Below, in pieces: positions 1 to 64,000 of a DNA stretch of 64,000 bases. The notes beneath the pieces are model-generated. The model had not been told where the DNA came from, did not search any database, and was given only the letters and a program-made list of their open reading frames with translations. The stretch's first letter is position 1. Every line of letters begins with the position of its first letter. Origin of the DNA: Leptolyngbyaceae cyanobacterium (GTDB taxonomy: Bacteria > Cyanobacteriota > Cyanobacteriia > Cyanobacteriales > Aerosakkonemataceae); contig DATNQN010000071.1 of the NCBI GenBank assembly GCA_036703985.1, positions 124,001 through 188,000 on the forward strand, in the 5' to 3' direction. A program made the translations under genes and the position numbers.

Positions 1-2
1 TT

Positions 3-2477
3 GCTGGGGAATCTGGGTCAGAATCAATTACTCCCAGCAAGATACTTTCCGATCGCGATCGGGGAAATAACGAAATAGCTGCGGATACTGCTGTGCGGGC
101 GATCGACGAGATGTTGGCATCTGGCGAAATCGATCGATCTGTTAGTTCTGCGATCGAAGAGAAAGAAGAAGAAATCACCTACTCGACGCTACGGGATAGG
201 GAACTCAGCCAAGATAATTTTGGTGAATTGACTGCCGGGGTTGACTCTTCCCCAACTACTCCCCTGCCAGGAGAGAGGCTTTCCCGCTCCCCCTTCTCTA
301 CCCCCCTTAAAAAGGGGGATAGCGAGGTTAGGTTTTCTGAAGTTGGCAACAGTATCGCTCAAGCACCGACCAATCCCAGACGAAGAGATACTCTTCCTCA
401 ATTAGAACCATCTCCCAATCCGAGAAGAACAGACACGCTTCCCCAATTAGAACCCTCGTCCCCCACTCCGAACGAGGAAATTGCACCAGCAGGACATATC
501 GGGCCAACGATCGGCCCGATCCAGATCCAACCCCAAACTCAAAGACAACCAACTCAAGGAAATCAAGCGCAAGGCAATCAAATACCTGGTAGTACTGGGA
601 CACCGGATCTGGGTTCGACGATCGTCGGAGTAGTGGAATTAGCTTCGGATCGTCAAGAATACGATGCGATTCGGCAAATCTTCACTGGGGAGGGAAATGT
701 TTCCCTGCGGTATCAAGGAGGACTGATCGAAGCCGATCGCATTCAGGGTAACTTAGTGAATCGGATTGCCGTAGCGGAGGGCAGAGTGGCTTTCCAGCGG
801 GGTCAGCAATCGCTGCGCGGTCAAAGACTGGTGTATAACTTGTTGCAAGACCGAGGGAACATCCAAAATGGCAGAGGGGAAATTTTTTCTCCGACTAGCG
901 GGACGGATTTAGCGTTTGATTTGCCAAATACTGGTTTAGTGCCTCCTCTGGTGGCGGATCGACCTTTGAGCGATCGCCTGCTGGAAAGTCAACCAGCACA
1001 ACAAGTGACCAATCCAGGTCAACTGAATGTTTTGTTTGGCGGTACCAGACCCGGTAGCGGTTTACCGCCATTTGGTAGGGGCGGTCAAGTTAACCGCGTT
1101 CGTTTTGAAGCAGAGAATATTGAGTTTTATCCTAGAGGTTGGACTGCTACCAACGTAAGGCTAACTAACGACCCGTTTTCGCCGCCAGAATTGGAAATTA
1201 GGGCCGATCGCGCCGTATTGACCCAGGTATCGCCGTTGCGGGAAGAAGTGGTGCTGACGCGACCCCGTTTGGTGTTCGACCAAGGTTTGTCGATCCCGAT
1301 TTTGCGATCGCGCTACGTATTCGATCGCTCTCCAGGCGATCCGCCGATCGTGGTGTTCGGCTACGATGCAGAAGAACGGGGGGGCGTGTTTGTAGAGCGC
1401 ACTTTTAATGTTTACACAAGTCAACGAGTGCGTTTTCGGGTTACTCCTCAGTTTTTCCTTCAACGGGCAATTACTCAAGGTTTTGGTAATCCTGCCGAAT
1501 TATTTGGCGTGCGATCGAGATTTGATGCCGTGCTTGGCCCACGGACTGCGATCGGCGCGGCAGCAGTGGTGAATAACTTTGGCATCGAAGACATTGACGA
1601 AAAAGTACGGGCGAGTATGCGTTTGGTGCAAATTATCGGTACCAAGTTACCCCACCGACTTACCTTGGAGTACAGTTATCGCGATCGACTTTTCAACGGT
1701 TCTTTGGGATATCAAACCGTACAACAATCCCTTGGTGCTGTCTTGACATCTCCCCCCATAAATGTAGGGAAAACAGGCGCTATTTTGACTTATCAAGCTG
1801 GCGCACAATATATTAACGCCGATACCGATCGTTTAGACTTACTCGAACCGATCCGAGATAATAACCGAACTAATTTAAGTCGTTTCCAACTCAGCGCTTC
1901 TTTGTTCCGTCCCATCCTCCTCTGGCGAGGTAAACCTTTACCTGCCACCCCAACACAAGGTTTACGATACTCCCCGGTACCAGTAGTACCTAATATTCGA
2001 CTCGTTCCTAGCTTGACGGGTACTACCAGTTTGTACAGTAGCGGCGATAGCCAAAATTCCTTAACTGGTAGTATTGCTTTATTTGGACAATTCGGTCATT
2101 TTTCCCGACCTTTTCTAGATTACACGGGCTTTAACATTCGTTATACCCAAGTTCTGAATAATGGTTTATCACCGTTCTTTTTCGATCGATTAATAGATGA
2201 AAGGGTGCTTTCTTTTGGGATTACCCAACAAATTTACGGCCCGATTCGCATTGGTTTTCAAACAGCAATTAACTTAGATACCAAACAAAGTATCAGTACC
2301 GATTACTTTATCGAATACAGTCGTCGTACATACGGAGTTACTTTGCGTTATAACCCCGATCTACAGTTAGGTGCTATTTTATTCCGCGTTAGCGATTTCA
2401 ATTGGAATAATGGCAATCAACCTTTTGGTGGTTCTGGAGTTCGCTTTATCGATACGGGAATTCTGCAAGATTATTAG
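3..2477 (+). CDS. DUF3769 / OstA-LptD-like outer-membrane protein (5' partial)
   Basis: The frame is open to the window edge. A GTG codon at 93 is only an internal candidate start, so the gene probably begins upstream. Counting from that GTG, about residues 20-175 are a Pro/Gln/Thr-rich, low-complexity linker. Residues about 180-290 resemble an LptA/OstA domain (EADRIQGNLVNRIAVAEGRV, then a LRGQRLVYN-type strand). The remainder, about 330-794, is rich in alternating hydrophobic and aromatic strands, as expected of an LptD-like beta-barrel, and ends close to an aromatic residue. This architecture matches the cyanobacterial DUF3769 family, which is thought to act in lipopolysaccharide or outer-membrane assembly; the function here is inferred. 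A palindromic repeat is embedded in the linker. An STRR and a hairpin repeat follow the stop codon. Confidence 0.75.
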   Translation, partial: AGESGSESITPSKILSDRDRGNNEIAADTAVRAIDEMLASGEIDRSVSSAIEEKEEEITYSTLRDRELSQDNFGELTAGVDSSPTTPLPGERLSRSPFSTPLKKGDSEVRFSEVGNSIAQAPTNPRRRDTLPQLEPSPNPRRTDTLPQLEPSSPTPNEEIAPAGHIGPTIGPIQIQPQTQRQPTQGNQAQGNQIPGSTGTPDLGSTIVGVVELASDRQEYDAIRQIFTGEGNVSLRYQGGLIEADRIQGNLVNRIAVAEGRVAFQRGQQSLRGQRLVYNLLQDRGNIQNGRGEIFSPTSGTDLAFDLPNTGLVPPLVADRPLSDRLLESQPAQQVTNPGQLNVLFGGTRPGSGLPPFGRGGQVNRVRFEAENIEFYPRGWTATNVRLTNDPFSPPELEIRADRAVLTQVSPLREEVVLTRPRLVFDQGLSIPILRSRYVFDRSPGDPPIVVFGYDAEERGGVFVERTFNVYTSQRVRFRVTPQFFLQRAITQGFGNPAELFGVRSRFDAVLGPRTAIGAAAVVNNFGIEDIDEKVRASMRLVQIIGTKLPHRLTLEYSYRDRLFNGSLGYQTVQQSLGAVLTSPPINVGKTGAILTYQAGAQYINADTDRLDLLEPIRDNNRTNLSRFQLSASLFRPILLWRGKPLPATPTQGLRYSPVPVVPNIRLVPSLTGTTSLYSSGDSQNSLTGSIALFGQFGHFSRPFLDYTGFNIRYTQVLNNGLSPFFFDRLIDERVLSFGITQQIYGPIRIGFQTAINLDTKQSISTDYFIEYSRRTYGVTLRYNPDLQLGAILFRVSDFNWNNGNQPFGGSGVRFIDTGILQDY
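298..318. repeat. Palindromic repeat inside the DUF3769 coding region
   Basis: CCCCCTT at 302-308 and AAGGGGG at 312-318 form a 7-bp hairpin with a 3-nt AAA loop. It is translated as part of a peptide reading STPLKKGD. The surrounding 250-330 region is proline-rich and resembles dispersed cyanobacterial repeats that usually lie between genes. The repeat keeps the host frame open, so it sits in the flexible linker without disrupting the protein. Confidence 0.6.
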
Positions 2478-2488
2478 GAGCTAGGAGT

Positions 2489-2516
2489 CAGAATTCAGAA
2501 TTCAGGAGTCAGAATT
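2489..2516. repeat. Heptameric short tandem repeat (CAGAATT)
   Basis: Four heptamer units follow the DUF3769 stop codon: CAGAATT, CAGAATT, CAGGAGT, CAGAATT. This matches the STRR class of heptanucleotide repeats described in filamentous cyanobacteria. Confidence 0.65.
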
Positions 2517-2561
2517 TTAGGTTGGGTTTCGTTACTTCAACCTAACCTACTCTATGTTAGT

Positions 2562-2594
2562 AGAAACCCGGTTTCTTTAAGAAACCGGGTTTCT
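2562..2594. repeat. Dispersed GAAACCCGGTTTC hairpin, copy 1
   Basis: Perfect 15-bp arms (AGAAACCCGGTTTCT and its reverse complement) flank a 3-nt loop TTA. Each arm is itself nearly palindromic. The same element occurs at 20116-20148 and 34904-34936 with different loops. It lies between two convergent genes and could act as a bidirectional terminator, although no T-run follows. Confidence 0.85.
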
Positions 2595-2654
2595 AGCCTC
2601 ATATTCAATCTAGATGTTCTTTTCTTCCTTGATTCATCCTCGCAAAAGAAACAA

Positions 2655-5093
2655 TTATGGTTTAATCTCTATCCTTAAAACAACGTTACTAGTTAGTTGT
2701 TGAAGAGGTTGCCAGGTAAAAATCGCTCGCCGGATTGCTTCGATAACAGTTTGTTCTTTTATGGAAGATTCTTCTTCATTAAGAACAACCTGTCTGACTC
2801 GTCCTTTGCTCAGATGAAACTCGAAGACTAATTTACCAATTACACCAGCCGGAAGTTGGATAGATTGCAAGTGTTGAGCGAGAAGTACGATCTCATTTTC
2901 AATTAGTCCAGTTGCACTCACGATTTTTAAGCGATGACTCGGAGATGTTCCCGGTTGTTGAGGTTTTGGTAATTCTGCATCTATTTCATCAGATTGAATC
3001 AATGAAGGATCGATTAGTGCAAGTTCTTCGGCTCCTTCAACCTTTGGCATTTCAGGAGGCTGAGGAGAACGACGCGCCCTGATTCGCTCTGCTCCCCTTG
3101 CTGAAGGTGGCGGAGAGGGAGACATGGGGGCTTGTGGTGATGCAGCAGAAGTTGCGATCGTGCTATATGCAGCCGCAGGTGCAGCACGTCTTACACTTGG
3201 AGCAGCAGCGCCAAAAACACCTTGATAGCTGACAGCTTCCGGCATTTCCACAGGTACTTGCACAGAAATGGAAGCATCGGTGGTATTAACTCGCACGTCA
3301 TCGCTAACAGCTACGAAAGCTGTATATTGCGACAATAATTGATAAGTTAAAGCCGTATTTGTTACCGCTTCCACACCTGTTTTTGTTTCGCCGCGCACCA
3401 TTTGATTCATCAAATCTTTGATGCGAGAACGTCCCCAAAGTTGTGCGATCGCAACATTCCCCTTTTCTTCAAAGTTTAAATTAAAAGTCTGGTGATAGCG
3501 CATTCCACCCGCCGCAATTCCACTAACTTGCAGTTTTCCACCACGACGATCTGACTTGCGTCCGAACAACACTAATGGTTGTTCTGCAAACAAATCGGGT
3601 GGATTTTCAGGATAGATTGCGGGAGATTCTCCATCCCCTTCCCATTGCAAGTTAATGTTAGCAAGAACGGGATTGTTAATCTGACGGAAGAACTTTTCGA
3701 CTACTTGATCGGTTGGTTCATCATGTCGAATAATCCGTGCAATACCTCGTCCTAATTCCGCTACTCGATTGAGCAAAAAACGATTTACCGAACTACCAGC
3801 ACCAAAGCTATAAAGACGAACTCCGGGTTTGAGATTTTGCTGCACTTCTGCAAAGATTTGATTTTCATTACCGATATAACCATCAGTTAACAGTACGATA
3901 CTCCGCAACCGTCCCGGATCAGTAACTGGGAAATTCAAAACTGCTCGAATTCCTCGTAACATTTCTGTTCCGCCGCCTGCATTCAATTGATTGATATATT
4001 GAATTGCACGAGAGCGATTTTGTGGGGTATTGGGGAGAGGAACGGGTGAAAGTTGCTGCGTTGTGTTGGCAAAATTAATAATGCTAAAAGTGTCGTATGG
4101 ATTGAGTCCGTTGATAAAACGGCGCATCAATTCTTGACATTGCATTAATGGCGCACCATGCTGAGAACCGGAGGTATCGATTAGAAATACTACATCTTTC
4201 GGAACCATTTGATCTAGTTGATATTGGATGGCGGGAATTAGGTAAAGCGCAAAATGTCCGCCTCGATCGTCTGCTTGGGTGAGGATAGTTGTTTGAGTGC
4301 GATCGCCTGCTACTTGATAACGTAAAATCAGGTCTTTATTAGGAATAGTATCTCCACCCGCTAATTTAACTCGCACGATTTGATTTTCATGGGAAACTTG
4401 GATTTGATGAGATGGCGATCGCACATCCCGAATCTCAACTCCCGCATCAATTTCAACGGTTACATTAATGTCATGTCGCGAACGAGTTCCTGCTGGTAAA
4501 ATCGGCGCATTCAAACGAGAAGCATCAGGCACTAAATCGGTATCTTGATTTAACGTCATCGGTGCAACTGCCGAACCACTTCCTACTGCATTATCATCAA
4601 TAGTCGTGCCTGGAATGTAACGAGGGCCAACTACCATTGGAAACACGAATTCATAGTTACCTCCCTCGAATTTCAAGCTATCGTTGTAGCGAATAATCAC
4701 GTCGATTTGTTCCCCCGGTTTGATGTTAGCAAGAGATTGAGTAAAGATGTTATCTCGTTCTTGTTCGAGGAGTCCGGCGGTGCGTCCTTGTTGCTTGGCT
4801 TGTTCGTATATTTGTTGTGCTTCTTGACGTTTTTTGATGCTACCTTTAATCGTGCGATCGCCAATGCGAATCAGCATATCATCAACTGCTGCTTCATCCG
4901 GTAACGGGAAAATGTAAACAGCTTCCAGCGTAGTTGTAAAAGGGTTTTCAAACGTTTGAGTAACTTCTACTCGCGAGATATTTCCTGCTACCTTTGCTTC
5001 TACTTCGGTATGTTTGAGAGGAAAAGCAATTTTTTGTTGGTTAGCAGTTTGAACGTATAAACCACCAATATTGCGATCGAATGTTTGAGTCAT
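2655..5093 (-). CDS. VIT and von Willebrand factor A domain protein with TonB-like C-terminus
   Basis: The 812-residue protein starts at the ATG ending at 5093, chosen because GGAG lies 8-9 nt upstream; an in-frame ATG seven codons earlier lacks this. Residues about 1-140 form a VIT (inter-alpha-trypsin inhibitor) domain. A vWA domain near residues 300-480 carries the MIDAS signature DTSGS. A Pro/Ala-rich linker near 640-700 separates the vWA part from the last 75 or so residues, which read like a TonB/AgmX C-terminal fold (KLVFEFHLSKGRV). VIT-vWA proteins are common in bacteria, with poorly known roles in adhesion or protein interaction. I see no signal peptide, so the cellular location is unclear. 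It is divergent from the retron locus. Confidence 0.8.
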   Translation of the reverse strand: MTQTFDRNIGGLYVQTANQQKIAFPLKHTEVEAKVAGNISRVEVTQTFENPFTTTLEAVYIFPLPDEAAVDDMLIRIGDRTIKGSIKKRQEAQQIYEQAKQQGRTAGLLEQERDNIFTQSLANIKPGEQIDVIIRYNDSLKFEGGNYEFVFPMVVGPRYIPGTTIDDNAVGSGSAVAPMTLNQDTDLVPDASRLNAPILPAGTRSRHDINVTVEIDAGVEIRDVRSPSHQIQVSHENQIVRVKLAGGDTIPNKDLILRYQVAGDRTQTTILTQADDRGGHFALYLIPAIQYQLDQMVPKDVVFLIDTSGSQHGAPLMQCQELMRRFINGLNPYDTFSIINFANTTQQLSPVPLPNTPQNRSRAIQYINQLNAGGGTEMLRGIRAVLNFPVTDPGRLRSIVLLTDGYIGNENQIFAEVQQNLKPGVRLYSFGAGSSVNRFLLNRVAELGRGIARIIRHDEPTDQVVEKFFRQINNPVLANINLQWEGDGESPAIYPENPPDLFAEQPLVLFGRKSDRRGGKLQVSGIAAGGMRYHQTFNLNFEEKGNVAIAQLWGRSRIKDLMNQMVRGETKTGVEAVTNTALTYQLLSQYTAFVAVSDDVRVNTTDASISVQVPVEMPEAVSYQGVFGAAAPSVRRAAPAAAYSTIATSAASPQAPMSPSPPPSARGAERIRARRSPQPPEMPKVEGAEELALIDPSLIQSDEIDAELPKPQQPGTSPSHRLKIVSATGLIENEIVLLAQHLQSIQLPAGVIGKLVFEFHLSKGRVRQVVLNEEESSIKEQTVIEAIRRAIFTWQPLQQLTSNVVLRIEIKP

Positions 5094-5236
5094 AGCGGTT
5101 ATCTCCACGCGCATTTATCTGATGTCTTTAGCTTAGGCGCGTTTACGTGGGAGAAATGCTCAGTTTTGTGTTCAGTCGATGCTCAGTGGTTGGCTCAGTT
5201 GTGGATTAAGTGGCAAGCTGCTAAACTAGCTAATAT

Positions 5237-5371
5237 GGATGTCTACAGCAAAATATTGATTCCGTTGTTGATCCTGCGACGGCGTTATTCAAAGTCCGCT
5301 TTACGCGTGCGTCGGTCTTTTCCCGTCGGCGTGCAGTTTGCAGTAAGTGAGAATATAGTCTGTAGACATCC
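5237..5371 (+). ncRNA. Retron msr-msd non-coding RNA
   Basis: A perfect 12-bp inverted repeat (GGATGTCTACAG at 5237-5248, CTGTAGACATCC at 5360-5371) encloses a 135-nt segment that is much more GC-rich than the AT-rich DNA around it. The left arm runs into AGC, the trinucleotide that carries the branching guanosine in known retrons; the candidate G is at 5248. Inside, CGACGGCGT (5277-5285) can pair with ACGC-GTG-CGTCG (5303-5314) with a 3-nt bulge, and CGACGG can alternatively pair with CCGTCG at 5323-5328, giving an msd-like stem. It lies 102 bp upstream of a retron reverse transcriptase on the same strand. The call rests on the a1/a2 pairing, the AGC and the position; msDNA production is inferred. 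Confidence 0.85.
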
Positions 5372-5473
5372 TCTATTTATATAAATAAATACTTAAGGTT
5401 TAGTAAATAAATTTTATAGGCAAGGCAATAAATTTTTTGATCGGTAAGTGGTTTACATAAAGTAAATAAAAGT

Positions 5474-6577
5474 ATGTCAAATAGTAAGCAACCATCCACC
5501 CCATCAAAAGCTTCTATTAAACCGGCGCTTAATAAGGAATGTGAGGAACTACGCAAACAGTTTTTTGCGATGAAAAATCCTAGAGATATAGCATGGCTTC
5601 TAGAAATTCCTTACCAGCGACTTGTTTACCATATATATCAGGTTCCTCCAGAATATAAATATTTAACTTTTGAACTTAATAAAAAGTCAGGAGGTACTCG
5701 TATAGTATCTGCTCCTGCTAGTGCTTTGAAGCTAATTCAGAAAAAATTAAATCAAGTTTTACAATCCGCTTATCAGCCTAAGCCATCTGTTCATGGATTT
5801 ATTTACAGTAAAAATATTGCTACTAATGCTAAGGCACACATCAGAAAAAGATACGTTTTAAATCTCGATATAAAAGACTTTTTTCCTAGCATTAATTTTG
5901 GTAGAGTAAGGGGAATGTTTATTGCATTACCCTATGGGTTTAGCCCGGATGTAGCAACAGTTTTAGCACAAATTTGTTGTCACAACAATCAATTGCCACA
6001 AGGAGCACCTAGCTCACCAATTGTGAGTAATATGATTTGTGCAAAGCTCGATAGTGAACTTCAACAACTGGCTAAAAAACTTAGGTGTACTTATACAAGA
6101 TATGCTGATGATATTACATTTTCTACAACTATGCCAAAATTTCCTAAAGAGTTAGCTTATTTTATTTCTATTGAGGAGCAACATAAACTTGTTTTGGGTA
6201 ATGAATTATTGTCCATCATTAAAGGTAATGGTTTTCAAGTCAATGAAAAAAAAATTAGGCTACAATCAAAAGACGAGCATCAAGAGGTTACAGGTGTGAC
6301 CGTTAACCAGTGTACTAATGTAAATCGCAACTATATCCGCCAAATTCGAGCGATGCTCCATGCCTGGGAAAAGTTTGGGATTGAATCGGCGGAAAAAGAA
6401 CACCGAACAAAATATCATTCAAAACAGAAATCGCCATACAAAATTACGCCATCATTCAAACAAGTTCTTCGGGGTAAAATAGAATTTATTGCCATAGTAA
6501 AAGGTAAGGAAGATCCAATTTACCAGAAACTTTTGAATTTTTACTTAACATTAAATAAGGGTATGAGTAAAAATTAA
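5474..6577 (+). CDS. Retron reverse transcriptase (retron 1)
   Basis: This 367-residue RNA-directed DNA polymerase would prime from the 2'-OH of the msr RNA and copy the msd. Visible motifs are NAKAH (118-122, the retron NAxxH region X), DIKDFF (132-137, catalytic motif A), QGAPSSP (176-182), YADD (210-213, catalytic aspartates) and VTG (272-274, retron region Y). The length is slightly above that of minimal retron enzymes. It lies 102 bp after the msr-msd and 14 bp before the HEPN-like gene, so the three probably form one unit. The ribosome site is weak (AAAAG before ATG). The gene is strikingly AT-rich and lacks HIP1 sites, unlike the second reverse transcriptase downstream. Confidence 0.92.
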   Translation: MSNSKQPSTPSKASIKPALNKECEELRKQFFAMKNPRDIAWLLEIPYQRLVYHIYQVPPEYKYLTFELNKKSGGTRIVSAPASALKLIQKKLNQVLQSAYQPKPSVHGFIYSKNIATNAKAHIRKRYVLNLDIKDFFPSINFGRVRGMFIALPYGFSPDVATVLAQICCHNNQLPQGAPSSPIVSNMICAKLDSELQQLAKKLRCTYTRYADDITFSTTMPKFPKELAYFISIEEQHKLVLGNELLSIIKGNGFQVNEKKIRLQSKDEHQEVTGVTVNQCTNVNRNYIRQIRAMLHAWEKFGIESAEKEHRTKYHSKQKSPYKITPSFKQVLRGKIEFIAIVKGKEDPIYQKLLNFYLTLNKGMSKN

Positions 6578-6591
6578 ATAAATAAAATATC

Positions 6592-7503
6592 ATGCAGAAT
6601 GAGGAAGAAAAAAGAAAAGATATTAATGAAATAAAGAGTGAGCTTATCACTTTAAGAACCGAATTTTATAATTTAATTGAAATATTAAAGGAGAGCTTTC
6701 CTGAAGTAACCCAAATTAGAGGTAAAAGCGGACTCAAAAATGTGGAAGATACGGAACAAAAGAAAACTATTGTTTCGGTAATAAATTATTCTATTATCAA
6801 AGACCCAAAGATAAAAAAACTTGCGTTTGACTATAATAAAAATATAGGGAAATCCAAAGACAAAAAAGATTTTTACAAATTCTGCTATTATGTGGCAGGC
6901 TTGGTTGAAGAAATTGCTAAAGTTTTTTTAGAGAGAAAGTTTCGAGAGTTACAAAAAGGGAAAAATATAGATTTATCAGAAGCTTATTCACTTGTTAATA
7001 TCAATTTTAAGCCTTCAGGAAAACTTAGGCTTCCTAACATATATGTAAGCTGGCTTGAGCAAGGTAGCGATGAAAGTAATAATTATCATTTGGATGGCAA
7101 TCAGTATTTATCTTTGATAGAGTTAAGGAAGGGCGATAGTTGGTTTCTGCTTGATATGTGCTTTGCTATACTATGGAAAACCAATTTTTATGAACAAAAA
7201 AATAAATTTTCATTCAAAAATTATGAAGAAATGACAAGAAAAAATAAGCAAATAATTCCAGCAGCAATCCAAAGACAATCTTCAAATGTGAAGATTTCCA
7301 ATGTTCTCTTAAATATGGAATATTATTTTAGGCTGAATAATATACGAACATTTAGAAATAAATACGAACACAATAAGAGTAATACCGCTCAGTTTAATCA
7401 AGAAATAGACTTTCTTAAAAATTATGTAAAAGTAGATATAGATAACTATAATGGTATTTTAGAAGCAGCTAACTGGCTATTAATTCAGTTAGATTTTCTT
7501 TGA
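6592..7503 (+). CDS. Putative HEPN-type retron effector
   Basis: I do not recognise the full 303-residue protein. It is Lys/Asn-rich, soluble and mostly helical by eye. Residues 255-260 read RNKYEH, which fits the RNxxxH (Rx4H) signature of HEPN-fold ribonucleases; it sits between hydrophobic helices near the C-terminus, where HEPN motifs usually lie. A predicted coiled coil covers about 1-35. The gene begins 14 bp after the retron reverse transcriptase, on the same strand and with the same AT-rich composition, which is the position of a retron effector. By analogy it would be a toxic RNase held in check by the reverse transcriptase-msDNA complex and released on phage attack. This role is inference from motif and context. 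Confidence 0.6.
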   Translation: MQNEEEKRKDINEIKSELITLRTEFYNLIEILKESFPEVTQIRGKSGLKNVEDTEQKKTIVSVINYSIIKDPKIKKLAFDYNKNIGKSKDKKDFYKFCYYVAGLVEEIAKVFLERKFRELQKGKNIDLSEAYSLVNINFKPSGKLRLPNIYVSWLEQGSDESNNYHLDGNQYLSLIELRKGDSWFLLDMCFAILWKTNFYEQKNKFSFKNYEEMTRKNKQIIPAAIQRQSSNVKISNVLLNMEYYFRLNNIRTFRNKYEHNKSNTAQFNQEIDFLKNYVKVDIDNYNGILEAANWLLIQLDFL

Positions 7504-7588
7504 AGCGTGAGAATATACATTTTAATTCTGTGCTGTATATTTATAAAATAAAGTAAAATTAAAGAAACTATCAAATTGCTCGCTACCT

Positions 7589-7879
7589 ATGCTGAAAACT
7601 ATTGAATGTATTTATCAAAATGGGAAAACTGAACTCACTGAATTGCCGCAGGATGTGAGCGATCGCACTCAAGTCCTCGTTATCTTTCTCGATCCTGCTA
7701 AAATCGATGCTGTAAAACTTCGGGAATTGATCGGGCATTTAGAAACGATCGCAGGTATTCAGCAAGGATTCGAGGAACTTAACTCAGGTCAAACTCGCTC
7801 AATCGGAAATTTTATTCAAGAAATGCAGCAAAAGTATGGGATTTTAGATGACCTTAACGATCTGGGAGGTAAAGCCTAA
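7589..7879 (+). CDS. Small antitoxin-like protein
   Basis: This 96-residue protein has an N-terminal half (KTIECIYQNGKTELTELPQD) with the short beta-hairpin pattern of DUF104-like cyanobacterial antitoxins. Its helical C-terminal half ends with EMQQKYGI. No RelE, PIN or other small toxin gene is adjacent, so it could be an orphan antitoxin or a standalone regulator. It lies between the HEPN-like gene and the NB-ARC gene, whose chosen start is 22 bp downstream. HIP1 sites reappear inside this gene, marking the right edge of the AT-rich retron segment. Confidence 0.5.
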   Translation: MLKTIECIYQNGKTELTELPQDVSDRTQVLVIFLDPAKIDAVKLRELIGHLETIAGIQQGFEELNSGQTRSIGNFIQEMQQKYGILDDLNDLGGKA

Positions 7880-7901
7880 AATCACTTTTCTCAACAAGCC
7901 T

Positions 7902-9422
7902 ATGTCTAACTCGCTCTCAGCATCAACGGAAGGATTGGCTCAAGTCGATCGATCGCGTCAGCGTCTTGGGTGGACGAAAACTAGTACGGCGCGTTGGTGG
8001 CAAGATGCTCATACTTCTAGAGCTACTTTACGTCGATTCTGGCAAGGAGAGCGGATTCAGCGAGAAATTTTTATTGCAATTTGTCAGGCGGTTGGCATTA
8101 GTAACTGGGAGTCAATAGCAGATAATTCTAATTTAGAATCTGATTCAATTTCAGAAGTTTCAATATCTCATATTGACTGGAGCGAAGCACCAGATATTGA
8201 AAGTTTTTACGGACGCGATCGCGAATTAGCACAACTAGAACAATGGATTACGAAAGAACGTTGCAAATTAGTAACTATTGTTGGTATCGGTGGTATTGGT
8301 AAAACTGCTCTGATACTAGCTTTGGCAGATCGGATTCAAGGAGAATTTGAATATGTAATTTGGCGATCGCTTCATTATTACCCATCAGTTATTTCTTTAC
8401 TAGATAGCATTTTGAGTAAGTTTGATCAACCCGTTGAGGAAGATATTAATAAAGGAGCAGTGCAACTAATCAACCAATTGCAAAAACATCGCTGTTTGTT
8501 GATATTAGATAGTTTAGAAACTGTTCTGGATAAAACAGAAGAAACAAATCAATACGCTCAACTGATACAACGATTAATTTCCAGCCGTCACCAAAGCAGC
8601 ATTCTAATTGCTAGTCGGGAAAAACCAAAATGGATTGAAACTGATGTAAAGGCTGTTGGTTATTTAAATCTACAAGGTTTGCGAAAACCAGAAGCTTTGG
8701 AGTTGTTGAAATCTAAAGGATTTACGGGTAAAGAATTGGGACTATCACCTTTAATTGAAATGTATCGTGGAAATCCTTTAGCTTTGAAACTGGTAATCCC
8801 ATTGATTGAATCACTATTTGGTAAAAATGTAGCAGCATTTTTGAATCAAAATACTTTAGTAATTGGCGATCGCTTACAAGCTATTCTGAAACAACAATTA
8901 GAGCAAATTTCCGATTCAGAACGAGATATCCTCTACTGGTTAGCTATTTGGCAAGAACCGATTTCTTTTGGTCGATTGCAATCTCATTTGTTGATATCTG
9001 TCGATCCAGCTACGGTTTTAGAAGGTATTGCGGCTTTGGAACGGCGATCGCTATTGGAAAAATGGATTACTGTTGATGAAGTGTCATTTACGTTACAACC
9101 GATCGTGATGAAAATGGTTACCGATCGGTTGGTGGAAAGCGCTATTCAAGAGATCGATCGCGTTGTGCAAAGCAACGATATTCGGCATTTTCAAATATTG
9201 CGAACTCACTGGTTACTGCGTCCCGGTACTGACGATATCGCAGGCGATCGCATTTTGCAGCAACTCCGAGAAAAACTGTGGTGCAGATATAATGCAATTC
9301 TGCCACAAACTCTTGAGCAAATTTTGTTACTCCTCAAAGATAAAACACCTTTAGCAATCGGCTATATCGGTTGCAATTTAATGGCTATTCTCAAACAGAT
9401 AAAACCAGAAACGATGAAATGA
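7902..9422 (+). CDS. NB-ARC (STAND) NTPase with N-terminal HTH-like region, short form
   Basis: The 506-residue protein starts at the ATG whose product begins MSNSLSASTEGL, the usual start in this cyanobacterial family; an upstream in-frame ATG at 7848 overlaps the preceding gene. Residues about 1-75 resemble the HTH-like region of cyanobacterial NB-ARC proteins. The P-loop GIGGIGKTAL is at 128-137 and Walker B (LLILDS) at 199-204, followed by the winged-helix part of the NB-ARC. STAND NTPases oligomerise on sensing a ligand and trigger an effector. The protein stops just after IGYIGCNLM, near residue 490, where longer relatives continue into pentapeptide or WD40 sensor repeats. It therefore appears to lack a sensor domain. 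Confidence 0.8.
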   Translation: MSNSLSASTEGLAQVDRSRQRLGWTKTSTARWWQDAHTSRATLRRFWQGERIQREIFIAICQAVGISNWESIADNSNLESDSISEVSISHIDWSEAPDIESFYGRDRELAQLEQWITKERCKLVTIVGIGGIGKTALILALADRIQGEFEYVIWRSLHYYPSVISLLDSILSKFDQPVEEDINKGAVQLINQLQKHRCLLILDSLETVLDKTEETNQYAQLIQRLISSRHQSSILIASREKPKWIETDVKAVGYLNLQGLRKPEALELLKSKGFTGKELGLSPLIEMYRGNPLALKLVIPLIESLFGKNVAAFLNQNTLVIGDRLQAILKQQLEQISDSERDILYWLAIWQEPISFGRLQSHLLISVDPATVLEGIAALERRSLLEKWITVDEVSFTLQPIVMKMVTDRLVESAIQEIDRVVQSNDIRHFQILRTHWLLRPGTDDIAGDRILQQLREKLWCRYNAILPQTLEQILLLLKDKTPLAIGYIGCNLMAILKQIKPETMK

Positions 9423-9526
9423 GAAGTCTTGATTGGCAGTTAAGTAAAATTCCGTAATACAATAAGTGCTAATGAAGTCATTGGTTATCGGTAATGGGAA
9501 TTAAAGGACGAACGATCGATCGCAAA

Positions 9527-9561
9527 TGACCAATGACCAATGACAAATGACCAATGACCAA
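9527..9561. repeat. Heptameric short tandem repeat (TGACCAA)
   Basis: Five consecutive heptamers (TGACCAA x2, TGACAAA, TGACCAA x2) end 8 bp before the second reverse transcriptase gene. The complementary run GTCATTGGT near 9477-9485 could pair with it, giving a loose hairpin of roughly 80 nt. The same heptamer family occurs at 32228-32310, upstream of glgB. Confidence 0.75.
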
Positions 9562-9569
9562 TTACGATT

Positions 9570-11012
9570 ATGACAGACCAACAGCCCAGAACTCGTCAAG
9601 AACTGTACGATCGCATTCGTCAAACTTCCAGGGAAGAAGTGATTCTGGAAGAAATGATTCGCCTGGGCTTTTGGCCCGCTCAAGGGGAAGTACCAACCGA
9701 TCCGGCTGATGAAATACGTCGTCGAGGAGAAATTCAGCGAGAACTGGGCGAACTTTACAAGCAAAACCGCAAACTGCACAACGAAGAATATCTCAAAAAG
9801 CAATTTTACAAACAACGCTTAGAAGAGTCGAAGCGGAAACAGGAAGAAAACAAACAACGGCGGGAAAGAGAAAGACAAGAACGGGCAGAAGCTTGGCGAC
9901 AAAGGAAAGAGCAGGATATTGTTTATTTAGGCGATCGCGTTTCTGGCGGTCTGAACTACACTGAATGCAATCTAGAACGGTTGCAAAGTTACGGCTTACC
10001 CGATTACGGTACGGCAGAACAAATTGCCACGGCAATGGGAATTACGATCGGGCAATTACGTTTTTTAGCATTTTCTCGCAAAACTTCCCCCATTTCTCAT
10101 TATATTCGCTTCAAAATTCCCAAAAAAACCGGAGGCGAAAGAATTATTTCTGCCCCCATGCCTCGCCTCAAAAAAACACAATATTGGATACTTAAAAATA
10201 TATTAGAAAAAGTCGAACTGCACGACGCCGCTCACGGTTTTCGTCCGGGACGTTCCATCGTCAGCAACGCACAAAATCACGTTGGTGCAGAAGCAATTAT
10301 TAATTTCGATTTAAAAGACTTTTTTCCTTCGATTTCCTATCAACGAATTAAAGGACTTTTTCAATCATTAGGATACTCAGAAGCAGCCGCTACTATTTTC
10401 GGTTTACTTTGCACAGAACCCGATATTGAAGAAGTAGAATTAGATGGCAAAACCTACTACGTAGCGCTGACAGAACGCCACTTACCCCAAGGCGCACCAA
10501 CCAGTCCAGCGATTACAAATATTCTCTGTCGCCGACTCGACCGCCGCCTCGCTCAAATGGCTGAGAAATTCGGTTTTGTTTATACTCGTTACGCTGACGA
10601 TTTAACTTTCTCTGCTTCCGGTGATAATCGTCGCCATATTTGTAATGTCCTCAGAAATACGGAATCAATTGTTGACCACGAAGGATTTGCGATTAATGAA
10701 GAGAAAACCCGCATTCTCCGCAATTCCGTACAACAAGATGTCACTGGGGTAGTAGTGAATAGCAAACCAAATGTTGATAAAAAAACTTTGAAACGTTTTC
10801 GCGCTACTTTATATCAAATTGAAAAAGATGGTATTGAAGGGAAATTTTGGGGTAATTCTTCTGATGTGATGGCCTCGATTCATGGATTTGCTAATTTCGT
10901 GGCGATGGTTAACCCCCAATTAGGGGCAGAATTTCAAGCACAGGTGAAACGGATTAAAGAGGGCAGGGTAAAGGGGGAAATGGGAAAGGGGAAAGGGGGA
11001 GAAATAATTTAA
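9570..11012 (+). CDS. Retron-type reverse transcriptase with coiled-coil N-terminus (RT 2)
   Basis: In this 480-residue protein, residues about 1-40 form a helical motif (EVILEEMIRLGFWP) and 50-115 a highly charged coiled coil. The polymerase covers about 120-460: NAQNH (233-237, retron NAxxH), DLKDFF (247-252), QGAPTSP (307-313), YADD (341-344) and VTG (391-393). The retron-specific motifs place it with retron enzymes rather than group II introns or diversity-generating elements. I cannot identify an msr-msd in the 147 bp upstream. The N-terminal extension may replace a separate effector or bind a partner. The last 15 or so residues are Gly/Lys-rich and encoded by GGGGAAA-like repeats, so the natural C-terminus may have been extended. 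Base composition matches the chromosome. Confidence 0.88.
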   Translation: MTDQQPRTRQELYDRIRQTSREEVILEEMIRLGFWPAQGEVPTDPADEIRRRGEIQRELGELYKQNRKLHNEEYLKKQFYKQRLEESKRKQEENKQRRERERQERAEAWRQRKEQDIVYLGDRVSGGLNYTECNLERLQSYGLPDYGTAEQIATAMGITIGQLRFLAFSRKTSPISHYIRFKIPKKTGGERIISAPMPRLKKTQYWILKNILEKVELHDAAHGFRPGRSIVSNAQNHVGAEAIINFDLKDFFPSISYQRIKGLFQSLGYSEAAATIFGLLCTEPDIEEVELDGKTYYVALTERHLPQGAPTSPAITNILCRRLDRRLAQMAEKFGFVYTRYADDLTFSASGDNRRHICNVLRNTESIVDHEGFAINEEKTRILRNSVQQDVTGVVVNSKPNVDKKTLKRFRATLYQIEKDGIEGKFWGNSSDVMASIHGFANFVAMVNPQLGAEFQAQVKRIKEGRVKGEMGKGKGGEII

Positions 11013-11106
11013 CTATCATCTTCTCTCCTGCTCCCCAATTTTCTTTAATGACAATGAATTAGCCCTGGGGGATAGGGGAAAGGGGGAGATAAATACAATT
11101 AATTTT

Positions 11107-11219
11107 CATCCTTCAGACTTCATCCTTCAGACTTCATCCTTCAGACTTCAGACTTCAGACTTCAGATTTCATCCTTCATCCTTCAGATTTCATCCTTCAG
11201 ACTTCATCCTGTTCATCCT
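11107..11219. repeat. Long STRR tract (CATCCTT / CAGACTT heptamers)
   Basis: About 113 bp are built from two alternating heptamers, CATCCTT and CAGACTT, with a few TTTCATC variants. The 384-bp gap between RT 2 and the HprK-like gene (11013-11396) otherwise shows only purine-rich GGGGAGA runs and no convincing gene. An open frame without a start codon near 11231-11371 was not accepted. Confidence 0.8.
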
Positions 11220-11396
11220 TTAATCCTTAAATCCCGATCCAGGCTTCATCAAGTATTTATCGATCGTCGGCCAGAAATTATTAATTCTTCAACCAAAATT
11301 CCTCTACCATTAGGCATACTTTTAGAAGAGCAGCTAATTAGGGCTCCTGGTAGCAGTTCGCCTACCGAGTAAAAATCTAAAACTAATTGCCAGTCA

Positions 11397-12350
11397 ATGT
11401 ATTATCAAACTGCTTACGGGCTGGGTATCCAGTCTGAGTTGCCGCTACCAGCGCTCGTGTCAGGAGCTACCACCGTGGATGTGGTAGTCAAAATGGGAAA
11501 AGTAGACCGAACTGTATCGGAAATCGCTAGTCCGAGTAATTTTTTGTTACGCGCTTCTCAAGAAGAAGCTTGCTTTTATTGTGAAAAAGTGGGCGCTTTC
11601 TTGGTAAAAAATGGACGAGAAATTATCGTAGATGCGAATTTAGGTGTAGATGAGAGAGTACTTAGTCATTTTCTCGTAGGTTTACCTTTAGCAATGTTGC
11701 TGCACCAGCGGGGTTTACTAATTCTTCATGGTAGTGCTGTGGCTATTAATGGTGCGGTGGTGGCATTTGTTGGGAGGTCTGGGGCGGGAAAGTCTACGAT
11801 CGCGGCAACTTTTCATCGCGACAATTATCCGATAGTAACCGATGATATTTTAGCGGTTGATATTAATATTAGCGGTAATATCAGGGTGATTCCCAGTTAC
11901 CCTCAACTGAGGTTATGGCCGGAAACGATTAATTTTTTGGGAGAAGTGCCGGAAAATTTACCACAAGTTTATCCAAAGGCAGAGAAACGGGCAAAAACTC
12001 TTAATAGTCAGTTTCAACTAACACCACTTCCTCTTCAAGGAATTTATGTATTAGATCGGGGTAACGATCGCGAAATCGAAGTTCTGAAACCGCAGGCAGC
12101 ATTTTTGGAAATAGCTCGCCAATGTTATCCAAATTTTGATTTATTAACTGCGATCGGTACGAGCGAATTCAAATTTCAGCAGTGCATTAAATTAGCTCGT
12201 CGCTTGCGTGTTTGTCGGTTGAAAAGACCCCGTGATTTGTCTTCCCTACCAGAATTAACTAAATTAGTTGAAGCAGATATTTTATCGAGTAAAAATGATA
12301 AAGCCCAACTCGTTAGGCAGGCGATTACCACAGAGTTGGGCTGCATTTAA
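11397..12350 (+). CDS. HPr kinase/phosphorylase-like P-loop kinase
   Basis: This 317-residue protein has the HprK-like fold: LILHGSAVAINGAVVAFVGRSGAGKST contains the HGSA element (111-114) and the P-loop (126-133), followed by TDDILAV, the acidic motif expected after the P-loop. The N-terminal 95 residues are a beta-rich domain of unknown ligand. Such HprK-like serine kinases occur outside sugar transport, often near PqqD, asparagine-synthetase or RiPP genes, where some phosphorylate peptides. No such partner is seen here, so the substrate is unknown. The start follows an AT-rich leader without a clear Shine-Dalgarno sequence. It is convergent with the next small gene. Confidence 0.75.
   Translation: MYYQTAYGLGIQSELPLPALVSGATTVDVVVKMGKVDRTVSEIASPSNFLLRASQEEACFYCEKVGAFLVKNGREIIVDANLGVDERVLSHFLVGLPLAMLLHQRGLLILHGSAVAINGAVVAFVGRSGAGKSTIAATFHRDNYPIVTDDILAVDINISGNIRVIPSYPQLRLWPETINFLGEVPENLPQVYPKAEKRAKTLNSQFQLTPLPLQGIYVLDRGNDREIEVLKPQAAFLEIARQCYPNFDLLTAIGTSEFKFQQCIKLARRLRVCRLKRPRDLSSLPELTKLVEADILSSKNDKAQLVRQAITTELGCI
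12302..12342. terminator. Possible bidirectional terminator overlapping the HprK-like 3' end
   Basis: AGCCCAACTC (12302-12311) and GAGTTGGGCT (12333-12342) are perfect 10-bp arms around a 21-nt loop, inside the last codons of the HprK-like gene and just before its TAA. It lies between convergent genes and is followed by ATTTAATTT. The long loop and lack of a strong T-run make termination uncertain. Confidence 0.35.
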
Positions 12351-12373
12351 TTTAAAAAGAAGGTTAAACCAAT

Positions 12374-12529
12374 CTAAGCATCTATTTCTTCTTCAGCACC
12401 TTCTGCGGCAGCAGACTGGTTGCGTCTTCGGGAAGAAAAATTGCCTGTCATTTTGCGTTTGCGATACTTTCTTGCGTATGCTTGGTTACGCAGTGCTTTT
12501 TCTTTTTTTAGATTGCGGCGTTTCGCCAT
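12374..12529 (-). CDS. Small basic conserved cyanobacterial protein (51 aa)
   Basis: The reverse strand encodes MAKRRNLKKEKALRNQAYAR followed by KYRKRK, then a Ser/Arg segment and an acidic tail ending EEEIDA. AGG lies 7 nt before the ATG. The N-terminal half is extremely basic, like small ribosome- or RNA-associated proteins, and I recall close relatives annotated only as hypothetical in many cyanobacteria. The function is unknown. The reading was verified codon by codon. It is convergent with the HprK-like gene, and the RRM-protein gene lies about 350 bp further along on the same strand. Confidence 0.7.
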   Translation of the reverse strand: MAKRRNLKKEKALRNQAYARKYRKRKMTGNFSSRRRNQSAAAEGAEEEIDA

Positions 12530-12877
12530 TTTGACCTCATTGTTCAAAAAAACAGCAGCACTTCTAGATATTATTAAGTTGCTACTATCCTTAGGTACGA
12601 TTAGGGTTTTTGCTTAACCTTTTTCAGGTAAGCTATGCTAGGATATCACAGGTAAAATGGGGGTGTCAATCAACACAAACTTCTCTGATTTCCGAGTGTT
12701 TGCTTATGTTGAATTAAACCGCTAACTGGAATATATGTTGAAATTTGAAAGAAGAATCTAGAATTCTCGCTTGTCAGAATTGAGTAGATAATCTCGATGT
12801 TATTGTTTTGTACTGGGAAAAATTAGTCGATCGATCTCCCCATTTTCCCGATCGAAATAAATGATGCTCCAGCAGCT
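12530..12877. other. Intergenic region without a recognised gene
   Basis: This 348-bp region lies upstream of the small basic protein gene and downstream of the RRM gene, both on the reverse strand. It should contain the promoter of the former and the terminator of the latter. I see no structured RNA, repeat or supported open frame; a short TCTAGAATTCTCGC STRR-like fragment lies near 12756-12770. Confidence 0.5.
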
Positions 12878-13156
12878 TTACCACCGAGATCGATCGCTGG
12901 CTGGGCGGTTGTTTTCTTGGGGTCTAGCTTTGTTAACTCGTAATTGCCTTCCCATCCATTCATGGGAGTTCAATTCAGAGATCGCTACTTCCTCTTGGGC
13001 GTCGTCGAGCATTTCTACAAAGGCAAAACCGCGCATCCTCCCCGTTTCTCTATCTACGGGTAGAACTACTCGTTTAACAGAACCGTATTCTTTAAATAAT
13101 TGTGTAATATCTTCGGAAGTGGCTTTGTAAGACAAGTTGCCAACGTAAATAGTCAT
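12878..13156 (-). CDS. RRM-type RNA-binding protein (cyanobacterial Rbp)
   Basis: The 92-residue protein is a single RNA-recognition motif with RNP2 IYVGNL at residues 3-8 and RNP1 RGFAFVEM near 42-49, plus a short Arg/Asn-rich tail. Cyanobacterial Rbp proteins bind RNA; many are cold-induced, and some localise photosynthesis mRNAs near the thylakoid. This one has a short tail without a long glycine-rich segment. The 330-bp upstream stretch could be a regulatory leader, as in cold-induced rbp genes. The rpsU (S21) gene that often follows rbp in cyanobacteria is not present. Confidence 0.9.
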   Translation of the reverse strand: MTIYVGNLSYKATSEDITQLFKEYGSVKRVVLPVDRETGRMRGFAFVEMLDDAQEEVAISELNSHEWMGRQLRVNKARPQENNRPASDRSRW

Positions 13157-13485
13157 AAAAAAATGTATTCCATCAGCTTCAGCAATTTAGATGAAGGGTG
13201 TTTGAACAATATCGAGAAGATACTATTTCCGTTCAGCTAAAAAGTTTTTATAACTTTCCCGGATGTGCGAGCTTGGTTTTCGCGATCGCTAGTGGCTTCC
13301 CCGATTATGTTATTAGTCCTTCTATCTGTGTTTGCGATCATTATAGCTGGGTCTGTCAATCGTTGTTAGTACTTAATTTGACACTGTAAAAATATTTTAG
13401 TAGTACTGAATATTCTGGGATTCTAGGTAGCTCGGTGTCTTGAGGGTTTACAAAGAGGGGCCATCGCCCTACCGCGTAATCCCTA
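13157..13485. other. Upstream region of the RRM gene, no gene seen
   Basis: These 329 bp precede the reverse-strand RRM gene. They likely hold its promoter and leader and the terminator of the small secreted-protein gene. Open frames here lack support. I recognised no conserved motif beyond AT-rich stretches near 13385-13410. Confidence 0.45.
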
Positions 13486-13674
13486 CTAGTCTAAAGAAGT
13501 AGCCTGGGAATCTACCTGAGGGATGTCCATCCCTGGCGAGCTATTCAGTAAACTTACGGTTAATGAGGCATTTTTCCCGAAAAGCAGTTCTCCTTTGGTT
13601 TGCTGTGAACTAACTCCCAAGAAAAAGTTAAGTAACAAAGTCATTGCAGCGGCTAGCATTAATTTTTCAAACAT
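13486..13674 (-). CDS. Small putative secreted protein (62 aa)
   Basis: The frame starts MFEKLMLAAAMTLLLNFFLG, a hydrophobic segment that could be a signal peptide or membrane anchor, followed by a polar 40-residue tail. GAGGAAG lies a few bases before the ATG, a good ribosome site. I recognise no family. The evidence is the ribosome site plus the N-terminal hydrophobic pattern; it could be a small membrane protein or a chance frame. Confidence 0.4.
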   Translation of the reverse strand: MFEKLMLAAAMTLLLNFFLGVSSQQTKGELLFGKNASLTVSLLNSSPGMDIPQVDSQATSLD

Positions 13675-14000
13675 GGCTTACTTCCTCAAAACTGTCTAAG
13701 TACCGTAGAACTACCCATAGTTTTAATATCTTTCTTTTGGCGGAAAGTTTTTGTGATACAAATCGATCGAAAAAGGTGACAATGATCTGGTTGTCGTGCG
13801 ATCGCGATCGCACCTGTTAATTTAGTACTTAGATTAACTAGTAAACTTTTTCACTGAGAATCAAGTATCAGGTGGAAGAGCCAGCAAGCAGAAGATTAAA
13901 AATCAGCCAATTTAACCTGATTATCTTCATATACAGAATAAATTAGCTTTTTGCAAGCTAATGTGAAGATTGAGTTGTTTTTTCACCAGTAAGGAAGCGA
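13675..14000. other. Divergent intergenic region upstream of hisA
   Basis: These 326 bp separate the small reverse-strand gene from hisA and should hold both promoters. The main landmark is a perfect 18-bp palindrome at 13796-13813 made of two overlapping HIP1 octamers (GTGCGATCGCGATCGCAC). No gene was seen. Confidence 0.5.
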
Positions 14001-14774
14001 ATGGAAGTTATCCCAGCCATTGATTTATTAGAAGGAAGGTGTGTCCGCCTGTATCAGGGAGACTACTCTCAGTCTCAAGTGTTCGATGAAAATCCCAGCG
14101 CTGTAGCAAAACAATGGGTAGAGCAAGGAGCCACCAGGCTGCACGTAGTAGACTTGGATGGTGCTAAAACCGGAAACTTGGTAAATTTACCAGCCATTGA
14201 AGCGATCGTCCAAGCGATCCCCATACCAGTACAACTCGGAGGTGGGTTGCGCGATCGAGCCAGAGTTGCCCAAATGTTAAGTATTGGCGTACAGCGAGTA
14301 ATTTTAGGCACTGTGGCGGTAGAAAATCCTCAGCTAGTAGGTGAACTCTGCCAAGAATTTCCCGGACGCATAGTAGTGGGAATTGATGCGCGAAATGGAA
14401 TGGTAGCAACTCGCGGTTGGCTGGAAACTTCCCAAGTAGCAGCTGTGGATTTGGCAAGACGAATGGCCGATCTAAGTGCTGCGGCTATTATTTATACCGA
14501 TATTCATCGAGATGGTACTTTGCAAGGGCCAAATATCGAAGCATTGAGAGAACTAGCAAGCTGTATTTCTATTCCCACGATCGCTTCTGGTGGGGTAAGC
14601 TGTCTGACGGATCTTTTCAGTTTGCTAGCATTGGAACCTTTGGGAGTAAATGGGGTAATTGTCGGTCGGGCTTTATACACCGGCGACCTTTCCCTCTCGG
14701 AAGCCGTCAAAGCAGTAGGTTCCGGACGTTTACAAGATATCCCCCCTGATTTGGGCTTTTCCGCTTTTGCATAA
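14001..14774 (+). CDS. hisA: Phosphoribosylformimino-5-aminoimidazole carboxamide ribotide isomerase
   Basis: HisA catalyses the fourth step of histidine synthesis, an Amadori rearrangement of ProFAR to PRFAR, in the cytoplasm. The 257-residue protein is a complete TIM barrel. It starts [20 protein letters not shown], with the catalytic base Asp8 in AIDL; the second catalytic Asp is in [11 protein letters not shown] (TD(I)xxDG), and the phosphate-binding loops GGGLR and IASGGV are present. AAGGAAG precedes the ATG at good spacing. It stands alone, without other his genes, as is usual in cyanobacteria. Confidence 0.96.
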
Positions 14775-16442
14775 ATTAAAGTCGGAAGGATGAAGTCAGA
14801 ATTCTCGCCCGTCAGAATACAACTCTCTTTTGTTACTCTCACTAGAGAATATCCTGGAACTATTAGACATCTCCAAAAAAGAAAGGTGCCTTACGTGAAA
14901 CCATTGTAGAGACGTTGCATAGAAAGTCTCTACAATCTTTTCTAGAGAGGTTTATTAGACCTCTCATTACACTTCTCATCTCAAAACTACTCTCAATGCG
15001 GTGCAATAGTGAAAAAATCTCTACCCGTTCGCACTCATATTAGTCAGTGCGGATGTGTGTTGCATAGGGATGAAAACGCCGCAGATTTTCCTAAAAATGT
15101 TTGGCTGTTCTCTCAAAGCTATTTTGGAAAGCTTTGGTCAAATTTAGAATAATTCAAGGCGATACGGCTTTAATCAACTAGCACTTACCTGCTAATTTAG
15201 CATCGTCAATACTACTGAATAACCTGTTGTTTATACGGTATGCGATTATGTACCCGATTTTTTCCATCTCTGAGCGGATGTTGAGTAAATCTAAGGATAG
15301 AGTGCATTATATAGAATTATTCCATCACCATAGAAGCAAAATAAACTGGTAATCTTTATTTTTGAGTAGAGATGGCAATCTAACAATGGGAGATTAGGAA
15401 ATTAAAGACTATTTAAAGTTATACTAATTTGGTTATCGGATGTTATCATAAATACAGTTTGCTTTTATAACAAAAATATGTACACGGGCATTAATTCTCA
15501 GCCAAACTAAGCCCAACTGATTGCTATTGCGTAAATCCGGGGTCTGGTGGTGGAAGATGATGACTAGTCGCCTAAAATCGCCCAAAAACGCTTTTTTAGG
15601 AGAACCGGAGAATTATGCCCTAAACTAACTGTCTTGAGGTGAAAAAGATCGCCAAAATCAGTTTGCGGTCTGTGAGATACCAACCGCTGCCTGTAGACCA
15701 CGGCTATGCGATTGCCTACCGTCAAATCAGTGCCTAAAATCACGAAATCAGGCGGTACACGAGTATAAAAAGCTGTAAAACTCAAGACGATAAACAGAGG
15801 TGCAACTCTTTCGTGCCAATTATTTATACTCTTTTTTGTCATACCTGCGCTTTCAAGGAAAGTTGGAAAGCTAAGGCTGAAAACTGGAAACTTTAAGGCG
15901 AGAGTGACCAAAAGGGTAGTAGCCATAGTCTACAAGGGAGAAGATCCGAAAAACTTTCTTTTTGTTAAGAGAATAAAAAATTAAATAAAATCAAGCTTTT
16001 CTGAGAATTTCCTCCCTCTGTTGGGCATACTAAAACAGGCCAAAAAATCAGCAATGGTTGTTATAGTTTTCACGATCGCGCAGTAGAGTTTTTTCCCAGA
16101 TCTGGACAAGGGACGCCAGGGATGGGGTGTATAGAGGAAGTACGATTCTTCTATTCCCTAACCCCTAGAACCTCTGCCCAAAAAGAACTTTTTTTTGCCA
16201 GTGAAAAATATATATACCAACATTGTTGGTAAAACCTGAAAGCGGGGTAACATCTGGGCTTTTTGTTTTACATATTTAAAAAAAATTTACTCCCTTTATT
16301 TTATGTAGTTTGCTATGCTACCTAAGGCAAGGCCACTGAAGCACAAATTTTGAAGACACTGGTTTTCTGGCGGCTTCACCCGAACCGCACTATATCAACA
16401 TCCGCCTGATTTTGGAACGGTTAAAGGAGATCCACCTCAGTC
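14775..16442. other. 1.7-kb stretch without a convincing gene
   Basis: No frame here has coding character or a credible ribosome site; a 120-codon reverse frame at 15564-15926 was rejected. Landmarks are an 11-bp inverted repeat at 14903-14936, a hairpin-rich segment near 16108-16180 (GGGGT/ACCCC and TAGAGGAA/TTCTTCTA) followed by a run of eight Ts at 16189-16196, and a near-perfect palindrome ACCAACATTGTTGGT at 16216-16230. The last 200 bp likely hold the WD40 gene promoter. The segment may encode an unrecognised RNA or be a decayed gene; HIP1 sites are rare in it. Confidence 0.5.
14903..14936. repeat. Inverted repeat ATTGTAGAGAC
   Basis: Perfect 11-bp arms (14903-14913 and 14926-14936) enclose a 12-nt loop GTTGCATAGAAA. 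The sequence resembles the dispersed TGTAGAGACGTTGCATGCAACGTCTCTACA-type element of cyanobacteria, shortened in the centre. It may also act as the hisA terminator, since TCTTTT follows. Confidence 0.65.
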
Positions 16443-17465
16443 ATGTTTACCACTCAATCTCGTCCTCCCCTAGTCAACAACTTCACCAGTAGTTCAGAAT
16501 ATGTGCGTGCAGTGGCTATTAGTCCGCAACTGCCGGTGCTTGTGAGTGCTAGTTCTCATCAAATCAAGATTTGGCAATTGGATAACGGTAAATTGCTGAA
16601 TACTCTGACTGGTCATACAGACGCCGTGCGTGCGCTAGCCATCAGTCCTGACGGTCAGACTTTAGTTAGTGGCAGTAATGACAACACGATTAAGATTTGG
16701 CATTTGAGAAGTGGCGAATTGCTGAACACCCTCACGGATCATTACGGTTCGGTGCTTTGTCTGGGTTTTAGTCCCGATAGTAAAACTTTGATCAGTGGCA
16801 GTAACGACAATAGCATTAAGATTTGGAATCTAGTCGATGGGGAATTGCTTCGCAGTTTGGGTTGTCATTGCGGGTCAGTGCTATCAGTTGCCATCAGTCC
16901 CGACGGTCAAACTATTGCTAGTGGCAGTTTTGATAACACCATTAAGATTTGGGAAAAGTCCACTGGTAAAATGCTGCGTACCCTCAAAGGTCATTCTAAC
17001 TGGGTGGCGGCTGTGGCGATCGCACCCGATGGCAAAACTCTCGTTAGTGGCAGTTCCGACAACACGCTTAAAATTTGGCAACTCAATAACGGTAAATTAC
17101 TTCGTACTCTTAAAGGACATTCTAACTGGGTGGATTCTATTGCCATTAGTGCCGATGGTCAAACTATTGTTAGCGGTAGTTCCGACAACACGATCAAAAT
17201 TTGGCAACTCAATAATGGTAAGTTGCTCGGTACTCTCTCCGGTCATACAGGTGGTGTAGTGTGTCTTGCTTTAACACCGGATGGCCAAACTTTGGTCAGT
17301 GGCAGTAATGACAATACGATGAAAATGTGGAATGTAGGTAGCGGTCAACTGCTTCGCACTGTGTCCGGAGATACTAACTGGTTTTGGTCGGTAAATGGTA
17401 AAGCAGAAGATGTCGTAGAGCCAGATGATGATGACAGCACGATTAAATTGTGGAGAATGCGCTAA
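16443..17465 (+). CDS. WD40 beta-propeller protein
   Basis: The 340-residue protein consists almost wholly of WD40 blades. Seven clear repeats of the form AISPDGQTLVSGSNDNTIKI-W run from about residue 20 to 300, and an eighth degenerate unit ends STIKLWRMR after an acidic insertion (EPDDDD). No signal peptide or enzymatic domain is visible, so it is probably a cytoplasmic scaffold. AAAGGAG lies 12 nt before the ATG. The blades are very similar at the DNA level, which suggests recent duplication or gene conversion. The single WD40 blade of the Ser/Thr kinase at 20210-21472 is of the same type. Confidence 0.88.
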   Translation: MFTTQSRPPLVNNFTSSSEYVRAVAISPQLPVLVSASSHQIKIWQLDNGKLLNTLTGHTDAVRALAISPDGQTLVSGSNDNTIKIWHLRSGELLNTLTDHYGSVLCLGFSPDSKTLISGSNDNSIKIWNLVDGELLRSLGCHCGSVLSVAISPDGQTIASGSFDNTIKIWEKSTGKMLRTLKGHSNWVAAVAIAPDGKTLVSGSSDNTLKIWQLNNGKLLRTLKGHSNWVDSIAISADGQTIVSGSSDNTIKIWQLNNGKLLGTLSGHTGGVVCLALTPDGQTLVSGSNDNTMKMWNVGSGQLLRTVSGDTNWFWSVNGKAEDVVEPDDDDSTIKLWRMR

Positions 17466-17545
17466 GTTGCGACGCATCCAATTTGGATATTTAGATTGAT
17501 GGGGAGAAGAATGGATAATTCAAATCCCCAACTATTTTTATTATT

Positions 17546-17588
17546 TATCTGTGTTCATCTGTGTTTATCTGTGGACATCTGTGGTTAA
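17546..17588. repeat. Decameric repeat (TATCTGTGTT / CATCTGTGGT), copy 1
   Basis: Four decamers (TATCTGTGTT, CATCTGTGTT, TATCTGTGGA, CATCTGTGGT) are followed by TAAAA. Related four-unit blocks with the same ending occur at 20051-20093 and 22421-22467, all in the same orientation. Confidence 0.75.
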
Positions 17589-17643
17589 AATCACGAAAAA
17601 TTAATCTCATTTATATCATATCTCCTCATATAATCATAATTTT

Positions 17644-17688
17644 TAGTGAGGACTTTAGTCCTCAATCTAAGGATTAAAGTCCTCACTA
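17644..17688. repeat. Inverted repeat with AGTCCTCAC arms
   Basis: TAGTGAGGACTTTAGTCCT (17644-17662) pairs with 17670-17688 with one mismatch. It lies between the convergent WD40 and TPR-GT41 genes. A related copy is at 37942-38003, so this is a dispersed family. Confidence 0.75.
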
Positions 17689-17727
17689 CAAACAAGCTTG
17701 ATTATGAGCAATCCAAGGGATATGATA

Positions 17728-19956
17728 TTACAGATAAAATTCTGCTACCACCTTTTTATAAAAAGACTCTAATGCCACAACGCAGCTTTTATCATTATAA
17801 ATCATACTATGGCGTTGATAGATTTTTTGTCTTATATCTTGACGCCAATTGGTATCTAAACCTAATCTGACTGCAATATCAACATACTCAACTCGATCGC
17901 GTGCAATAGTCTCTGACATCTCCATCATTTTCAAAATCCCATAAGCGTGGCGACCGCGCATGAATTCGCCCGGACAAGTCACGACAGGTAAACCGCAAGC
18001 CAGCGCTTCTAGAGTTGTATTACCACCAGACCAACTAAAGCTATCGAGAAAAATATCGGAAAGTAAATTTACATTCAAGTAATCAATATGATTCATTCTA
18101 GGTAGTAAGATACAATGCTTTTCACTGTTTAAGTTTAATTCAGCAAAAGCGCGTTTTAGCCTTGATTCAAATTGGCGATTAACATAAGCTGATTGATGAC
18201 TGATAAAGGCAAATTGTGCTTGGGGTACTCTTTGGGCTATTTCGGCAAATACGCGATCGAATTGAGGCAAATATTTAAATAAGGATTGACAAGAAAAATA
18301 GAGAATTGCATCTTCACGCAGGTTAAAATCAGCACGCGTTTTGGTTAGTTCAGGAATGTCTGGCTTTTCATAACACATTCCGATATTCGGCAAACGAATT
18401 AGCTTTTCTGAATAATGCGATCGAGCATTTTCTGGTTCCATTAAATCGCTGGATAAAAAGTAATCGATTGTTGGTAACCCGCTAGTAATCGGATGTCCCC
18501 AAGTGGTACATTGTACGGGGGCTAAACTTAAGGCGGCTATTTGATATGTCAGCGGACTCATACCGATATCCGTAAATACTAAAATGTGTGGTTTATCGGT
18601 AATTATTTGTTGACAAATTGATTCTATATTTCCGTAAATATGATGGAAATAATTGCTGTAAGAACGGAACTTTTCTGTGGTAGAATCTACTTCAGGAGCA
18701 ACTTGATAGGTATAGATGTCAAAAGTTTTGCGATCGCAATTTTTTAACCAGCCCAGAGTTAATTTACCTACCGTGTGATTTCGCAAGTGAGTTGAAATAT
18801 AACCGATGCGAATTTTCTCGTTTTTATTAATGGCATACATGGGACGAGGTAGCACCCAATGAGGATAGTTGGCAGCCATTACTCGATGCAAAAAGTTGCC
18901 TAACTTACGCTGGATACCTCTTTCGTTCAAGCCTTGATAGCCGAGATAAAAAGCGATCGGTCTTTTTTGCCAAATATTTAAAGTTAGTTCTCGGCTTTCG
19001 GGAGAAGTTAAGATTGTGGCGTTAATTAATTTATTAATTGCTTGACAACAACGCTGACGCCAGAAAGGAATTTGCTCGATATTATCGTATAAAACTGGTA
19101 AAGCTAGTTCGTTAAACCAGTAAGCTGTGGCAAGATCTGGTTTGAGTTGTAGGGCTTTTTGGAAATTTGCGATCGCATTTTCTACTTGTCCGCTATCCCC
19201 AAGAGTAATTCCCATATTCAAGTATGCTTCGGGACTGTGGGGATTGATTTTTAATGCTGCTTCTAGCCATGCGATCGCATCTTCAAAATGATACATTTTC
19301 GATAAAGCAGTGGCGATACCGAGATAAGCATCTATGGACTGGGGTGTTAAGGAAATGGCTTTTTGATATTCGACGATCGCTTGTTGGTAGTTGCGTTGTT
19401 CTAATAAAGCGTTACCAAGATTATAATAGATACCGGGAATATTGGGTTGCAGTAAGATTACTTGTTGGTAATGATGAATAGCTGCGGCAATTTCCCCTTT
19501 TTCCAATAAAAGATTTGCTAAATTACCGCGAACTTCTATATCATTTGGGTTAATCGCAATCGCCTGTTGATAATGGTAAATTGCCGTGGATAAATCGCCC
19601 ACTTGTTTGAACGCATTTCCTAAATCGTAATGTGCGTCGCTATAATCTGGTTGAAGGGCGATCGCTTGTTGGTAATAGGTAATTGCTTCTAATAGTTGAC
19701 CTTGCTGGTGCATTACAGCACCCAAGCTATAATAAGCTCGTGCATGATCGGGTGCAAAAGCGATCGTTTGCAGATAGTAGAGAAGTGCTTCATCTAGTTT
19801 GCCACTTTGATGTGCGATCGCGCCAAGCAAAAATAAAGCTTCCGTACAATCAGGCTGTTGCTGAAGAATTTGCTGACAAATCGATTCAGCTTGGGAAATT
19901 TGTCCGCTTTGGAGATATTGGTAGGCAAGTGCGATCGCTTGTGAGAGACTTAGCAT
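17728..19956 (-). CDS. TPR protein with GT41 (O-GlcNAc transferase-like) domain
   Basis: The 742-residue protein has about seven TPR units in residues 1-275 (for example AYYSLGAVMHQQGQLLEAI) and a C-terminal GT41-like catalytic region at about 375-742. The latter starts KIRIGYISTHLRNHTVGK and contains the donor-site part SWSGGNTTLEALACGLPVVT near 660-680. Eukaryotic OGT and SPINDLY transfer GlcNAc or fucose to Ser/Thr; bacterial members are proposed protein glycosyltransferases, some acting on adhesins. The acceptor here is unknown. The cytoplasmic location is inferred from the absence of a signal peptide. It is monocistronic, with repeats on both sides. Confidence 0.88.
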   Translation of the reverse strand: MLSLSQAIALAYQYLQSGQISQAESICQQILQQQPDCTEALFLLGAIAHQSGKLDEALLYYLQTIAFAPDHARAYYSLGAVMHQQGQLLEAITYYQQAIALQPDYSDAHYDLGNAFKQVGDLSTAIYHYQQAIAINPNDIEVRGNLANLLLEKGEIAAAIHHYQQVILLQPNIPGIYYNLGNALLEQRNYQQAIVEYQKAISLTPQSIDAYLGIATALSKMYHFEDAIAWLEAALKINPHSPEAYLNMGITLGDSGQVENAIANFQKALQLKPDLATAYWFNELALPVLYDNIEQIPFWRQRCCQAINKLINATILTSPESRELTLNIWQKRPIAFYLGYQGLNERGIQRKLGNFLHRVMAANYPHWVLPRPMYAINKNEKIRIGYISTHLRNHTVGKLTLGWLKNCDRKTFDIYTYQVAPEVDSTTEKFRSYSNYFHHIYGNIESICQQIITDKPHILVFTDIGMSPLTYQIAALSLAPVQCTTWGHPITSGLPTIDYFLSSDLMEPENARSHYSEKLIRLPNIGMCYEKPDIPELTKTRADFNLREDAILYFSCQSLFKYLPQFDRVFAEIAQRVPQAQFAFISHQSAYVNRQFESRLKRAFAELNLNSEKHCILLPRMNHIDYLNVNLLSDIFLDSFSWSGGNTTLEALACGLPVVTCPGEFMRGRHAYGILKMMEMSETIARDRVEYVDIAVRLGLDTNWRQDIRQKIYQRHSMIYNDKSCVVALESFYKKVVAEFYL

Positions 19957-20050
19957 AAGACGAACTAGGGACTAGTTTAGGTTTTAGTGCTGAAGCGCAA
20001 CAACGTAACGAAAGAGCGATCGCACTTATCATAACGATACATCCACACTC

Positions 20051-20093
20051 TTCATCTGCGTACATCTGCGTTCATCCTTCTTCATCTGTGGTA
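20051..20093. repeat. Decameric repeat (TTCATCTGCG), copy 2
   Basis: Four decamers (TTCATCTGCG, TACATCTGCG, TTCATCCTTC, TTCATCTGTG) are followed by GTAAAA. It belongs to the same family and orientation as 17546-17588 and 22421-22467. Confidence 0.7.
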
Positions 20094-20115
20094 AAAAAAG
20101 CCTCGCATCCTATAA

Positions 20116-20148
20116 AGAAACCCGGTTTCTTGGAGAAACCGGGTTTCT
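20116..20148. repeat. Dispersed GAAACCCGGTTTC hairpin, copy 2
   Basis: The 15-bp arms are identical to those at 2562-2594, with loop TGG. It lies about 60 bp upstream of the Ser/Thr kinase start. Confidence 0.85.
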
Positions 20149-20209
20149 GGCGCACACAGACAAACCCAAATCCCGCTTATACTAAAATCACACCCAACCA
20201 CAGCCAATT

Positions 20210-21472
20210 ATGAGTCTGTGCATCAACCCACATTGTCCAAAACCAGACCACCCGCAGAACAGTAACAACCGCCACTGTCAAAGTTGCGGTTCCGACTTAC
20301 TTCTGCAAGGACGCTATCGGGTGATGCGACTCCTCAGCGATAACAGCGGTTTTGGCAAAATTTACACCGCAGAAGAACGGGGAACCTCTAAAATACTGAA
20401 AGTTCTCAAAGAAAATCTCAACAACAACGCCAAAGCAGTCCAACTATTTCAGCAAGAAGCAAAAGTATTAGCGCAGTTCCAGCATCCCGGTATTCCCAAA
20501 GTCGATGGTTATTTCCCCTATCAAACCAGAAACGGGTTGATTTTGCACTACATTGTCATGGAAAAAATCGAGGGGCCAAACTTAGAAGAGTGGCTAAAAC
20601 AGCAGGGAAATCATCCCATTTCGGAACAGCAAGCAATAGCGTGGTTAAAGCAACTGGCAGAAATATTGCATTTAGTGCATGGTAAGCAGTATTTCCATCG
20701 GGATATTAAGCCGCCCAATATCATGCTAAGACCGAATGGGCAGTTGGTGTTGATTGATTTTGGCACGGCGAGGGAAGCAACCTATACTTATCTTGCCAAA
20801 GTGGGTGCGGGATACCAAATTACGGCGATAGTTTCTGCTGGGTATACGCCACCGGAACAACAGAATTTCCAAGCAGTACCGCAATCAGATTTTTTTGCCT
20901 TGGGACGGACGTTTGTGTATTTGCTGACGGGACAGAATGTTTTAAATTTTTATGATGCCCATAACGATGTGTTTCGCTGGCGACAGGCGGTGAATATTTC
21001 ACCGAGTTTGGCTGATTTTATCGATAATTTGATGGCGCAAAAGCCACAGGATAGACCGCTGAATACTCAGGTGCTTTTGCAGAGGATAGAGGAACTGGCG
21101 CAAAAGTTGGCAAAGCGGAAAACCAATTTTCCTCTAAGTGTGGCGGCGGGGTTGTTGTTAGTTTTGGGGGGTGGAATTGGGTTTTGGGTTTCTAAATTAG
21201 GTGGGAGTTCTGTTAGTCCGAGGGATGTTAGTTCGCCTAGTCCGGTGGTGACAAGTTCGCCGCGTTCTAGTCCGAGTGTGGTGAGAACTGTTGCGCCTAT
21301 TAGTTCGCCGAGTTTTAGTGGGAGTCGAAGTTCTTTAGAAAATGTTTCTTTAGTTAAAACTCTTACGGGTCATTTTTCCTCAATTTACTCTGTAGCCATC
21401 AGTCCAGATGGGCAGACTTTGGTTAGTGGTAGTAATGACTCAACCATCAAAATTTGGCGGGTGTCGCGTTGA
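20210..21472 (+). CDS. Membrane Ser/Thr protein kinase with zinc-ribbon-like N-terminus and one WD40 blade
   Basis: In this 420-residue protein, Cys4, Cys9, Cys23 and Cys26 form a zinc-ribbon-like N-terminus. The Hanks-type kinase domain spans about 34-300 with HRDIKPPN and DFG (LIDFGTARE); the glycine loop is SDNSGFGKI. A transmembrane helix lies near 308-330, then a Ser/Pro linker. The final 45 residues are one WD40 blade (SVAISPDGQTLVSGSNDSTI). One blade cannot close a propeller, and cyanobacterial relatives usually carry about seven, so the sensor appears collapsed. A MITE-like palindrome starts about 145 bp after the stop. Kinase residues look intact. The substrate is unknown. Confidence 0.87.
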   Translation: MSLCINPHCPKPDHPQNSNNRHCQSCGSDLLLQGRYRVMRLLSDNSGFGKIYTAEERGTSKILKVLKENLNNNAKAVQLFQQEAKVLAQFQHPGIPKVDGYFPYQTRNGLILHYIVMEKIEGPNLEEWLKQQGNHPISEQQAIAWLKQLAEILHLVHGKQYFHRDIKPPNIMLRPNGQLVLIDFGTAREATYTYLAKVGAGYQITAIVSAGYTPPEQQNFQAVPQSDFFALGRTFVYLLTGQNVLNFYDAHNDVFRWRQAVNISPSLADFIDNLMAQKPQDRPLNTQVLLQRIEELAQKLAKRKTNFPLSVAAGLLLVLGGGIGFWVSKLGGSSVSPRDVSSPSPVVTSSPRSSPSVVRTVAPISSPSFSGSRSSLENVSLVKTLTGHFSSIYSVAISPDGQTLVSGSNDSTIKIWRVSR

Positions 21473-21617
21473 AGTTCACCGCCAACTCGGTAAACTCAGG
21501 TGTTGCACCAGGGTTATCACCTTTGTTTCTGGCAACAGTTTCTACCTTGAACCTAGATTTTGCATTTGTGGTCAAAGTCCGCCGGGGAATAAATTCCTTT
21601 TGGTGGTGTCGTTCACA

Positions 21618-21767
21618 CCCGCTTGGGAATCAATTTCCGGGCTAATAACGAAAGTCCATTAAAATGGACTGAAAGATTATAATTTATTAGCTTACTGATT
21701 TTTAAATAGCATTTAGTCCACTTAAGTGGACTTTTGCTATTAGCCTGGGATTTGAATCCCAGGCGGG
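21618..21767. repeat. MITE-like 150-bp compound palindrome
   Basis: The outer 40-bp ends are imperfect inverted repeats: CCCGCTTGGGAATC at the left versus the complement of the right end, CCCGCCTGGGATTC. Within it are AGTCCATT-AA-AATGGACT (21653-21670), the perfect 18-bp palindrome AGTCCACTTAAGTGGACT (21715-21732) and GCCTGGGATT-TG-AATCCCAGGC (21743-21764). The whole can fold into a long cruciform. It has no coding capacity. It lies in the 453-bp gap between the kinase and the toxin-antitoxin pair, which holds no gene. Confidence 0.7.
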
Positions 21768-21925
21768 CTTTGAGAGCAAAACAAATGTATCCTAAAAAAT
21801 GAGAATAATTGAAAATGCTTTGGCTTAGCCTGCCGTAGGCATTCACGCTTTTCCTAAACCATAAACTAATATAAAATTGTAAAATAGCTGTTATTCCATC
21901 TTACCCGTTATTGGAGGATTATACT

Positions 21926-22156
21926 ATGTCATCCCCAGCAATTACTACCGTAGTAGCCATGATGGAGTCTTTACCGGAAACTTTGCAAGAGCAAGTTGCA
22001 GAACATTTACGAGAATATATTGCCGATTTGGAAGATGAAATCAAATGGGATAAATCTTTTCAGAAAACGCAACAGCAATTAATTAAAGCAGCACGACGCG
22101 CCAAACAGGAAATTGCGGAAGGAAAAGCCAATTTATTAGATTACGAACAGCTATGA
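21926..22156 (+). CDS. Type II antitoxin-like protein
   Basis: The 76-residue protein starts at the ATG preceded by GGAGG with 8 nt spacing. It is a helical protein with SLPETLQEQVAEHLREYI and a Lys/Arg-rich C-terminal half ending in NLLDYEQL, as in small antitoxins paired with RelE-like toxins. It overlaps the toxin gene by 4 bp (ATGA), implying translational coupling. It should bind the toxin and repress its own operon. The assignment rests on size and partner more than on a recognised DNA-binding motif. Confidence 0.7.
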   Translation: MSSPAITTVVAMMESLPETLQEQVAEHLREYIADLEDEIKWDKSFQKTQQQLIKAARRAKQEIAEGKANLLDYEQL

Positions 22157-22416
22157 AATCTGCAACTCTTCCTTCTTTTTGGACTGCTTACGCTTCTCTC
22201 GATACCGAAATTAAACAAAGAGCCAGAAAAGCTTATCTCTTGTGGTCAGAAAATCCTTTTCATCCATCCTTACATTTTAAATGTATTAACGATGAAGAAG
22301 ATATCTGGTCTGCAAGAATATCGCGTAATTATCGCGCTGTTGGAATCTTGTGTAAGGATACTGTCACCTGGTTTTGGATTGGTAGTCACGATGATTACGA
22401 GCAGTTTTTCTCTTAG
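22153..22416 (+). CDS. RelE/ParE-family toxin
   Basis: The 87-residue basic protein has the RelE-fold pattern: an N-terminal helical segment, then HFKCINDEEDIWSARISRNYR and a strand ending in FWIGSHDDYEQFF. Conserved Arg and His-Asp residues near the end match HigB/RelE-like mRNA interferases in cyanobacteria. Its ATG overlaps the antitoxin stop. Whether it cleaves mRNA or inhibits gyrase cannot be told from the sequence. Confidence 0.8.
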   Translation: MKSATLPSFWTAYASLDTEIKQRARKAYLLWSENPFHPSLHFKCINDEEDIWSARISRNYRAVGILCKDTVTWFWIGSHDDYEQFFS

Positions 22417-22420
22417 AATC

Positions 22421-22467
22421 TACATCTGCGTTCATCTGCGTTTATCTGTCTTCATCTGAGGTTAAAA
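22421..22467. repeat. Decameric repeat (TACATCTGCG), copy 3
   Basis: Four decamers (TACATCTGCG, TTCATCTGCG, TTTATCTGTC, TTCATCTGAG) plus GTTAAAA follow directly after the toxin gene. It is the same family as 17546-17588 and 20051-20093. Confidence 0.75.
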
Positions 22468-22505
22468 AATTCCTAAAAGCATTCACCGCATCACTAATTT
22501 TACTC

Positions 22506-23148
22506 TCATTCTCCTCCATCTTCTTTAAAATCTTCTGGATATTCTTCAGCTTCCACTTCGTCAAAATCAACTTTATCATAAATATCCACCAGAGGTACTT
22601 CTACCTGAAAAGAACTAAAAGTTAATGCAGGGTCTTCTTCATCGTAAACGCTATAAGACCACCGCTTATTTTCTTGCTTAGTGCTTAGAATATTGTTCAA
22701 TTGACCTCTGATTTTGTTCGAGCAAAATATATTCTTGAAAAGTTGGAATTGTTTGATAAAATCTAAACTTATTACCGCGATCGTAACCTTTAGTTGATTT
22801 CGATAAAACTTCGATAATTACTTGCAGATTAGTAATCGTATCTTTACGATTATTGTAATATTCCGGTTGTCCGGCAATTACCATCACATCAGGATAGGTA
22901 AAACGTTTTACTCTCGGTATCCATAAGCGCACATCACCGATAAATACTCGGTAATTTTGCCTCTTAAAAGCGATACTTAACGCAACGCTTAGGTTAAGTG
23001 CGATTTGATTATGATTTGTAGTTCCACCCGTCATCGGTACGATCTCCCCATCGTGATATTCACTTTTGTACTCAGCGGTTTCTTCCAGTGCTAAATATTC
23101 CTCTGGGGTGTAGTAGCGCTTTTCTGCTGCTTGGAGAGTAGCGGTCAT
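22506..23148 (-). pseudogene. Uma2 family (DUF820) nuclease-like gene broken by a frameshift
   Basis: The N-terminal 156 residues, starting MTATLQAAEKRYYTPEEYLA, follow the Uma2 pattern and stop at IEQYSKH near 22680. A second frame then continues with the expected C-terminal sequence (KRWSYSVYDEEDPALTFSSF, then DIYDKVDF). The junction AAGCACTAAG near 22678-22690 fits a one-base insertion. Uma2 proteins have a PD-(D/E)XK-type fold and are hugely expanded in cyanobacteria, with unknown function. The fold core is in the intact N-terminal part, so some activity could remain. A sequencing error cannot be excluded. Confidence 0.8.
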
Positions 23149-23326
23149 GGTGATGTTTCCCAACTTAACTCTTGCCTTGAGTTTAGTTTAACATGGGGGA
23201 AAAACCGATCTTTCGCTGACTGGACTTAATCTTATTTCTACAAAAATGCGATCGCCAATGCTGTAATTATGGGCGGAATCCAGCCTATAGCGATTAAGAT
23301 CCGAATCAGATCCTCAAGGCGAACGA

Positions 23327-25327
23327 ATGCCATTAAAAATGCTGCCTCTCTCTATTGCTAAAAGCGATCGCAAAATACCGTTACGCCTCGCCCTGATCGT
23401 GCCATTTGTCTTGCAAATCTCAGCAGCAGTGGGGCTAACGGGGTATTTATCATTTCGCAATGGGGAACAAGCGGTTAATGAAGTAGCCGAACAATTGCGA
23501 GTAGAAATTAGCGATCGCATTCACGAAACTCTCACTCATTACCTAGAAACTCCCGGCACGATCAACCGAGTTAATGCTAGCGCGATTTGGCTAGGTCAGT
23601 TAAACTTAGAAGATACTGGCAGCCTCACTCGCCAATTTTGGAATCAGCGTCTTTTAGTCGATAAAGAAAAAATATCGGCAATTTATTTTGGTAGCACTAC
23701 TGGAGAATTTTTCGGTTTAGGATTTCAAGATAACAAAAGATGGGAAATTGGTCGAGCGGGAAAATCGACTGGTGGGAAATTTTTTAGCTTTGATATCGAC
23801 TCGGAAGGCAATCCTACCCGTTTGTTACAAGCAGGTAACCCTTACGATCCGAGATGGCGTCCCTGGTATAAAAAAGCAGTACAAACAGGTAAAGAAACCT
23901 GGAGTGAAATTTACATTGATTTCAAAGAACCTCGCTTGAAAGTTACCCTCGCTCAACCTATATATCGTAAAACAGGTGAACTAAGAGGAGTAGTGGGAGT
24001 AGATTTCGTACTTGCCCATATTCAAGATTTCCTCAAACAGTTAAAAGTTGGTAAAACCGGGTTGACTTTTATTATGGAACGTTCGGGAGAAATGGTAGCT
24101 TCTTCCACTGATGAAGAACCATTTTTAAGAGATAAGAACGGTCAAGTTAAAGAACGTTTATCAGCCAGAAAAAGTAGTATATCTTTAGTTAATTCAGCAG
24201 TTGAATATCTAGAAAAATCAGCTAATTTAACCGAAATTAATCAGACTAAACAATTTGCTTTTCCTATCGCAGGTGAGGAACAGTTCTTGCAAATCACTCC
24301 CCTCAAAGACAACAGAGGAATTGATTGGCTGATTGTGGTAATTATTCCGAAAACTGACTTTATGGAAAAAATTAATGCTAATAGCCGCATCACCTTTTTA
24401 TTATCGCTCACAGCTTTAGCTATTTCTATCGCTTTAGGAATTTTCACGTCTCGTTGGATCGCTACTCCGATTTTTAGGTTAGGTATGGCGTCGCAAAAGA
24501 TCGCAACTGGTGAATTAGGGCAAACAGTTAAAGGAGGTAGCATTACTGAATTGGATATTTTAGCTCGATCTTTCAACCAAATGGCAGACCAGTTACAGCA
24601 GTCATTTCTTGCTTTGGAAAAAGCCAATGAAGAGTTAGAACAAAGGGTAATCGAAAGAACAGCCGCATTGCAATTAGAACAAGAAAAATCGGAACGTTTG
24701 CTGCTGAATCTTTTCCCAAAACCCATTGCCGAAAAGTTAAAAAATGATACCAGTGCGATTGCCGAACAATTTAATGAAGTGACTATTTTGTTTGCCGATA
24801 TCGTTAACTTTACTCCCCTTGCTTCTCAAATTTATCCAATAGAATTAGTAAATTTACTCAACGAAATTTTTTCCAAATTTGACCAGTTAGCTGAAGTACA
24901 CGGTTTAGAAAAAATCAAAACGATCGGTGATGCTTACATGGTAGTGGGAGGCTTACCCATTCCCAAACATGACCACGCAGAAGCTGTCGCGGCAATGGCT
25001 TTAGATATGCAAAAAGCGATCGCAAATTTTTGCACTAGTACCGGAGAATCTTTTCAAATTCGCATCGGGATTAATTCTGGGCCAGTAGTAGCGGGAGTAA
25101 TCGGTTTAAAAAAGTTTATCTACGATCTGTGGGGAAATACGGTTAATATTGCTTCTCGAATGGAATCTCAAGGATTACCGGACTGCATCCAAGTTTCCTT
25201 TGATACCTACACACGACTGAAAGATAAATTTATCTTTGAAGAACGAGGTATCATTTCAGTCAAAGGGAAAGGGGATATGAAAACCTATTGGCTGAAAGCT
25301 TACAAAGCCGATCGCACTTTTCAGTAG
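23327..25327 (+). CDS. Membrane-bound class III adenylate cyclase with Cache and HAMP domains
   Basis: The protein of 666 residues has a transmembrane helix at about 20-42, an extracellular double-Cache sensor at about 50-345, a second helix at 355-375, HAMP at 375-430, a coiled coil to 465 and a cyclase domain at 480-645. Metal-binding aspartates are D491 (FADIVNF) and D535 (KTIGD). The purine-selecting pair is K531 and D600 (YDLWGN), which specifies ATP rather than GTP; N607 and R611 complete the site. It therefore makes cAMP in response to an external small molecule. AAGG lies before the first ATG; a second Met at residue 5 is possible. Confidence 0.92.
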   Translation: MPLKMLPLSIAKSDRKIPLRLALIVPFVLQISAAVGLTGYLSFRNGEQAVNEVAEQLRVEISDRIHETLTHYLETPGTINRVNASAIWLGQLNLEDTGSLTRQFWNQRLLVDKEKISAIYFGSTTGEFFGLGFQDNKRWEIGRAGKSTGGKFFSFDIDSEGNPTRLLQAGNPYDPRWRPWYKKAVQTGKETWSEIYIDFKEPRLKVTLAQPIYRKTGELRGVVGVDFVLAHIQDFLKQLKVGKTGLTFIMERSGEMVASSTDEEPFLRDKNGQVKERLSARKSSISLVNSAVEYLEKSANLTEINQTKQFAFPIAGEEQFLQITPLKDNRGIDWLIVVIIPKTDFMEKINANSRITFLLSLTALAISIALGIFTSRWIATPIFRLGMASQKIATGELGQTVKGGSITELDILARSFNQMADQLQQSFLALEKANEELEQRVIERTAALQLEQEKSERLLLNLFPKPIAEKLKNDTSAIAEQFNEVTILFADIVNFTPLASQIYPIELVNLLNEIFSKFDQLAEVHGLEKIKTIGDAYMVVGGLPIPKHDHAEAVAAMALDMQKAIANFCTSTGESFQIRIGINSGPVVAGVIGLKKFIYDLWGNTVNIASRMESQGLPDCIQVSFDTYTRLKDKFIFEERGIISVKGKGDMKTYWLKAYKADRTFQ

Positions 25328-25351
25328 GATATTTAATATTAGGTAGAAGTC

Positions 25352-25379
25352 AATCTAAAATCTAAAATCTAAAATCCAA
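25352..25379. repeat. Heptameric short tandem repeat (AATCTAA)
   Basis: Three AATCTAA units and one AATCCAA end 6 bp before the glpK ATG, so the repeat occupies the usual ribosome-binding region. Confidence 0.75.
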
Positions 25380-25385
25380 AATCGA

Positions 25386-26900
25386 ATGATTACCAATTCT
25401 CCTACTTACATTCTCGCTCTCGATCTCGGTACTACTGGCAACCGAGCAATTTTATTCGATCGCCACGGACAACCAATTAGTTCTGCCTATAAAGAATTAA
25501 CTCAATATTACCCCGAACCCGGTTGGTTAGAACACGACCCCAGAGATATTTGGCAAGATACTGTTTGGGCGATGCAAACAGCATTGCAAAAAGCCGGAAT
25601 AGCCGCCACCCAAGTAGCTGCCATCGGACTCACCGTACAGCGAGAAACTTGTTTGTTGTGGGATAAAACGACGGGACGACCTTTATATAATGCGATCGTA
25701 TGGCAAGACCGCCGCACTGCTCCATTATGCAATAAATTAACCGAAGAAGGTCATGCCAACAATATTTATCAACGCACGGGATTAGTGATCGATGCTTACT
25801 TTTCCGCCACTAAATTAGCTTGGTTACTCGAATATATAAAAAGAGAATATCCACCAATCGAATCAGATAACATTTTAGCAGGTACGATCGATAGTTGGAT
25901 TTTGTGGAATCTCACTGGCGGACAAGTTCACGCCACCGATCATAGCAATGCCAGCCGCACGATGCTGATGAATTTAGCTAAAGGAGAATGGGATAAAACT
26001 TTACTCGATTTATTTCAAATTTCTCCTGATTTGATGCCAGAAATTAAACCTAGTTTGGGGTTATTCGGTGATAGCAAACCAGAATTATTAGGCGCATCAA
26101 TCCCAGTTACCGCTATTTTAGGAGATCAGCACGCCTCTTTATTCGCTCACGGTTGCGATCGTCCTGGTATGCTCAAATGTACTTACGGCACTGGCTGCTT
26201 TTTAGTCGCGCATACAGGAGAAAATATCGCCAATTCCCGTAACCGATTGCTTTCTACAATAGCTTGGACGGAAATCAAAAACAATAAAGAAATTAAAGCA
26301 GGATATGCCTTAGAAGGTAGCATATTTACTACAGGAGCCTGCATACAATGGTTGCGGGATGGCATTAAATTAATTACTGCCGCCACGGATACAGAAATGA
26401 TGGCAAATCGGGTAAATGATAACGGTGGTGTTTATTTCGTCCCTGCCTTAAGCGGTTTGGGTGCACCTCACTGGGATATGACTGCTAGGGGAGCATTTTT
26501 CGGCATTACTGGCGGAGTAGAAAGAGAACACATGGTAAGGTCAGTATTGGAAGCAATTGCTTATCAAGTGAAAGAAGTTGTAGAAGCAATAAATCAAGAT
26601 AGCGCTACTAATATAAAGTTATTAAAAGTAGACGGAGGAGCTTGCCAAAACAACTTTTTAATGCAATGGCAAGCTGATGTTTTGGGTATCCCAGTAGAAC
26701 GTCCGGTTATTTTAGATGCTTCCGCACAAGGCGCTGCATTTGCTGCTGGTTTGGCAGTCGGTTTTTGGCAAGATTATGCAGAAATAACGGGTAGTCGTGA
26801 AATTGATAGAACTTTCTATCCCGGTGAAGGAGTTACTCAAGCACGAGCTAATTTTACTCAGTGGCAAAAAGCTGTTGAAAGAGTAAAAAATTGGGCTTAA
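25386..26900 (+). CDS. glpK: Glycerol kinase
   Basis: GlpK phosphorylates glycerol to glycerol-3-phosphate with ATP in the cytoplasm. The 504-residue length is standard. Family signatures are present: ILALDLGTTGNRAILFD (phosphate-1 loop), WQDRRT (glycerol site), ILGDQHASLFAH, the FGGY-type segment LLKVDGGACQNNFLMQWQAD, and ASAQGAAFAAGLAVG near the end. The Ser usually found in DLGTTSSR is Asn here (DLGTTGNR). An STRR lies directly before the ATG in place of a clear Shine-Dalgarno sequence. No glpF or glpD is adjacent. Confidence 0.95.
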   Translation: MITNSPTYILALDLGTTGNRAILFDRHGQPISSAYKELTQYYPEPGWLEHDPRDIWQDTVWAMQTALQKAGIAATQVAAIGLTVQRETCLLWDKTTGRPLYNAIVWQDRRTAPLCNKLTEEGHANNIYQRTGLVIDAYFSATKLAWLLEYIKREYPPIESDNILAGTIDSWILWNLTGGQVHATDHSNASRTMLMNLAKGEWDKTLLDLFQISPDLMPEIKPSLGLFGDSKPELLGASIPVTAILGDQHASLFAHGCDRPGMLKCTYGTGCFLVAHTGENIANSRNRLLSTIAWTEIKNNKEIKAGYALEGSIFTTGACIQWLRDGIKLITAATDTEMMANRVNDNGGVYFVPALSGLGAPHWDMTARGAFFGITGGVEREHMVRSVLEAIAYQVKEVVEAINQDSATNIKLLKVDGGACQNNFLMQWQADVLGIPVERPVILDASAQGAAFAAGLAVGFWQDYAEITGSREIDRTFYPGEGVTQARANFTQWQKAVERVKNWA

Positions 26901-26942
26901 TTGGCAGTATGAAGTAGGAAGGATGAAGTAAAAAGAAATTAA

Positions 26943-26970
26943 TTTTGAATTTTGAATTTTGAATTTTGAA
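26943..26970. repeat. Heptameric short tandem repeat (TTTTGAA)
   Basis: Four exact TTTTGAA heptamers lie between the convergent glpK and malQ genes. Confidence 0.75.
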
Positions 26971-26995
26971 TTCTCCCCACCCTTCCTCTCAAAAA

Positions 26996-28513
26996 CTACC
27001 GACTGTAAAGTTGAGTTAACTCTAACAACCTTTGGCGCATTTCCTGAGTAATCATTTCTGATTTTTCATATCGCCAGCGCCAGTTTCCCGCATTGACGCT
27101 GGGATCGTTCATTCTGCCGCTACTATCTAAACTTAGAATATCTTGCAGGGGAACGATCGCTAAATCGGCGACGGAGGATAAAGCGACTCGAATGAACAGC
27201 CAATTAATTTCTTTAATTTCGTCGGGAGATGAATAACCGAAGTATTTAGCAACGAATGCTTTTTCGTGAGAAGTGGCGGTATTCCACCAACCCAATGTGG
27301 TATCGTTATCGTGAGTGCCGGGATAAACTACGCAATTTTTCACGTATTGATGCGGTAAGTAGCTGTTTTCCGATCCGCCACTAAAAGCAAACATCAGAAT
27401 TCGCATACCGGGGAAGTTAAAGCGATCGCGCAACTCTTCTACTTCCGGCGTAATAATACCCAAATCTTCTGCTAAAACTGGCAAACTACCTAAAGTATGA
27501 CCAAGGGTTTCAAAAAATTCAAATCCCGGCGCTTTTATCCACTCACCATTAATGGCAGTTTCTTCACCCGCCCGTACTTGCCAATAAGCTTCAAAGCCGC
27601 GAAAATGATCGATGCGGACGATATCGACATATTGCAAAGTCGCTTTAAATCTGGCAATCCACCAAGCAAAGTTGGTTTTTTCTAATTGTTCCCAATTATA
27701 AACCGGATTACCCCACAGTTGTCCGGTAGCGCTGAAATAATCTGGCGGAACTCCCGCAATATAAGCAGGTTCTAAAGTGTCTGGATCGAGTTTGAAAATT
27801 TCTGGATTTCCCCAAACTTCGGCACTATTATGACAAACGTAAATCGAGACATCGCCGATAATTTTGATGTTTTTATTGTTGGTATAGTTGCGAAGATTTC
27901 TCCACTGTTCAAAAAACTTAAATTGCAGGAACTTGTGGAACGCGATGCTATCCTGTAAATCCTGGGATGCCGCTTTCAGTGCATCTGCTTCCCGACGCGC
28001 GATCGATCTTTCCCAAAGATGCCAACTTTTACCGCCATTGGCTTCTAGTAAAGCCATGAATAATACGTAATCATCCAACCAATACGATTGTTCCTGACAA
28101 AAACGTTCAAACTCGGTGTTTCTGTGGTTGCCTAAAGATTGCTGAAAGCGTTGATAGGCAAGTCTGAGAAATTTAGTTTTGTGGGGAATAACTAAATCGA
28201 AATTTACTCGGTTTGGAGATACTTCCGGACTTGCAAGTAGCGGCGTTAATTCATCGTGACTTAATAATCCTTCTTCTGCTAATTTATCTAAACTAATCAA
28301 CAGGGGATTTCCCGCAAATGCGCTGAAATTCATCGTATAGGGGGAATGTTCGTAACCTGTTGGCCCCAAAGGTAATACTTGCCACAACTTTTGGCCACTT
28401 TCTGCTAAGAAATCTACGAACTGGTAAGCCGAATTGCCCAAGTCTCCGATCCCAAATCGGCTGGGTAGAGAGGTAGGATGCAATAAAATTCCACTGGCGC
28501 GTTCAAAAGTCAT
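26996..28513 (-). CDS. malQ: 4-alpha-glucanotransferase (amylomaltase)
   Basis: The 505-residue GH77 enzyme transfers alpha-1,4-glucan segments between chains during glycogen turnover. It begins with the typical RASGILLHPTSLPSRFGIGDLG. The nucleophile region is VDIVRIDHFRGFEAYW, the acid/base is in LAEDLG, and the transition-state Asp is in YPGTHDNDTT. The length is normal for bacterial amylomaltase. It is divergent from treS-maltokinase across a 300-bp region rich in GATTTTA heptamers, consistent with coordinated glycogen and maltose metabolism. Confidence 0.95.
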   Translation of the reverse strand: MTFERASGILLHPTSLPSRFGIGDLGNSAYQFVDFLAESGQKLWQVLPLGPTGYEHSPYTMNFSAFAGNPLLISLDKLAEEGLLSHDELTPLLASPEVSPNRVNFDLVIPHKTKFLRLAYQRFQQSLGNHRNTEFERFCQEQSYWLDDYVLFMALLEANGGKSWHLWERSIARREADALKAASQDLQDSIAFHKFLQFKFFEQWRNLRNYTNNKNIKIIGDVSIYVCHNSAEVWGNPEIFKLDPDTLEPAYIAGVPPDYFSATGQLWGNPVYNWEQLEKTNFAWWIARFKATLQYVDIVRIDHFRGFEAYWQVRAGEETAINGEWIKAPGFEFFETLGHTLGSLPVLAEDLGIITPEVEELRDRFNFPGMRILMFAFSGGSENSYLPHQYVKNCVVYPGTHDNDTTLGWWNTATSHEKAFVAKYFGYSSPDEIKEINWLFIRVALSSVADLAIVPLQDILSLDSSGRMNDPSVNAGNWRWRYEKSEMITQEMRQRLLELTQLYSR

Positions 28514-28549
28514 TCGATTTTAGATTTTCGATTTTAGATTTTCGATTTA
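28514..28549. repeat. Heptameric short tandem repeat (GATTTTA/GATTTTC)
   Basis: Alternating GATTTTA and GATTTTC heptamers lie directly upstream of the malQ start, as STRRs do before glpK and RT 2. The remaining 250 bp to treS hold no gene and presumably both promoters. Confidence 0.65.
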
Positions 28550-28814
28550 CATAAGTACAAAATGTATATAAAAACACACCATAAAGCGTACTACTTTAGA
28601 GATAAATTAAATCATCCTTTAGGTATAAAAGTAAGTTTATTATCCAATTGAGAGGTGGAAATTACATCGTTGGTGGGAGGAGAGCAGCAGAGAAAAATAC
28701 CTAAGATGATGAAGCAAAAATTGTCGATCGCAAAGCTTACTAGCTGCTTGTGGTAAATTAACAAAGTTGAAATAAAGTAATTTATTAGATTCTGGAAATT
28801 CAACTGTGGAAAAA

Positions 28815-31800
28815 ATGCAAAACACTCTATTAAACAACGACCCCTTATGGTTTAAAAACGCGATTATTTACGAAGTGCCAGTGCGCGCCTTTGCCGACAG
28901 CAACGGTGATGGCATTGGCGACTTTAGAGGTTTAACAGAAAAACTGGATTACGTGCAAGACTTAGGCGTTACCGCCGTTTGGTTGCTGCCGTTTTTTCCC
29001 TCTCCCCTCAGAGATGATGGCTACGATATAGCAGACTACACCAACGTTAACCCGATTTATGGAACGTTGGATGATTTCAAAGAATTTTTAGAAGCTGCTC
29101 ATCAGCGAGATATTCGAGTTATTATCGAGTTAATCGTCAATCACACATCCGATCGGCATCCTTGGTTTCAACGAGCGAGAAGATCCCCGAAAGGTAGCGT
29201 AGAACGGGATTTTTATGTATGGAGCGATACGGCGGAAAAATATCGGGAAGCTCGCATTATTTTCAAAGATTTTGAAACATCTAACTGGAGTTGGGATGCA
29301 GTTGCCAACTCTTATTATTGGCATCGTTTTTACTCCCATCAACCAGATTTAAATTACGACAATCCAGCAGTGCAGAAAGCAGTATTTGAAGTGCTGGATT
29401 TCTGGTTGGAAATGGGAGTAGATGGTTTGCGTCTGGATGCAGTGCCTTACTTATACGAACGAGAAGGAACTAACTGTGAAAACCTGCCAGAAACTCATGA
29501 ATTTTTGAAGAAGTTACGGGCTTATATAGATAGCAAATATCCCAATCGGATGTTATTGGCCGAGGCAAATCAATGGCCGGAAGATGCGGCAGAATATTAC
29601 GGCAATGGGGATGAGTGCCAGATGAATTTCCATTTTCCCCTGATGCCTCGCTTATTCATGTCCGTCAGGATGGAAGATAGCTTTCCGATTATTGATATCC
29701 TGCAACAAACTCCGACCATTCCCGATAACTGTCAGTGGGCATTATTTCTTCGCAATCACGACGAATTAACCCTGGAAATGGTAACAGATGAAGACCGGGA
29801 TTATATGTACCGAGTCTATGCCCAAGACCAGGAAATGCGGGTAAATTTAGGGATTCGTCGCAGGTTAGCCCCCCTATTAGGAAATGACCGCCGCCAAATT
29901 CAATTACTGAATAGTTTGTTATTATCTCTTCCCGGTACGCCAGTACTTTATTACGGCGATGAAATTGGCATGGGAGATAATGTTTATGTAGGCGATCGCA
30001 ATGGCGTGCGGACTCCCATGCAGTGGAGTGCCGATCGCAATGCCGGTTTCAGTCGCGGCAGTTCTCAGCGATTGTACTTACCCGTCATTGTCGAATCGGA
30101 ATATCACTATGCCGCCGTTAACGTAGAAGCACAACAAGCTAACCCCAATTCCCTTTGGTATTGGATGAAACGCTTGATCGCCATTCGCAAACGTTTTCAA
30201 GCATTGGGGAAAGGTAGTTTTGAATTCCTCCATCCCGATAACCGGAAAGTATTAGCTTTTACCCGCACTTACGCTGACGAACACATTTTAGTGGTGGCGA
30301 ATTTATCCCGGTTCGTGCAAACGGTGGAATTAGATTTAACACCCTTTAAAGGCATGATGCCGATCGAAATTTTCGGTCGCACGCAATTTCCACCAATTGG
30401 CGAATCGCCCTATTTCCTCAGTCTTGGCCCTTACTCTTTTTACTGGTTTACTCTCAAGCTGCAACCAGAACATACTCAGTTGCCAAGACCGCAAATTCAA
30501 GTGCCAACTTTAGTAGTAAGTGGCAAATGGCAGAATATCTTTTTCCAACGAGAACTAAAAGATACTCTGGAATCTATTTTGCCTAATTATTTGTATGGCT
30601 GTCGCTGGTTCGATCGCAAAAATCGAGTAGTGCAATCTGCCCATATCACGGAAACGATCGCCGTTTCCTACAAAGATATGGAAGCACAGATGATTTGGTT
30701 GCAAGTAGACTACACCCAAGGGGAACCGCAAACTTATTTATTGCTGTTAGCTTATGCAGAAGGAGAACAAGCATTTCACCTGTTAGCAGAAATGCCCGAA
30801 GCGGTAGTTTCTCGCTTGCAAATTCAAGGGAAAAATGAAATCGGAATTTTATTCGATGCCGTAGCAGACAAACAATTTTTAACCTTCCCATTAGATGCGA
30901 TCGCCCACAATCGGCGTTACAAAGGAATCGCCGGTGAACTGATCGCCACCGCTAGCGATTTATTCCCAGAAATTCATGATGGTGCTTCTAACTTAGAACC
31001 CCATGATTTGGTGAAAGGAGAACAGCGAAATACTACAGTAGTTTATGGCGATCGCTTTCTCCTTAAACTCTTCCGTCAAGTTGACGAAGGAATTCACCCA
31101 GAACTAGAAATCGGGCGGTTCTTAGGAGAAAAACAACTCCTCAAACACTTTGCCCCCATCGCCGGGGCGCTGGAATACCGCAATTCAAAAAACAGTCAGA
31201 CGATCGGTATATTGCAACAATTTATCCAAGATACCCGTAGCGGTTGGGATTACACCTTGGATAGTTTGCGCGATTACTTCGATTGCGTCATGGTACAGCA
31301 AGCAGGAATTACCGAATTACCCCTTTCCTCTGGCAGCTTATTAGATTTAGAGACAGCCTTCAATGAAGTCAAGCTAGAAGATGGCATCCAGATCGGCGGA
31401 AATCCAGACGGAAGCGATTTCTGCGCCCTCAAAGACACCCTTACCGGAAAAGAATTAGCGATTAGCACGATCGGTTCCTACCTAGCGAACGCCCAACTGT
31501 TGGGTAAATTCACTGCCGAACTGCATATTGCCCTGGCTTGCGATCGAGAAAATCCCGACTTTGCCCCAGAACCATTTTCAACCTTTTATCAGCGATCGAT
31601 CTACCAATACGCACGCAACTTAACCGGGCGAGTCTTCATCCTGTTAAAACAAAGACTCGATGAACTATCACCCGACACCCAACAACTAGCCAAGAAAGTA
31701 CTCAATCGCCAAGAAGAATTCATGGGACGCTTCCAGTTAGTTTTAAACCAAAAAATTACTGCCATGCGTACCCGTTATCACGGCGATTACCATTTAGGGC

Positions 31801-32222
31801 AAGTGCTTTATACCGGAAAAGATTTCATCATCATCGACTTTGAAGGAGAAGCCGGTCGCACTTTAAGCGAACGGCGTATGAAGCGATCGGCCCTGCGAGA
31901 TGTTGCCGGAATGTTGCAATCTTTCAACTATGCAGCTAACCTGGCGCTTCGCAACGAAATAGAAAGCGGCATGATCCGCCCGGAAAATCTCCCAGTCATG
32001 GAACAGTGGGCGCAATTTTGGTACGCCTGGGTAAGTGCAGCTTTCCTTAATAGCTATCTCTCAGTTGCCAAACAAGATGGCTTTTTACCAAAAACAAATG
32101 CCGAACTACAAATTCTACTTGATGCTTATCTTTTGGAAAAAATCATCTTTGACTTAGGCTACAAACTCGACCATCGTCAAAACTCAGTAGACATTCCACT
32201 CTATCAACTCATTCAGTTTTAG
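28815..32222 (+). CDS. treS: Trehalose synthase / alpha-amylase fused to maltokinase
   Basis: TreS (GH13) interconverts maltose and trehalose; the fused maltokinase makes maltose-1-phosphate with ATP. The protein has about 1135 residues. Residues 1-550 are the TreS part: AVWLLPFFPSPLRDDGYDIA, nucleophile region DGLRLDAVPYLYE, acid LLAEANQWPED and RNHDELT. Residues about 590-1135 are the Pep2/Mak-like kinase with the catalytic segment HGDYHLGQVL followed by IIDFEGEAGR. The ATG at 28815 was preferred because GGA lies just upstream; GTG at 28806 is an alternative. Together with glgB downstream this suggests the GlgE route to alpha-glucan, but glgE is not in the window. Confidence 0.93.
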   Translation: MQNTLLNNDPLWFKNAIIYEVPVRAFADSNGDGIGDFRGLTEKLDYVQDLGVTAVWLLPFFPSPLRDDGYDIADYTNVNPIYGTLDDFKEFLEAAHQRDIRVIIELIVNHTSDRHPWFQRARRSPKGSVERDFYVWSDTAEKYREARIIFKDFETSNWSWDAVANSYYWHRFYSHQPDLNYDNPAVQKAVFEVLDFWLEMGVDGLRLDAVPYLYEREGTNCENLPETHEFLKKLRAYIDSKYPNRMLLAEANQWPEDAAEYYGNGDECQMNFHFPLMPRLFMSVRMEDSFPIIDILQQTPTIPDNCQWALFLRNHDELTLEMVTDEDRDYMYRVYAQDQEMRVNLGIRRRLAPLLGNDRRQIQLLNSLLLSLPGTPVLYYGDEIGMGDNVYVGDRNGVRTPMQWSADRNAGFSRGSSQRLYLPVIVESEYHYAAVNVEAQQANPNSLWYWMKRLIAIRKRFQALGKGSFEFLHPDNRKVLAFTRTYADEHILVVANLSRFVQTVELDLTPFKGMMPIEIFGRTQFPPIGESPYFLSLGPYSFYWFTLKLQPEHTQLPRPQIQVPTLVVSGKWQNIFFQRELKDTLESILPNYLYGCRWFDRKNRVVQSAHITETIAVSYKDMEAQMIWLQVDYTQGEPQTYLLLLAYAEGEQAFHLLAEMPEAVVSRLQIQGKNEIGILFDAVADKQFLTFPLDAIAHNRRYKGIAGELIATASDLFPEIHDGASNLEPHDLVKGEQRNTTVVYGDRFLLKLFRQVDEGIHPELEIGRFLGEKQLLKHFAPIAGALEYRNSKNSQTIGILQQFIQDTRSGWDYTLDSLRDYFDCVMVQQAGITELPLSSGSLLDLETAFNEVKLEDGIQIGGNPDGSDFCALKDTLTGKELAISTIGSYLANAQLLGKFTAELHIALACDRENPDFAPEPFSTFYQRSIYQYARNLTGRVFILLKQRLDELSPDTQQLAKKVLNRQEEFMGRFQLVLNQKITAMRTRYHGDYHLGQVLYTGKDFIIIDFEGEAGRTLSERRMKRSALRDVAGMLQSFNYAANLALRNEIESGMIRPENLPVMEQWAQFWYAWVSAAFLNSYLSVAKQDGFLPKTNAELQILLDAYLLEKIIFDLGYKLDHRQNSVDIPLYQLIQF

Positions 32223-32227
32223 TTATT

Positions 32228-32310
32228 AGTCATCAGTCATTAGTCATCAGTCATTTGCTAATAACCGATGACTAATGACCAATGACCAATGATTAATGAC
32301 CAATCACAAA
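32228..32310. repeat. Inverted pair of heptameric STRRs
   Basis: AGTCATT/AGTCATC heptamers at the left are followed by TGACCAA and TGACTAA heptamers at the right, so the 80-bp treS-glgB gap can fold into a hairpin. The right end reaches within 10 bp of the chosen glgB start. Confidence 0.7.
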
Positions 32311-32319
32311 TCACAAATT

Positions 32320-34290
32320 ATGATTCAACTCGCAGAAAATGCTAACCAAGCACAGATAACCAACCAAAACGTCAGCCTTCTAACCGAAGATGACATTTAT
32401 CTATTTAATGAAGGTTCTCACTTTCATCTTTATGAAAAACTAGGTTCTCACCCAATGGTTGTCAACGGCGTGAGAGGAACTTACTTCGCAGTTTGGGCAC
32501 CCAACGCCGGACACGTATCTGTCAAAGGCGATTTCAACAATTGGAGTGATTTCGGTCATTCCCTCACCCTGAGAGGACAATCGGGAATTTGGGAAGGATT
32601 CATCCCCGAAATGACCAAAGGAAGCCTCTACAAATACCGCATTACTCACCGTTACAACGGCTATTCAGTAGATAAAGCCGATCCCTTTGCCTACACCCAA
32701 GAACTACCACCCAGAACCGCTTCGATTATTTGGGAAACCGACTACCATTGGCAAGACCAAGAGTGGATGGCAAAACGCGCCAAACATAATTCCTTCGATG
32801 CACCGCTCTCAATTTACGAAGTACATTTAGGTTCTTGGATGCGAGTAACGGAAGAAGGAAATCGCTTCCTCACTTACCGAGAAATCGCCTCAAAATTAGC
32901 CGAATATGTGCAGCGAATGGGCTTTACTCACGTTGAATTAATGCCCATTACCGAACATCCATTTTATGCTTCTTGGGGTTATCAAACAACCGGATATTTT
33001 GCCCCCACCAGTCGCTACGGTACGATCCAAGATTTCATGTACTTGGTGGATTATTTGCATCAGCAAGATATCGGCGTCATTTTAGATTGGGTACCTTCCC
33101 ATTTCCCCACCGATCAACATGGATTAGGTTATTTTGATGGCACTCATGTTTACGAACACGCCGATCCCCGTAAAGGTTTTCATCCCGATTGGCAAAGCAG
33201 TATCTTTAATTACGGTCGCAATGAAGTTGCCAGTTTTTTAATTAGTAGTGCCTTTTTCTGGTTAGATAAATGTCACATTGATGGACTGCGAGTTGATGCC
33301 GTAGCATCCATGCTTTATCTAGATTATTCCCGTCAACCGGGAGAATGGATTCCCAATCAATATGGTGGTCGAGATAATCTAGAAGCAATTAACTTTTTGC
33401 GGCGCTTCAATCAAGCTGTTTACGAACATTTTCCCGACGTACAAACGATCGCAGAAGAATCCACCGCTTGGGCAAAAGTTTCTCGTCCGATTTATGACGG
33501 AGGTTTGGGATTTGGATTGAAATGGGACATGGGTTGGATGCACGATACCCTCAAATATATGTCCCTCGATCCGATTAGCCGGAAGCATCATCATAATTTA
33601 CTAACCTTCCGGATGTTGTACGCTTTTAACGAGAACTTTATCTTGCCTCTTTCCCACGATGAAGTAGTGCATGGTAAAGGTTCTTTAATTGACAAAATGC
33701 CGGGAGATTATTGGCAGAAGTTTGCCAATATGCGCGTCTTATTTGGGTATATGTATGCCCAAGCAGCAAAGAAATTATTGTTTATGGGTGGCGAATTCGG
33801 TCAGTGGCAAGAATGGAGTCACGATCGCAGTTTAGACTGGCATCTGTTAGATTATCCCATGCACGCAGGTTTGCAAAGATGGGTAGCAGATTTAAACCAC
33901 ATTTACCGTTACGAACTCGCCTTACATGAAATAGACTTTGATTGGCAAGGTTTCGAGTGGCTTGATTGCAACGATTGGCAACAAAGCGTAATCAGTTTGA
34001 TTCGCAAAGCTAAATCTACAGATGAAAAGATTTTAGTAGTCGCTAACTTTACGCCAGTTCCTCGTTATAACTATCGTTTGGGCGTACCGGATAACGGTTT
34101 CTGGCAAGAGTTACTGAACAGCGATGCTACAGAATACGGTGGTAGCGGTGTCGGCAATTACGGAGGAATTCAGGCAGAAGAAATTTACTGTCACGATCGC
34201 GCTTACTCCGTAAATATCCATTTACCGCCTCTGGGTATTATCTTCTTCAAGCTGCAAAAAACAGCACCTTCTGTTGAAAGCGAATTGTAG
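32320..34290 (+). CDS. glgB: 1,4-alpha-glucan branching enzyme
   Basis: GlgB makes alpha-1,6 branches in glycogen. The 656-residue enzyme has an N-terminal CBM48 domain ([20 protein letters not shown]), the GH13 catalytic core and a C-terminal all-beta domain. Catalytic elements are [13 protein letters not shown] (nucleophile), IAEESTAW (acid/base) and [13 protein letters not shown]. The ATG at 32320 was chosen because the eight codons before it are STRR sequence. It follows treS on the same strand, probably in one operon, and pairs functionally with malQ. Confidence 0.95.
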
Positions 34291-34296
34291 TTAATT

Positions 34297-34380
34297 GTAG
34301 GGTGCGTTAGTGATAACTTAACGTACCATTCCACTAAGTTATAAATTTTGGTGCGTTACGGTAAACCTAACGCACCCTAC
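34297..34380. terminator. Perfect 14-bp inverted repeat between glgB and msrB
   Basis: GTAGGGTGCGTTAG (34297-34310) and its exact complement (34367-34380) flank a 56-nt loop. TTTTT follows on the right, between convergent glgB and msrB. GGTGCGTTA also recurs inside the loop. The arms match the GTAGGGTGCGTTA element scattered in cyanobacterial genomes. It may serve as a bidirectional terminator. Confidence 0.6.
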
Positions 34381-34389
34381 TTTTTATTC

Positions 34390-34788
34390 TCAGCTTTGCT
34401 TAACGAAATCAAGCGCAGCAGAATTCATGCAATAACGTAAACCAGTTGGTTTCGGCCCATCTTTGAAAACGTGACCCAAATGTGCATCACACGCCGCGCA
34501 AAGCACCTCTACTCGCCGCATAAATAAGCCGCGATCCTCCTCGAATTTCACGTTTTCTTGATTAACAGGCGCGTAGAAACTAGGCCAACCAGTGCCAGAA
34601 TTATATTTAGTTTCCGAACTAAATAACTCATTACCACAACAAACACATTTGTAAATTCCTGGCTGTTTGTTATCGTGATATTCTCCGGTAAAAGCTCTTT
34701 CTGTTCCCTTCTTGCGGGTAACATTAAACTGTTCGGGAGTTAGCTGCTGTTTCCATTCTTCGTCGGTCTTTTGTACTCTGTTAATCAT
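34390..34788 (-). CDS. msrB: Peptide-methionine (R)-S-oxide reductase
   Basis: MsrB repairs R-methionine sulfoxide in proteins using thioredoxin. The 132-residue length is standard. Two CxxC pairs (CVCCGN and CAACDAHLG) bind the structural zinc. GTGWPSFY contributes to the substrate site, and the catalytic Cys is in RYCMNSAAL near residue 120. It stands alone on the reverse strand and probably protects against photo-oxidative stress. Confidence 0.96.
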   Translation of the reverse strand: MINRVQKTDEEWKQQLTPEQFNVTRKKGTERAFTGEYHDNKQPGIYKCVCCGNELFSSETKYNSGTGWPSFYAPVNQENVKFEEDRGLFMRRVEVLCAACDAHLGHVFKDGPKPTGLRYCMNSAALDFVKQS

Positions 34789-34903
34789 GGCACTTGGGTA
34801 ACTGTTTAAAAAAGCGGTTAACTTCCACGTCTAAGTAATCGGGAATAATATCCCTTATTACTTTGCCATAGTTTATAACCTTTTTCCCTGGAAGGTGCGG
34901 CCT

Positions 34904-34936
34904 AGAAACCCGGTTTCTTCAAGAAACCGGGTTTCT
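34904..34936. repeat. Dispersed GAAACCCGGTTTC hairpin, copy 3
   Basis: The 15-bp arms are identical to those at 2562-2594 and 20116-20148; the loop is TCA. It lies directly after the stop codon of the reverse-strand gene at 34948, where it could terminate transcription. Confidence 0.85.
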
Positions 34937-34947
34937 ATCTACCTAAC

Positions 34948-35304
34948 TCACGCCTCTAAAACTTGTCGGATGCGGCGTTCTAAACGATCGATATCTAAAC
35001 CTCCTTCATCGCGAGCAATGCGACGGACGGTAGGGTTAACATTGGCCAAATCTGCTAACAAGTCTTGCAGTACTTCTTGCTGCTGCCGGGACTGAGTAAC
35101 CTCGCGGGGTTCTTGTACTAAATCCCGCACGATCGTATCCTCTGCTCTTGAAGCTACGATCGGGTTATTTTGCCCTTCCAGGTGAATTAACGTGCGTCGT
35201 CCCGGTCCTCGGTCTTCCTCTAGGGGAATCACTGCCGTTACTTGATCTGAACGCACGTATTTGCCGTATCCTAAAGGTATTAATACTGATGTTTGGATTT
35301 TCAT
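34948..35304 (-). CDS. Conserved cyanobacterial protein, RemA/DUF370-like N-terminus
   Basis: In this 118-residue protein, residues about 5-60 (VLIPLGYGKYVRSDQVTAVI, then PGRRTLIHLEG) recall the small RemA/DUF370 beta-fold that binds DNA in other bacteria. The C-terminal half is helical and charged (NPTVRRIARDEGG). I recall homologues only as hypothetical proteins in cyanobacteria. A regulatory role is possible but not shown. The gene is probably monocistronic, with a dispersed hairpin directly after it. Confidence 0.6.
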   Translation of the reverse strand: MKIQTSVLIPLGYGKYVRSDQVTAVIPLEEDRGPGRRTLIHLEGQNNPIVASRAEDTIVRDLVQEPREVTQSRQQQEVLQDLLADLANVNPTVRRIARDEGGLDIDRLERRIRQVLEA

Positions 35305-35394
35305 TTAAATTAGCAATTCTGTTGTGATATACTCCTATTTTAGCTGGTGTTTAAAGATAAATAAGCTATTGAAAGAACGGTTTTTACCCTATTT

Positions 35395-36084
35395 TTAAGA
35401 GGGATTTACTCTTGGCAAAGAGCGAATCAAAGAACCATTTTCATCAGTGTTATAAACCCAACGATTTTGACGACTTTCTACAGTTACTTGCCAGCCATTT
35501 ACCAAAACCGGATCGCAAGGGCGAGGAAATGTCGATCGCTCGCATCCATAAGCCCAACTTACACGTTTAGCGTTGACGATTTGCAAACGAGAAATCGGTA
35601 ATCTCACCTCTTCAGAAGCTTTCTTTAAAACGGCATTGCTAACCGAAGATGGCAATCCATTACTGTTAATATTGCTAGCTTGTTCGTTCAACCTAATTAG
35701 AGATCCATCGCTGTTAGTCCGATAAACTAAAAGTTTTCGTCCACCTCGGACCGTCACCTCCCAAGCGTAAATGCCTATTTTCGTACAAGCTTCGTTGGGA
35801 CGTGGCAAACTTAAACAACCATCGGTAAAGACTTGTTCTGCTTTCACGATTCTTAACTGAGAAATTCTTAACCCCGTGCGTTGGGATGCCATCCTTAAAA
35901 CGGCATTGGCAGCTTCATTAGGAAGTCGATCGGGATTAGGCCGTCTTTGTTTAATTAATTGCCTATTGTTTGTTAGATTTAATGTAGGCTCGGATAAAGC
36001 ATTATTATAAGGATAAGAAATCGCTACTAGGGATAAAATAGTAGTTAAAATTAAAGGGGTATTTTTGAGGTAAATGTATTTCAT
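35395..36084 (-). CDS. Secreted protein with two tandem cysteine-containing domains
   Basis: The 229-residue protein begins with a signal-like segment (NTPLILTTILSLVAISYPYN). Two homologous halves follow. Each starts NAVLRMASQRTGL or NAVLKKASEEVRL, continues with ISRLQIV, has paired cysteines (DGCLSLPRPNEAC and YGCERSTFPRPC), then WEVTV or WQVTV and a Y(R)TNSDGSLIR end. The pattern suggests an internal duplication of a PepSY-like domain of about 80 residues, each half with one disulfide in the periplasm. I know no function. Confidence 0.65.
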   Translation of the reverse strand: MKYIYLKNTPLILTTILSLVAISYPYNNALSEPTLNLTNNRQLIKQRRPNPDRLPNEAANAVLRMASQRTGLRISQLRIVKAEQVFTDGCLSLPRPNEACTKIGIYAWEVTVRGGRKLLVYRTNSDGSLIRLNEQASNINSNGLPSSVSNAVLKKASEEVRLPISRLQIVNAKRVSWAYGCERSTFPRPCDPVLVNGWQVTVESRQNRWVYNTDENGSLIRSLPRVNPS

Positions 36085-36384
36085 AAATCAAGCTCTTGGT
36101 AGAAAATGTAGATTGCTAATTAACTTGTCACTATGGCGCTTAAAAGGTAGATAAATATGAGGGACGGTTGCTAGGAATATTATGTTCCGCTATCTCTCCA
36201 TAAATTTAAAGGTTTACCAGTTATACTTTTATGATTACCTGCTACTGTTAGCGACCTTTTCCGTAATAGATAAAAGGCGATCGTATACCATAACATCATT
36301 TATACAAAGGATAATGCTATCGTAAAGCTAAAAATTAGTTAAGATGTCAGAGCTAGTTTTAAGTAGGTGCGAAATTACCATAAT
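36085..36384. other. Divergent intergenic region, no gene seen
   Basis: About 300 bp separate the secreted tandem-domain gene from the M28 peptidase gene. Both promoters should lie here. A GTG codon at 36367 is in frame with the peptidase but the ATG at 36385 is preferred. No repeats or structured RNA were recognised. Confidence 0.45.
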
Positions 36385-37491
36385 ATGCGCTTAAAAAAGT
36401 TGATTTGGGTATTATTGCCGATCGCAATTCTGGTAATGGCAACTATTCTGGTGTACGATCGTTTTGGCAATGTCAGCAATAGTGGACATTCCGCACCACC
36501 AGCATCCCATCTCGAAATCAAGAGGAATGGGGAATCGATCGATAAGCCGTTAATTACTGCTGAAAAAACCCAAAAAGCGGTAAATAATCAACCTGAAACA
36601 CCGAAAATTATTCCTGTTGCACCCTTAAGCGCTGAAAAATTATTTGCACATATCAAAGCTTTAGGCAAAGAGCGTTATACTGATGCCGATCGCGATCGCG
36701 CCAGAAACTACATATTACAAGTCTTAAAAACATCGGGATGGTCGCCAACATTGCAACCATTTGAAGGCGGCGTTAACGTAGTAGCAAAACGACCGGGTAC
36801 AGACCCCCAAGCCGGAACGATTCTACTAGGTGCTCATTACGATACTGTCAAAGGTTCCCCCGGCGCTGATGATAATGCTAGCGGTGTAGCAACAATTTTG
36901 GAAGTAGCGCGTTTACTGGGAAAGCGTCCCACGCCACGCGCATTGCAAATTGCATTTTTTGATTTAGAAGAACGGGGACTTTTGGGCAGTTTTGCCTTTA
37001 CTAATCATGCCGCAAATTTAGCTAATTTGCAGGGTGCGATCGTACTCGATATGGTTGGGTTTGCTTGTCATACAGTAGGATGTCAGAAATATCCCCCAGG
37101 TTTATCAATTACGCCACCCTCTGACAAAGGAGATTTCTTAGTCCTAGCAGGCGACACGGAACACTTACCCCTACTAAATAATTTTGTTAGCGATCGAAAA
37201 AATTTACCCCCTATATTGAAGTTAGCGATTCCTTTCAAAGGTTTAATGATGCCCGATATACTGCGTAGCGATCACGCACCTTTTTGGTATAAAGGAATCG
37301 GAGCAGTGTTCGTTACCGATAGTGCTAATTATCGCAATCCGCACTATCATCAACCCAGCGACAGAATTGAGACGATCGATCGCAAATTTTTCCTGGGTGC
37401 AGCCACTATTGTAGGCAACGCCACTGCTACATTATTAGAAAGTAGAGAAAATTTGGCTACCCAGCGAGAAACAGTAAAACCAGATCTCTAA
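36385..37491 (+). CDS. M28 family zinc peptidase, membrane-anchored
   Basis: The protein has about 368 residues. An N-terminal hydrophobic helix (LIWVLLPIAILVMATILVYD) anchors or exports it. The M28 aminopeptidase fold follows from about residue 85. Zinc ligands and catalytic residues are visible in GAHYDTVKGS, GADDNASG, DLEERGLLGS (EE pair), LDMVGF and the final HYHQPSD. It should remove N-terminal amino acids from peptides outside the cytoplasm. The SnoaL-like gene follows 12 bp later. Confidence 0.88.
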   Translation: MRLKKLIWVLLPIAILVMATILVYDRFGNVSNSGHSAPPASHLEIKRNGESIDKPLITAEKTQKAVNNQPETPKIIPVAPLSAEKLFAHIKALGKERYTDADRDRARNYILQVLKTSGWSPTLQPFEGGVNVVAKRPGTDPQAGTILLGAHYDTVKGSPGADDNASGVATILEVARLLGKRPTPRALQIAFFDLEERGLLGSFAFTNHAANLANLQGAIVLDMVGFACHTVGCQKYPPGLSITPPSDKGDFLVLAGDTEHLPLLNNFVSDRKNLPPILKLAIPFKGLMMPDILRSDHAPFWYKGIGAVFVTDSANYRNPHYHQPSDRIETIDRKFFLGAATIVGNATATLLESRENLATQRETVKPDL

Positions 37492-37503
37492 AAAGGTAAC
37501 AAA

Positions 37504-37893
37504 ATGAGCGACCAGCAGACAGAAATATTAGCTGCCAACCAAGCTTTTTATCGCGCTTTTGAAAAAAAAGATATAGAAGCGATGGGTGCTGTTTGGTCGC
37601 AGGGAACTGTCAGCCTTTGCATTCATCCGGGACGCAGCGCATTGCGGGGATGGAAAGAAATTCGCTCATCCTGGGAAACCATATTTAGAAATACCCAATA
37701 TTTAGAAATTGAAACAGACATTGTAGCAACGGAAATTCGCCAAAATATTGCTTACATCATCTTAGTCGAAAATGTTTTACAAATCAGTGGTGGCAGAAAA
37801 GCTAAGGCGCAATCAATAGCGACTAATATTTTTGAATTTATGGGTGGTAAATGGTATTTGATTCATCATCACGGTAGCCCTTTGATGCGGTAG
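37504..37893 (+). CDS. SnoaL/NTF2-like protein
   Basis: The 129-residue protein matches the SnoaL_3 NTF2-like pattern: NQAFYRAFEKKDIEAMGAVW, then CIHPGRSALRGWKEIRSSWE and a final KWYLIHHHGSP. Homologues are common in cyanobacteria and lack a proven function; the fold forms a small hydrophobic pocket. It probably shares a transcript with the M28 peptidase gene, since only 12 bp (AAAAAGGTAACA) separate them. Confidence 0.85.
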   Translation: MSDQQTEILAANQAFYRAFEKKDIEAMGAVWSQGTVSLCIHPGRSALRGWKEIRSSWETIFRNTQYLEIETDIVATEIRQNIAYIILVENVLQISGGRKAKAQSIATNIFEFMGGKWYLIHHHGSPLMR

Positions 37894-37941
37894 TTATCTA
37901 AAATGATCGGTGTTTCATCTTTGGCAAAAATTTATCTCTAG

Positions 37942-38003
37942 TTTGTAGTAAGGACTAAAGTCCTTAGCGAACACTATGAGAGGACTAAAATCCTCACTAC
38001 AAA
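37942..38003. repeat. Inverted repeat with AAGGACTAAAGTCCT arms
   Basis: Arms at 37942-37964 and 37981-38003 pair with a few mismatches and end in TTTGTAGT/ACTACAAA. It is related to 17644-17688. It lies between the convergent SnoaL-like and glycosyltransferase genes. Confidence 0.7.
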
Positions 38004-38037
38004 TCAACTTTATTATTTCTAATCAAAGGCAGATCGT

Positions 38038-39330
38038 TTAACTAAGTAATTCCAAATATTGTTTAGCAATAATTTCAGGAGTAAAATTGGCTTTGAGATA
38101 GCTACGTCCTGCATTTCCCATCCGATCGGCTATTTCTGGATATTGAGATAAATGCAAAATGAATTCAGCTAAATCTTGACTGTCTCCATTATTAAAAGCA
38201 GCACCACATTCTGCTTCAGCTACTAATTGACACAGATAAGAATGCGGTTCGCAAATTACCGCTACCGGACGCCCAGCCGCTAAAATTCCATACAGTTTGC
38301 TGGGTGCAACCAGTCCTTCCATACCAGGGCTAATACTCACTATAGATAAATCGCAAGCAGTTAAAGAATAAGGAAGGTCTTGCTTTTCTTGATATGGTAA
38401 AAACAAACAATTTTTTAAACCTAAATCCGTGACTGTTTCGATACAAGCTTCGCGTTTTGCGCCATTGCCGATAAACACAAATTTAATCGGTCGATCTCGA
38501 AGTCGAGCCGCTGCTTTTAAAATAGTATCCATATCATGACAGCGCCCCATATTTCCCGAATACAAAACTGTAAAGTAATTAACCAAATTATACTCATGAG
38601 CGAACCAATTTAGTTGCTTATCAATCGGTTTAATATTTTCTGGATTAGCCCAGCTATGAATAACAGCAATTTTATCGAGAACTTCCGGACAATTTACTGC
38701 TATGCGTTCTTTCATGGCTGGGCTGAGAACGATGATTTTTTTCGCTCTTTTCCAGATACAAGTATTGATTAAATTCCAGATTTTAACCAAAATATTTTGA
38801 TGTTTAATAGCTTTAAGTTCTAATGCTATATCTGGGTATAAGTCATAAAGCAAGCAAACATAAGGAATCCGAAAAAATAAATTTGCTAAATATCCTAAAG
38901 TTGGTAAAAAAGGTGGTGCAGTAGTGATTAATAAAACGTCACCGCGAGCAGGAGTTTTGAGTAAATGTACTCCAGAACGCAGACAAAATAAAATTCCATT
39001 AATCAACTTACCGCGAATTCTTCGCGGCCAAAGTTGAGCGGTACGCGATCGCCTGACCTGAATTTTTTCAGAACGTTCTATAGGAGGTGCAGAAGCTTTT
39101 TGAAAAGCATAACCTGGTTGTCCGGTAAATACTTGCACTTCCATTCCCAGATCTCCTAATTGACTAGCAAGCTCTTCAATTAATTGCCCTGTAGCTGCGT
39201 AATCGGGAGGATAAAACTGGGTAATAATTGATAATTTAACTGCCGATTTCGATCTGGAATCGTTCACCTTACTTTGCCATAGGCTCCGGATTTTTTCCAG
39301 ATTTTGGCTGAGGACAAGTTGTTTAAACAT
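38038..39330 (-). CDS. GT4-type glycosyltransferase (WcaI-like)
   Basis: The 430-residue GT-B fold enzyme has an N-terminal domain with QFYPPDYAATGQLIEELASQ and a C-terminal donor-binding domain with SPGMEGLVAPSKLYGILAAG, where nucleotide-sugar phosphates bind. It resembles WcaI-like enzymes of exopolysaccharide synthesis, which transfer a sugar to a lipid-linked glycan on the cytoplasmic face. It is divergent from the BY-kinase gene across 438 bp and probably belongs to the polysaccharide locus. Confidence 0.88.
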   Translation of the reverse strand: MFKQLVLSQNLEKIRSLWQSKVNDSRSKSAVKLSIITQFYPPDYAATGQLIEELASQLGDLGMEVQVFTGQPGYAFQKASAPPIERSEKIQVRRSRTAQLWPRRIRGKLINGILFCLRSGVHLLKTPARGDVLLITTAPPFLPTLGYLANLFFRIPYVCLLYDLYPDIALELKAIKHQNILVKIWNLINTCIWKRAKKIIVLSPAMKERIAVNCPEVLDKIAVIHSWANPENIKPIDKQLNWFAHEYNLVNYFTVLYSGNMGRCHDMDTILKAAARLRDRPIKFVFIGNGAKREACIETVTDLGLKNCLFLPYQEKQDLPYSLTACDLSIVSISPGMEGLVAPSKLYGILAAGRPVAVICEPHSYLCQLVAEAECGAAFNNGDSQDLAEFILHLSQYPEIADRMGNAGRSYLKANFTPEIIAKQYLELLS

Positions 39331-39768
39331 CCAGTGCCTCTTGTGTGTAGTGATGGCATTAAGCTATAGAGATTTACATATTTTAAATACGTATTCCGGA
39401 TTATTTAGACATTAATATAATGAATTCATTAATTAATATTTGATCGGACTGATGTAATTCTGTTTTTGTTCCCATACTGCCCACTACAGGCGATAAAGCA
39501 GGATAGCCAAAATAAACTTATCGATCGGGAGTAAATTTAGTCTGCTCGGAAAACTCATATACTTTTTTATGTATAAGCTTTTCCGGATAATTAGCCAAAA
39601 CTCTGTATCAGTATTCAGCCCTTAATTACATCGGTAATTATACAGTTGGCAATTTTAAATTTAAAATTGCCGACTTTAGATTTATGCGGTGTTTATTGAG
39701 CTTCTACTGGGCTAAAGAATATAAAACTTAAAACCTAAAATCCCATAACAGAGATATACTTTAAGCCA
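39331..39768. other. Divergent regulatory region of the polysaccharide locus
   Basis: The 438 bp between the divergent glycosyltransferase and BY-kinase genes carry no gene. A perfect 24-bp AT-rich palindrome lies at 39648-39671 (GGCAATTTTAAA then its complement). It is a candidate operator or terminator. Confidence 0.5.
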
Positions 39769-41952
39769 ATGCCAGAAGATTTAATTATGGTGGAAACTGG
39801 CAGTCGAACCAGTGGAGGAAGCGATCTATCAGATCTGATACGTATCCTGCGTCGCCGCTGGATACATGGGTCGGCAGTTGCCGTAGCGGTTTCGGGAGCG
39901 ATCGCATTCTCGACAATTACCAAAATTCCTATATATCAGTCAGAAACTTTGATTCTGGTAGATAATAAAACTGCGGTTCCCATCGTACCGAATCTAAATT
40001 CCCCAGATATTACTAGTAAAGATTTATCCACTGAAATACAGATTTTACAAAGCCATTCTTTAGTAGCTAAAGCTATCGATCGATTGCCAGAACCATATTA
40101 CAATCTTTCTGTAGGGGATGTGGCAAGTAGATTGTCTATCCGACAAGCTGGACAGGCGGATGTGCTAAGCGTATCTTACCAAGATACAGACCCTTCTAGA
40201 ATCAAAGCCGTACTGGATGCTTTAGGAAATACTTACGTTGATTTTAGTTTGGAGCGGCAGCGATCGCAAGCGACTAATGCGATTAAATTCATTCAAGAAC
40301 AACTACCAGTAGCACAACAAGCTTTAAACGAATCCACTTTAGCAGTGCAAAATTTTCGTCAAAGCTACGGTATTCTCGATCCCGATTCTTATGCAGGTCA
40401 AATTTCTACTCTTCAACAAGACCTGCAAAGACAAGCACAAACTGCTGAAGTAGCACTTAATCAAACGCGCAGTCGCTACGAAGAATTAAGCCGCCAAATC
40501 GGTGCTGCTGGCTACAATCCTCAAACTGCTCTACCTAATACGATTCTCAGCCAAGACGAAGTTTATCAACAACTAGCAACCCAACTGAAAGAAATCGACG
40601 CCAAGTATGCCACAGAAAGCGCTCGTTTCCTTGATTCTCATCCAATTTTAGAAGATTTGCGAACCAAACGATCTAACTTATTAGTTCAAATGCAGGAAAG
40701 ATCCCAAACTATTTTGGGAAATCAAGCTTCCCAAGTTAATAATACGGAAGTTACTGGGTTTGGTTCCGTTCAACAAGAACTTACTAAAGAACTACTGAAA
40801 ACTCGTACTGAAATAGTCGCTCACACTAGCCAGTTAGCCAAACTACTTAACGCGCAGGTAGACTTAGCAAAAGATTTTCAGAAAATTCCCCAACTTCAAC
40901 AAAATTATACGGAACTTCAGCGTCAACTCAGCGTCAGATCTCAAGCAGTTAACCGTTTTTTGGAAAAGTTACAAGAGTTGCAAATTACGGAAGCGCAGGA
41001 GACAGCACCTTGGAAAATTATCGAGCCTTCCTACATACCGAAAACTCCGATCTCACCAAATGTAAATCGGAGTTTAATAATGGCTTTGCTGACAGGTCTT
41101 TTTAGCGGTGCGGGTGCAGCGATTTTACTGGAACGATTTGACCAAAGATTGAAGCGAGTAGAAGAGGCAAAAGAAATTACTGGTTTGCCAACTCTGGCAG
41201 TAGTGCCAAAAGTAACTAAGCAGGTTTTAAGCGCTAACCAAGAGCAACATTACGCAGGTAAACGTTACAGTTTATCTCTGTTAACTGATTCTCTTCAATC
41301 GTTAGCGCTCAATCTTCGTTATCTGAGTGCAAACGGTCAAGTAAAAACTTTAGCTTTTACTTCTGCTACTCCTGGAGAAGGGAAATCAACCCTAACTTAT
41401 TATCTGGCTGTGGTGCTATCTGAGTTGGGTTATCGGGTGCTACTGGTTGATGCGGATATGCGTAAACCGACGGTTCATAAAATGTGCCATTTGATCAATG
41501 GGTCTGGTTTGAGTACTGCGATCGCTACTGGTCAACCTTGGCGTCAATTACTTCATTCCAATGATTCTGGCAATTTGGATGTAATCACTGCTGGCCCATT
41601 ACCTCCCAATCCCGTTGCTTTGTTGCAATCTGAAACAATGACACAACTTTTAAATGAATGGCGCAAAATTTATGATTATGTTCTGTTAGATACTACTCCC
41701 ATTGCTATTGCAGATGCTCAAAGCGTTGTTTTCAATGTAGATGCCACGATATTAGTAGCAGCAATGGAACATTCCACTCGTTCTGCTCTCAGTCGGGCAG
41801 TAGAAGTTTTGCGGGCAAGTCAATGTAATCTGGCTGGTTTAGTTATCAATCAAGTGCATAAAACTCACGGAGATTCTTATTATTATTCATCTTATGCTTC
41901 TTATTATAAAGAAGCCGATCTAAATGGTAACAAAACCCGCCTTCATAGATAG
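39769..41952 (+). CDS. Wzz/BY-kinase polysaccharide co-polymerase (Wzc-like)
   Basis: In this 727-residue inner-membrane protein, transmembrane helices lie near 34-52 and 434-455. They enclose a Wzz domain and a periplasmic coiled coil, and P424-P430 form the proline-rich segment. The cytoplasmic tyrosine kinase has Walker A ATPGEGKST (533-541), Walker A' VLLVDADMRKP (557-567) and Walker B YVLLDTTP (637-644). A C-terminal tyrosine cluster (six Tyr at 704-713) is the autophosphorylation site. Such proteins set polysaccharide chain length. The ATG at 39787 is an alternative start. No wza-like gene or phosphatase is adjacent. Confidence 0.92.
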   Translation: MPEDLIMVETGSRTSGGSDLSDLIRILRRRWIHGSAVAVAVSGAIAFSTITKIPIYQSETLILVDNKTAVPIVPNLNSPDITSKDLSTEIQILQSHSLVAKAIDRLPEPYYNLSVGDVASRLSIRQAGQADVLSVSYQDTDPSRIKAVLDALGNTYVDFSLERQRSQATNAIKFIQEQLPVAQQALNESTLAVQNFRQSYGILDPDSYAGQISTLQQDLQRQAQTAEVALNQTRSRYEELSRQIGAAGYNPQTALPNTILSQDEVYQQLATQLKEIDAKYATESARFLDSHPILEDLRTKRSNLLVQMQERSQTILGNQASQVNNTEVTGFGSVQQELTKELLKTRTEIVAHTSQLAKLLNAQVDLAKDFQKIPQLQQNYTELQRQLSVRSQAVNRFLEKLQELQITEAQETAPWKIIEPSYIPKTPISPNVNRSLIMALLTGLFSGAGAAILLERFDQRLKRVEEAKEITGLPTLAVVPKVTKQVLSANQEQHYAGKRYSLSLLTDSLQSLALNLRYLSANGQVKTLAFTSATPGEGKSTLTYYLAVVLSELGYRVLLVDADMRKPTVHKMCHLINGSGLSTAIATGQPWRQLLHSNDSGNLDVITAGPLPPNPVALLQSETMTQLLNEWRKIYDYVLLDTTPIAIADAQSVVFNVDATILVAAMEHSTRSALSRAVEVLRASQCNLAGLVINQVHKTHGDSYYYSSYASYYKEADLNGNKTRLHR

Positions 41953-42164
41953 ATAAGAATTGTTATCTAACAACTAATTCTTTCCGAATTTTCCATAAAA
42001 ATTTTTCGTCAAGATAGGGAAATATTTGCCAAGATATTCCGGTTATTTCCCGAAAAATTAGTATGACTAAATAGCACCGCTGCTGAAAGGACAATTGTGA
42101 TGTTGGAATTTCCGGGTTTGAAAAAAATTGGTGCGAATTCCTGTACCAAGATTGGGACAATATT

Positions 42165-44438
42165 ATGATAAATCAGCCCACTTTTTCACGTATCCAAGTC
42201 GTGGCTGTTCCTGCCTTAACTGTCCTTTTAGCTTGGGCAGTTTTGTACCAGGCGAGAAACAGTTTAAAAGCTCAACCCTTTACGGAAAGATTAGAAGCAA
42301 ATAGCACAACTGCAACTGTTAAGCCTAGTACTAGTGCAGGTAATACTGGGGTAGCGATCGCGCCAGAGAAAACCTTACCCGCACAATCCTTATTAAACAA
42401 GTCCGCGATCGCAAAAAGTAGCCAAACTCCGACTCTGCCTGCTGTCAAGCAACCTGTAGAGCGGAAAATCGCGACAACAGAAACCAAAACTCTGCTTTCT
42501 AAGCCTGTAACACAACCACAAAGTGCCGCACCAATTTCAACCCAATTGCCACTGCCATTAGCTTTGGCAATGAGACAAGCTCAGACATTACAAAATAGCA
42601 GTATTGACCCGTTAATCTCTAATCAAACTTCCAACATCACCGTTTCACAGCGTCGCCGACCAACTTTAGGAGTGGTAGCATCGGCAAAATCAGCACCAGC
42701 CACTATCCAAACCCAGTTTTCACCAACTTCTAATGAAGTAACGTACACTCAGGTGCCGACTGCTCTGCCTGTAGCGGAAATTCCTCCCGTGACACAGCCT
42801 GTCGCTGCGATGCCAAATACTCAAACGGTGCTGGAAACCAGTGGTGCAGCGGTGCAGGGTAGAGAACAGATTCAATTCAATCCGAACCGTGAAATTTTAG
42901 CATCAGTGCAAAGTTATTCTCAGCCTAACACTGAGAAAATTCAACCTTTGCCGCAGTCGGTGAATATTCCAGTTGCACCTCCCGTGGCATCAGTGCAAAC
43001 TTATTCTCAGGGTAATACTGAGAACGTTCAACCTTTGCCGCAGTCGGTGAACATTCCAGTTGCCCCCCCAGTGGCATCTGTGCCAACTTCTCCCCATCAT
43101 CAGGTAAATAATTCTGTAGCTTTACCGCAGCAGGTGAATACTCCACCCACACGAACAGTTGTGGCAGTGCAGAATCCGACCTCTGTGGCAACCAGAGCGA
43201 GAACTCTTCCGGCAATTCCAGAAGCACCGCCAAGAGTGGCTGCTCTTCCCAGTTTGCAACCAAATAAGGTGCAAAATGCGGGAGTTGCGTTGCCATCATC
43301 AATGGGCGTGCCGATTCAAGTGCCAGTAGCACCTACGATCGCGAAACCTCAACCAGTGGCAGCATCAAATGTGACAACCGGACGAGGAGCGGCTGCGCTC
43401 TTAGGTAGACCTAGTATTGAAGTAGCTAGAGGTAATCCCTATCCTGGTGCGATCGTCAATACATCTTCACCAAACGTAGCCACGGCAAACCCAACTCAGG
43501 TGAGGAGTAATTCAACACAAGGCGTACTTCCTGCATCTGCAACATCACCGAGTAGTACTCAGGCTGACACGACTAGGCAAACGCAAGTTGTCTCTCAGCT
43601 GAGGAACGCACAACGGCAAAGCAGACAGGAGGTTGTTGCACAGCAAACCAATTCTCTACCAACACCTACTGCACAGTCTCAGCCAACACCATCCCACGAT
43701 ATTGACGAACTGGAATCTAAGTTACGGGAATTGTCACAAAAAACCGATTTCGGTGATGTTTATCGAGGTTCGCCAGCGCTGACAATTGTAAATCCGGCTG
43801 GATTTGGGGCCGATCGCAATACGGTGTTTTTAAGTGCTACTTATCAACAACGTACTCGATATGGTAACAAGAGCGATGGCGCGATCGGTTTTGGCATCGG
43901 TTTAGGGGATGCGCGGGAATCGGTGGGGGTAGAACTTTCTTATACGATGGCTAGTTTCGGTGGTAGCCGAGACTTTGGCGCTGGTGGTTTTAATGCCAAA
44001 GTACACCGTCAGTTTGGCGAAGATTTGGGGGTAGCAGTTGGTTGGAATGGCTTTTTAAACGTGGGGGGAAACAATGATTTCGAGCAATCATTGTATGCTT
44101 CTGCAACCAAAGTGTTCCGCACCACCGAAGATATCAATCGTCCTTTGAGTCGGATCGCGGTGACTGCTGGGGTCGGTAACGGTCAATTCCGATCGGAGAG
44201 TGCAGTTGAGAAGGGTGAAAATACGATCAATCCGTTTGCTAGCGTAGCAGTTCGGATTGCCGAACCGGTAAGCGCGATCGCGGAATGGACAGGACAAGAT
44301 TTGGCGATGGGTGTTTCCTTCGTACCGATCCAACGCAGAAACTTTAGCTGGACAATTACTCCCGCCGTGCGCGACCTAGTAGGCGCGGGAGATGGGCCAC
44401 GGTTTGTCTTAGGAACTGGGGTGTCATTTCAGTTTTAA
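42165..44438 (+). CDS. Large cell-surface protein with low-complexity middle and predicted barrel C-terminus
   Basis: The 757-residue protein has an N-terminal transmembrane or signal segment at about 10-28 (VVAVPALTVLLAWAVLYQAR). Residues about 40-520 are Pro/Gln/Thr/Val-rich and include an exact-period 29-residue direct repeat (DNA 42900-42986 and 42987-43073). The C-terminal 230 residues form glycine-rich beta-strands (DGAIGFGIGLGDARESVGVE, ending in VSFQF with a terminal Phe), as in outer-membrane barrels. It could link the exporter to the outer membrane. The function is unknown. It is followed by two small secreted proteins. Confidence 0.65.
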   Translation: MINQPTFSRIQVVAVPALTVLLAWAVLYQARNSLKAQPFTERLEANSTTATVKPSTSAGNTGVAIAPEKTLPAQSLLNKSAIAKSSQTPTLPAVKQPVERKIATTETKTLLSKPVTQPQSAAPISTQLPLPLALAMRQAQTLQNSSIDPLISNQTSNITVSQRRRPTLGVVASAKSAPATIQTQFSPTSNEVTYTQVPTALPVAEIPPVTQPVAAMPNTQTVLETSGAAVQGREQIQFNPNREILASVQSYSQPNTEKIQPLPQSVNIPVAPPVASVQTYSQGNTENVQPLPQSVNIPVAPPVASVPTSPHHQVNNSVALPQQVNTPPTRTVVAVQNPTSVATRARTLPAIPEAPPRVAALPSLQPNKVQNAGVALPSSMGVPIQVPVAPTIAKPQPVAASNVTTGRGAAALLGRPSIEVARGNPYPGAIVNTSSPNVATANPTQVRSNSTQGVLPASATSPSSTQADTTRQTQVVSQLRNAQRQSRQEVVAQQTNSLPTPTAQSQPTPSHDIDELESKLRELSQKTDFGDVYRGSPALTIVNPAGFGADRNTVFLSATYQQRTRYGNKSDGAIGFGIGLGDARESVGVELSYTMASFGGSRDFGAGGFNAKVHRQFGEDLGVAVGWNGFLNVGGNNDFEQSLYASATKVFRTTEDINRPLSRIAVTAGVGNGQFRSESAVEKGENTINPFASVAVRIAEPVSAIAEWTGQDLAMGVSFVPIQRRNFSWTITPAVRDLVGAGDGPRFVLGTGVSFQF

Positions 44439-44461
44439 TTGCACGAAAAAGAGTGGCTTTT

Positions 44462-44902
44462 ATGCACAAAATGAGATGGCTTGGTTGGGTAGTTAGCATT
44501 TCTTTAATAGGAAGTGCGATCGCCGCTGCCCCTATTAACGCACAACCCAACCAATCCGATACCTCCGGCACTAACGTATGGAACAACACTGCACCCCGAT
44601 TTCGATCGGGAGGCAGACTTTCCCAAGAAATTATCGATACTGCACAGCGACTTGCACAAGAACTAGCAGATGCCAGAACAGCCTGCGCCGCATCAGCAGA
44701 AGAAGCTAGCAGACTACCGCGACGCTTTGCCCGCATTCGTCCTAACAGTCCACCTCCTCTAAACCCTAACGATCCCGATTGCATCAGTCCTGCTTGTTTG
44801 AGATTGAAACGTTTAGAGGCAGAAGCGAAAACTTTTTTAAGCCGACTGGAAAAAGATCAGCAAGACCTCATCAGAGCGCATCCGGCATTTCGCATTTGGT
44901 AG
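44462..44902 (+). CDS. Small secreted protein of the polysaccharide locus
   Basis: The 146-residue protein starts at the ATG at 44462; GTG at 44453 is possible. It has a signal peptide (GWVVSISLIGSAIAAAPINA with an Ala-x-Ala site) and a helical, Ala/Arg-rich body with four cysteines (TACAAS, PDCISPACLR). I recognise no family. Its position between the barrel-like protein and another secreted protein suggests a periplasmic role in the locus. Confidence 0.6.
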   Translation: MHKMRWLGWVVSISLIGSAIAAAPINAQPNQSDTSGTNVWNNTAPRFRSGGRLSQEIIDTAQRLAQELADARTACAASAEEASRLPRRFARIRPNSPPPLNPNDPDCISPACLRLKRLEAEAKTFLSRLEKDQQDLIRAHPAFRIW

Positions 44903-44908
44903 TTTCTC

Positions 44909-44938
44909 ATTTGTTAGTTCACCTAACAACTAACAAAT
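44909..44938. repeat. 11-bp inverted repeat after the secreted protein gene
   Basis: ATTTGTTAGTT (44909-44919) and its complement (44928-44938) flank an 8-nt loop. It may be a terminator or attenuator within the locus; it lacks a T-run. Confidence 0.55.
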
Positions 44939-44976
44939 AGCTCTTAGCCATTAGCAATTGAAAGGTAACTATTTTC

Positions 44977-45720
44977 ATGAGATCGTTACTAGACCGGGCA
45001 ACCAAATTTGCCATCAACTTAGCAATACCTGTAGGGCTGTTAACAGCAGGGATTGTTAGCAGCTTTCCCATCTCAGTTAAAGCACAAGAAGTTTTTGGAA
45101 ATAACGGCATTAGATTTGATGCTGACACCATAGTTGAATTTGAATTCGTAGAATCTCACGGTGCTTACAGAGCGAGTTTTGGCGTCATCAATTTAGACAC
45201 TGGCGAAAAGACACCTCTATTAGTAGAAGTCAAAGCATCTGACCTCTCAGAGGATGTTAACAATCCTTCCACTGGCACTAATGACGCTGGGCGACAAAAT
45301 GATTTTTTAGGTTCGCCTGGTAACGCCGTACCCAATCCGCTAGCCGAATTTATATTTAAGGCTAATAATCGATATGCCTTCTATCTAGAATCTACTTATA
45401 ATGGCAGACCAGCAGGTATTTTATACTCTGTTAATTCTGCCAACCCAGGCAACAATCAACAAGTGCAGTTTCAAGGAAACATCACGAATTTAGGTACTGG
45501 CGGTATCCTGATTCGTTGGGACGATACCGGATCTGTATTAGTCAGAACTGATAAAGAAGATCGAGATTTTGATGATTTTATCGTTCGCTCTGGCGGTCGG
45601 ATTGCTTGTCCTTACGAGCGCGATCCAAATATTCAGCAGCAATCCCAGTTAAAGCAGTACAAAATAGCCAGCAATCTGGATGAATCTACCAGTTGTAATC
45701 CAACTGAAAAAGTCCAATAG
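44977..45720 (+). CDS. Secreted beta-rich protein of unknown function
   Basis: The 247-residue protein has a signal peptide (NLAIPVGLLTAGIVSSFPIS, cleavage after KAQ). The mature part is beta-rich with GAYRASFGVINLDTGEKTPL, and it has a late acidic motif TDKEDRDFDDFIVRSGG that recalls calcium-binding edges of DUF4114-like domains; I am not sure of the family. It lies just before the ABC exporter genes, so it may assist polysaccharide surface assembly. Confidence 0.6.
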   Translation: MRSLLDRATKFAINLAIPVGLLTAGIVSSFPISVKAQEVFGNNGIRFDADTIVEFEFVESHGAYRASFGVINLDTGEKTPLLVEVKASDLSEDVNNPSTGTNDAGRQNDFLGSPGNAVPNPLAEFIFKANNRYAFYLESTYNGRPAGILYSVNSANPGNNQQVQFQGNITNLGTGGILIRWDDTGSVLVRTDKEDRDFDDFIVRSGGRIACPYERDPNIQQQSQLKQYKIASNLDESTSCNPTEKVQ

Positions 45721-45752
45721 TTAGTCTACCAAGCATTGCCACCTAGACCATT

Positions 45753-46586
45753 ATGAATTATTCCAGTCAAGCAGAATTAATTATTGAAGCAGGTCGCACT
45801 GAGAATCAGTATTGGAAAGATTTGTGGCGCTACCGAGAATTGTTCTACTTCTTAGCTTGGCGGGATATTTTGGTGCGCTATAAGCAAACTTTCATTGGCA
45901 TAGCATGGGCGCTGATTCGACCATTTTTAACAATGGTCGTTTTTACTGTAGTCTTTGGCCAATTAGCTAAGTTACCCTCAGAAGGAGCGCCTTATCCAAT
46001 ATTAGTATTTGCTGCTATGTTACCCTGGCAATTTTTTGCCAATGCGCTTTCTGAATGCAGCAATAGCCTGATTAGCAATGCCAACTTAATTTCTAAAGTC
46101 TACTTTCCCCGCTTAATCGTACCAGCTAGTGCGGTGGTAGTCAGCTTCGTAGATTTTATGATTTCTGGAATAATTCTGTTAGGTTTGATGGCATGGTATA
46201 ACTTTGTACCGAGTTGGCGCATCCTCACACTTCCCCTTTTTATTTTGATTGCATCTGCTGCCGCAATGGGAGCCGGATTATGGTTAGCAGCATTAAATGT
46301 AAAATATCGAGATTTTCGGTATATTGTCCCGTTTATCGTACAGTTTGGTTTGTACGTTTCCCCTGTTGGTTTTAGTAGCAATATCGTACCAGAACGATGG
46401 CGTTTGCTCTATTCCTTGAATCCAATGGTCGGAGTAATCGATGGCTTTCGCTGGGCAATTTTAGGTAGTCAAACCAAACTATACTGGCCAGAATTTTTAC
46501 TGTCCTTGGGATTTGTGTTACTGCTATTTGTCAGCGGTATTTGGTACTTCCGCAAAATGGAACGTTCTTTTGCAGATGTGATTTAA
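45753..46586 (+). CDS. ABC-2 type polysaccharide export permease (Wzm/TagG-like)
   Basis: The 277-residue inner-membrane protein has about six hydrophobic segments. The start YRELFYFLAWRDILVRYKQT and the LIRPFLTMVVFTVVFG segment are typical of the Wzm/TagG family. It forms the channel that exports finished lipid-linked polysaccharide. The ATP-binding partner follows 68 bp downstream. The presence of this pair indicates the ABC-transporter route rather than Wzx/Wzy. Confidence 0.93.
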   Translation: MNYSSQAELIIEAGRTENQYWKDLWRYRELFYFLAWRDILVRYKQTFIGIAWALIRPFLTMVVFTVVFGQLAKLPSEGAPYPILVFAAMLPWQFFANALSECSNSLISNANLISKVYFPRLIVPASAVVVSFVDFMISGIILLGLMAWYNFVPSWRILTLPLFILIASAAAMGAGLWLAALNVKYRDFRYIVPFIVQFGLYVSPVGFSSNIVPERWRLLYSLNPMVGVIDGFRWAILGSQTKLYWPEFLLSLGFVLLLFVSGIWYFRKMERSFADVI

Positions 46587-46654
46587 ATTTTACTGAAAAA
46601 TTTCCCGATCGATTAGCAGATTATTGTATTAGTAGGTGGTAAAGGTTCTGAACT

Positions 46655-47917
46655 ATGTCAGATACAGTTATTAGGGTAGAAAACCTCGGTAAAAAGTACA
46701 TCATCGGTCACCAAAATCAAGAGCGTTATACCGCCTTGCGGGATGTATTAGCTAATAAAGCCAAGTCAGTCAGTAACCGTCTTTTAACACCTTTGAATAA
46801 GAAAAATTCCGAGTCAAATTTTGAAGAATTTTGGGCTTTAAAGGATATTTCTTTTGAGATAAAGCAGGGTGATAGAGTAGGTATCATCGGTCGAAATGGG
46901 GCAGGTAAGTCAACACTCTTAAAAGTTTTAAGCCGCATTACCGAACCTACACAGGGAAGAATATCTATCAAGGGAAGAGTAGCAAGTTTATTAGAAGTAG
47001 GAACGGGGTTTCACCCGGAATTGACTGGCAGAGAGAATATTTATCTTAATGGTGCAATTTTGGGAATGAGTAAAGCGGAGATTAAAAAAAAGTTTGATGA
47101 AATTGTGGCGTTTGCTGAGGTGGAAAAGTTTTTAGATACGCCAGTGAAGCGTTATTCATCAGGGATGTACGTGCGATTGGCGTTTGCAGTGGCGGCGCAT
47201 TTGGAACCGGAGATTTTGGTAGTGGATGAAGTGTTGGCAGTGGGGGATGCAGCCTTTCAGAAGAAGTGTTTGGGAAAAATGGAGGATGTAGGGAGAGAGG
47301 GACGAACAGTATTATTTGTTAGTCATAATATGTCTGCCGTTAGACAATTATGTAACAAAGCCTATTTATTGGCTATGGGAAAGATTGCTTACTTTGGAAC
47401 TTCTTCTGAAGCAATTATTAAGTATATGGAAGGAGCGGTTTCTCTTTTTGATAAGATCAATAATCAGAAAATATATAACCACCTTCAATCTGATGGTAGA
47501 GCTGAAATTGAAAAAATAATTATTAATAATAAACCCAGTGTAGAGGTACTTGTTTCAATTTACGATAAAATAAAAATATCAATAGATTATTCTGTAAAAG
47601 CAGCAATAAATAAATTGGAATTTTTCGTCTTAATTTATTCATCAGATGGAGAAGTTCAATTAAGCTTATTTCAGCGTGACTCCCAAAATTATGTAGTCCC
47701 ACAAGCAACCAAGGGTACAGTCAATTTAGAGTTTCAAAATTGTCTAATGCCAGGAAGATACTTCATATCGGCAGGTATTTTCGATCAAAATAAACAATTT
47801 GTGGACTGGGTTGAACAAGTTGAATCGTTCTGTGTTGAGGAAACATTCTCTGATGGCAGAATCTATGATTATAGATTAGGAAAAATTAGCGTAATAGGTC
47901 ATTGGTATGTTAATTAA
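46655..47917 (+). CDS. Polysaccharide ABC exporter ATPase with Wzt-like C-terminal domain
   Basis: The 420-residue protein has an N-terminal nucleotide-binding domain: Walker [10 protein letters not shown] (79-87), signature YSSGM (167-171), Walker B ILVVDEV (186-192) and the H-loop His224. The C-terminal region, about 275-420, is a beta-sandwich like that of Wzt, which recognises the methyl- or phosphate-capped end of the polymer. FkbM methyltransferases downstream fit such capping or side-chain decoration. It overlaps the acyltransferase gene by 11 bp. From about 47400 the base composition turns AT-rich. Confidence 0.92.
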
Positions 47918-48422
47918 TATAATTTCTCATATTAATGCGAGAAAAAATAAAATTTTAAAAAACCTTTATTTAGGTTTGTTAAACATAGAAAAAGAAATCT
48001 TGATTCAAGATTTAAAATATGTAGGAAAAGAATGTTTTTTCCAGATGCCTATATGTATTACAGGACATAATCAGATAGAGATTGGTGACTATGTATCAAT
48101 AGCAGCCTATGTTCATATTTGGGGTGACGGGGGAGTAAAAATAGGCAATCGCGTGATGATCGCATCTCATACGGCTATTACATCACTGAGTCATAATTAC
48201 ACCCAAGAAGATATGTATAGGACTGTAGTTTCTGCTTCTGTGAATATAGAAGATGATGTGTGGATTGGAGCACATACAGTCATCTTACCTGGTGTCTCAA
48301 TTGGTAAAGGGGCAGTTATTGGTGCTGGGTCTATTGTTACTAAAAATATAGAGAGTTATTCTATTGCATTTGGTTGTCCCGCGAAGCATTACAAATACAG
48401 AGAAATTCCGACACAAAATTAG
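47907..48422 (+). CDS. Left-handed beta-helix (hexapeptide) acyltransferase
   Basis: The 171-residue protein shows hexapeptide turns ([40 protein letters not shown]) and the catalytic-type histidine region [12 protein letters not shown], as in WcaF/CysE-like sugar O-acetyltransferases. It should acetylate a sugar or sugar nucleotide of the glycan with acetyl-CoA. It overlaps the exporter ATPase gene by 11 bp and precedes the methyltransferase gene by 9 bp, indicating operon membership. It is strongly AT-rich. Confidence 0.88.
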
Positions 48423-48431
48423 GAGTAATTT

Positions 48432-49112
48432 ATGAAGATATATATTAAAAAATTGCTACCAACAATAGTTAAAAAAAAATATTTACCATATTGGTATTTG
48501 CTTAAACAGGAAAATCAAATTTTTTGGGGCAAATTTAAAAGGTTCTTTTTAAGACCGCCTTTTCCTAAAGTTGATGAAAATAAAAAATATCTGCATATAG
48601 GTTGTGGGCATATTAATGCTCCTCAATTCATTAATATTGATGGATTTCCATTACCACATATCCATTATGTAAGAGAATTGGATGATTTGGGCGTATTTAT
48701 GGACAGTAGTATCGATTTAATTTATGCGTGTCATTGCCTTGAACATTTTTCGTATGACAGAATTAATGGTGTATTAAGTGAATGGTTTAGAGTTTTAAAA
48801 AAAGGTGGAATATTACGGATTTCCGTACCTGATTTTGATTTATTATTAAATATTTATTATGAAAATTATAAAAATATCGATCTTATTATTCCACCACTGC
48901 TAGGCGGTGGTAATATAAAATACAATGTTCATTTAAGTGTATTTAATAAATCAAGCTTAGAAAAAAAATTAATAAATACAGGTTTTTATTATGTTCAAGA
49001 TTGGATTCCAGGTTCATGCGAATTGACTACATTTAATGATTGGTCTGCCAGAGAAATTACAATTAATGGCAAGAATTATCCAGTTAGTTTGAATATAGAA
49101 GCTATTAAGTAG
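48432..49112 (+). CDS. Class I SAM-dependent methyltransferase
   Basis: The 226-residue protein has motif I KKYLHIGCGHINAPQFINID near 53-73, followed by DLIYACHCLEHFSYDRI and a GGILRISVPDFD strand, the Methyltransf_11 pattern common in polysaccharide loci. The substrate is unknown; a sugar hydroxyl or lipid-linked intermediate is likely. AGGAG lies before the ATG. The gene is AT-rich with no HIP1 site. Confidence 0.85.
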   Translation: MKIYIKKLLPTIVKKKYLPYWYLLKQENQIFWGKFKRFFLRPPFPKVDENKKYLHIGCGHINAPQFINIDGFPLPHIHYVRELDDLGVFMDSSIDLIYACHCLEHFSYDRINGVLSEWFRVLKKGGILRISVPDFDLLLNIYYENYKNIDLIIPPLLGGGNIKYNVHLSVFNKSSLEKKLINTGFYYVQDWIPGSCELTTFNDWSAREITINGKNYPVSLNIEAIK

Positions 49113-49177
49113 CACTCAATTTTAATGATTAGATTTAGTGTTTGAATTGACGTAAAAAATATTTAAAATAATTGATT

Positions 49178-50086
49178 ATGAACGCAAAAAATCCAATTAA
49201 TTTATCCTATATAATCAGCACACGCAACCGATTACCCTTTTTAAAGATCGGATTAACATATCTACTTGAAAACTTACAAGAAGATGAAGAAATTGTCGTA
49301 GTTGATGGTAATAGTAATGATGGGACAAAAGAATTTCTGACAAAATTATATCAGACAGGTAAAATTCATAAATATATTTCTGAGCCAGATAAAAATCAAG
49401 CTCATGGTTGGAACAAGGCTATCCTATTAGCAGAGGGTAAAATTATCAAAAAAATTATAGATGATGATTTATTTTGTTTTCCAGCCATTCAAGTTTGTAA
49501 AGAATATATGTTAAAAAATGAATCAGTTGATTTATGTATATCTAATTGCTTAAATGCAAGTCTAAATAACTATAAAAGTATTGGTTATCATAGTAGAATA
49601 AAACAATATTTGAAATGGAAAGATGGCCATGCAAAATCTTTTACGTTTGGAGATGTTTCTTTACTTTTGAGAAAAAGTAGTACTGCCTATATAGGGTTAT
49701 ATGATACCAGTTTTACAATGTTGGATTATGAATTTTCTTTAAGAGCATCTTATTTACAAGCTAATATTGCTTATTACAATGGATGCAATGCTATGTCGAT
49801 TTTCAATCCTGTTAGTGTTTCTGGTCAAGTTTCAAAAGCAACTCTCCAATTAGACGGAAAAAGAGCAAATTTTATGTATGAATATGCAGGAGACAGCGCG
49901 GAAATTAATATATGGTCAAAGATAAAAATATTTTTTGGTAAAAACAGAATTATTTTTTTTAACAACTCCCAATTACAGGAACAAAATGATTCATCGACAA
50001 CTACTGAATCACTCCCAATTATTTATAATTTATATTATCAATTTTTACAAAAATATCACCAATCTTATCAAAGTAATTTTTTGTAA
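49178..50086 (+). CDS. GT2 family glycosyltransferase
   Basis: The protein has about 302 residues. The GT-A fold starts YIISTRNRLPFLKIGL, continues with EIVVVDGNSNDGTKEFL (nucleotide binding) and has a DDDLFCF acidic motif near 105 where the metal-binding DxD is expected. The ATG at 49178 was taken as start; TTG at 49172 is less likely. It probably adds one sugar of the repeat unit. The gene is AT-rich. Confidence 0.88.
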   Translation: MNAKNPINLSYIISTRNRLPFLKIGLTYLLENLQEDEEIVVVDGNSNDGTKEFLTKLYQTGKIHKYISEPDKNQAHGWNKAILLAEGKIIKKIIDDDLFCFPAIQVCKEYMLKNESVDLCISNCLNASLNNYKSIGYHSRIKQYLKWKDGHAKSFTFGDVSLLLRKSSTAYIGLYDTSFTMLDYEFSLRASYLQANIAYYNGCNAMSIFNPVSVSGQVSKATLQLDGKRANFMYEYAGDSAEINIWSKIKIFFGKNRIIFFNNSQLQEQNDSSTTTESLPIIYNLYYQFLQKYHQSYQSNFL

Positions 50087-50104
50087 TAAATAAGGAGTTA
50101 TAAA

Positions 50105-51097
50105 ATGAACAAAAAGAGAATAAAAATAAAATTTACTAACGGATTAAATTTTGTAGTTGGTATGAGAGATATTCTCAACTTTTTAACTCCATACTATGAG
50201 TTTATTGACAGTGACGAGCCAGACTTTGTGATATTTGGCCCTTATGGGAATGATATACCTCAAGGCAATTTCGTCAGAATTGGATACTACTGCGAAAATA
50301 TTATTCCCGATCTGACTATTTGTGACTGGGCATTTGGAATTCCTTATGAAGAAAAAGTAAACAATCCTAGATATATGAGAATTCAATGGCACGGATTTGA
50401 TCCAGAATCATTAATTAAAAAGGATATAAATGTAGAAAAAATCATGGCAGAAAAAACAAAGTTTTGTAATTTTATATATAGTCACAGAGTTCCTTTTAGA
50501 GAAAAATTTTATAAAGTGCTAGCAAAATATAAACCTATAGATGCGCCAGGAAAATCAATGAAAAATATTGATAGTATTGACACTGCTCATAACCAGGGAG
50601 ATATCTGGCAACGGAAAAAAAAGTTCTTAAGTCAATATAAATTTACAATTGCTTTTGAGAATTATTCTTACCCAGGTTACAATACAGAAAAGTTGCTAGA
50701 TCCTATGAATGTAAATAGTTTGCCTATATATTGGGGAAATCCTCACATTGCTTTGCACTTTAATACTAAGAGCTTTATTAATGCCCATGAGTATATGAAA
50801 ATAAATGACTCATTAGTTGTAAATTTGTTGGAGTCACTTTGCTATCCAGATTTTAAGGATATACGTCCTGGAATGTATCGTAGTTTAAGCGATCGGGTAA
50901 AAAGAAAGTTGAAAAGTATAGGTCGAGAGATCAAAATAAACTTACAATATACTTCTTTTAATGATCTGATTGAGAAAATTATTGAAATAGACAAAAATGA
51001 TACTTTATATAAAAAGTATCTGCTCGAACCCTGGTTGTATCAAAATACTCCGCCACCGAATCCTGCTATCAGCAGATGGAAAGAAATTTTTGGCTAA
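50105..51097 (+). CDS. GT10 family alpha-1,3-fucosyltransferase-like enzyme
   Basis: The 330-residue protein shows the family signature FTIAFENYSYPGYNTEKLLD, then NSLPIYWGNPHI, near residues 180-220; this GT10 segment binds GDP-fucose. An upstream stretch CNFIYSHRVPFREKFYK fits the family. It likely adds L-fucose, or a related 6-deoxysugar, to the glycan. GDP-fucose synthesis genes are not in the window. AAGGAG lies 8 nt before the ATG. Confidence 0.88.
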   Translation: MNKKRIKIKFTNGLNFVVGMRDILNFLTPYYEFIDSDEPDFVIFGPYGNDIPQGNFVRIGYYCENIIPDLTICDWAFGIPYEEKVNNPRYMRIQWHGFDPESLIKKDINVEKIMAEKTKFCNFIYSHRVPFREKFYKVLAKYKPIDAPGKSMKNIDSIDTAHNQGDIWQRKKKFLSQYKFTIAFENYSYPGYNTEKLLDPMNVNSLPIYWGNPHIALHFNTKSFINAHEYMKINDSLVVNLLESLCYPDFKDIRPGMYRSLSDRVKRKLKSIGREIKINLQYTSFNDLIEKIIEIDKNDTLYKKYLLEPWLYQNTPPPNPAISRWKEIFG

Positions 51098-51112
51098 ATC
51101 ATAATTTTGTGT

Positions 51113-52000
51113 ATGCTTAATCATCAAAAGTTTTCTGTTAATAGCACCGATCAATCTGTTTGGGAAGCGACTGCACTTAGCGCCCGTATTTTCCTTTGGT
51201 ATACAAGAAAAGTTCCCAATCATCCTTTCAAGCTAAGATTGGCTAAGTTTTTTGCTCGTTTGTTTTTTTCAAAAGGATTAATTTTATCTAATCCTTATGG
51301 AGCCAAAATTTTAGTAAATGCTTTGGTAACAGACTATATACACCATACTTTAATATATACAGGAGTATGGGAACCTAAATCATTAGCATTGGCAATCAAG
51401 TTAATGTCAAACGGAGGAACCTTTTTAGACGTTGGTAGCCATTTTGGACTTTATACTTGTGCGATAGGCGTTTTAGAAGGGGTTGATTGTATATGTGTAG
51501 AGCCATCTCCTAAAATGTTTATAAATATGACCAATAACATTCAGCTTAACCCTAAAGTAAAAGCTAATCTTGTTCATGCTGCTTTATCAGCTTTGCCAAC
51601 TATTAAAAGTTTTGGAATTCCTTCACAAGGAAATACAGGTACTGCCAGGATTCTAATTAATGAACAAACCTTCGATCAATTTTGGTTAGCTTGTGTAACG
51701 TTGGATGATATTCTTGATATATTTAACCAACATAAAATTCAATTAATGAAAATTGATGTAGAAGGTTATGAAATGGAAGTATTTAAAGGAATAAAATGGT
51801 TGAAATCATATCGGCCTCAAAATATTATTGTAGAATGCGATGACTCTTTGTTGAAACGTACAGGTAGCTCATTATTTGACTTATTGAATTTTTTTAGTAA
51901 TCAGCACTATGATGCTTTTACAGTGGAAGGAAATACTTTAGATGTTTCGCAGCTTTCTAATTTACCTGAGAGTAACATTTGGTTTAAAAGTAAATTTTAA
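51113..52000 (+). CDS. FkbM family methyltransferase (1)
   Basis: The protein has about 295 residues. SAM-binding motif I is GGTFLDVGSHFGLYTCAIG near 100-120, followed by CVEPSPKMF, and the late motif LMKIDVEGYEMEVFKGI is diagnostic of FkbM proteins. FkbM-type enzymes usually O-methylate hydroxyls, often on sugars in polysaccharide loci. ATG 51113 is preferred; TTG at 51107 is possible. It is the first of five FkbM genes in this locus. Confidence 0.9.
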   Translation: MLNHQKFSVNSTDQSVWEATALSARIFLWYTRKVPNHPFKLRLAKFFARLFFSKGLILSNPYGAKILVNALVTDYIHHTLIYTGVWEPKSLALAIKLMSNGGTFLDVGSHFGLYTCAIGVLEGVDCICVEPSPKMFINMTNNIQLNPKVKANLVHAALSALPTIKSFGIPSQGNTGTARILINEQTFDQFWLACVTLDDILDIFNQHKIQLMKIDVEGYEMEVFKGIKWLKSYRPQNIIVECDDSLLKRTGSSLFDLLNFFSNQHYDAFTVEGNTLDVSQLSNLPESNIWFKSKF

Positions 52001-52060
52001 CAAAACTGTTACTTAAAACTTGCTTTTATAATAAAAAATTTACTCAACTAATTTCTAACT

Positions 52061-52999
52061 ATGACACCATTAGTTTCAATTATTATTCCATGTTATAACG
52101 CGGAATTTTGGATTGCTGAAACATTGCAGTCTGCTCTGTCACAAACATGGCAAAGTAAAGAAATTATTGTTGTTGATGATGGTTCAACAGATAAGAGTTT
52201 AGCTATTATTAGGAAGTTTAATTCACCTCAAGTTAAAGTTATCGTTCAAAAAAATATAGGAGCATCTTCAGCGCGAAATCGTGCATTGAAAGAAGCCCAA
52301 GGTGATTTTATTCAATATTTAGATGCTGATGATCTTTTAGCACCTGATAAAATTGAGCGTCAAGTGCAACTTTTAAAAAATGGTAACTCTGATTGTGTAG
52401 CAGCAGGAGAATGGGCGCGTTTTTTAAATTCACCTAAAGAGGCGAAAATTTTACCACAAGCTGTGTGGAATGATATGCTACCTGTTGACTGGTTGATTTG
52501 TTCTTGGAAAGGTGGTGGTATGATGCCAATCCATGCTTGGTTAGTCCCTCATACGATCGCCCAAAAAGCAGGAATATGGAATGAACAGTTATCGCTTAAT
52601 GATGATGGAGAATATTTTTTTCGTGTGGTTTTGGCAAGTCAAGGAGTAAAATTTTGTCCTGGAGCAAAAAGTTATTACCGATCTGAAGTAAAAGGCAGTC
52701 TAAGTAGGAAAATGTCTCCATCAGCTTTAGCTTCTGCATTTCTCTCAATCGAGCTTTGTACGCAACATTTACTAGCAAGAGAAGATAGTTACCGAATTCG
52801 TCATAGTTGTGCCGCCGCATACCAAAGATTTATTTACTTAGCTTATCCTGATGTTCCAGAGTTAGTACAGAAAGCTGAAGCACAAGTGAAGTTATTAGGA
52901 GGAAGTGATTTTCCAATAGAGGGAAGCCGAATGTTGCAATTTTTCTCTATGATACTTGGATGGAAAGTTGTGAAACAGATTCAAAAAGTTATCTATTAA
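52061..52999 (+). CDS. GT2 family glycosyltransferase (2)
   Basis: The 312-residue protein is a classic GT2: LVSIIIPCYNAEFWIAETLQ, IIVVDDGSTDKS, and the DADD motif (YLDADDLLAPDKIERQ) near 90. A later HAWLVPH segment and NDDGEYFFRV lie near the acceptor site. It probably adds one residue to the growing glycan on the cytoplasmic face. It stands apart from the next gene by 168 bp, which hold no gene. Confidence 0.92.
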   Translation: MTPLVSIIIPCYNAEFWIAETLQSALSQTWQSKEIIVVDDGSTDKSLAIIRKFNSPQVKVIVQKNIGASSARNRALKEAQGDFIQYLDADDLLAPDKIERQVQLLKNGNSDCVAAGEWARFLNSPKEAKILPQAVWNDMLPVDWLICSWKGGGMMPIHAWLVPHTIAQKAGIWNEQLSLNDDGEYFFRVVLASQGVKFCPGAKSYYRSEVKGSLSRKMSPSALASAFLSIELCTQHLLAREDSYRIRHSCAAAYQRFIYLAYPDVPELVQKAEAQVKLLGGSDFPIEGSRMLQFFSMILGWKVVKQIQKVIY

Positions 53000-53167
53000 A
53001 AATCCACATCTATTTATGCACAAGATTTAATCACTCTAGTCAAGAAAATTCCAGGAAGTATTGGATGAACTAATGCTAACTTTTCAGCGTTGATAATATG
53101 GGAAAAAAGTGGCTTAGGGCGTTAATTTAGAGCAAATTTTAATAATAGCTAACTTAAATAAATACCA

Positions 53168-54334
53168 ATGAAAATTATTCTTATTTGCCAACAATCATTG
53201 CAAAACCATAGTATTCCTGCTTATTCTTTTTGGGAAAAGTATTTTAAAAGGGGAATTGAAGAAGCAGGCCATGAATGGTTTGAAGTGGAGGGAGTAGATT
53301 GGGCAGAAGGTCTAGTTTATTTAGAAGAAAAAGCACTCAATCAATGGAAAGAGTATGCCTGGAATTTAACAATATCCCAGATTAAAAAATTACATCAAGC
53401 AGAATCAATTGATATATTGATTAGTTACCTTTTTCCAACTCAAGTAGAACCAAGCGCTATATCAGAAATTCAATCATTGGGCATTCCTTGTGTAAATTTT
53501 TTTTGTGATAACGTTAGGGAATTTACCAGTATTCCTAAGTCATTTTATTGTTTTGATTTACATTGGGTTCCAGAATACAAGGCTCTCAATATGTACAAGC
53601 AGGCCGGATTAAATTTTGTGAATGCGCCTATGCCTGTGTGGATACCCCCTAACCAAAAAACATACAATCACCCAGAAAATTATGGTGTTAGTTTTATTGG
53701 TTCCCGCGATGCTCAACGTGAGGCTTTATTAGCTAAAGCATTAAGCTTAGGAGCGGTGATTGATATTCGCGGACCTGGTTGGAGTTCAAGTAAAGAAATT
53801 AATTCTTCACTTCTGACAAAAAAGCAGAATTTATGGAATAGTGCGATCGAGCAAAAGAAAATTTTGTCAGAAAAAGGGCTTTTATTTTTACTCTGGAAAA
53901 TAACCTATAAACTTCGACCAACAGTTCCAGATAATCTGTTTGAGGATTTCATTCGAGAAACTGTATTTGGGACAAAATATGTTGAAGTTACTCAACAGAG
54001 TATGATTACGCTGGGAGTTAATCGCTATCCCAGTTATCGATATCCATTTTTTAAACCTGATACCTATTCTCGCTTACGTGATATAGAAGCGCCAATGATG
54101 GGAGCCTGCTATTTAACGGAGTGGACAGAAGGATTGGAACAACTCTACGATCTGCATGAAGAAATTGAAGTTTATAGAACAGCAGAGGAAATGGTGGATA
54201 AAATCCGGAGATTGCAATCTCAACCAGAAAAACGTAAAAGGATGCGATACCAATGTCAGAAAAGAGCCTTAACCGAACATACGATCGCTAAAAGTATTAC
54301 CAAAATCCAGACAGCTTTAGGATTAACTAAATGA
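53168..54334 (+). CDS. CgeB-like glycosyltransferase (1)
   Basis: The 388-residue protein belongs to the CgeB/DUF3880-type GT-B glycosyltransferases. The N-terminal part has FKRGIEEAGHEWFEVEG and NFFCDNVREF; the C-terminal part has GVSFIGSRDAQREAL and LRDIEAPMMGACYLTEWTEG, the last a donor-site element. The sugar is unknown. It overlaps the next FkbM gene by 4 bp (ATGA), so the two are coupled. Confidence 0.85.
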   Translation: MKIILICQQSLQNHSIPAYSFWEKYFKRGIEEAGHEWFEVEGVDWAEGLVYLEEKALNQWKEYAWNLTISQIKKLHQAESIDILISYLFPTQVEPSAISEIQSLGIPCVNFFCDNVREFTSIPKSFYCFDLHWVPEYKALNMYKQAGLNFVNAPMPVWIPPNQKTYNHPENYGVSFIGSRDAQREALLAKALSLGAVIDIRGPGWSSSKEINSSLLTKKQNLWNSAIEQKKILSEKGLLFLLWKITYKLRPTVPDNLFEDFIRETVFGTKYVEVTQQSMITLGVNRYPSYRYPFFKPDTYSRLRDIEAPMMGACYLTEWTEGLEQLYDLHEEIEVYRTAEEMVDKIRRLQSQPEKRKRMRYQCQKRALTEHTIAKSITKIQTALGLTK

Positions 54335-55236
54335 ATCAAATTCCTCACCTTCAATTACTAAATGAGTTTACTCGTTGGTGGAAACAAAATCAAAGGGGTG
54401 GGTTGTCTTGTAATTGGCGACGGAGATCTGTATGGTCTGCACAACTAATACAAAAACTAGGTTGGCATAAAGAGGTAACAGTCCCCTTATTCTGGGGGGA
54501 GAAAATGCGCGTTATTACTGGCGAAACTGTTTCTCAGGGAATCATATCATTTGGGTATGGTGAACCATCAATCACAGCCTTAATGTTACGACTATTGGAG
54601 TTAGGTCAAACGATGGTCGATGTAGGTACACACTTTGGTTATGAGGCTTTATTGGGATGTCGATTAGTGGGGTCACAAGGTCGAGTAATCTGTTTTGAAC
54701 CTAGCCCAACAACTTTTGCGATTGCCCACAAAAACTTGGCTCATTTTTCTCAGATAGAACTACGTCAAGAAGCCGTAGCAGATCAACATGGAACCCTAAG
54801 CTTGCAGAATCGTCCAATTTGGCTATCAGCTTTTAATAGCCTGGTTACAACACCAACTCAAATTAATTCTATAAATGTGCCAGTTACAACGCTTGATTTA
54901 ACTTTAGCTAACCGAACTCGACCAGTAGATCTTATTAAGTGCGATGTTGAAGGATTAGAAATGGCTGTTCTGAAGGGAGCAAATCAACTACTTTCTGAAG
55001 ATGCACCTGTTTTGATTCTAGAAGCTGATATGCCATCTAGGGAAGGCAAAAATTCTTCCAGAACTTATGAACAAGCTATGTACTTGGAACGTTACGGCTA
55101 TAAAGCTTTTAATTTTGATTTTGATGGCTCTTTTAAATTTAGTTCTCTGGATAGCTTTCCAGTTTATCATGCCAACTTAGCTTTTTTACCAAAAGCTCGT
55201 TCTTATCTGTTAGAGCGGTTAGCCTGTCCTCTCTAA
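54331..55236 (+). CDS. FkbM family methyltransferase (2)
   Basis: The 301-residue protein has motif I TMVDVGTHFGYEALLGCRLV near 93-112, then CFEPSPTTF and DLIKCDVEGLEMAVLKGA near 205. It should O-methylate a sugar added by the coupled CgeB-like enzyme or a neighbour. Its start codon overlaps the preceding stop, and the next gene follows 4 bp after its own stop. Confidence 0.9.
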   Translation: MNQIPHLQLLNEFTRWWKQNQRGGLSCNWRRRSVWSAQLIQKLGWHKEVTVPLFWGEKMRVITGETVSQGIISFGYGEPSITALMLRLLELGQTMVDVGTHFGYEALLGCRLVGSQGRVICFEPSPTTFAIAHKNLAHFSQIELRQEAVADQHGTLSLQNRPIWLSAFNSLVTTPTQINSINVPVTTLDLTLANRTRPVDLIKCDVEGLEMAVLKGANQLLSEDAPVLILEADMPSREGKNSSRTYEQAMYLERYGYKAFNFDFDGSFKFSSLDSFPVYHANLAFLPKARSYLLERLACPL

Positions 55237-55240
55237 ATTT

Positions 55241-56260
55241 ATGCCTATATTTATGAAAAAAAACAATGCTTTATATTTATTCGACATCCCCTTTCCTGAA
55301 TCTGCACGGTGGATTTCTGGAGACCAGTATATTCGCCGATGGGTTCGTCAATTTCTCCAACCTTGGCGAGGGAGAGGACCTGGTGGTTTAACTAAAGTTA
55401 CAATGAATCTGACGTTAGGACTCCAAAAATTGGGAATAAATTATCGTTTGATCGATCGACCAAGTACGTCACCAAATAATCAAATCTTTGGACTGCTAAA
55501 TGGGCCGAAAGAGTTGTGTCAGATAGTAGCTCAATATGGCAAGTGTATTGTTGGCCCTGGCATTCTCAATTCTCCGCAAGAATGGCAAGATTTATTCACT
55601 AATTACCCAGTAATTTATAACATTCAAAACTGCGAATGGGCAGCAGCAATGTACCGACCTTTGTATGGTGATAAGGTAAAGATTTGGAAAATGGGAATTG
55701 ATGAAGAACGTTATGCGCCTAGCACTGGAGATCCGAAAAATTTTGATTTTTTAATTTATGATAAGATTCGTTGGCGCGATACACCAGCTTATGCAAATTT
55801 GTTAGAAGTGTGTCAAGAAGAATTACGCAAAGCTGGTTGTTCTAGTCTCTATATTCGCTATGGTAAATATCCTCGCGGTCAGGAAAATGCTTATCATAAT
55901 ATGTTGCGTCAATGTAAAGCTCTTTTGTATCTCAGTGAAAACGAAACTCAAGGATTTGCTTATAATGAAGCTTTGAGTATGGGAGTACCCATTTTAGCGT
56001 GGAACTATGGAAAATGGTGCGATCCGTTTCGATTTAAGTATGGTTTGGATGATATACCAGCAACATCTATACCTTATTGGGATGAGCGCTGCGGTTTAGA
56101 TTTTCGGACACCAGCAGAGTTTTCACAACAGCTAGGGTTGTTCTTAGAGTTCCTGCGAGGGGGAAATTTTTCTCCCCGTCAGTATGTTTTGGAAAATCTT
56201 CGTTTGGAACAAGGCGCTCAACGTTATATTGACATTTTGACAGAGGCAGAAAATCTATGA
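55241..56260 (+). CDS. GT-B glycosyltransferase (GT1/GT4-like)
   Basis: In this 339-residue protein, residues about 35-60 contain RGRGPGGLTKVTMNLTLGL, and a C-terminal donor-site motif reads YLSENETQGFAYNEALSMG (the E-x7-E region of GT-B enzymes). The sugar is unknown. Met5 is an alternative start. It overlaps the next FkbM gene by 4 bp. Confidence 0.85.
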   Translation: MPIFMKKNNALYLFDIPFPESARWISGDQYIRRWVRQFLQPWRGRGPGGLTKVTMNLTLGLQKLGINYRLIDRPSTSPNNQIFGLLNGPKELCQIVAQYGKCIVGPGILNSPQEWQDLFTNYPVIYNIQNCEWAAAMYRPLYGDKVKIWKMGIDEERYAPSTGDPKNFDFLIYDKIRWRDTPAYANLLEVCQEELRKAGCSSLYIRYGKYPRGQENAYHNMLRQCKALLYLSENETQGFAYNEALSMGVPILAWNYGKWCDPFRFKYGLDDIPATSIPYWDERCGLDFRTPAEFSQQLGLFLEFLRGGNFSPRQYVLENLRLEQGAQRYIDILTEAENL

Positions 56261-57111
56261 CCACTATTCGGAATATAGGCCAATTTATTCGACATACTCC
56301 TAGTCTAGAAAAAGCAGAATGGCTTTGGGATATATTACGGAAACCTTACCATCGCTTACTAAATTTAGGGGGTAGAGGAGTGGCTGTTTCTGTGGGAGGA
56401 TGTTGTACAGTAGTTATACCTCCAGAATTTACGGGAGGTTATTGGGAAAGTTATGAACCAGAAACAGTCCAAGCAACAGTCAACTGGTTGAAAAAGCATC
56501 CCACGGGTTTAGTTTTAGATATTGGCTGTGCAATAGGTATTTTTAGTGTTGTGAGTTTATCTGTTTCAGAACAAGCTGAAGTAGTTGCTTTTGATGCAGA
56601 TTTATCTAGCTTGAAAGCTACTCAACGAATTTGTCAATATGCTAAAGGCGATCGCCTGCGTTTGATTTATGGATTAGTTTCTAATCAAAATTCAAGTGAG
56701 TTGGGATTAAATGCAGCCAGTCAAAGTACTTGGGCAAATTTAGCCAACAGTTCTGTCACAGGTGATCCGGGGACAACAGCCTATATCTGTATTGATGGAA
56801 ATAAGGATGATTCCATTCCAATTTATAGTTTAGATGGGCTTGTGTTTGAAGAGCAACTTCCTAAAAAACCTATTTTATTAAAGTGTGATGTTGAAGGAGC
56901 AGAACTTCTGGTTTTGCAGGGGGCAAAAAAATTATTAGAAACTCTTTCCCCCGATTTGCTAATCAGTGTTCATCCTCCTGCGCTACCTAATTATGAACAT
57001 TCTGTCTCTGATGTTCAGGACTATCTTAAGTCTGCTGGATATAAGATAGAGGTATTAGCGATCGACCACGAAGAACATTGGTGGTGCGAAAAAACATCGG
57101 TTCAAGTTTAG
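56257..57111 (+). CDS. FkbM family methyltransferase (3)
   Basis: The 284-residue protein carries motif I LVLDIGCAIGIFSVVSL near 90-106 and ends the SAM fold with ILLKCDVEGAELLVLQGA near 210. The N-terminal 75 residues differ from the other FkbM copies. HIP1 sites reappear here (56648-56655), marking the end of the HIP1-free segment. It is coupled by ATGA to the preceding glycosyltransferase gene. Confidence 0.88.
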   Translation: MTTIRNIGQFIRHTPSLEKAEWLWDILRKPYHRLLNLGGRGVAVSVGGCCTVVIPPEFTGGYWESYEPETVQATVNWLKKHPTGLVLDIGCAIGIFSVVSLSVSEQAEVVAFDADLSSLKATQRICQYAKGDRLRLIYGLVSNQNSSELGLNAASQSTWANLANSSVTGDPGTTAYICIDGNKDDSIPIYSLDGLVFEEQLPKKPILLKCDVEGAELLVLQGAKKLLETLSPDLLISVHPPALPNYEHSVSDVQDYLKSAGYKIEVLAIDHEEHWWCEKTSVQV

Positions 57112-57131
57112 CTAATGACTAGCTTTTTTTA

Positions 57132-58376
57132 ATGGCAAAAATTCTTATTCTAATTGGCGCACATATTTGCACTGCCCCGCGTCCTCAAAAAGAAGCCGAA
57201 ACTTTGGCTAATGCCGGTCACGATGTAACCGTGCGCGGGTTGTGGTTTGACCCGGAATTGGTAAAACGCGATCGCATCCTGATGACTAATAAAAAATGGC
57301 GCTTTGAACCCATCATTGATTTTCAACCGCCGAATAGATGGCCAAATTGGGTAGTTCGACTGCAAGCGCGGATTGCTAAGACAGGGTTTAAACGATTTGG
57401 TGTTTTTTTACCAGAATTATTAGGCTACGGAGCAAGGAGTATGCTGCGTGTAGCGCATAAAACTCGTGCCGATCTAACTATTGTTCATTCTGAAGCAGGG
57501 CTGTGGGTAGGGAATCAACTATTAAATGAAGGCTTTCGCGTAGGCGTAGATTTTGAAGATTGGTTCTCTGAAGATTTGCTACCAGAGGTTCGTACTAATC
57601 GACCAACAGCTAAACTGAAAGCTTTGGAAAGTCGCCTTGCTCGTGATTGTAACTACTGCCTCACAACTTCTGATGCAATGGCTGAAGGATTAGCGAAGGC
57701 TTATCAAGTAATCAAACCAAGGGTAATTTACAATGTATTTCCTTGGAGTGAACGGCAGCACATAGATCGCCAAAAGCGCGATCGCCGGAATCTCAATTTA
57801 CCATCTTTACATTGGTTTTCCCATACGATAGGAATCGGACGTGGACTAGAAACACTTTTTCAGGCTCTCCCTTATCTTAAAATACCAATAGAAATTCACT
57901 TGCGAGGAAACTATCCTGAAAGTTCGCGCCAATGGTTAAAACCTTTGATTCCAAATCAGTGGCGCGATCGCGTTTTTATTCATTCCACTGTTCCAAATGC
58001 TGAATTATTATCCCGGATCGCCGAACATGATATTGGTTTAGCATTAGAGGTGAGTGATATTCTCAGTCGTAATCTAACTATAACCAATAAAATTTTTCAA
58101 TACCTGCAAGCGGGGTTAGCAGTAATTGCTACTGATACAAAAGGACAGCAAGAAGTTTTTTCTAAATTACCAGACATTGGTAGATTAATCCCCAGTAACG
58201 ATCCGGAAGCACTAGCGGAAGCTCTGCAAGACTTGCTATGCAATCCTCAAAAATTGACCGCCGCCAAAGCTGCCGCATTACAATTATGCCAACAAAAATT
58301 TTGCTGGGAAACCCAGGAAAATAATCTTTTATATGCAGTAGATATGGCACTAAATAATAATCTATTGGGGAGTTAA
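57132..58376 (+). CDS. Glycosyltransferase, GT-B fold
   Basis: The 414-residue protein has an N-terminal domain (GAHICTAPRPQKEAETLANA) and a C-terminal donor-binding domain with IGIGRGLETLFQALPYL and a final KIFQYLQAGLAVIATDTKGQ, as in GT4-like enzymes. The sugar is unknown. It precedes FkbM 4 by 2 bp. HIP1 sites inside it match chromosomal composition. Confidence 0.87.
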   Translation: MAKILILIGAHICTAPRPQKEAETLANAGHDVTVRGLWFDPELVKRDRILMTNKKWRFEPIIDFQPPNRWPNWVVRLQARIAKTGFKRFGVFLPELLGYGARSMLRVAHKTRADLTIVHSEAGLWVGNQLLNEGFRVGVDFEDWFSEDLLPEVRTNRPTAKLKALESRLARDCNYCLTTSDAMAEGLAKAYQVIKPRVIYNVFPWSERQHIDRQKRDRRNLNLPSLHWFSHTIGIGRGLETLFQALPYLKIPIEIHLRGNYPESSRQWLKPLIPNQWRDRVFIHSTVPNAELLSRIAEHDIGLALEVSDILSRNLTITNKIFQYLQAGLAVIATDTKGQQEVFSKLPDIGRLIPSNDPEALAEALQDLLCNPQKLTAAKAAALQLCQQKFCWETQENNLLYAVDMALNNNLLGS

Positions 58377-58378
58377 TT

Positions 58379-59089
58379 ATGTTTTTTAAGTCTAAAATAC
58401 GCCAATACTTTGCTCGCAGATTAAAAATACCAGAGATACCATTTGCACTTGAAAGACTTTATAATATTGGATTTAAACCAAATTTAATTTTCGATGTAGG
58501 AGCTTATAAAGGCGATTTTGCCAAATCTTGTCTTGATATATGGCCTAACTCTAAAGTTGCTTGTTTTGAAGCACTAGAGCATAAAGTATTAGAGCTTAAG
58601 CATTTAGCTTCTCTTAACCCAACAATAGAAGTATTCCCTATATTATTAGGTGCACAGACACGCGAACAAGTGCCACTTAATGAATCCGAAACTGCTTCCT
58701 CTGTATTGGTTGAATCGATTCCTCAAAACTTCCCAGTTAAATTTTATCCGATGCGAACTATCGATCAAATTGTCCAAGAGTATTTTAGCGATCGTCCTCC
58801 TGACTTTTTGAAGCTCGATGTTCAAGGCTATGAATTAGAAGTACTTAAAGGTGCTGAAAAATCATTAGCCAAAATGCAGTTAATTTTAGCAGAAATTAAT
58901 TTAATAGATATTCATCAAAACGTACCTTTGCTTGCAGATATAATTCAATGGTTGAACGATCGTGATTGGGTTGCATATGACATTTGTGAATTACATCGCC
59001 GCCCTTTAGATCAAGCACTTTGGCAAGCAGATTTTATATTTATACCCCGTAATAGTCCGCTGCGAACAGATAAGCGTTGGAGTGCTTAA
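58379..59089 (+). CDS. FkbM family methyltransferase (4)
   Basis: The 236-residue, compact member has motif I LIFDVGAYKGDFAKSCLDIW near 35-55, CFEAL, and the diagnostic DFLKLDVQGYELEVLKGAE near 145. It differs from the others by a Gln for Glu change in DVQGYE. It is separated by 2 bp from the preceding glycosyltransferase gene and by 1 bp from the next one. Confidence 0.9.
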   Translation: MFFKSKIRQYFARRLKIPEIPFALERLYNIGFKPNLIFDVGAYKGDFAKSCLDIWPNSKVACFEALEHKVLELKHLASLNPTIEVFPILLGAQTREQVPLNESETASSVLVESIPQNFPVKFYPMRTIDQIVQEYFSDRPPDFLKLDVQGYELEVLKGAEKSLAKMQLILAEINLIDIHQNVPLLADIIQWLNDRDWVAYDICELHRRPLDQALWQADFIFIPRNSPLRTDKRWSA

Positions 59090-59090
59090 A

Positions 59091-60128
59091 ATGCGTATTC
59101 TTATCACAGCCGATCCTGAACTACCAGTACCGCCTCCCCTCTATGGAGGCGTTCAAAGGTTAGTTGATTCATTAGTGACTGGAATGCAAGATCGGGGTCA
59201 TATAGTAGGATTGGTTGCTCATCCTGAATCAACTTCTCCTGCGGAGCAATTTTTCCCTTTTCCAGGTATTCAGTCTCAACAAAAATTAGATACCTTACAA
59301 AATATTGTTACTCTTTGCCAGGCTATTCAAAAGTTTCAACCTGACTTAGTGCATAGTTTTTCGCGTCTGATTTACTTATTGCCATTTCTTGCTTCGCCGC
59401 TACCAAAAGTGATGTCTTATGGACGAAAACCCTCTCCTATTCCAGTTCGTTGGGGAGCAAAACTAGCGGGCAATTCTCTTGTATTTGCTGCTTGCAGCCA
59501 ACATATTTGTCGTCAAGGTGAATCAGTAGGAGGTATTTGGCAGACTATTTACAATTGGATTGATGTTGATAAATATACGTTTCAACCCACGGTCGATTCT
59601 GACGCTCCTTTAGTTTTTCTTAGTCGAGTGGAAAGAATCAAAGGAGCCCATACTGCGATCGCAGCTGCTCGCCAAACCAAACGTCGCCTTTTAATTGCTG
59701 GCAATCACAGTACAACAGGCGAAGAAAGACGTTATTGGCAAGAAGAAATCCTGCCTCATTTAGGACAAGATGGAATTGAGTACATCGGTCCTGTTAACGA
59801 CGAACAAAAAAATGCTTTACTTGGCAAAGCAGCGGCGATGATTGTACCAATTCAGTGGGAAGAACCATTTGGAATGGTATTTGCAGAAGCACTAGCCTGT
59901 GGCACACCTGTAATTTCCTGTCCGATGGGAGCTTTACCAGAAATTGTGCGTCATGGCATTGATGGCTATCTAATTAACAATATTGAAGAAGCTTGCACCG
60001 CCATCCAAAACTTATCTCAAATAGACCGAAAAAACTGCCATCAACGCGCTGAAACTTGTTTTTCTGCCACAAAAATCATAGATAAGTACGAAGAACTTTA
60101 CAACTTAATGATTGCTAATCTCGTCTAA
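59091..60128 (+). CDS. GT4 family glycosyltransferase
   Basis: The protein has about 345 residues. It starts MRILITADPELPVPPPLYGG, with the Gly-rich acceptor loop GGVQRLVDSL; the donor domain has FLSRVERIKGAHTAIAAARQ and the E-x7-E motif EEPFGMVFAEALACGTPVIS. The ATG at 59091 was chosen; GTG at 59082 would overlap the preceding gene. It is one of the clearest GT4 enzymes of the locus. Confidence 0.93.
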   Translation: MRILITADPELPVPPPLYGGVQRLVDSLVTGMQDRGHIVGLVAHPESTSPAEQFFPFPGIQSQQKLDTLQNIVTLCQAIQKFQPDLVHSFSRLIYLLPFLASPLPKVMSYGRKPSPIPVRWGAKLAGNSLVFAACSQHICRQGESVGGIWQTIYNWIDVDKYTFQPTVDSDAPLVFLSRVERIKGAHTAIAAARQTKRRLLIAGNHSTTGEERRYWQEEILPHLGQDGIEYIGPVNDEQKNALLGKAAAMIVPIQWEEPFGMVFAEALACGTPVISCPMGALPEIVRHGIDGYLINNIEEACTAIQNLSQIDRKNCHQRAETCFSATKIIDKYEELYNLMIANLV

Positions 60129-60269
60129 CTGAGAAACTAAAAATATCCTCAATATCAAATATTTCTTTGAAAACATCTCCTGATGGCTACCAAAAACTAC
60201 GTATCAGTAGCTAGAACATCTACATCAACGATTCTTTAATCCACTTTTCTGGACTAGAAGAGAACCTGT

Positions 60270-61097
60270 GTGAATTTCGAGCGCAATATTAAACACCTTT
60301 GCTCCCTCCCTATACCTTTAACTTGTTTACAACCATTTGATTTTCCCCACAAGTTAGGTATTTGCGAGCAGTTGTTTGGCAGCACACTTGCTTCCCAAGG
60401 TATTTGCTGGGTGCAAACTGGTGCAGGTATACCTTGGAAATTAGACCTAGCTAACCCGACTCATCGCTGGATTATATATGGGAAATACGAGGGGGCACCA
60501 TTCCTTAACTGGGTAAGGAAATTTCTACCTCCTAATGGCATTATTGTCGATTCCGGTGCAAACATCGGTCAAATGTTGATGTATCTGGCTCAATGGATAC
60601 CACAAGGCAAGATATTTGCATTTGAACCTGGTAGAGCCGCCGCCGACTGGTTAGACGAATGCCTAAAGGTTAATAAGAAACTGCCTGTAGAAGTTTTCCG
60701 ATGCGGTCTTGGTGCTACTCCCGCGCAATTAAAGCTTCACAATATTGGAGCTAATTATGGTCATGGTGCTTGGAATCAAGTATCAGAAACTGAGGGTGAA
60801 TCTATCCAAATTGTGCGATTAGCTTCCATATTGGCGGCTCGTGCGATCGAAAAAGTTGATTTGTGGAAATTAGATGTAGAAGGTTACGAAATTCCAGCTT
60901 TACAAGGAGCAGAAGAACTACTTAGAGAGAAGCGTATCAAAGCTATTTATGCCGAATTATCAGGTGAAAATGGCAAACGAGTTCGAAATTATCTAAGCGA
61001 GTTTGGCTATAGTTGTTATTTATTTAATGCTAATGGCAAACTCTACATCGCCTCTGAATTGCCCAACCATACAAATGGTCTATTCTTGCTCAAGTGA
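60270..61097 (+). CDS. FkbM family methyltransferase (5)
   Basis: The 275-residue protein probably starts with GTG at 60270. Motif I IIVDSGANIGQMLMYLAQWI lies near 90-110, then FEPGRAAADWL and the diagnostic LWKLDVEGYEIPALQGAEEL near 205. The final residues (NHTNGLFLLK) end just before the next glycosyltransferase gene. A 140-bp gap without a gene precedes it. Confidence 0.88.
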   Translation: MNFERNIKHLCSLPIPLTCLQPFDFPHKLGICEQLFGSTLASQGICWVQTGAGIPWKLDLANPTHRWIIYGKYEGAPFLNWVRKFLPPNGIIVDSGANIGQMLMYLAQWIPQGKIFAFEPGRAAADWLDECLKVNKKLPVEVFRCGLGATPAQLKLHNIGANYGHGAWNQVSETEGESIQIVRLASILAARAIEKVDLWKLDVEGYEIPALQGAEELLREKRIKAIYAELSGENGKRVRNYLSEFGYSCYLFNANGKLYIASELPNHTNGLFLLK

Positions 61098-61103
61098 ATC
61101 GTT

Positions 61104-62255
61104 ATGCACGTTCTCACTATCCTTTGCAAAGGTGGCTGGATGTCAGGAAACCTCTCTGAAGGTTGGCGACGTTTAGGCTGCACTGTAGAAGAATTTTTCT
61201 ACGGCACTCACATGGGTAAATCCTGGAGTTCGGAAGGATTAAGAGAAAACCGAAAACTCAATGTTCAATTGGTTGCCACTGCCAAACGCCTCAAAGAAGA
61301 AGGGCGTCTCGATCTAATTTTTGCAGTGATTTATGACGATGTTTTGGAAGTAGAAACAGCCCAAAAATTACGAGCATTAGATGTACCAATGGTGAATTAC
61401 CATGTCGATTTAGTAGGACAGTGGTATCGCGTTCTTCAGATAGGAAAATACTTCGATTTCGTAGCCTGTGCCCAGACAAATTACTGGTCAGGTTTGCGCC
61501 GCGCTGGTATTCGCCCCTACTATATGCCGATGGCGACCAATCCACCATTATGTGTAGCCACACCTATTCCTTTTGATGGCGTACTCTATCTGGGTTCACC
61601 TTGGCCTTATCGTCGTCAAGTATTAGCAAGTTTAGCTCAGGAGGGAATTAATTTACAAATTTACGGTCATAATTGGTTACGCCAAACTCCCGATCCAGCC
61701 AATGCACAACCTTTAGGGAAAAATCTTCACGATTTGCGCTATTATTTGTGGCCTCGTTTGCGAGAAGAAGGTTGGGCTGACTTTCTAGAAACTATCTGCA
61801 AGCGACTCCAGCCACCTATACCACCAGCAGGAATTTCTGTTGAGTTACCCACTAATTGTATCAAAGGTTCCTACGCTGATAACGACTTTATTTCTCTTGT
61901 TAGAGGTGCTGCTATTAACTTGGGGTTTACTCATTTTCGGGGAACTCCTAATACTTTATCAGAAAGTCGGCAAGTGCGTCTGCGAGAATTTGAAATTCCA
62001 ATGGCAGGGGGATTTTATTTAACCCAAGATTGTACTCAATTACGGGAGTTATTTCGAGTTGATGAGCAGATGGTAACTTGGCATAATTTGGGAGAATTAC
62101 GAGAAAAAATTGGTTATTACCTTGCTCATCCTAATGAAAGGCAAAAAATTGCTATAGCTGGACAATATCATTGTTTAAAATATCATACTTGGAAGCATCG
62201 ATTTCGCGATCTTCTCCAAGAATTAAAGTTACCCCAGCCAATATTAACCAAATGA
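61104..62255 (+). CDS. CgeB-like glycosyltransferase (2)
   Basis: The 383-residue protein has the CgeB layout: SGNLSEGWRRLGCTVEEFFY, NYHVDLVGQWYR, VLYLGSPWPYRRQVL and the C-terminal VRLREFEIPMAGGFYLTQDC donor-site element followed by HPNERQKIAIAGQYH. It is related to the CgeB-like enzyme at 53168-54334. It overlaps the next methyltransferase gene by 4 bp. Confidence 0.87.
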   Translation: MHVLTILCKGGWMSGNLSEGWRRLGCTVEEFFYGTHMGKSWSSEGLRENRKLNVQLVATAKRLKEEGRLDLIFAVIYDDVLEVETAQKLRALDVPMVNYHVDLVGQWYRVLQIGKYFDFVACAQTNYWSGLRRAGIRPYYMPMATNPPLCVATPIPFDGVLYLGSPWPYRRQVLASLAQEGINLQIYGHNWLRQTPDPANAQPLGKNLHDLRYYLWPRLREEGWADFLETICKRLQPPIPPAGISVELPTNCIKGSYADNDFISLVRGAAINLGFTHFRGTPNTLSESRQVRLREFEIPMAGGFYLTQDCTQLRELFRVDEQMVTWHNLGELREKIGYYLAHPNERQKIAIAGQYHCLKYHTWKHRFRDLLQELKLPQPILTK

Positions 62256-63208
62256 ATCAAGCTCTTCGTGCTTTTGAACAATGTCCTGGTTGTGGAGCAG
62301 CCACTTCCAATGCCAAGTGTTTATTTAAAATCTTTTTTTTAGGGCAAGATTGCCAAGTTTTTCAGTGCAGTTACTGTAGTCTTGTTTACAAAGAATTCGC
62401 TCCAATAGCTAGCGAATTAGCAAAAATATATTCTGATGATTACGTTCATTTTAAAATGGCGTCTTTAGCCATCGATCGGGCTGAATTGAATAGTGCTAAG
62501 CAAAAAATTGACCGCTGCCAAAAGCTTTTATGTACGGAAAAAGCACCTGAAAATTTGCGATTGTTAGATATAGGATGTGGGGCTGGATATTTTGTGGAAA
62601 TAGCGCTAAGTTTGGGTTATTTTGCCGAAGGCATAGACCCTTATTTGCCGGATAACTTAAAAAATAGCTGTTTACAAAAAAAATCGCCCGATTCTGTTTC
62701 ACCAAATTCTTATGATATAGCATTTCTTTTGAATGTAGTCGAACACCTAGATGAGCCAATACACATATTTTCTGCTGTACAAAGACTCCTTAAACCTGGT
62801 GGAGTAATGCTGTTGACTTGTCCTTACGGGGACAGTTTAGCTCGTCGCTACTATCAAGGATATTGGGGGCATCTAGCTCTTGATGAACACATACTTTTCT
62901 GGACTCCTCGTGCCTTGACTGGCTTGCTTCGAGAACTAGGCTTTCGTGGAAAAATCAGTTATCGAATTGCTGGATCTCCCTTTCCCTACGGTCGTGTTAA
63001 ATTGCCAACTGTTGTACCAAAACTAATTGAAAACTACGAGCAAAGGTGTTTTGAAAATACTAATAATTCGCGAAGCTTGTCAGAGCAAGTCTGGCAGTTA
63101 GCTCGTACTATACAGCGACAAGAAGGAATCGCTAATTTAGTGCGATACATAGTTCACCTTACCCATACAGGTGATTATCTTGAATATGCAATTAGTGTAG
63201 GTAAATAA
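62252..63208 (+). CDS. Zinc-ribbon class I methyltransferase (Methyltransf_23 type)
   Basis: The 318-residue protein starts at the ATG overlapping the preceding stop; an upstream in-frame ATG inside the neighbour is less likely. A zinc ribbon (CPGCGAATSNAKC and CSYCSLVY) precedes motif I LRLLDIGCGAGYFVEIALSL near 107, NVVEHLDEPIHIF and GGVMLLTCPYGD. Such proteins act as C- or O-methyltransferases in sugar pathways; the zinc ribbon recalls NDP-sugar C-methyltransferases, but the product is unknown. Confidence 0.88.
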   Translation: MNQALRAFEQCPGCGAATSNAKCLFKIFFLGQDCQVFQCSYCSLVYKEFAPIASELAKIYSDDYVHFKMASLAIDRAELNSAKQKIDRCQKLLCTEKAPENLRLLDIGCGAGYFVEIALSLGYFAEGIDPYLPDNLKNSCLQKKSPDSVSPNSYDIAFLLNVVEHLDEPIHIFSAVQRLLKPGGVMLLTCPYGDSLARRYYQGYWGHLALDEHILFWTPRALTGLLRELGFRGKISYRIAGSPFPYGRVKLPTVVPKLIENYEQRCFENTNNSRSLSEQVWQLARTIQRQEGIANLVRYIVHLTHTGDYLEYAISVGK

Positions 63209-63212
63209 TGTG

Positions 63213-64000
63213 ATGAATCTTACTCCTAACAGTTACAGGATTGCCCCAGTAGATGGGTTACGATCTTTTGCCGTACTCGGAGTAATCTGGGCTCATATTT
63301 GGCTTTTTTGTGGTAATCCAACTTTGGTTCTCGGAAAGATTAGTTCTATTAGTATAGATTTACATCGAGCTATCTCAATGATAGGTACAAGGGTGGATCT
63401 ATTTTTTGCGATCAGCGGCTTTTGTATGTATTTAATGTATGCGCGTAAGCAAACTAAATTTGAATGGAAGACTTACATTATTTTCCTGAAAAAACGTTGG
63501 TTGCGAATTGCTCCAGCTTTTTATGTGGCTGCTTTAGCCTGTGCGATCGCTTACCTTTTTGTTGGTAAACCTTTTCCTTGGTTTGATTTGTTATCTCATG
63601 CAACTTTTACCAATATTTGGTTTCCCAATACAGGGGGGTTAGCTGCTCCTTTTTGGTCATTAGCAACAGAATGACACTTTTATCTAATTCTGCCATTATT
63701 CATCTGGGCTAGTACTAGGTTAGGATTTTCTCCTGTAGTTGCGATCGCTATTGTTGGCTCGATTGGATTTCGCTTCTGGATGTACACTAATTCCCCTGAT
63801 ATGGAAGGTTTTTGGAAAGCACAACTACCCAGTCGTTTAGTCGAGTTTGCTTGGGGTATATTGGTTGCTCGTTTATACAGTCTAGAAAAGATACCACCAA
63901 AAATATTGCGTGCAGAAACAGGTTTCTTACTTGCATTTGCGATCGCCTATTTAGGGCGGTTATTAATGGTTACCGAAGTAGTTAATTTAGCAGGATCTTT
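63213..64000 (+). pseudogene. Acyltransferase family 3 (OafA-like) gene interrupted by an in-frame TGA; 3' end outside window
   Basis: The first 153 residues form a standard membrane O-acyltransferase start: VDGLRSFAVLGVIWAHIW with the catalytic His, VDLFFAISGFCMYLM, and KKRWLRIAPAFYVAALA. At FWSLATE the frame meets TGA (63672-63674) where relatives have Trp in the conserved SL(S/A)xEW-x-FYL motif. The same frame then stays open to the window end with matching sequence (HFYLILPLFIW, then PSRLVEFAWGILVARLYSL). It is therefore a one-base nonsense change (TGG to TGA) or a sequencing error. The intact enzyme would O-acylate the polysaccharide. Confidence 0.85.

Follow-up and report, generated by a model that had tools for sequence, protein, structure and literature searches.

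Does the 135-nt structured RNA that lies just upstream of a reverse transcriptase (RT) gene in a Leptolyngbyaceae cyanobacterium belong to a retron, and what would such a retron carry as its effector? Retrons are bacterial systems in which a small RNA is copied into DNA and a partner protein is guarded. The original prediction had described it as a GC-rich msr-msd island in AT-rich DNA, with perfect terminal pairing and an msd that could switch between two stems. We analyzed the locus within the window, a stretch of 64,000 nucleotides on contig C71 of a 7.68-Mb genome, and compared it with related loci. We interpret the locus as a new retron variant whose predicted effector is a HEPN ribonuclease: the noncoding RNA (ncRNA), the RT and the adjacent HEPN-type gene probably constitute one retron (Table 1). 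The ncRNA is followed by the RT, the effector ORF, a 96-aa ORF, an ORF for an NB-ARC/NACHT-type ATPase recognized by Pfam (7848–9422), which sits between two RTs, and a second RT. This second retron-type RT (9570–11012), which lies ~3 kb beyond where the first one ends, matched the PADLOC model RT_XIII with 663 bits. Elsewhere in the same genome, a 50-kb contig (G000:C144, 783–3859) carries several RVT_1 matches in separate frames.

Table 1 Features of the retron locus, in window coordinates
Feature	Start	End	Strand	Basis
Retron ncRNA (msr-msd)	5237	5371	+	Fold, covariation, covariance-model match
a1, 5′ terminal repeat GGATGTCTACAG	5237	5248	+	12/12 terminal-helix pairs changed on both sides among relatives; ends picked by complementarity
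Inner helix 5′ arm TATT, pairing with AATA 5352–5355	5254	5257	+	Compensatory TATC/GATA and TATA/TATA in relatives
Candidate branching (priming) guanosine	5258	5258	+	G in 25/27 aligned ncRNAs
msr stem-loop CCGTTG-TTGATCCTG-CGACGG	5262	5282	+	Conserved, compensatory changes
Approximate msd (cDNA template)	5298	5351	+	Ends inferred from alignment
Inner helix 3′ arm AATA	5352	5355	+	Compensatory changes in relatives
a2, 3′ terminal repeat CTGTAGACATCC	5360	5371	+	Same basis as a1
Retron-type RT, 367 aa, without C-terminal fusion	5474	6577	+	Motifs, PADLOC
HEPN-like effector ORF, 303 aa	6592	7503	+	RNKYEH (residues 255–260) at 7354–7371

A conserved msr-msd RNA

The element is real and very probably a retron msr-msd RNA. 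As predicted, its ends pair perfectly: GGATGTCTACAG and CTGTAGACATCC form a 12-bp terminal repeat that closes exactly this segment. Within the 300 nt that precede the RT, the a1/a2 helix is the best of those spanning 90–200 nt, and none of 60 dinucleotide-type shuffles reached it; taken alone it is not unique, as helices of equal strength occur in 2 other tiles among the 213 of the window. The folded 135 nt reach −44.5 kcal/mol, 3.55 standard deviations below shuffled sequences (z −3.55; equally low in 1/200 shuffles), and the 351-nt stretch around the element is as stable as its shuffles (z −0.14). Base composition bears out the AT-rich right flank, where 100 bp stand at 20% GC, a level seen in 0.4% of 100-nt windows. 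The word "island" was too strong: the GC content of the element, 48% versus 40.5% in the whole window, is equalled or exceeded in 12% of 135-nt windows, the left flank has 46%, and the msd part (58%) is its sole clearly rich part. Rfam gave no family for the window at gathering scores, and none for four loci including plasmid pAQ5 at E ≤ 0.1. Separately, the window tile at 19801–20100 contains a strong long-range helix whose score of 33 is the top among the 213 tiles.

Elements located 5′ of close RT relatives have differing a1/a2 repeats, such as ATCACTTGCGG / CCGCAAGTGAT and GGAGATGTCTAG / CTAGATGTCTCC, and most of them share a common core, TATTGATTTCCGTTGTTGATCCTGCGACGGTGTATTT...GCTTTACG, followed by a variable stretch, AAGNGAGAATA and a2. 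Nineteen elements of 123–164 nt were aligned. In a plain MAFFT alignment that predated any named structure, the msr stem was paired in 19/19 rows, with exchanges of G-C to A-T, C-G to T-A and T-A to C-G; in the inner helix, TATT/AATA alternated with TATC/GATA and TATA/TATA. In the structure-based alignment A5, 95.3% of the 594 cells of the stored structure were paired, versus 79.3% when shuffled and 35–50% when slid, both-sided changes occurred in 20 of the 22 pairs, and 107 cells carried them against 29.6 in shuffles (sd 5.7), counts that lean upwards because the element ends were chosen by complementarity and A5 was fitted to the structure. Neither the msr nor the inner helix depends on the choice of ends, and both are visible in the unfitted alignment as well; the msr helix is the most conserved, with 6/6 pairs changed on both sides and 100% of cells paired. 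RNAalifold, given the same alignment, predicted these helices by itself, together with a three-pair stem at the msd base. The msr-msd identity first proposed is thus strongly borne out by covariation and by conservation upstream of homologous RTs, the sort of test that the prediction had called for.

Searches extended this picture beyond the aligned set. When 22 loci were scanned for helices against shuffles, the top upstream helix was reached by 0/60 shuffles in 17 loci and by 1–2/60 in three; the remaining two, L012 and L018, showed no helix in this plain scan, and the covariance model finds the RNA in both. This model, R1, was built from 19 sequences, the window element among them, and its match to the window (5237–5372, 93.8 bits) is accordingly a match to a training sequence. 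Run on 30 sources and then on 26, after L023, L046, L048 and L058 had been dropped with nothing at E ≤ 0.01, R1 gave 27 matches at E ≤ 0.01. Matches outside the training set were found in L012, L018, L022, L038, L043–L045, L047, L051, L055, L061 and pAQ5. Chance-level matches on the minus strand of L016 and at window position 38744 disappeared at a stricter E limit. One locus, L019 (genome G076), has tandem retron ncRNAs at 2652–2782 and 2942–3112 before a single RT (112 and 64.8 bits).

Across whole genomes, R1 matched 18 places in 17 of 386 cyanobacterial genomes, each beside an RT relative; 31 of the 386 encode an RT relative at E ≤ 1e-30. Of the 17 genomes whose RT is unfused and at least 48% identical, 16 have the RNA, as does G103, whose RT is fused; in the exception, G048, the RT was matched only from residue 150. 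Fourteen of the 17 RNA-positive genomes had supplied training sequences, and G022, G085 and G103 had not. Independent evidence comes from Picosynechococcus PCC 7002, whose plasmid pAQ5 has an R1 match at E 4.8e-15, 23 nt before the annotated RT. Among 25 distant loci, R1 reached E ≤ 0.001 in 4/8 loci without HEPN-like neighbours and in 0/17 Bacteroidota-type loci with such neighbours, the best of the latter being L069 (E 0.2, at the expected place); helix scanning supported an RNA in just 2/16 Bacteroidota-type HEPN loci. A further proposal, that stable hairpins are absent from the msDNAs of this family (just 4/27 had a DNA z ≤ −2), was dropped because two Ec67-family controls, with z −0.8 and −1.2, showed the test to be without power.

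Two other readings of the RNA fared poorly. In the original prediction, CGACGG would alternate between 5310–5314 and 5323–5328, making the msd switchable. The motif is there, its exact place being 5277–5282, and so are the complements (CGTCG at 5310 and 5324, CCGTCG at 5323); as an isolated duplex, CGACGG/CCGUCG (−8.6) is even more stable than CGACGG/CCGUUG (−6.5). In the window RNA, however, CGACGG pairs with CCGUUG at 5262–5267 (4.65 of 6 expected pairs), whereas the pair probabilities of the alternative stems are near zero (0.000 for 5310, 0.002 for 5324), and forcing them yields −34.3 or −37.5 instead of −44.5 kcal/mol, a cost of 10.2 or 7.0. What was taken for a switch strand forms the 3′ half of the conserved msr stem, where it covaries with its 5′ counterpart, and the downstream complement is missing in 18/18 relatives with a locatable arm (34 other ncRNAs were considered, and the pattern missed the arm in 16). 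A switchable msd is therefore scarcely credible. It is also very unlikely that the RNA serves the RT operon as an attenuator or terminator instead of being a template for reverse transcription; such an element would suit a position upstream of the RT and G+C-rich hairpins, but not a span of 121–172 nt closed by a1/a2 in 35 loci, nor an RT with retron motifs. The RNA also has a conserved G before GATT (G5258), at the same place as the G before GATTT in the Ec67-family retron RNA of L159, and a single msr stem-loop as in Ec67-family RNA, both of which argue for an msr-msd.

An unfused RT and its neighbour gene

NAxxH and VTG are motifs of retron RTs. The window RT contains NAKAH (5825–5839), YADD (6101–6112) and VTG (6287–6295), and in an alignment of 14 rows (the window and 13 relatives) N118, A119, H122, Y210, D212, D213, V272 and T273 are invariant, with A211 and G274 at 90% or more. 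The locus thereby combines the traits of a retron that could be examined: an RT with YADD, NAxxH and VTG, an upstream ncRNA with a1/a2 and an msr stem-loop, and a neighbouring ORF as candidate effector. The best PADLOC models for the RT are RT-Protease_XI (464 bits), then RT-TIR_XII and RT-Toprim_I-C. The RT search gave no relative in viral contigs. In the Parcubacteria locus L055, an unfused RT is followed by a separate ORF for what appears by eye to be a trypsin-like protease, a split type XI arrangement.

The neighbouring ORF belongs to a very divergent family. It had no Pfam or PADLOC match at E ≤ 0.001, a chance-level model alone in NCBIfam (E 0.09) and no match in phage records. Pfam gave no HEPN-type model above chance for 15 members (Abi_C at 0.15 and DUF4145 at 0.43 were among the matches), and a PDB sequence search with the effector alignment returned one match, phytoene synthase, at E 0.053. 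ORFs that follow related unfused RTs share 16–35% identity with the window protein, and only M1, C98, R255 and H260 are invariant in 15 aligned members. The HEPN motif Rx4-6H is found as RxxxxH in 15/15; the chance of it after shuffling is 0.08–0.44 per protein, and the product, 1e-12, is indicative, the members being related.

A profile of the effector located the family in 15/386 cyanobacterial genomes. These include 13 of the 17 whose unfused RT has at least 48% identity. The effector went undetected in the other four (G022, G058, G127 and G296), and the two further matches (G042 and G119) are short pieces with stops. Among the 13, G064 retains a remnant joined to a truncated RT, and in G326 the effector lies near one contig end with the RT near the end of another. 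Apart from this contig-end case, the 386-genome scan revealed no intact effector gene away from an RT, which fits a toxin that needs its own RT, in a small sample. Among the collected loci, which include the best 80 of 542 RT relatives from a genome-contig scan and so provide no census, 62 locus ids had profile matches; 58 of these also hold an RT, and in all 58, several of which repeat one place, the effector frame either begins directly downstream, at −56 to +69 nt relative to where the RT frame ends, or shares that frame. L026 and L130 represent one deletion remnant: in L026 (G064), the N-terminal part of the RT is in frame with the last part of the effector, apparently through an internal deletion.

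Of the loci with profile matches, 17 fall outside the cyanobacterial group and bear Bacteroidota titles (E 3e-15 to 9e-4); one of these, L116, is titled "Candidatus Gallipaludibacter". At the motif site 13 of them have RxxxxH and four have RNxNH, one residue shorter. When the 15 cyanobacterial effectors and 11 of the 17 distant ones were compared profile to profile, the motifs aligned and the match had 98.4% probability (E 4.5e-15). One locus, L076 (3746–5536), encodes an apparent RT-HEPN fusion with RNDDSH (profile E 2.4e-5) that looks genuine. In L103, L105 and L111, the RTs and the effector N-termini are very similar and the effector bodies differ (RNVQSH/RNIQSH or RNLNH), an apparent recent effector swap.

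The fold assignment rests mainly on a shorter relative, the 210-aa protein of L019; the structure search with the window effector was weak. The window protein was modeled with a mean pLDDT of 75.7, and in a second-look alignment Csm6 ranked first and second (Z 6.8 and 6.3), followed by Roquin entries. The L019 model is more confident (pLDDT 87.7). Foldseek gave nothing at E ≤ 0.001 for either model; for L019 it ranked Csm6 first at E 0.19 and a HEPN protein second at E 0.78, both short of significance. In the second look, the L019 model reached Z values up to 10.2, Z 10 being below the caution level for helical bundles, and HEPN, HepT/HpeT or Csm6 titles made up 15 of the first 23 rows; YggD (7.4) and MtlR (6.9) are among the other titles there, and most titles from row 24 on (Z 5.5) were unrelated. 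The modeled L019 protein thus probably has a HEPN fold. The family resembles the HEPN ribonucleases HepT and Csm6 in this probable fold and in RxxxxH, but differs from them in its link to a retron RT and RNA, and PADLOC and Pfam recognized no MNT antitoxin or CARF domain.

Could the neighbour nevertheless be something else? One reading makes the locus a catalogued type (XI, XII or I-C) that has lost its fused effector, next to an unrelated gene. The ranking of PADLOC models would suit it, but the RT-Protease_XI match ends with the RT part (profile 3–321 of 510), the window frame likewise stops after the RT domain, and the frames of close relatives extend just 0–13 aa beyond it. Moreover, the neighbour is one protein family in 13/17 genomes with an unfused RT, adjacent wherever found. 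We therefore consider this loss quite unlikely. It is unlikely, too, that the neighbour is a HEPN fold devoid of RNase activity (an adaptor, modification target or nucleotide-binding protein) within a retron of other output. HEPN folds without catalysis exist, the HepT motif RX4HXY has a tyrosine that the effector motif lacks, and 4/17 distant members carry the shortened RNxNH. Against this, R and H are invariant, besides the start methionine and one cysteine, and because they have persisted at 16–35% identity, an active site is indicated.

Comparison with known retrons and proposed mechanism

The founding retron classification is reportedly that of Mestre 2020. The variant was not found in the literature searched, and these RTs may already be listed in the 2020 classification. 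The retron literature compared comprised excerpts of PMC13405049, PMC8934634, PMC12548924, PMC8867640 and PMC12405507; judged by titles and abstracts, PMC13405049 alone among papers on retrons and HEPN proteins is centred on a retron HEPN.

The RNA is most reminiscent of Retron-Eco2 and the Ec67 family (type I-C, RT-Toprim), with which it shares a1/a2 repeats, one short msr stem-loop and a candidate branching G; in the excerpts of PMC12405507, Eco2 has a branching rG15 and one msr stem-loop. The RTs are related as well, sharing ~41–44% identity with plasmid relatives that are annotated as belonging to the Ec67 family. Unlike that family, the window RT has no fused Toprim, its partner is a separate HEPN-like protein, and the msr stem sequence differs. 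Types XI (RT-protease) and XII (RT-TIR) have the closest RT domains in PADLOC; here, by contrast, the effector is not fused and the partner belongs to no PADLOC or Pfam family. With type IX Kva2 (HEPN plus winged helix), the locus shares a HEPN effector, here a predicted one. According to excerpts of the preprint PMC13405049, the Kva2 HEPN is held in an RT-msDNA complex and cleaves tRNA after release; the system includes a winged-helix protein, and its HEPN has H64/R122 in place of the canonical motif. The window effector instead has RxxxxH, its RT scores 180 bits with RT_IX versus 464 with RT-Protease_XI and so falls outside the type IX RT group, and no winged-helix gene was recognized by Pfam or PADLOC sequence scans of the ORFs in 6592–9422. 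Because the retron traits are present, the XI, XII or I-C fusion is absent, and both RT and motif differ from type IX, we regard the locus as a distinct retron variant.

From this anatomy and the studied retrons Eco2 and Kva2, we infer a guarded HEPN ribonuclease acting in abortive infection. The RT would start 2′-5′ priming at the conserved G5258, copy the msd and stop near the end of the msr. By analogy, the RT-msDNA complex may keep the HEPN protein inactive until the msDNA or the RT is disturbed by a phage product and the protein is set free; the freed HEPN dimer might then cut RNA, possibly tRNA, so that growth would stop and the infection be aborted.

A broader view, to which we give an even chance, is that this is an undescribed retron type with a rapidly diverging HEPN ribonuclease effector. 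It would occur both in Cyanobacteriota and in Bacteroidota, the latter with another RT lineage and one RT-HEPN fusion; in one cyanobacterial subgroup there is a third gene, whose product, a P-loop kinase-WYL protein, might mend RNA ends or act as a sensor of single-stranded DNA.

Effector exchange and distribution

A quick tree of 102 RT rows places the window RT beside L008 and L010 (97–98% support), within a group of 18 cyanobacterial RTs (support 88, not starred) of which 15 have the HEPN neighbour and three have none. Truncated, broken or duplicate RTs (L012, L024, L026, L029, L037, L052, L053, L058 and L106) were left out. Many neighbouring rows have fused effectors, and the Bacteroidota HEPN rows are placed elsewhere. 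The HEPN label changes 11 times on the tree versus 26.8 times in shuffles, with L011 labelled "HEPN next" by hand (its effector is on another contig end, L128) and the label "none" covering some fused RTs, such as L049. Pfam identified trypsin (L023), Schlafen-AlbA_2 (L043), Mrr_cat (L048) and AAA_5 (L022) among the fused domains of relatives, and had no match for three of the eight fused C-termini scanned.

These observations fit repeated effector exchange on one RT-RNA chassis. Identity to the window protein is 16–35% for the effectors, and the RTs stand at 47–74%; because the effectors differ more than the RTs, an arms race at the effector is suggested. If this holds, one RT lineage has often exchanged effectors (trypsin, Schlafen-type, Mrr-type, AAA, Toprim, TIR by annotation, and HEPN) with the msr core nearly constant in the cyanobacterial branch, and the RNA and RT surfaces that silence an effector would become testable. 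It would also provide a HEPN retron with a canonical motif to set beside type IX Kva2.

Picosynechococcus PCC 7002, a laboratory strain, carries a related locus on its plasmid pAQ5, where the neighbour ORF has RNHRSH and a weak effector-profile match (14.7 bits). There (L157, 5967–8033) and on Geminocystis pGM3709_03 (L158, 5933–7984), a third gene follows the HEPN-like gene and encodes a protein of 683–688 aa with a P-loop kinase (AAA_33) and a C-terminal WYL/WCX region; by eye, the same gene also begins in L015 and L019. In three Nostoc-type genomes (L037, L038 and L041), the retron lies ~1.0–1.8 kb from a gene named by eye as ClpC-like, possibly an insertion spot.
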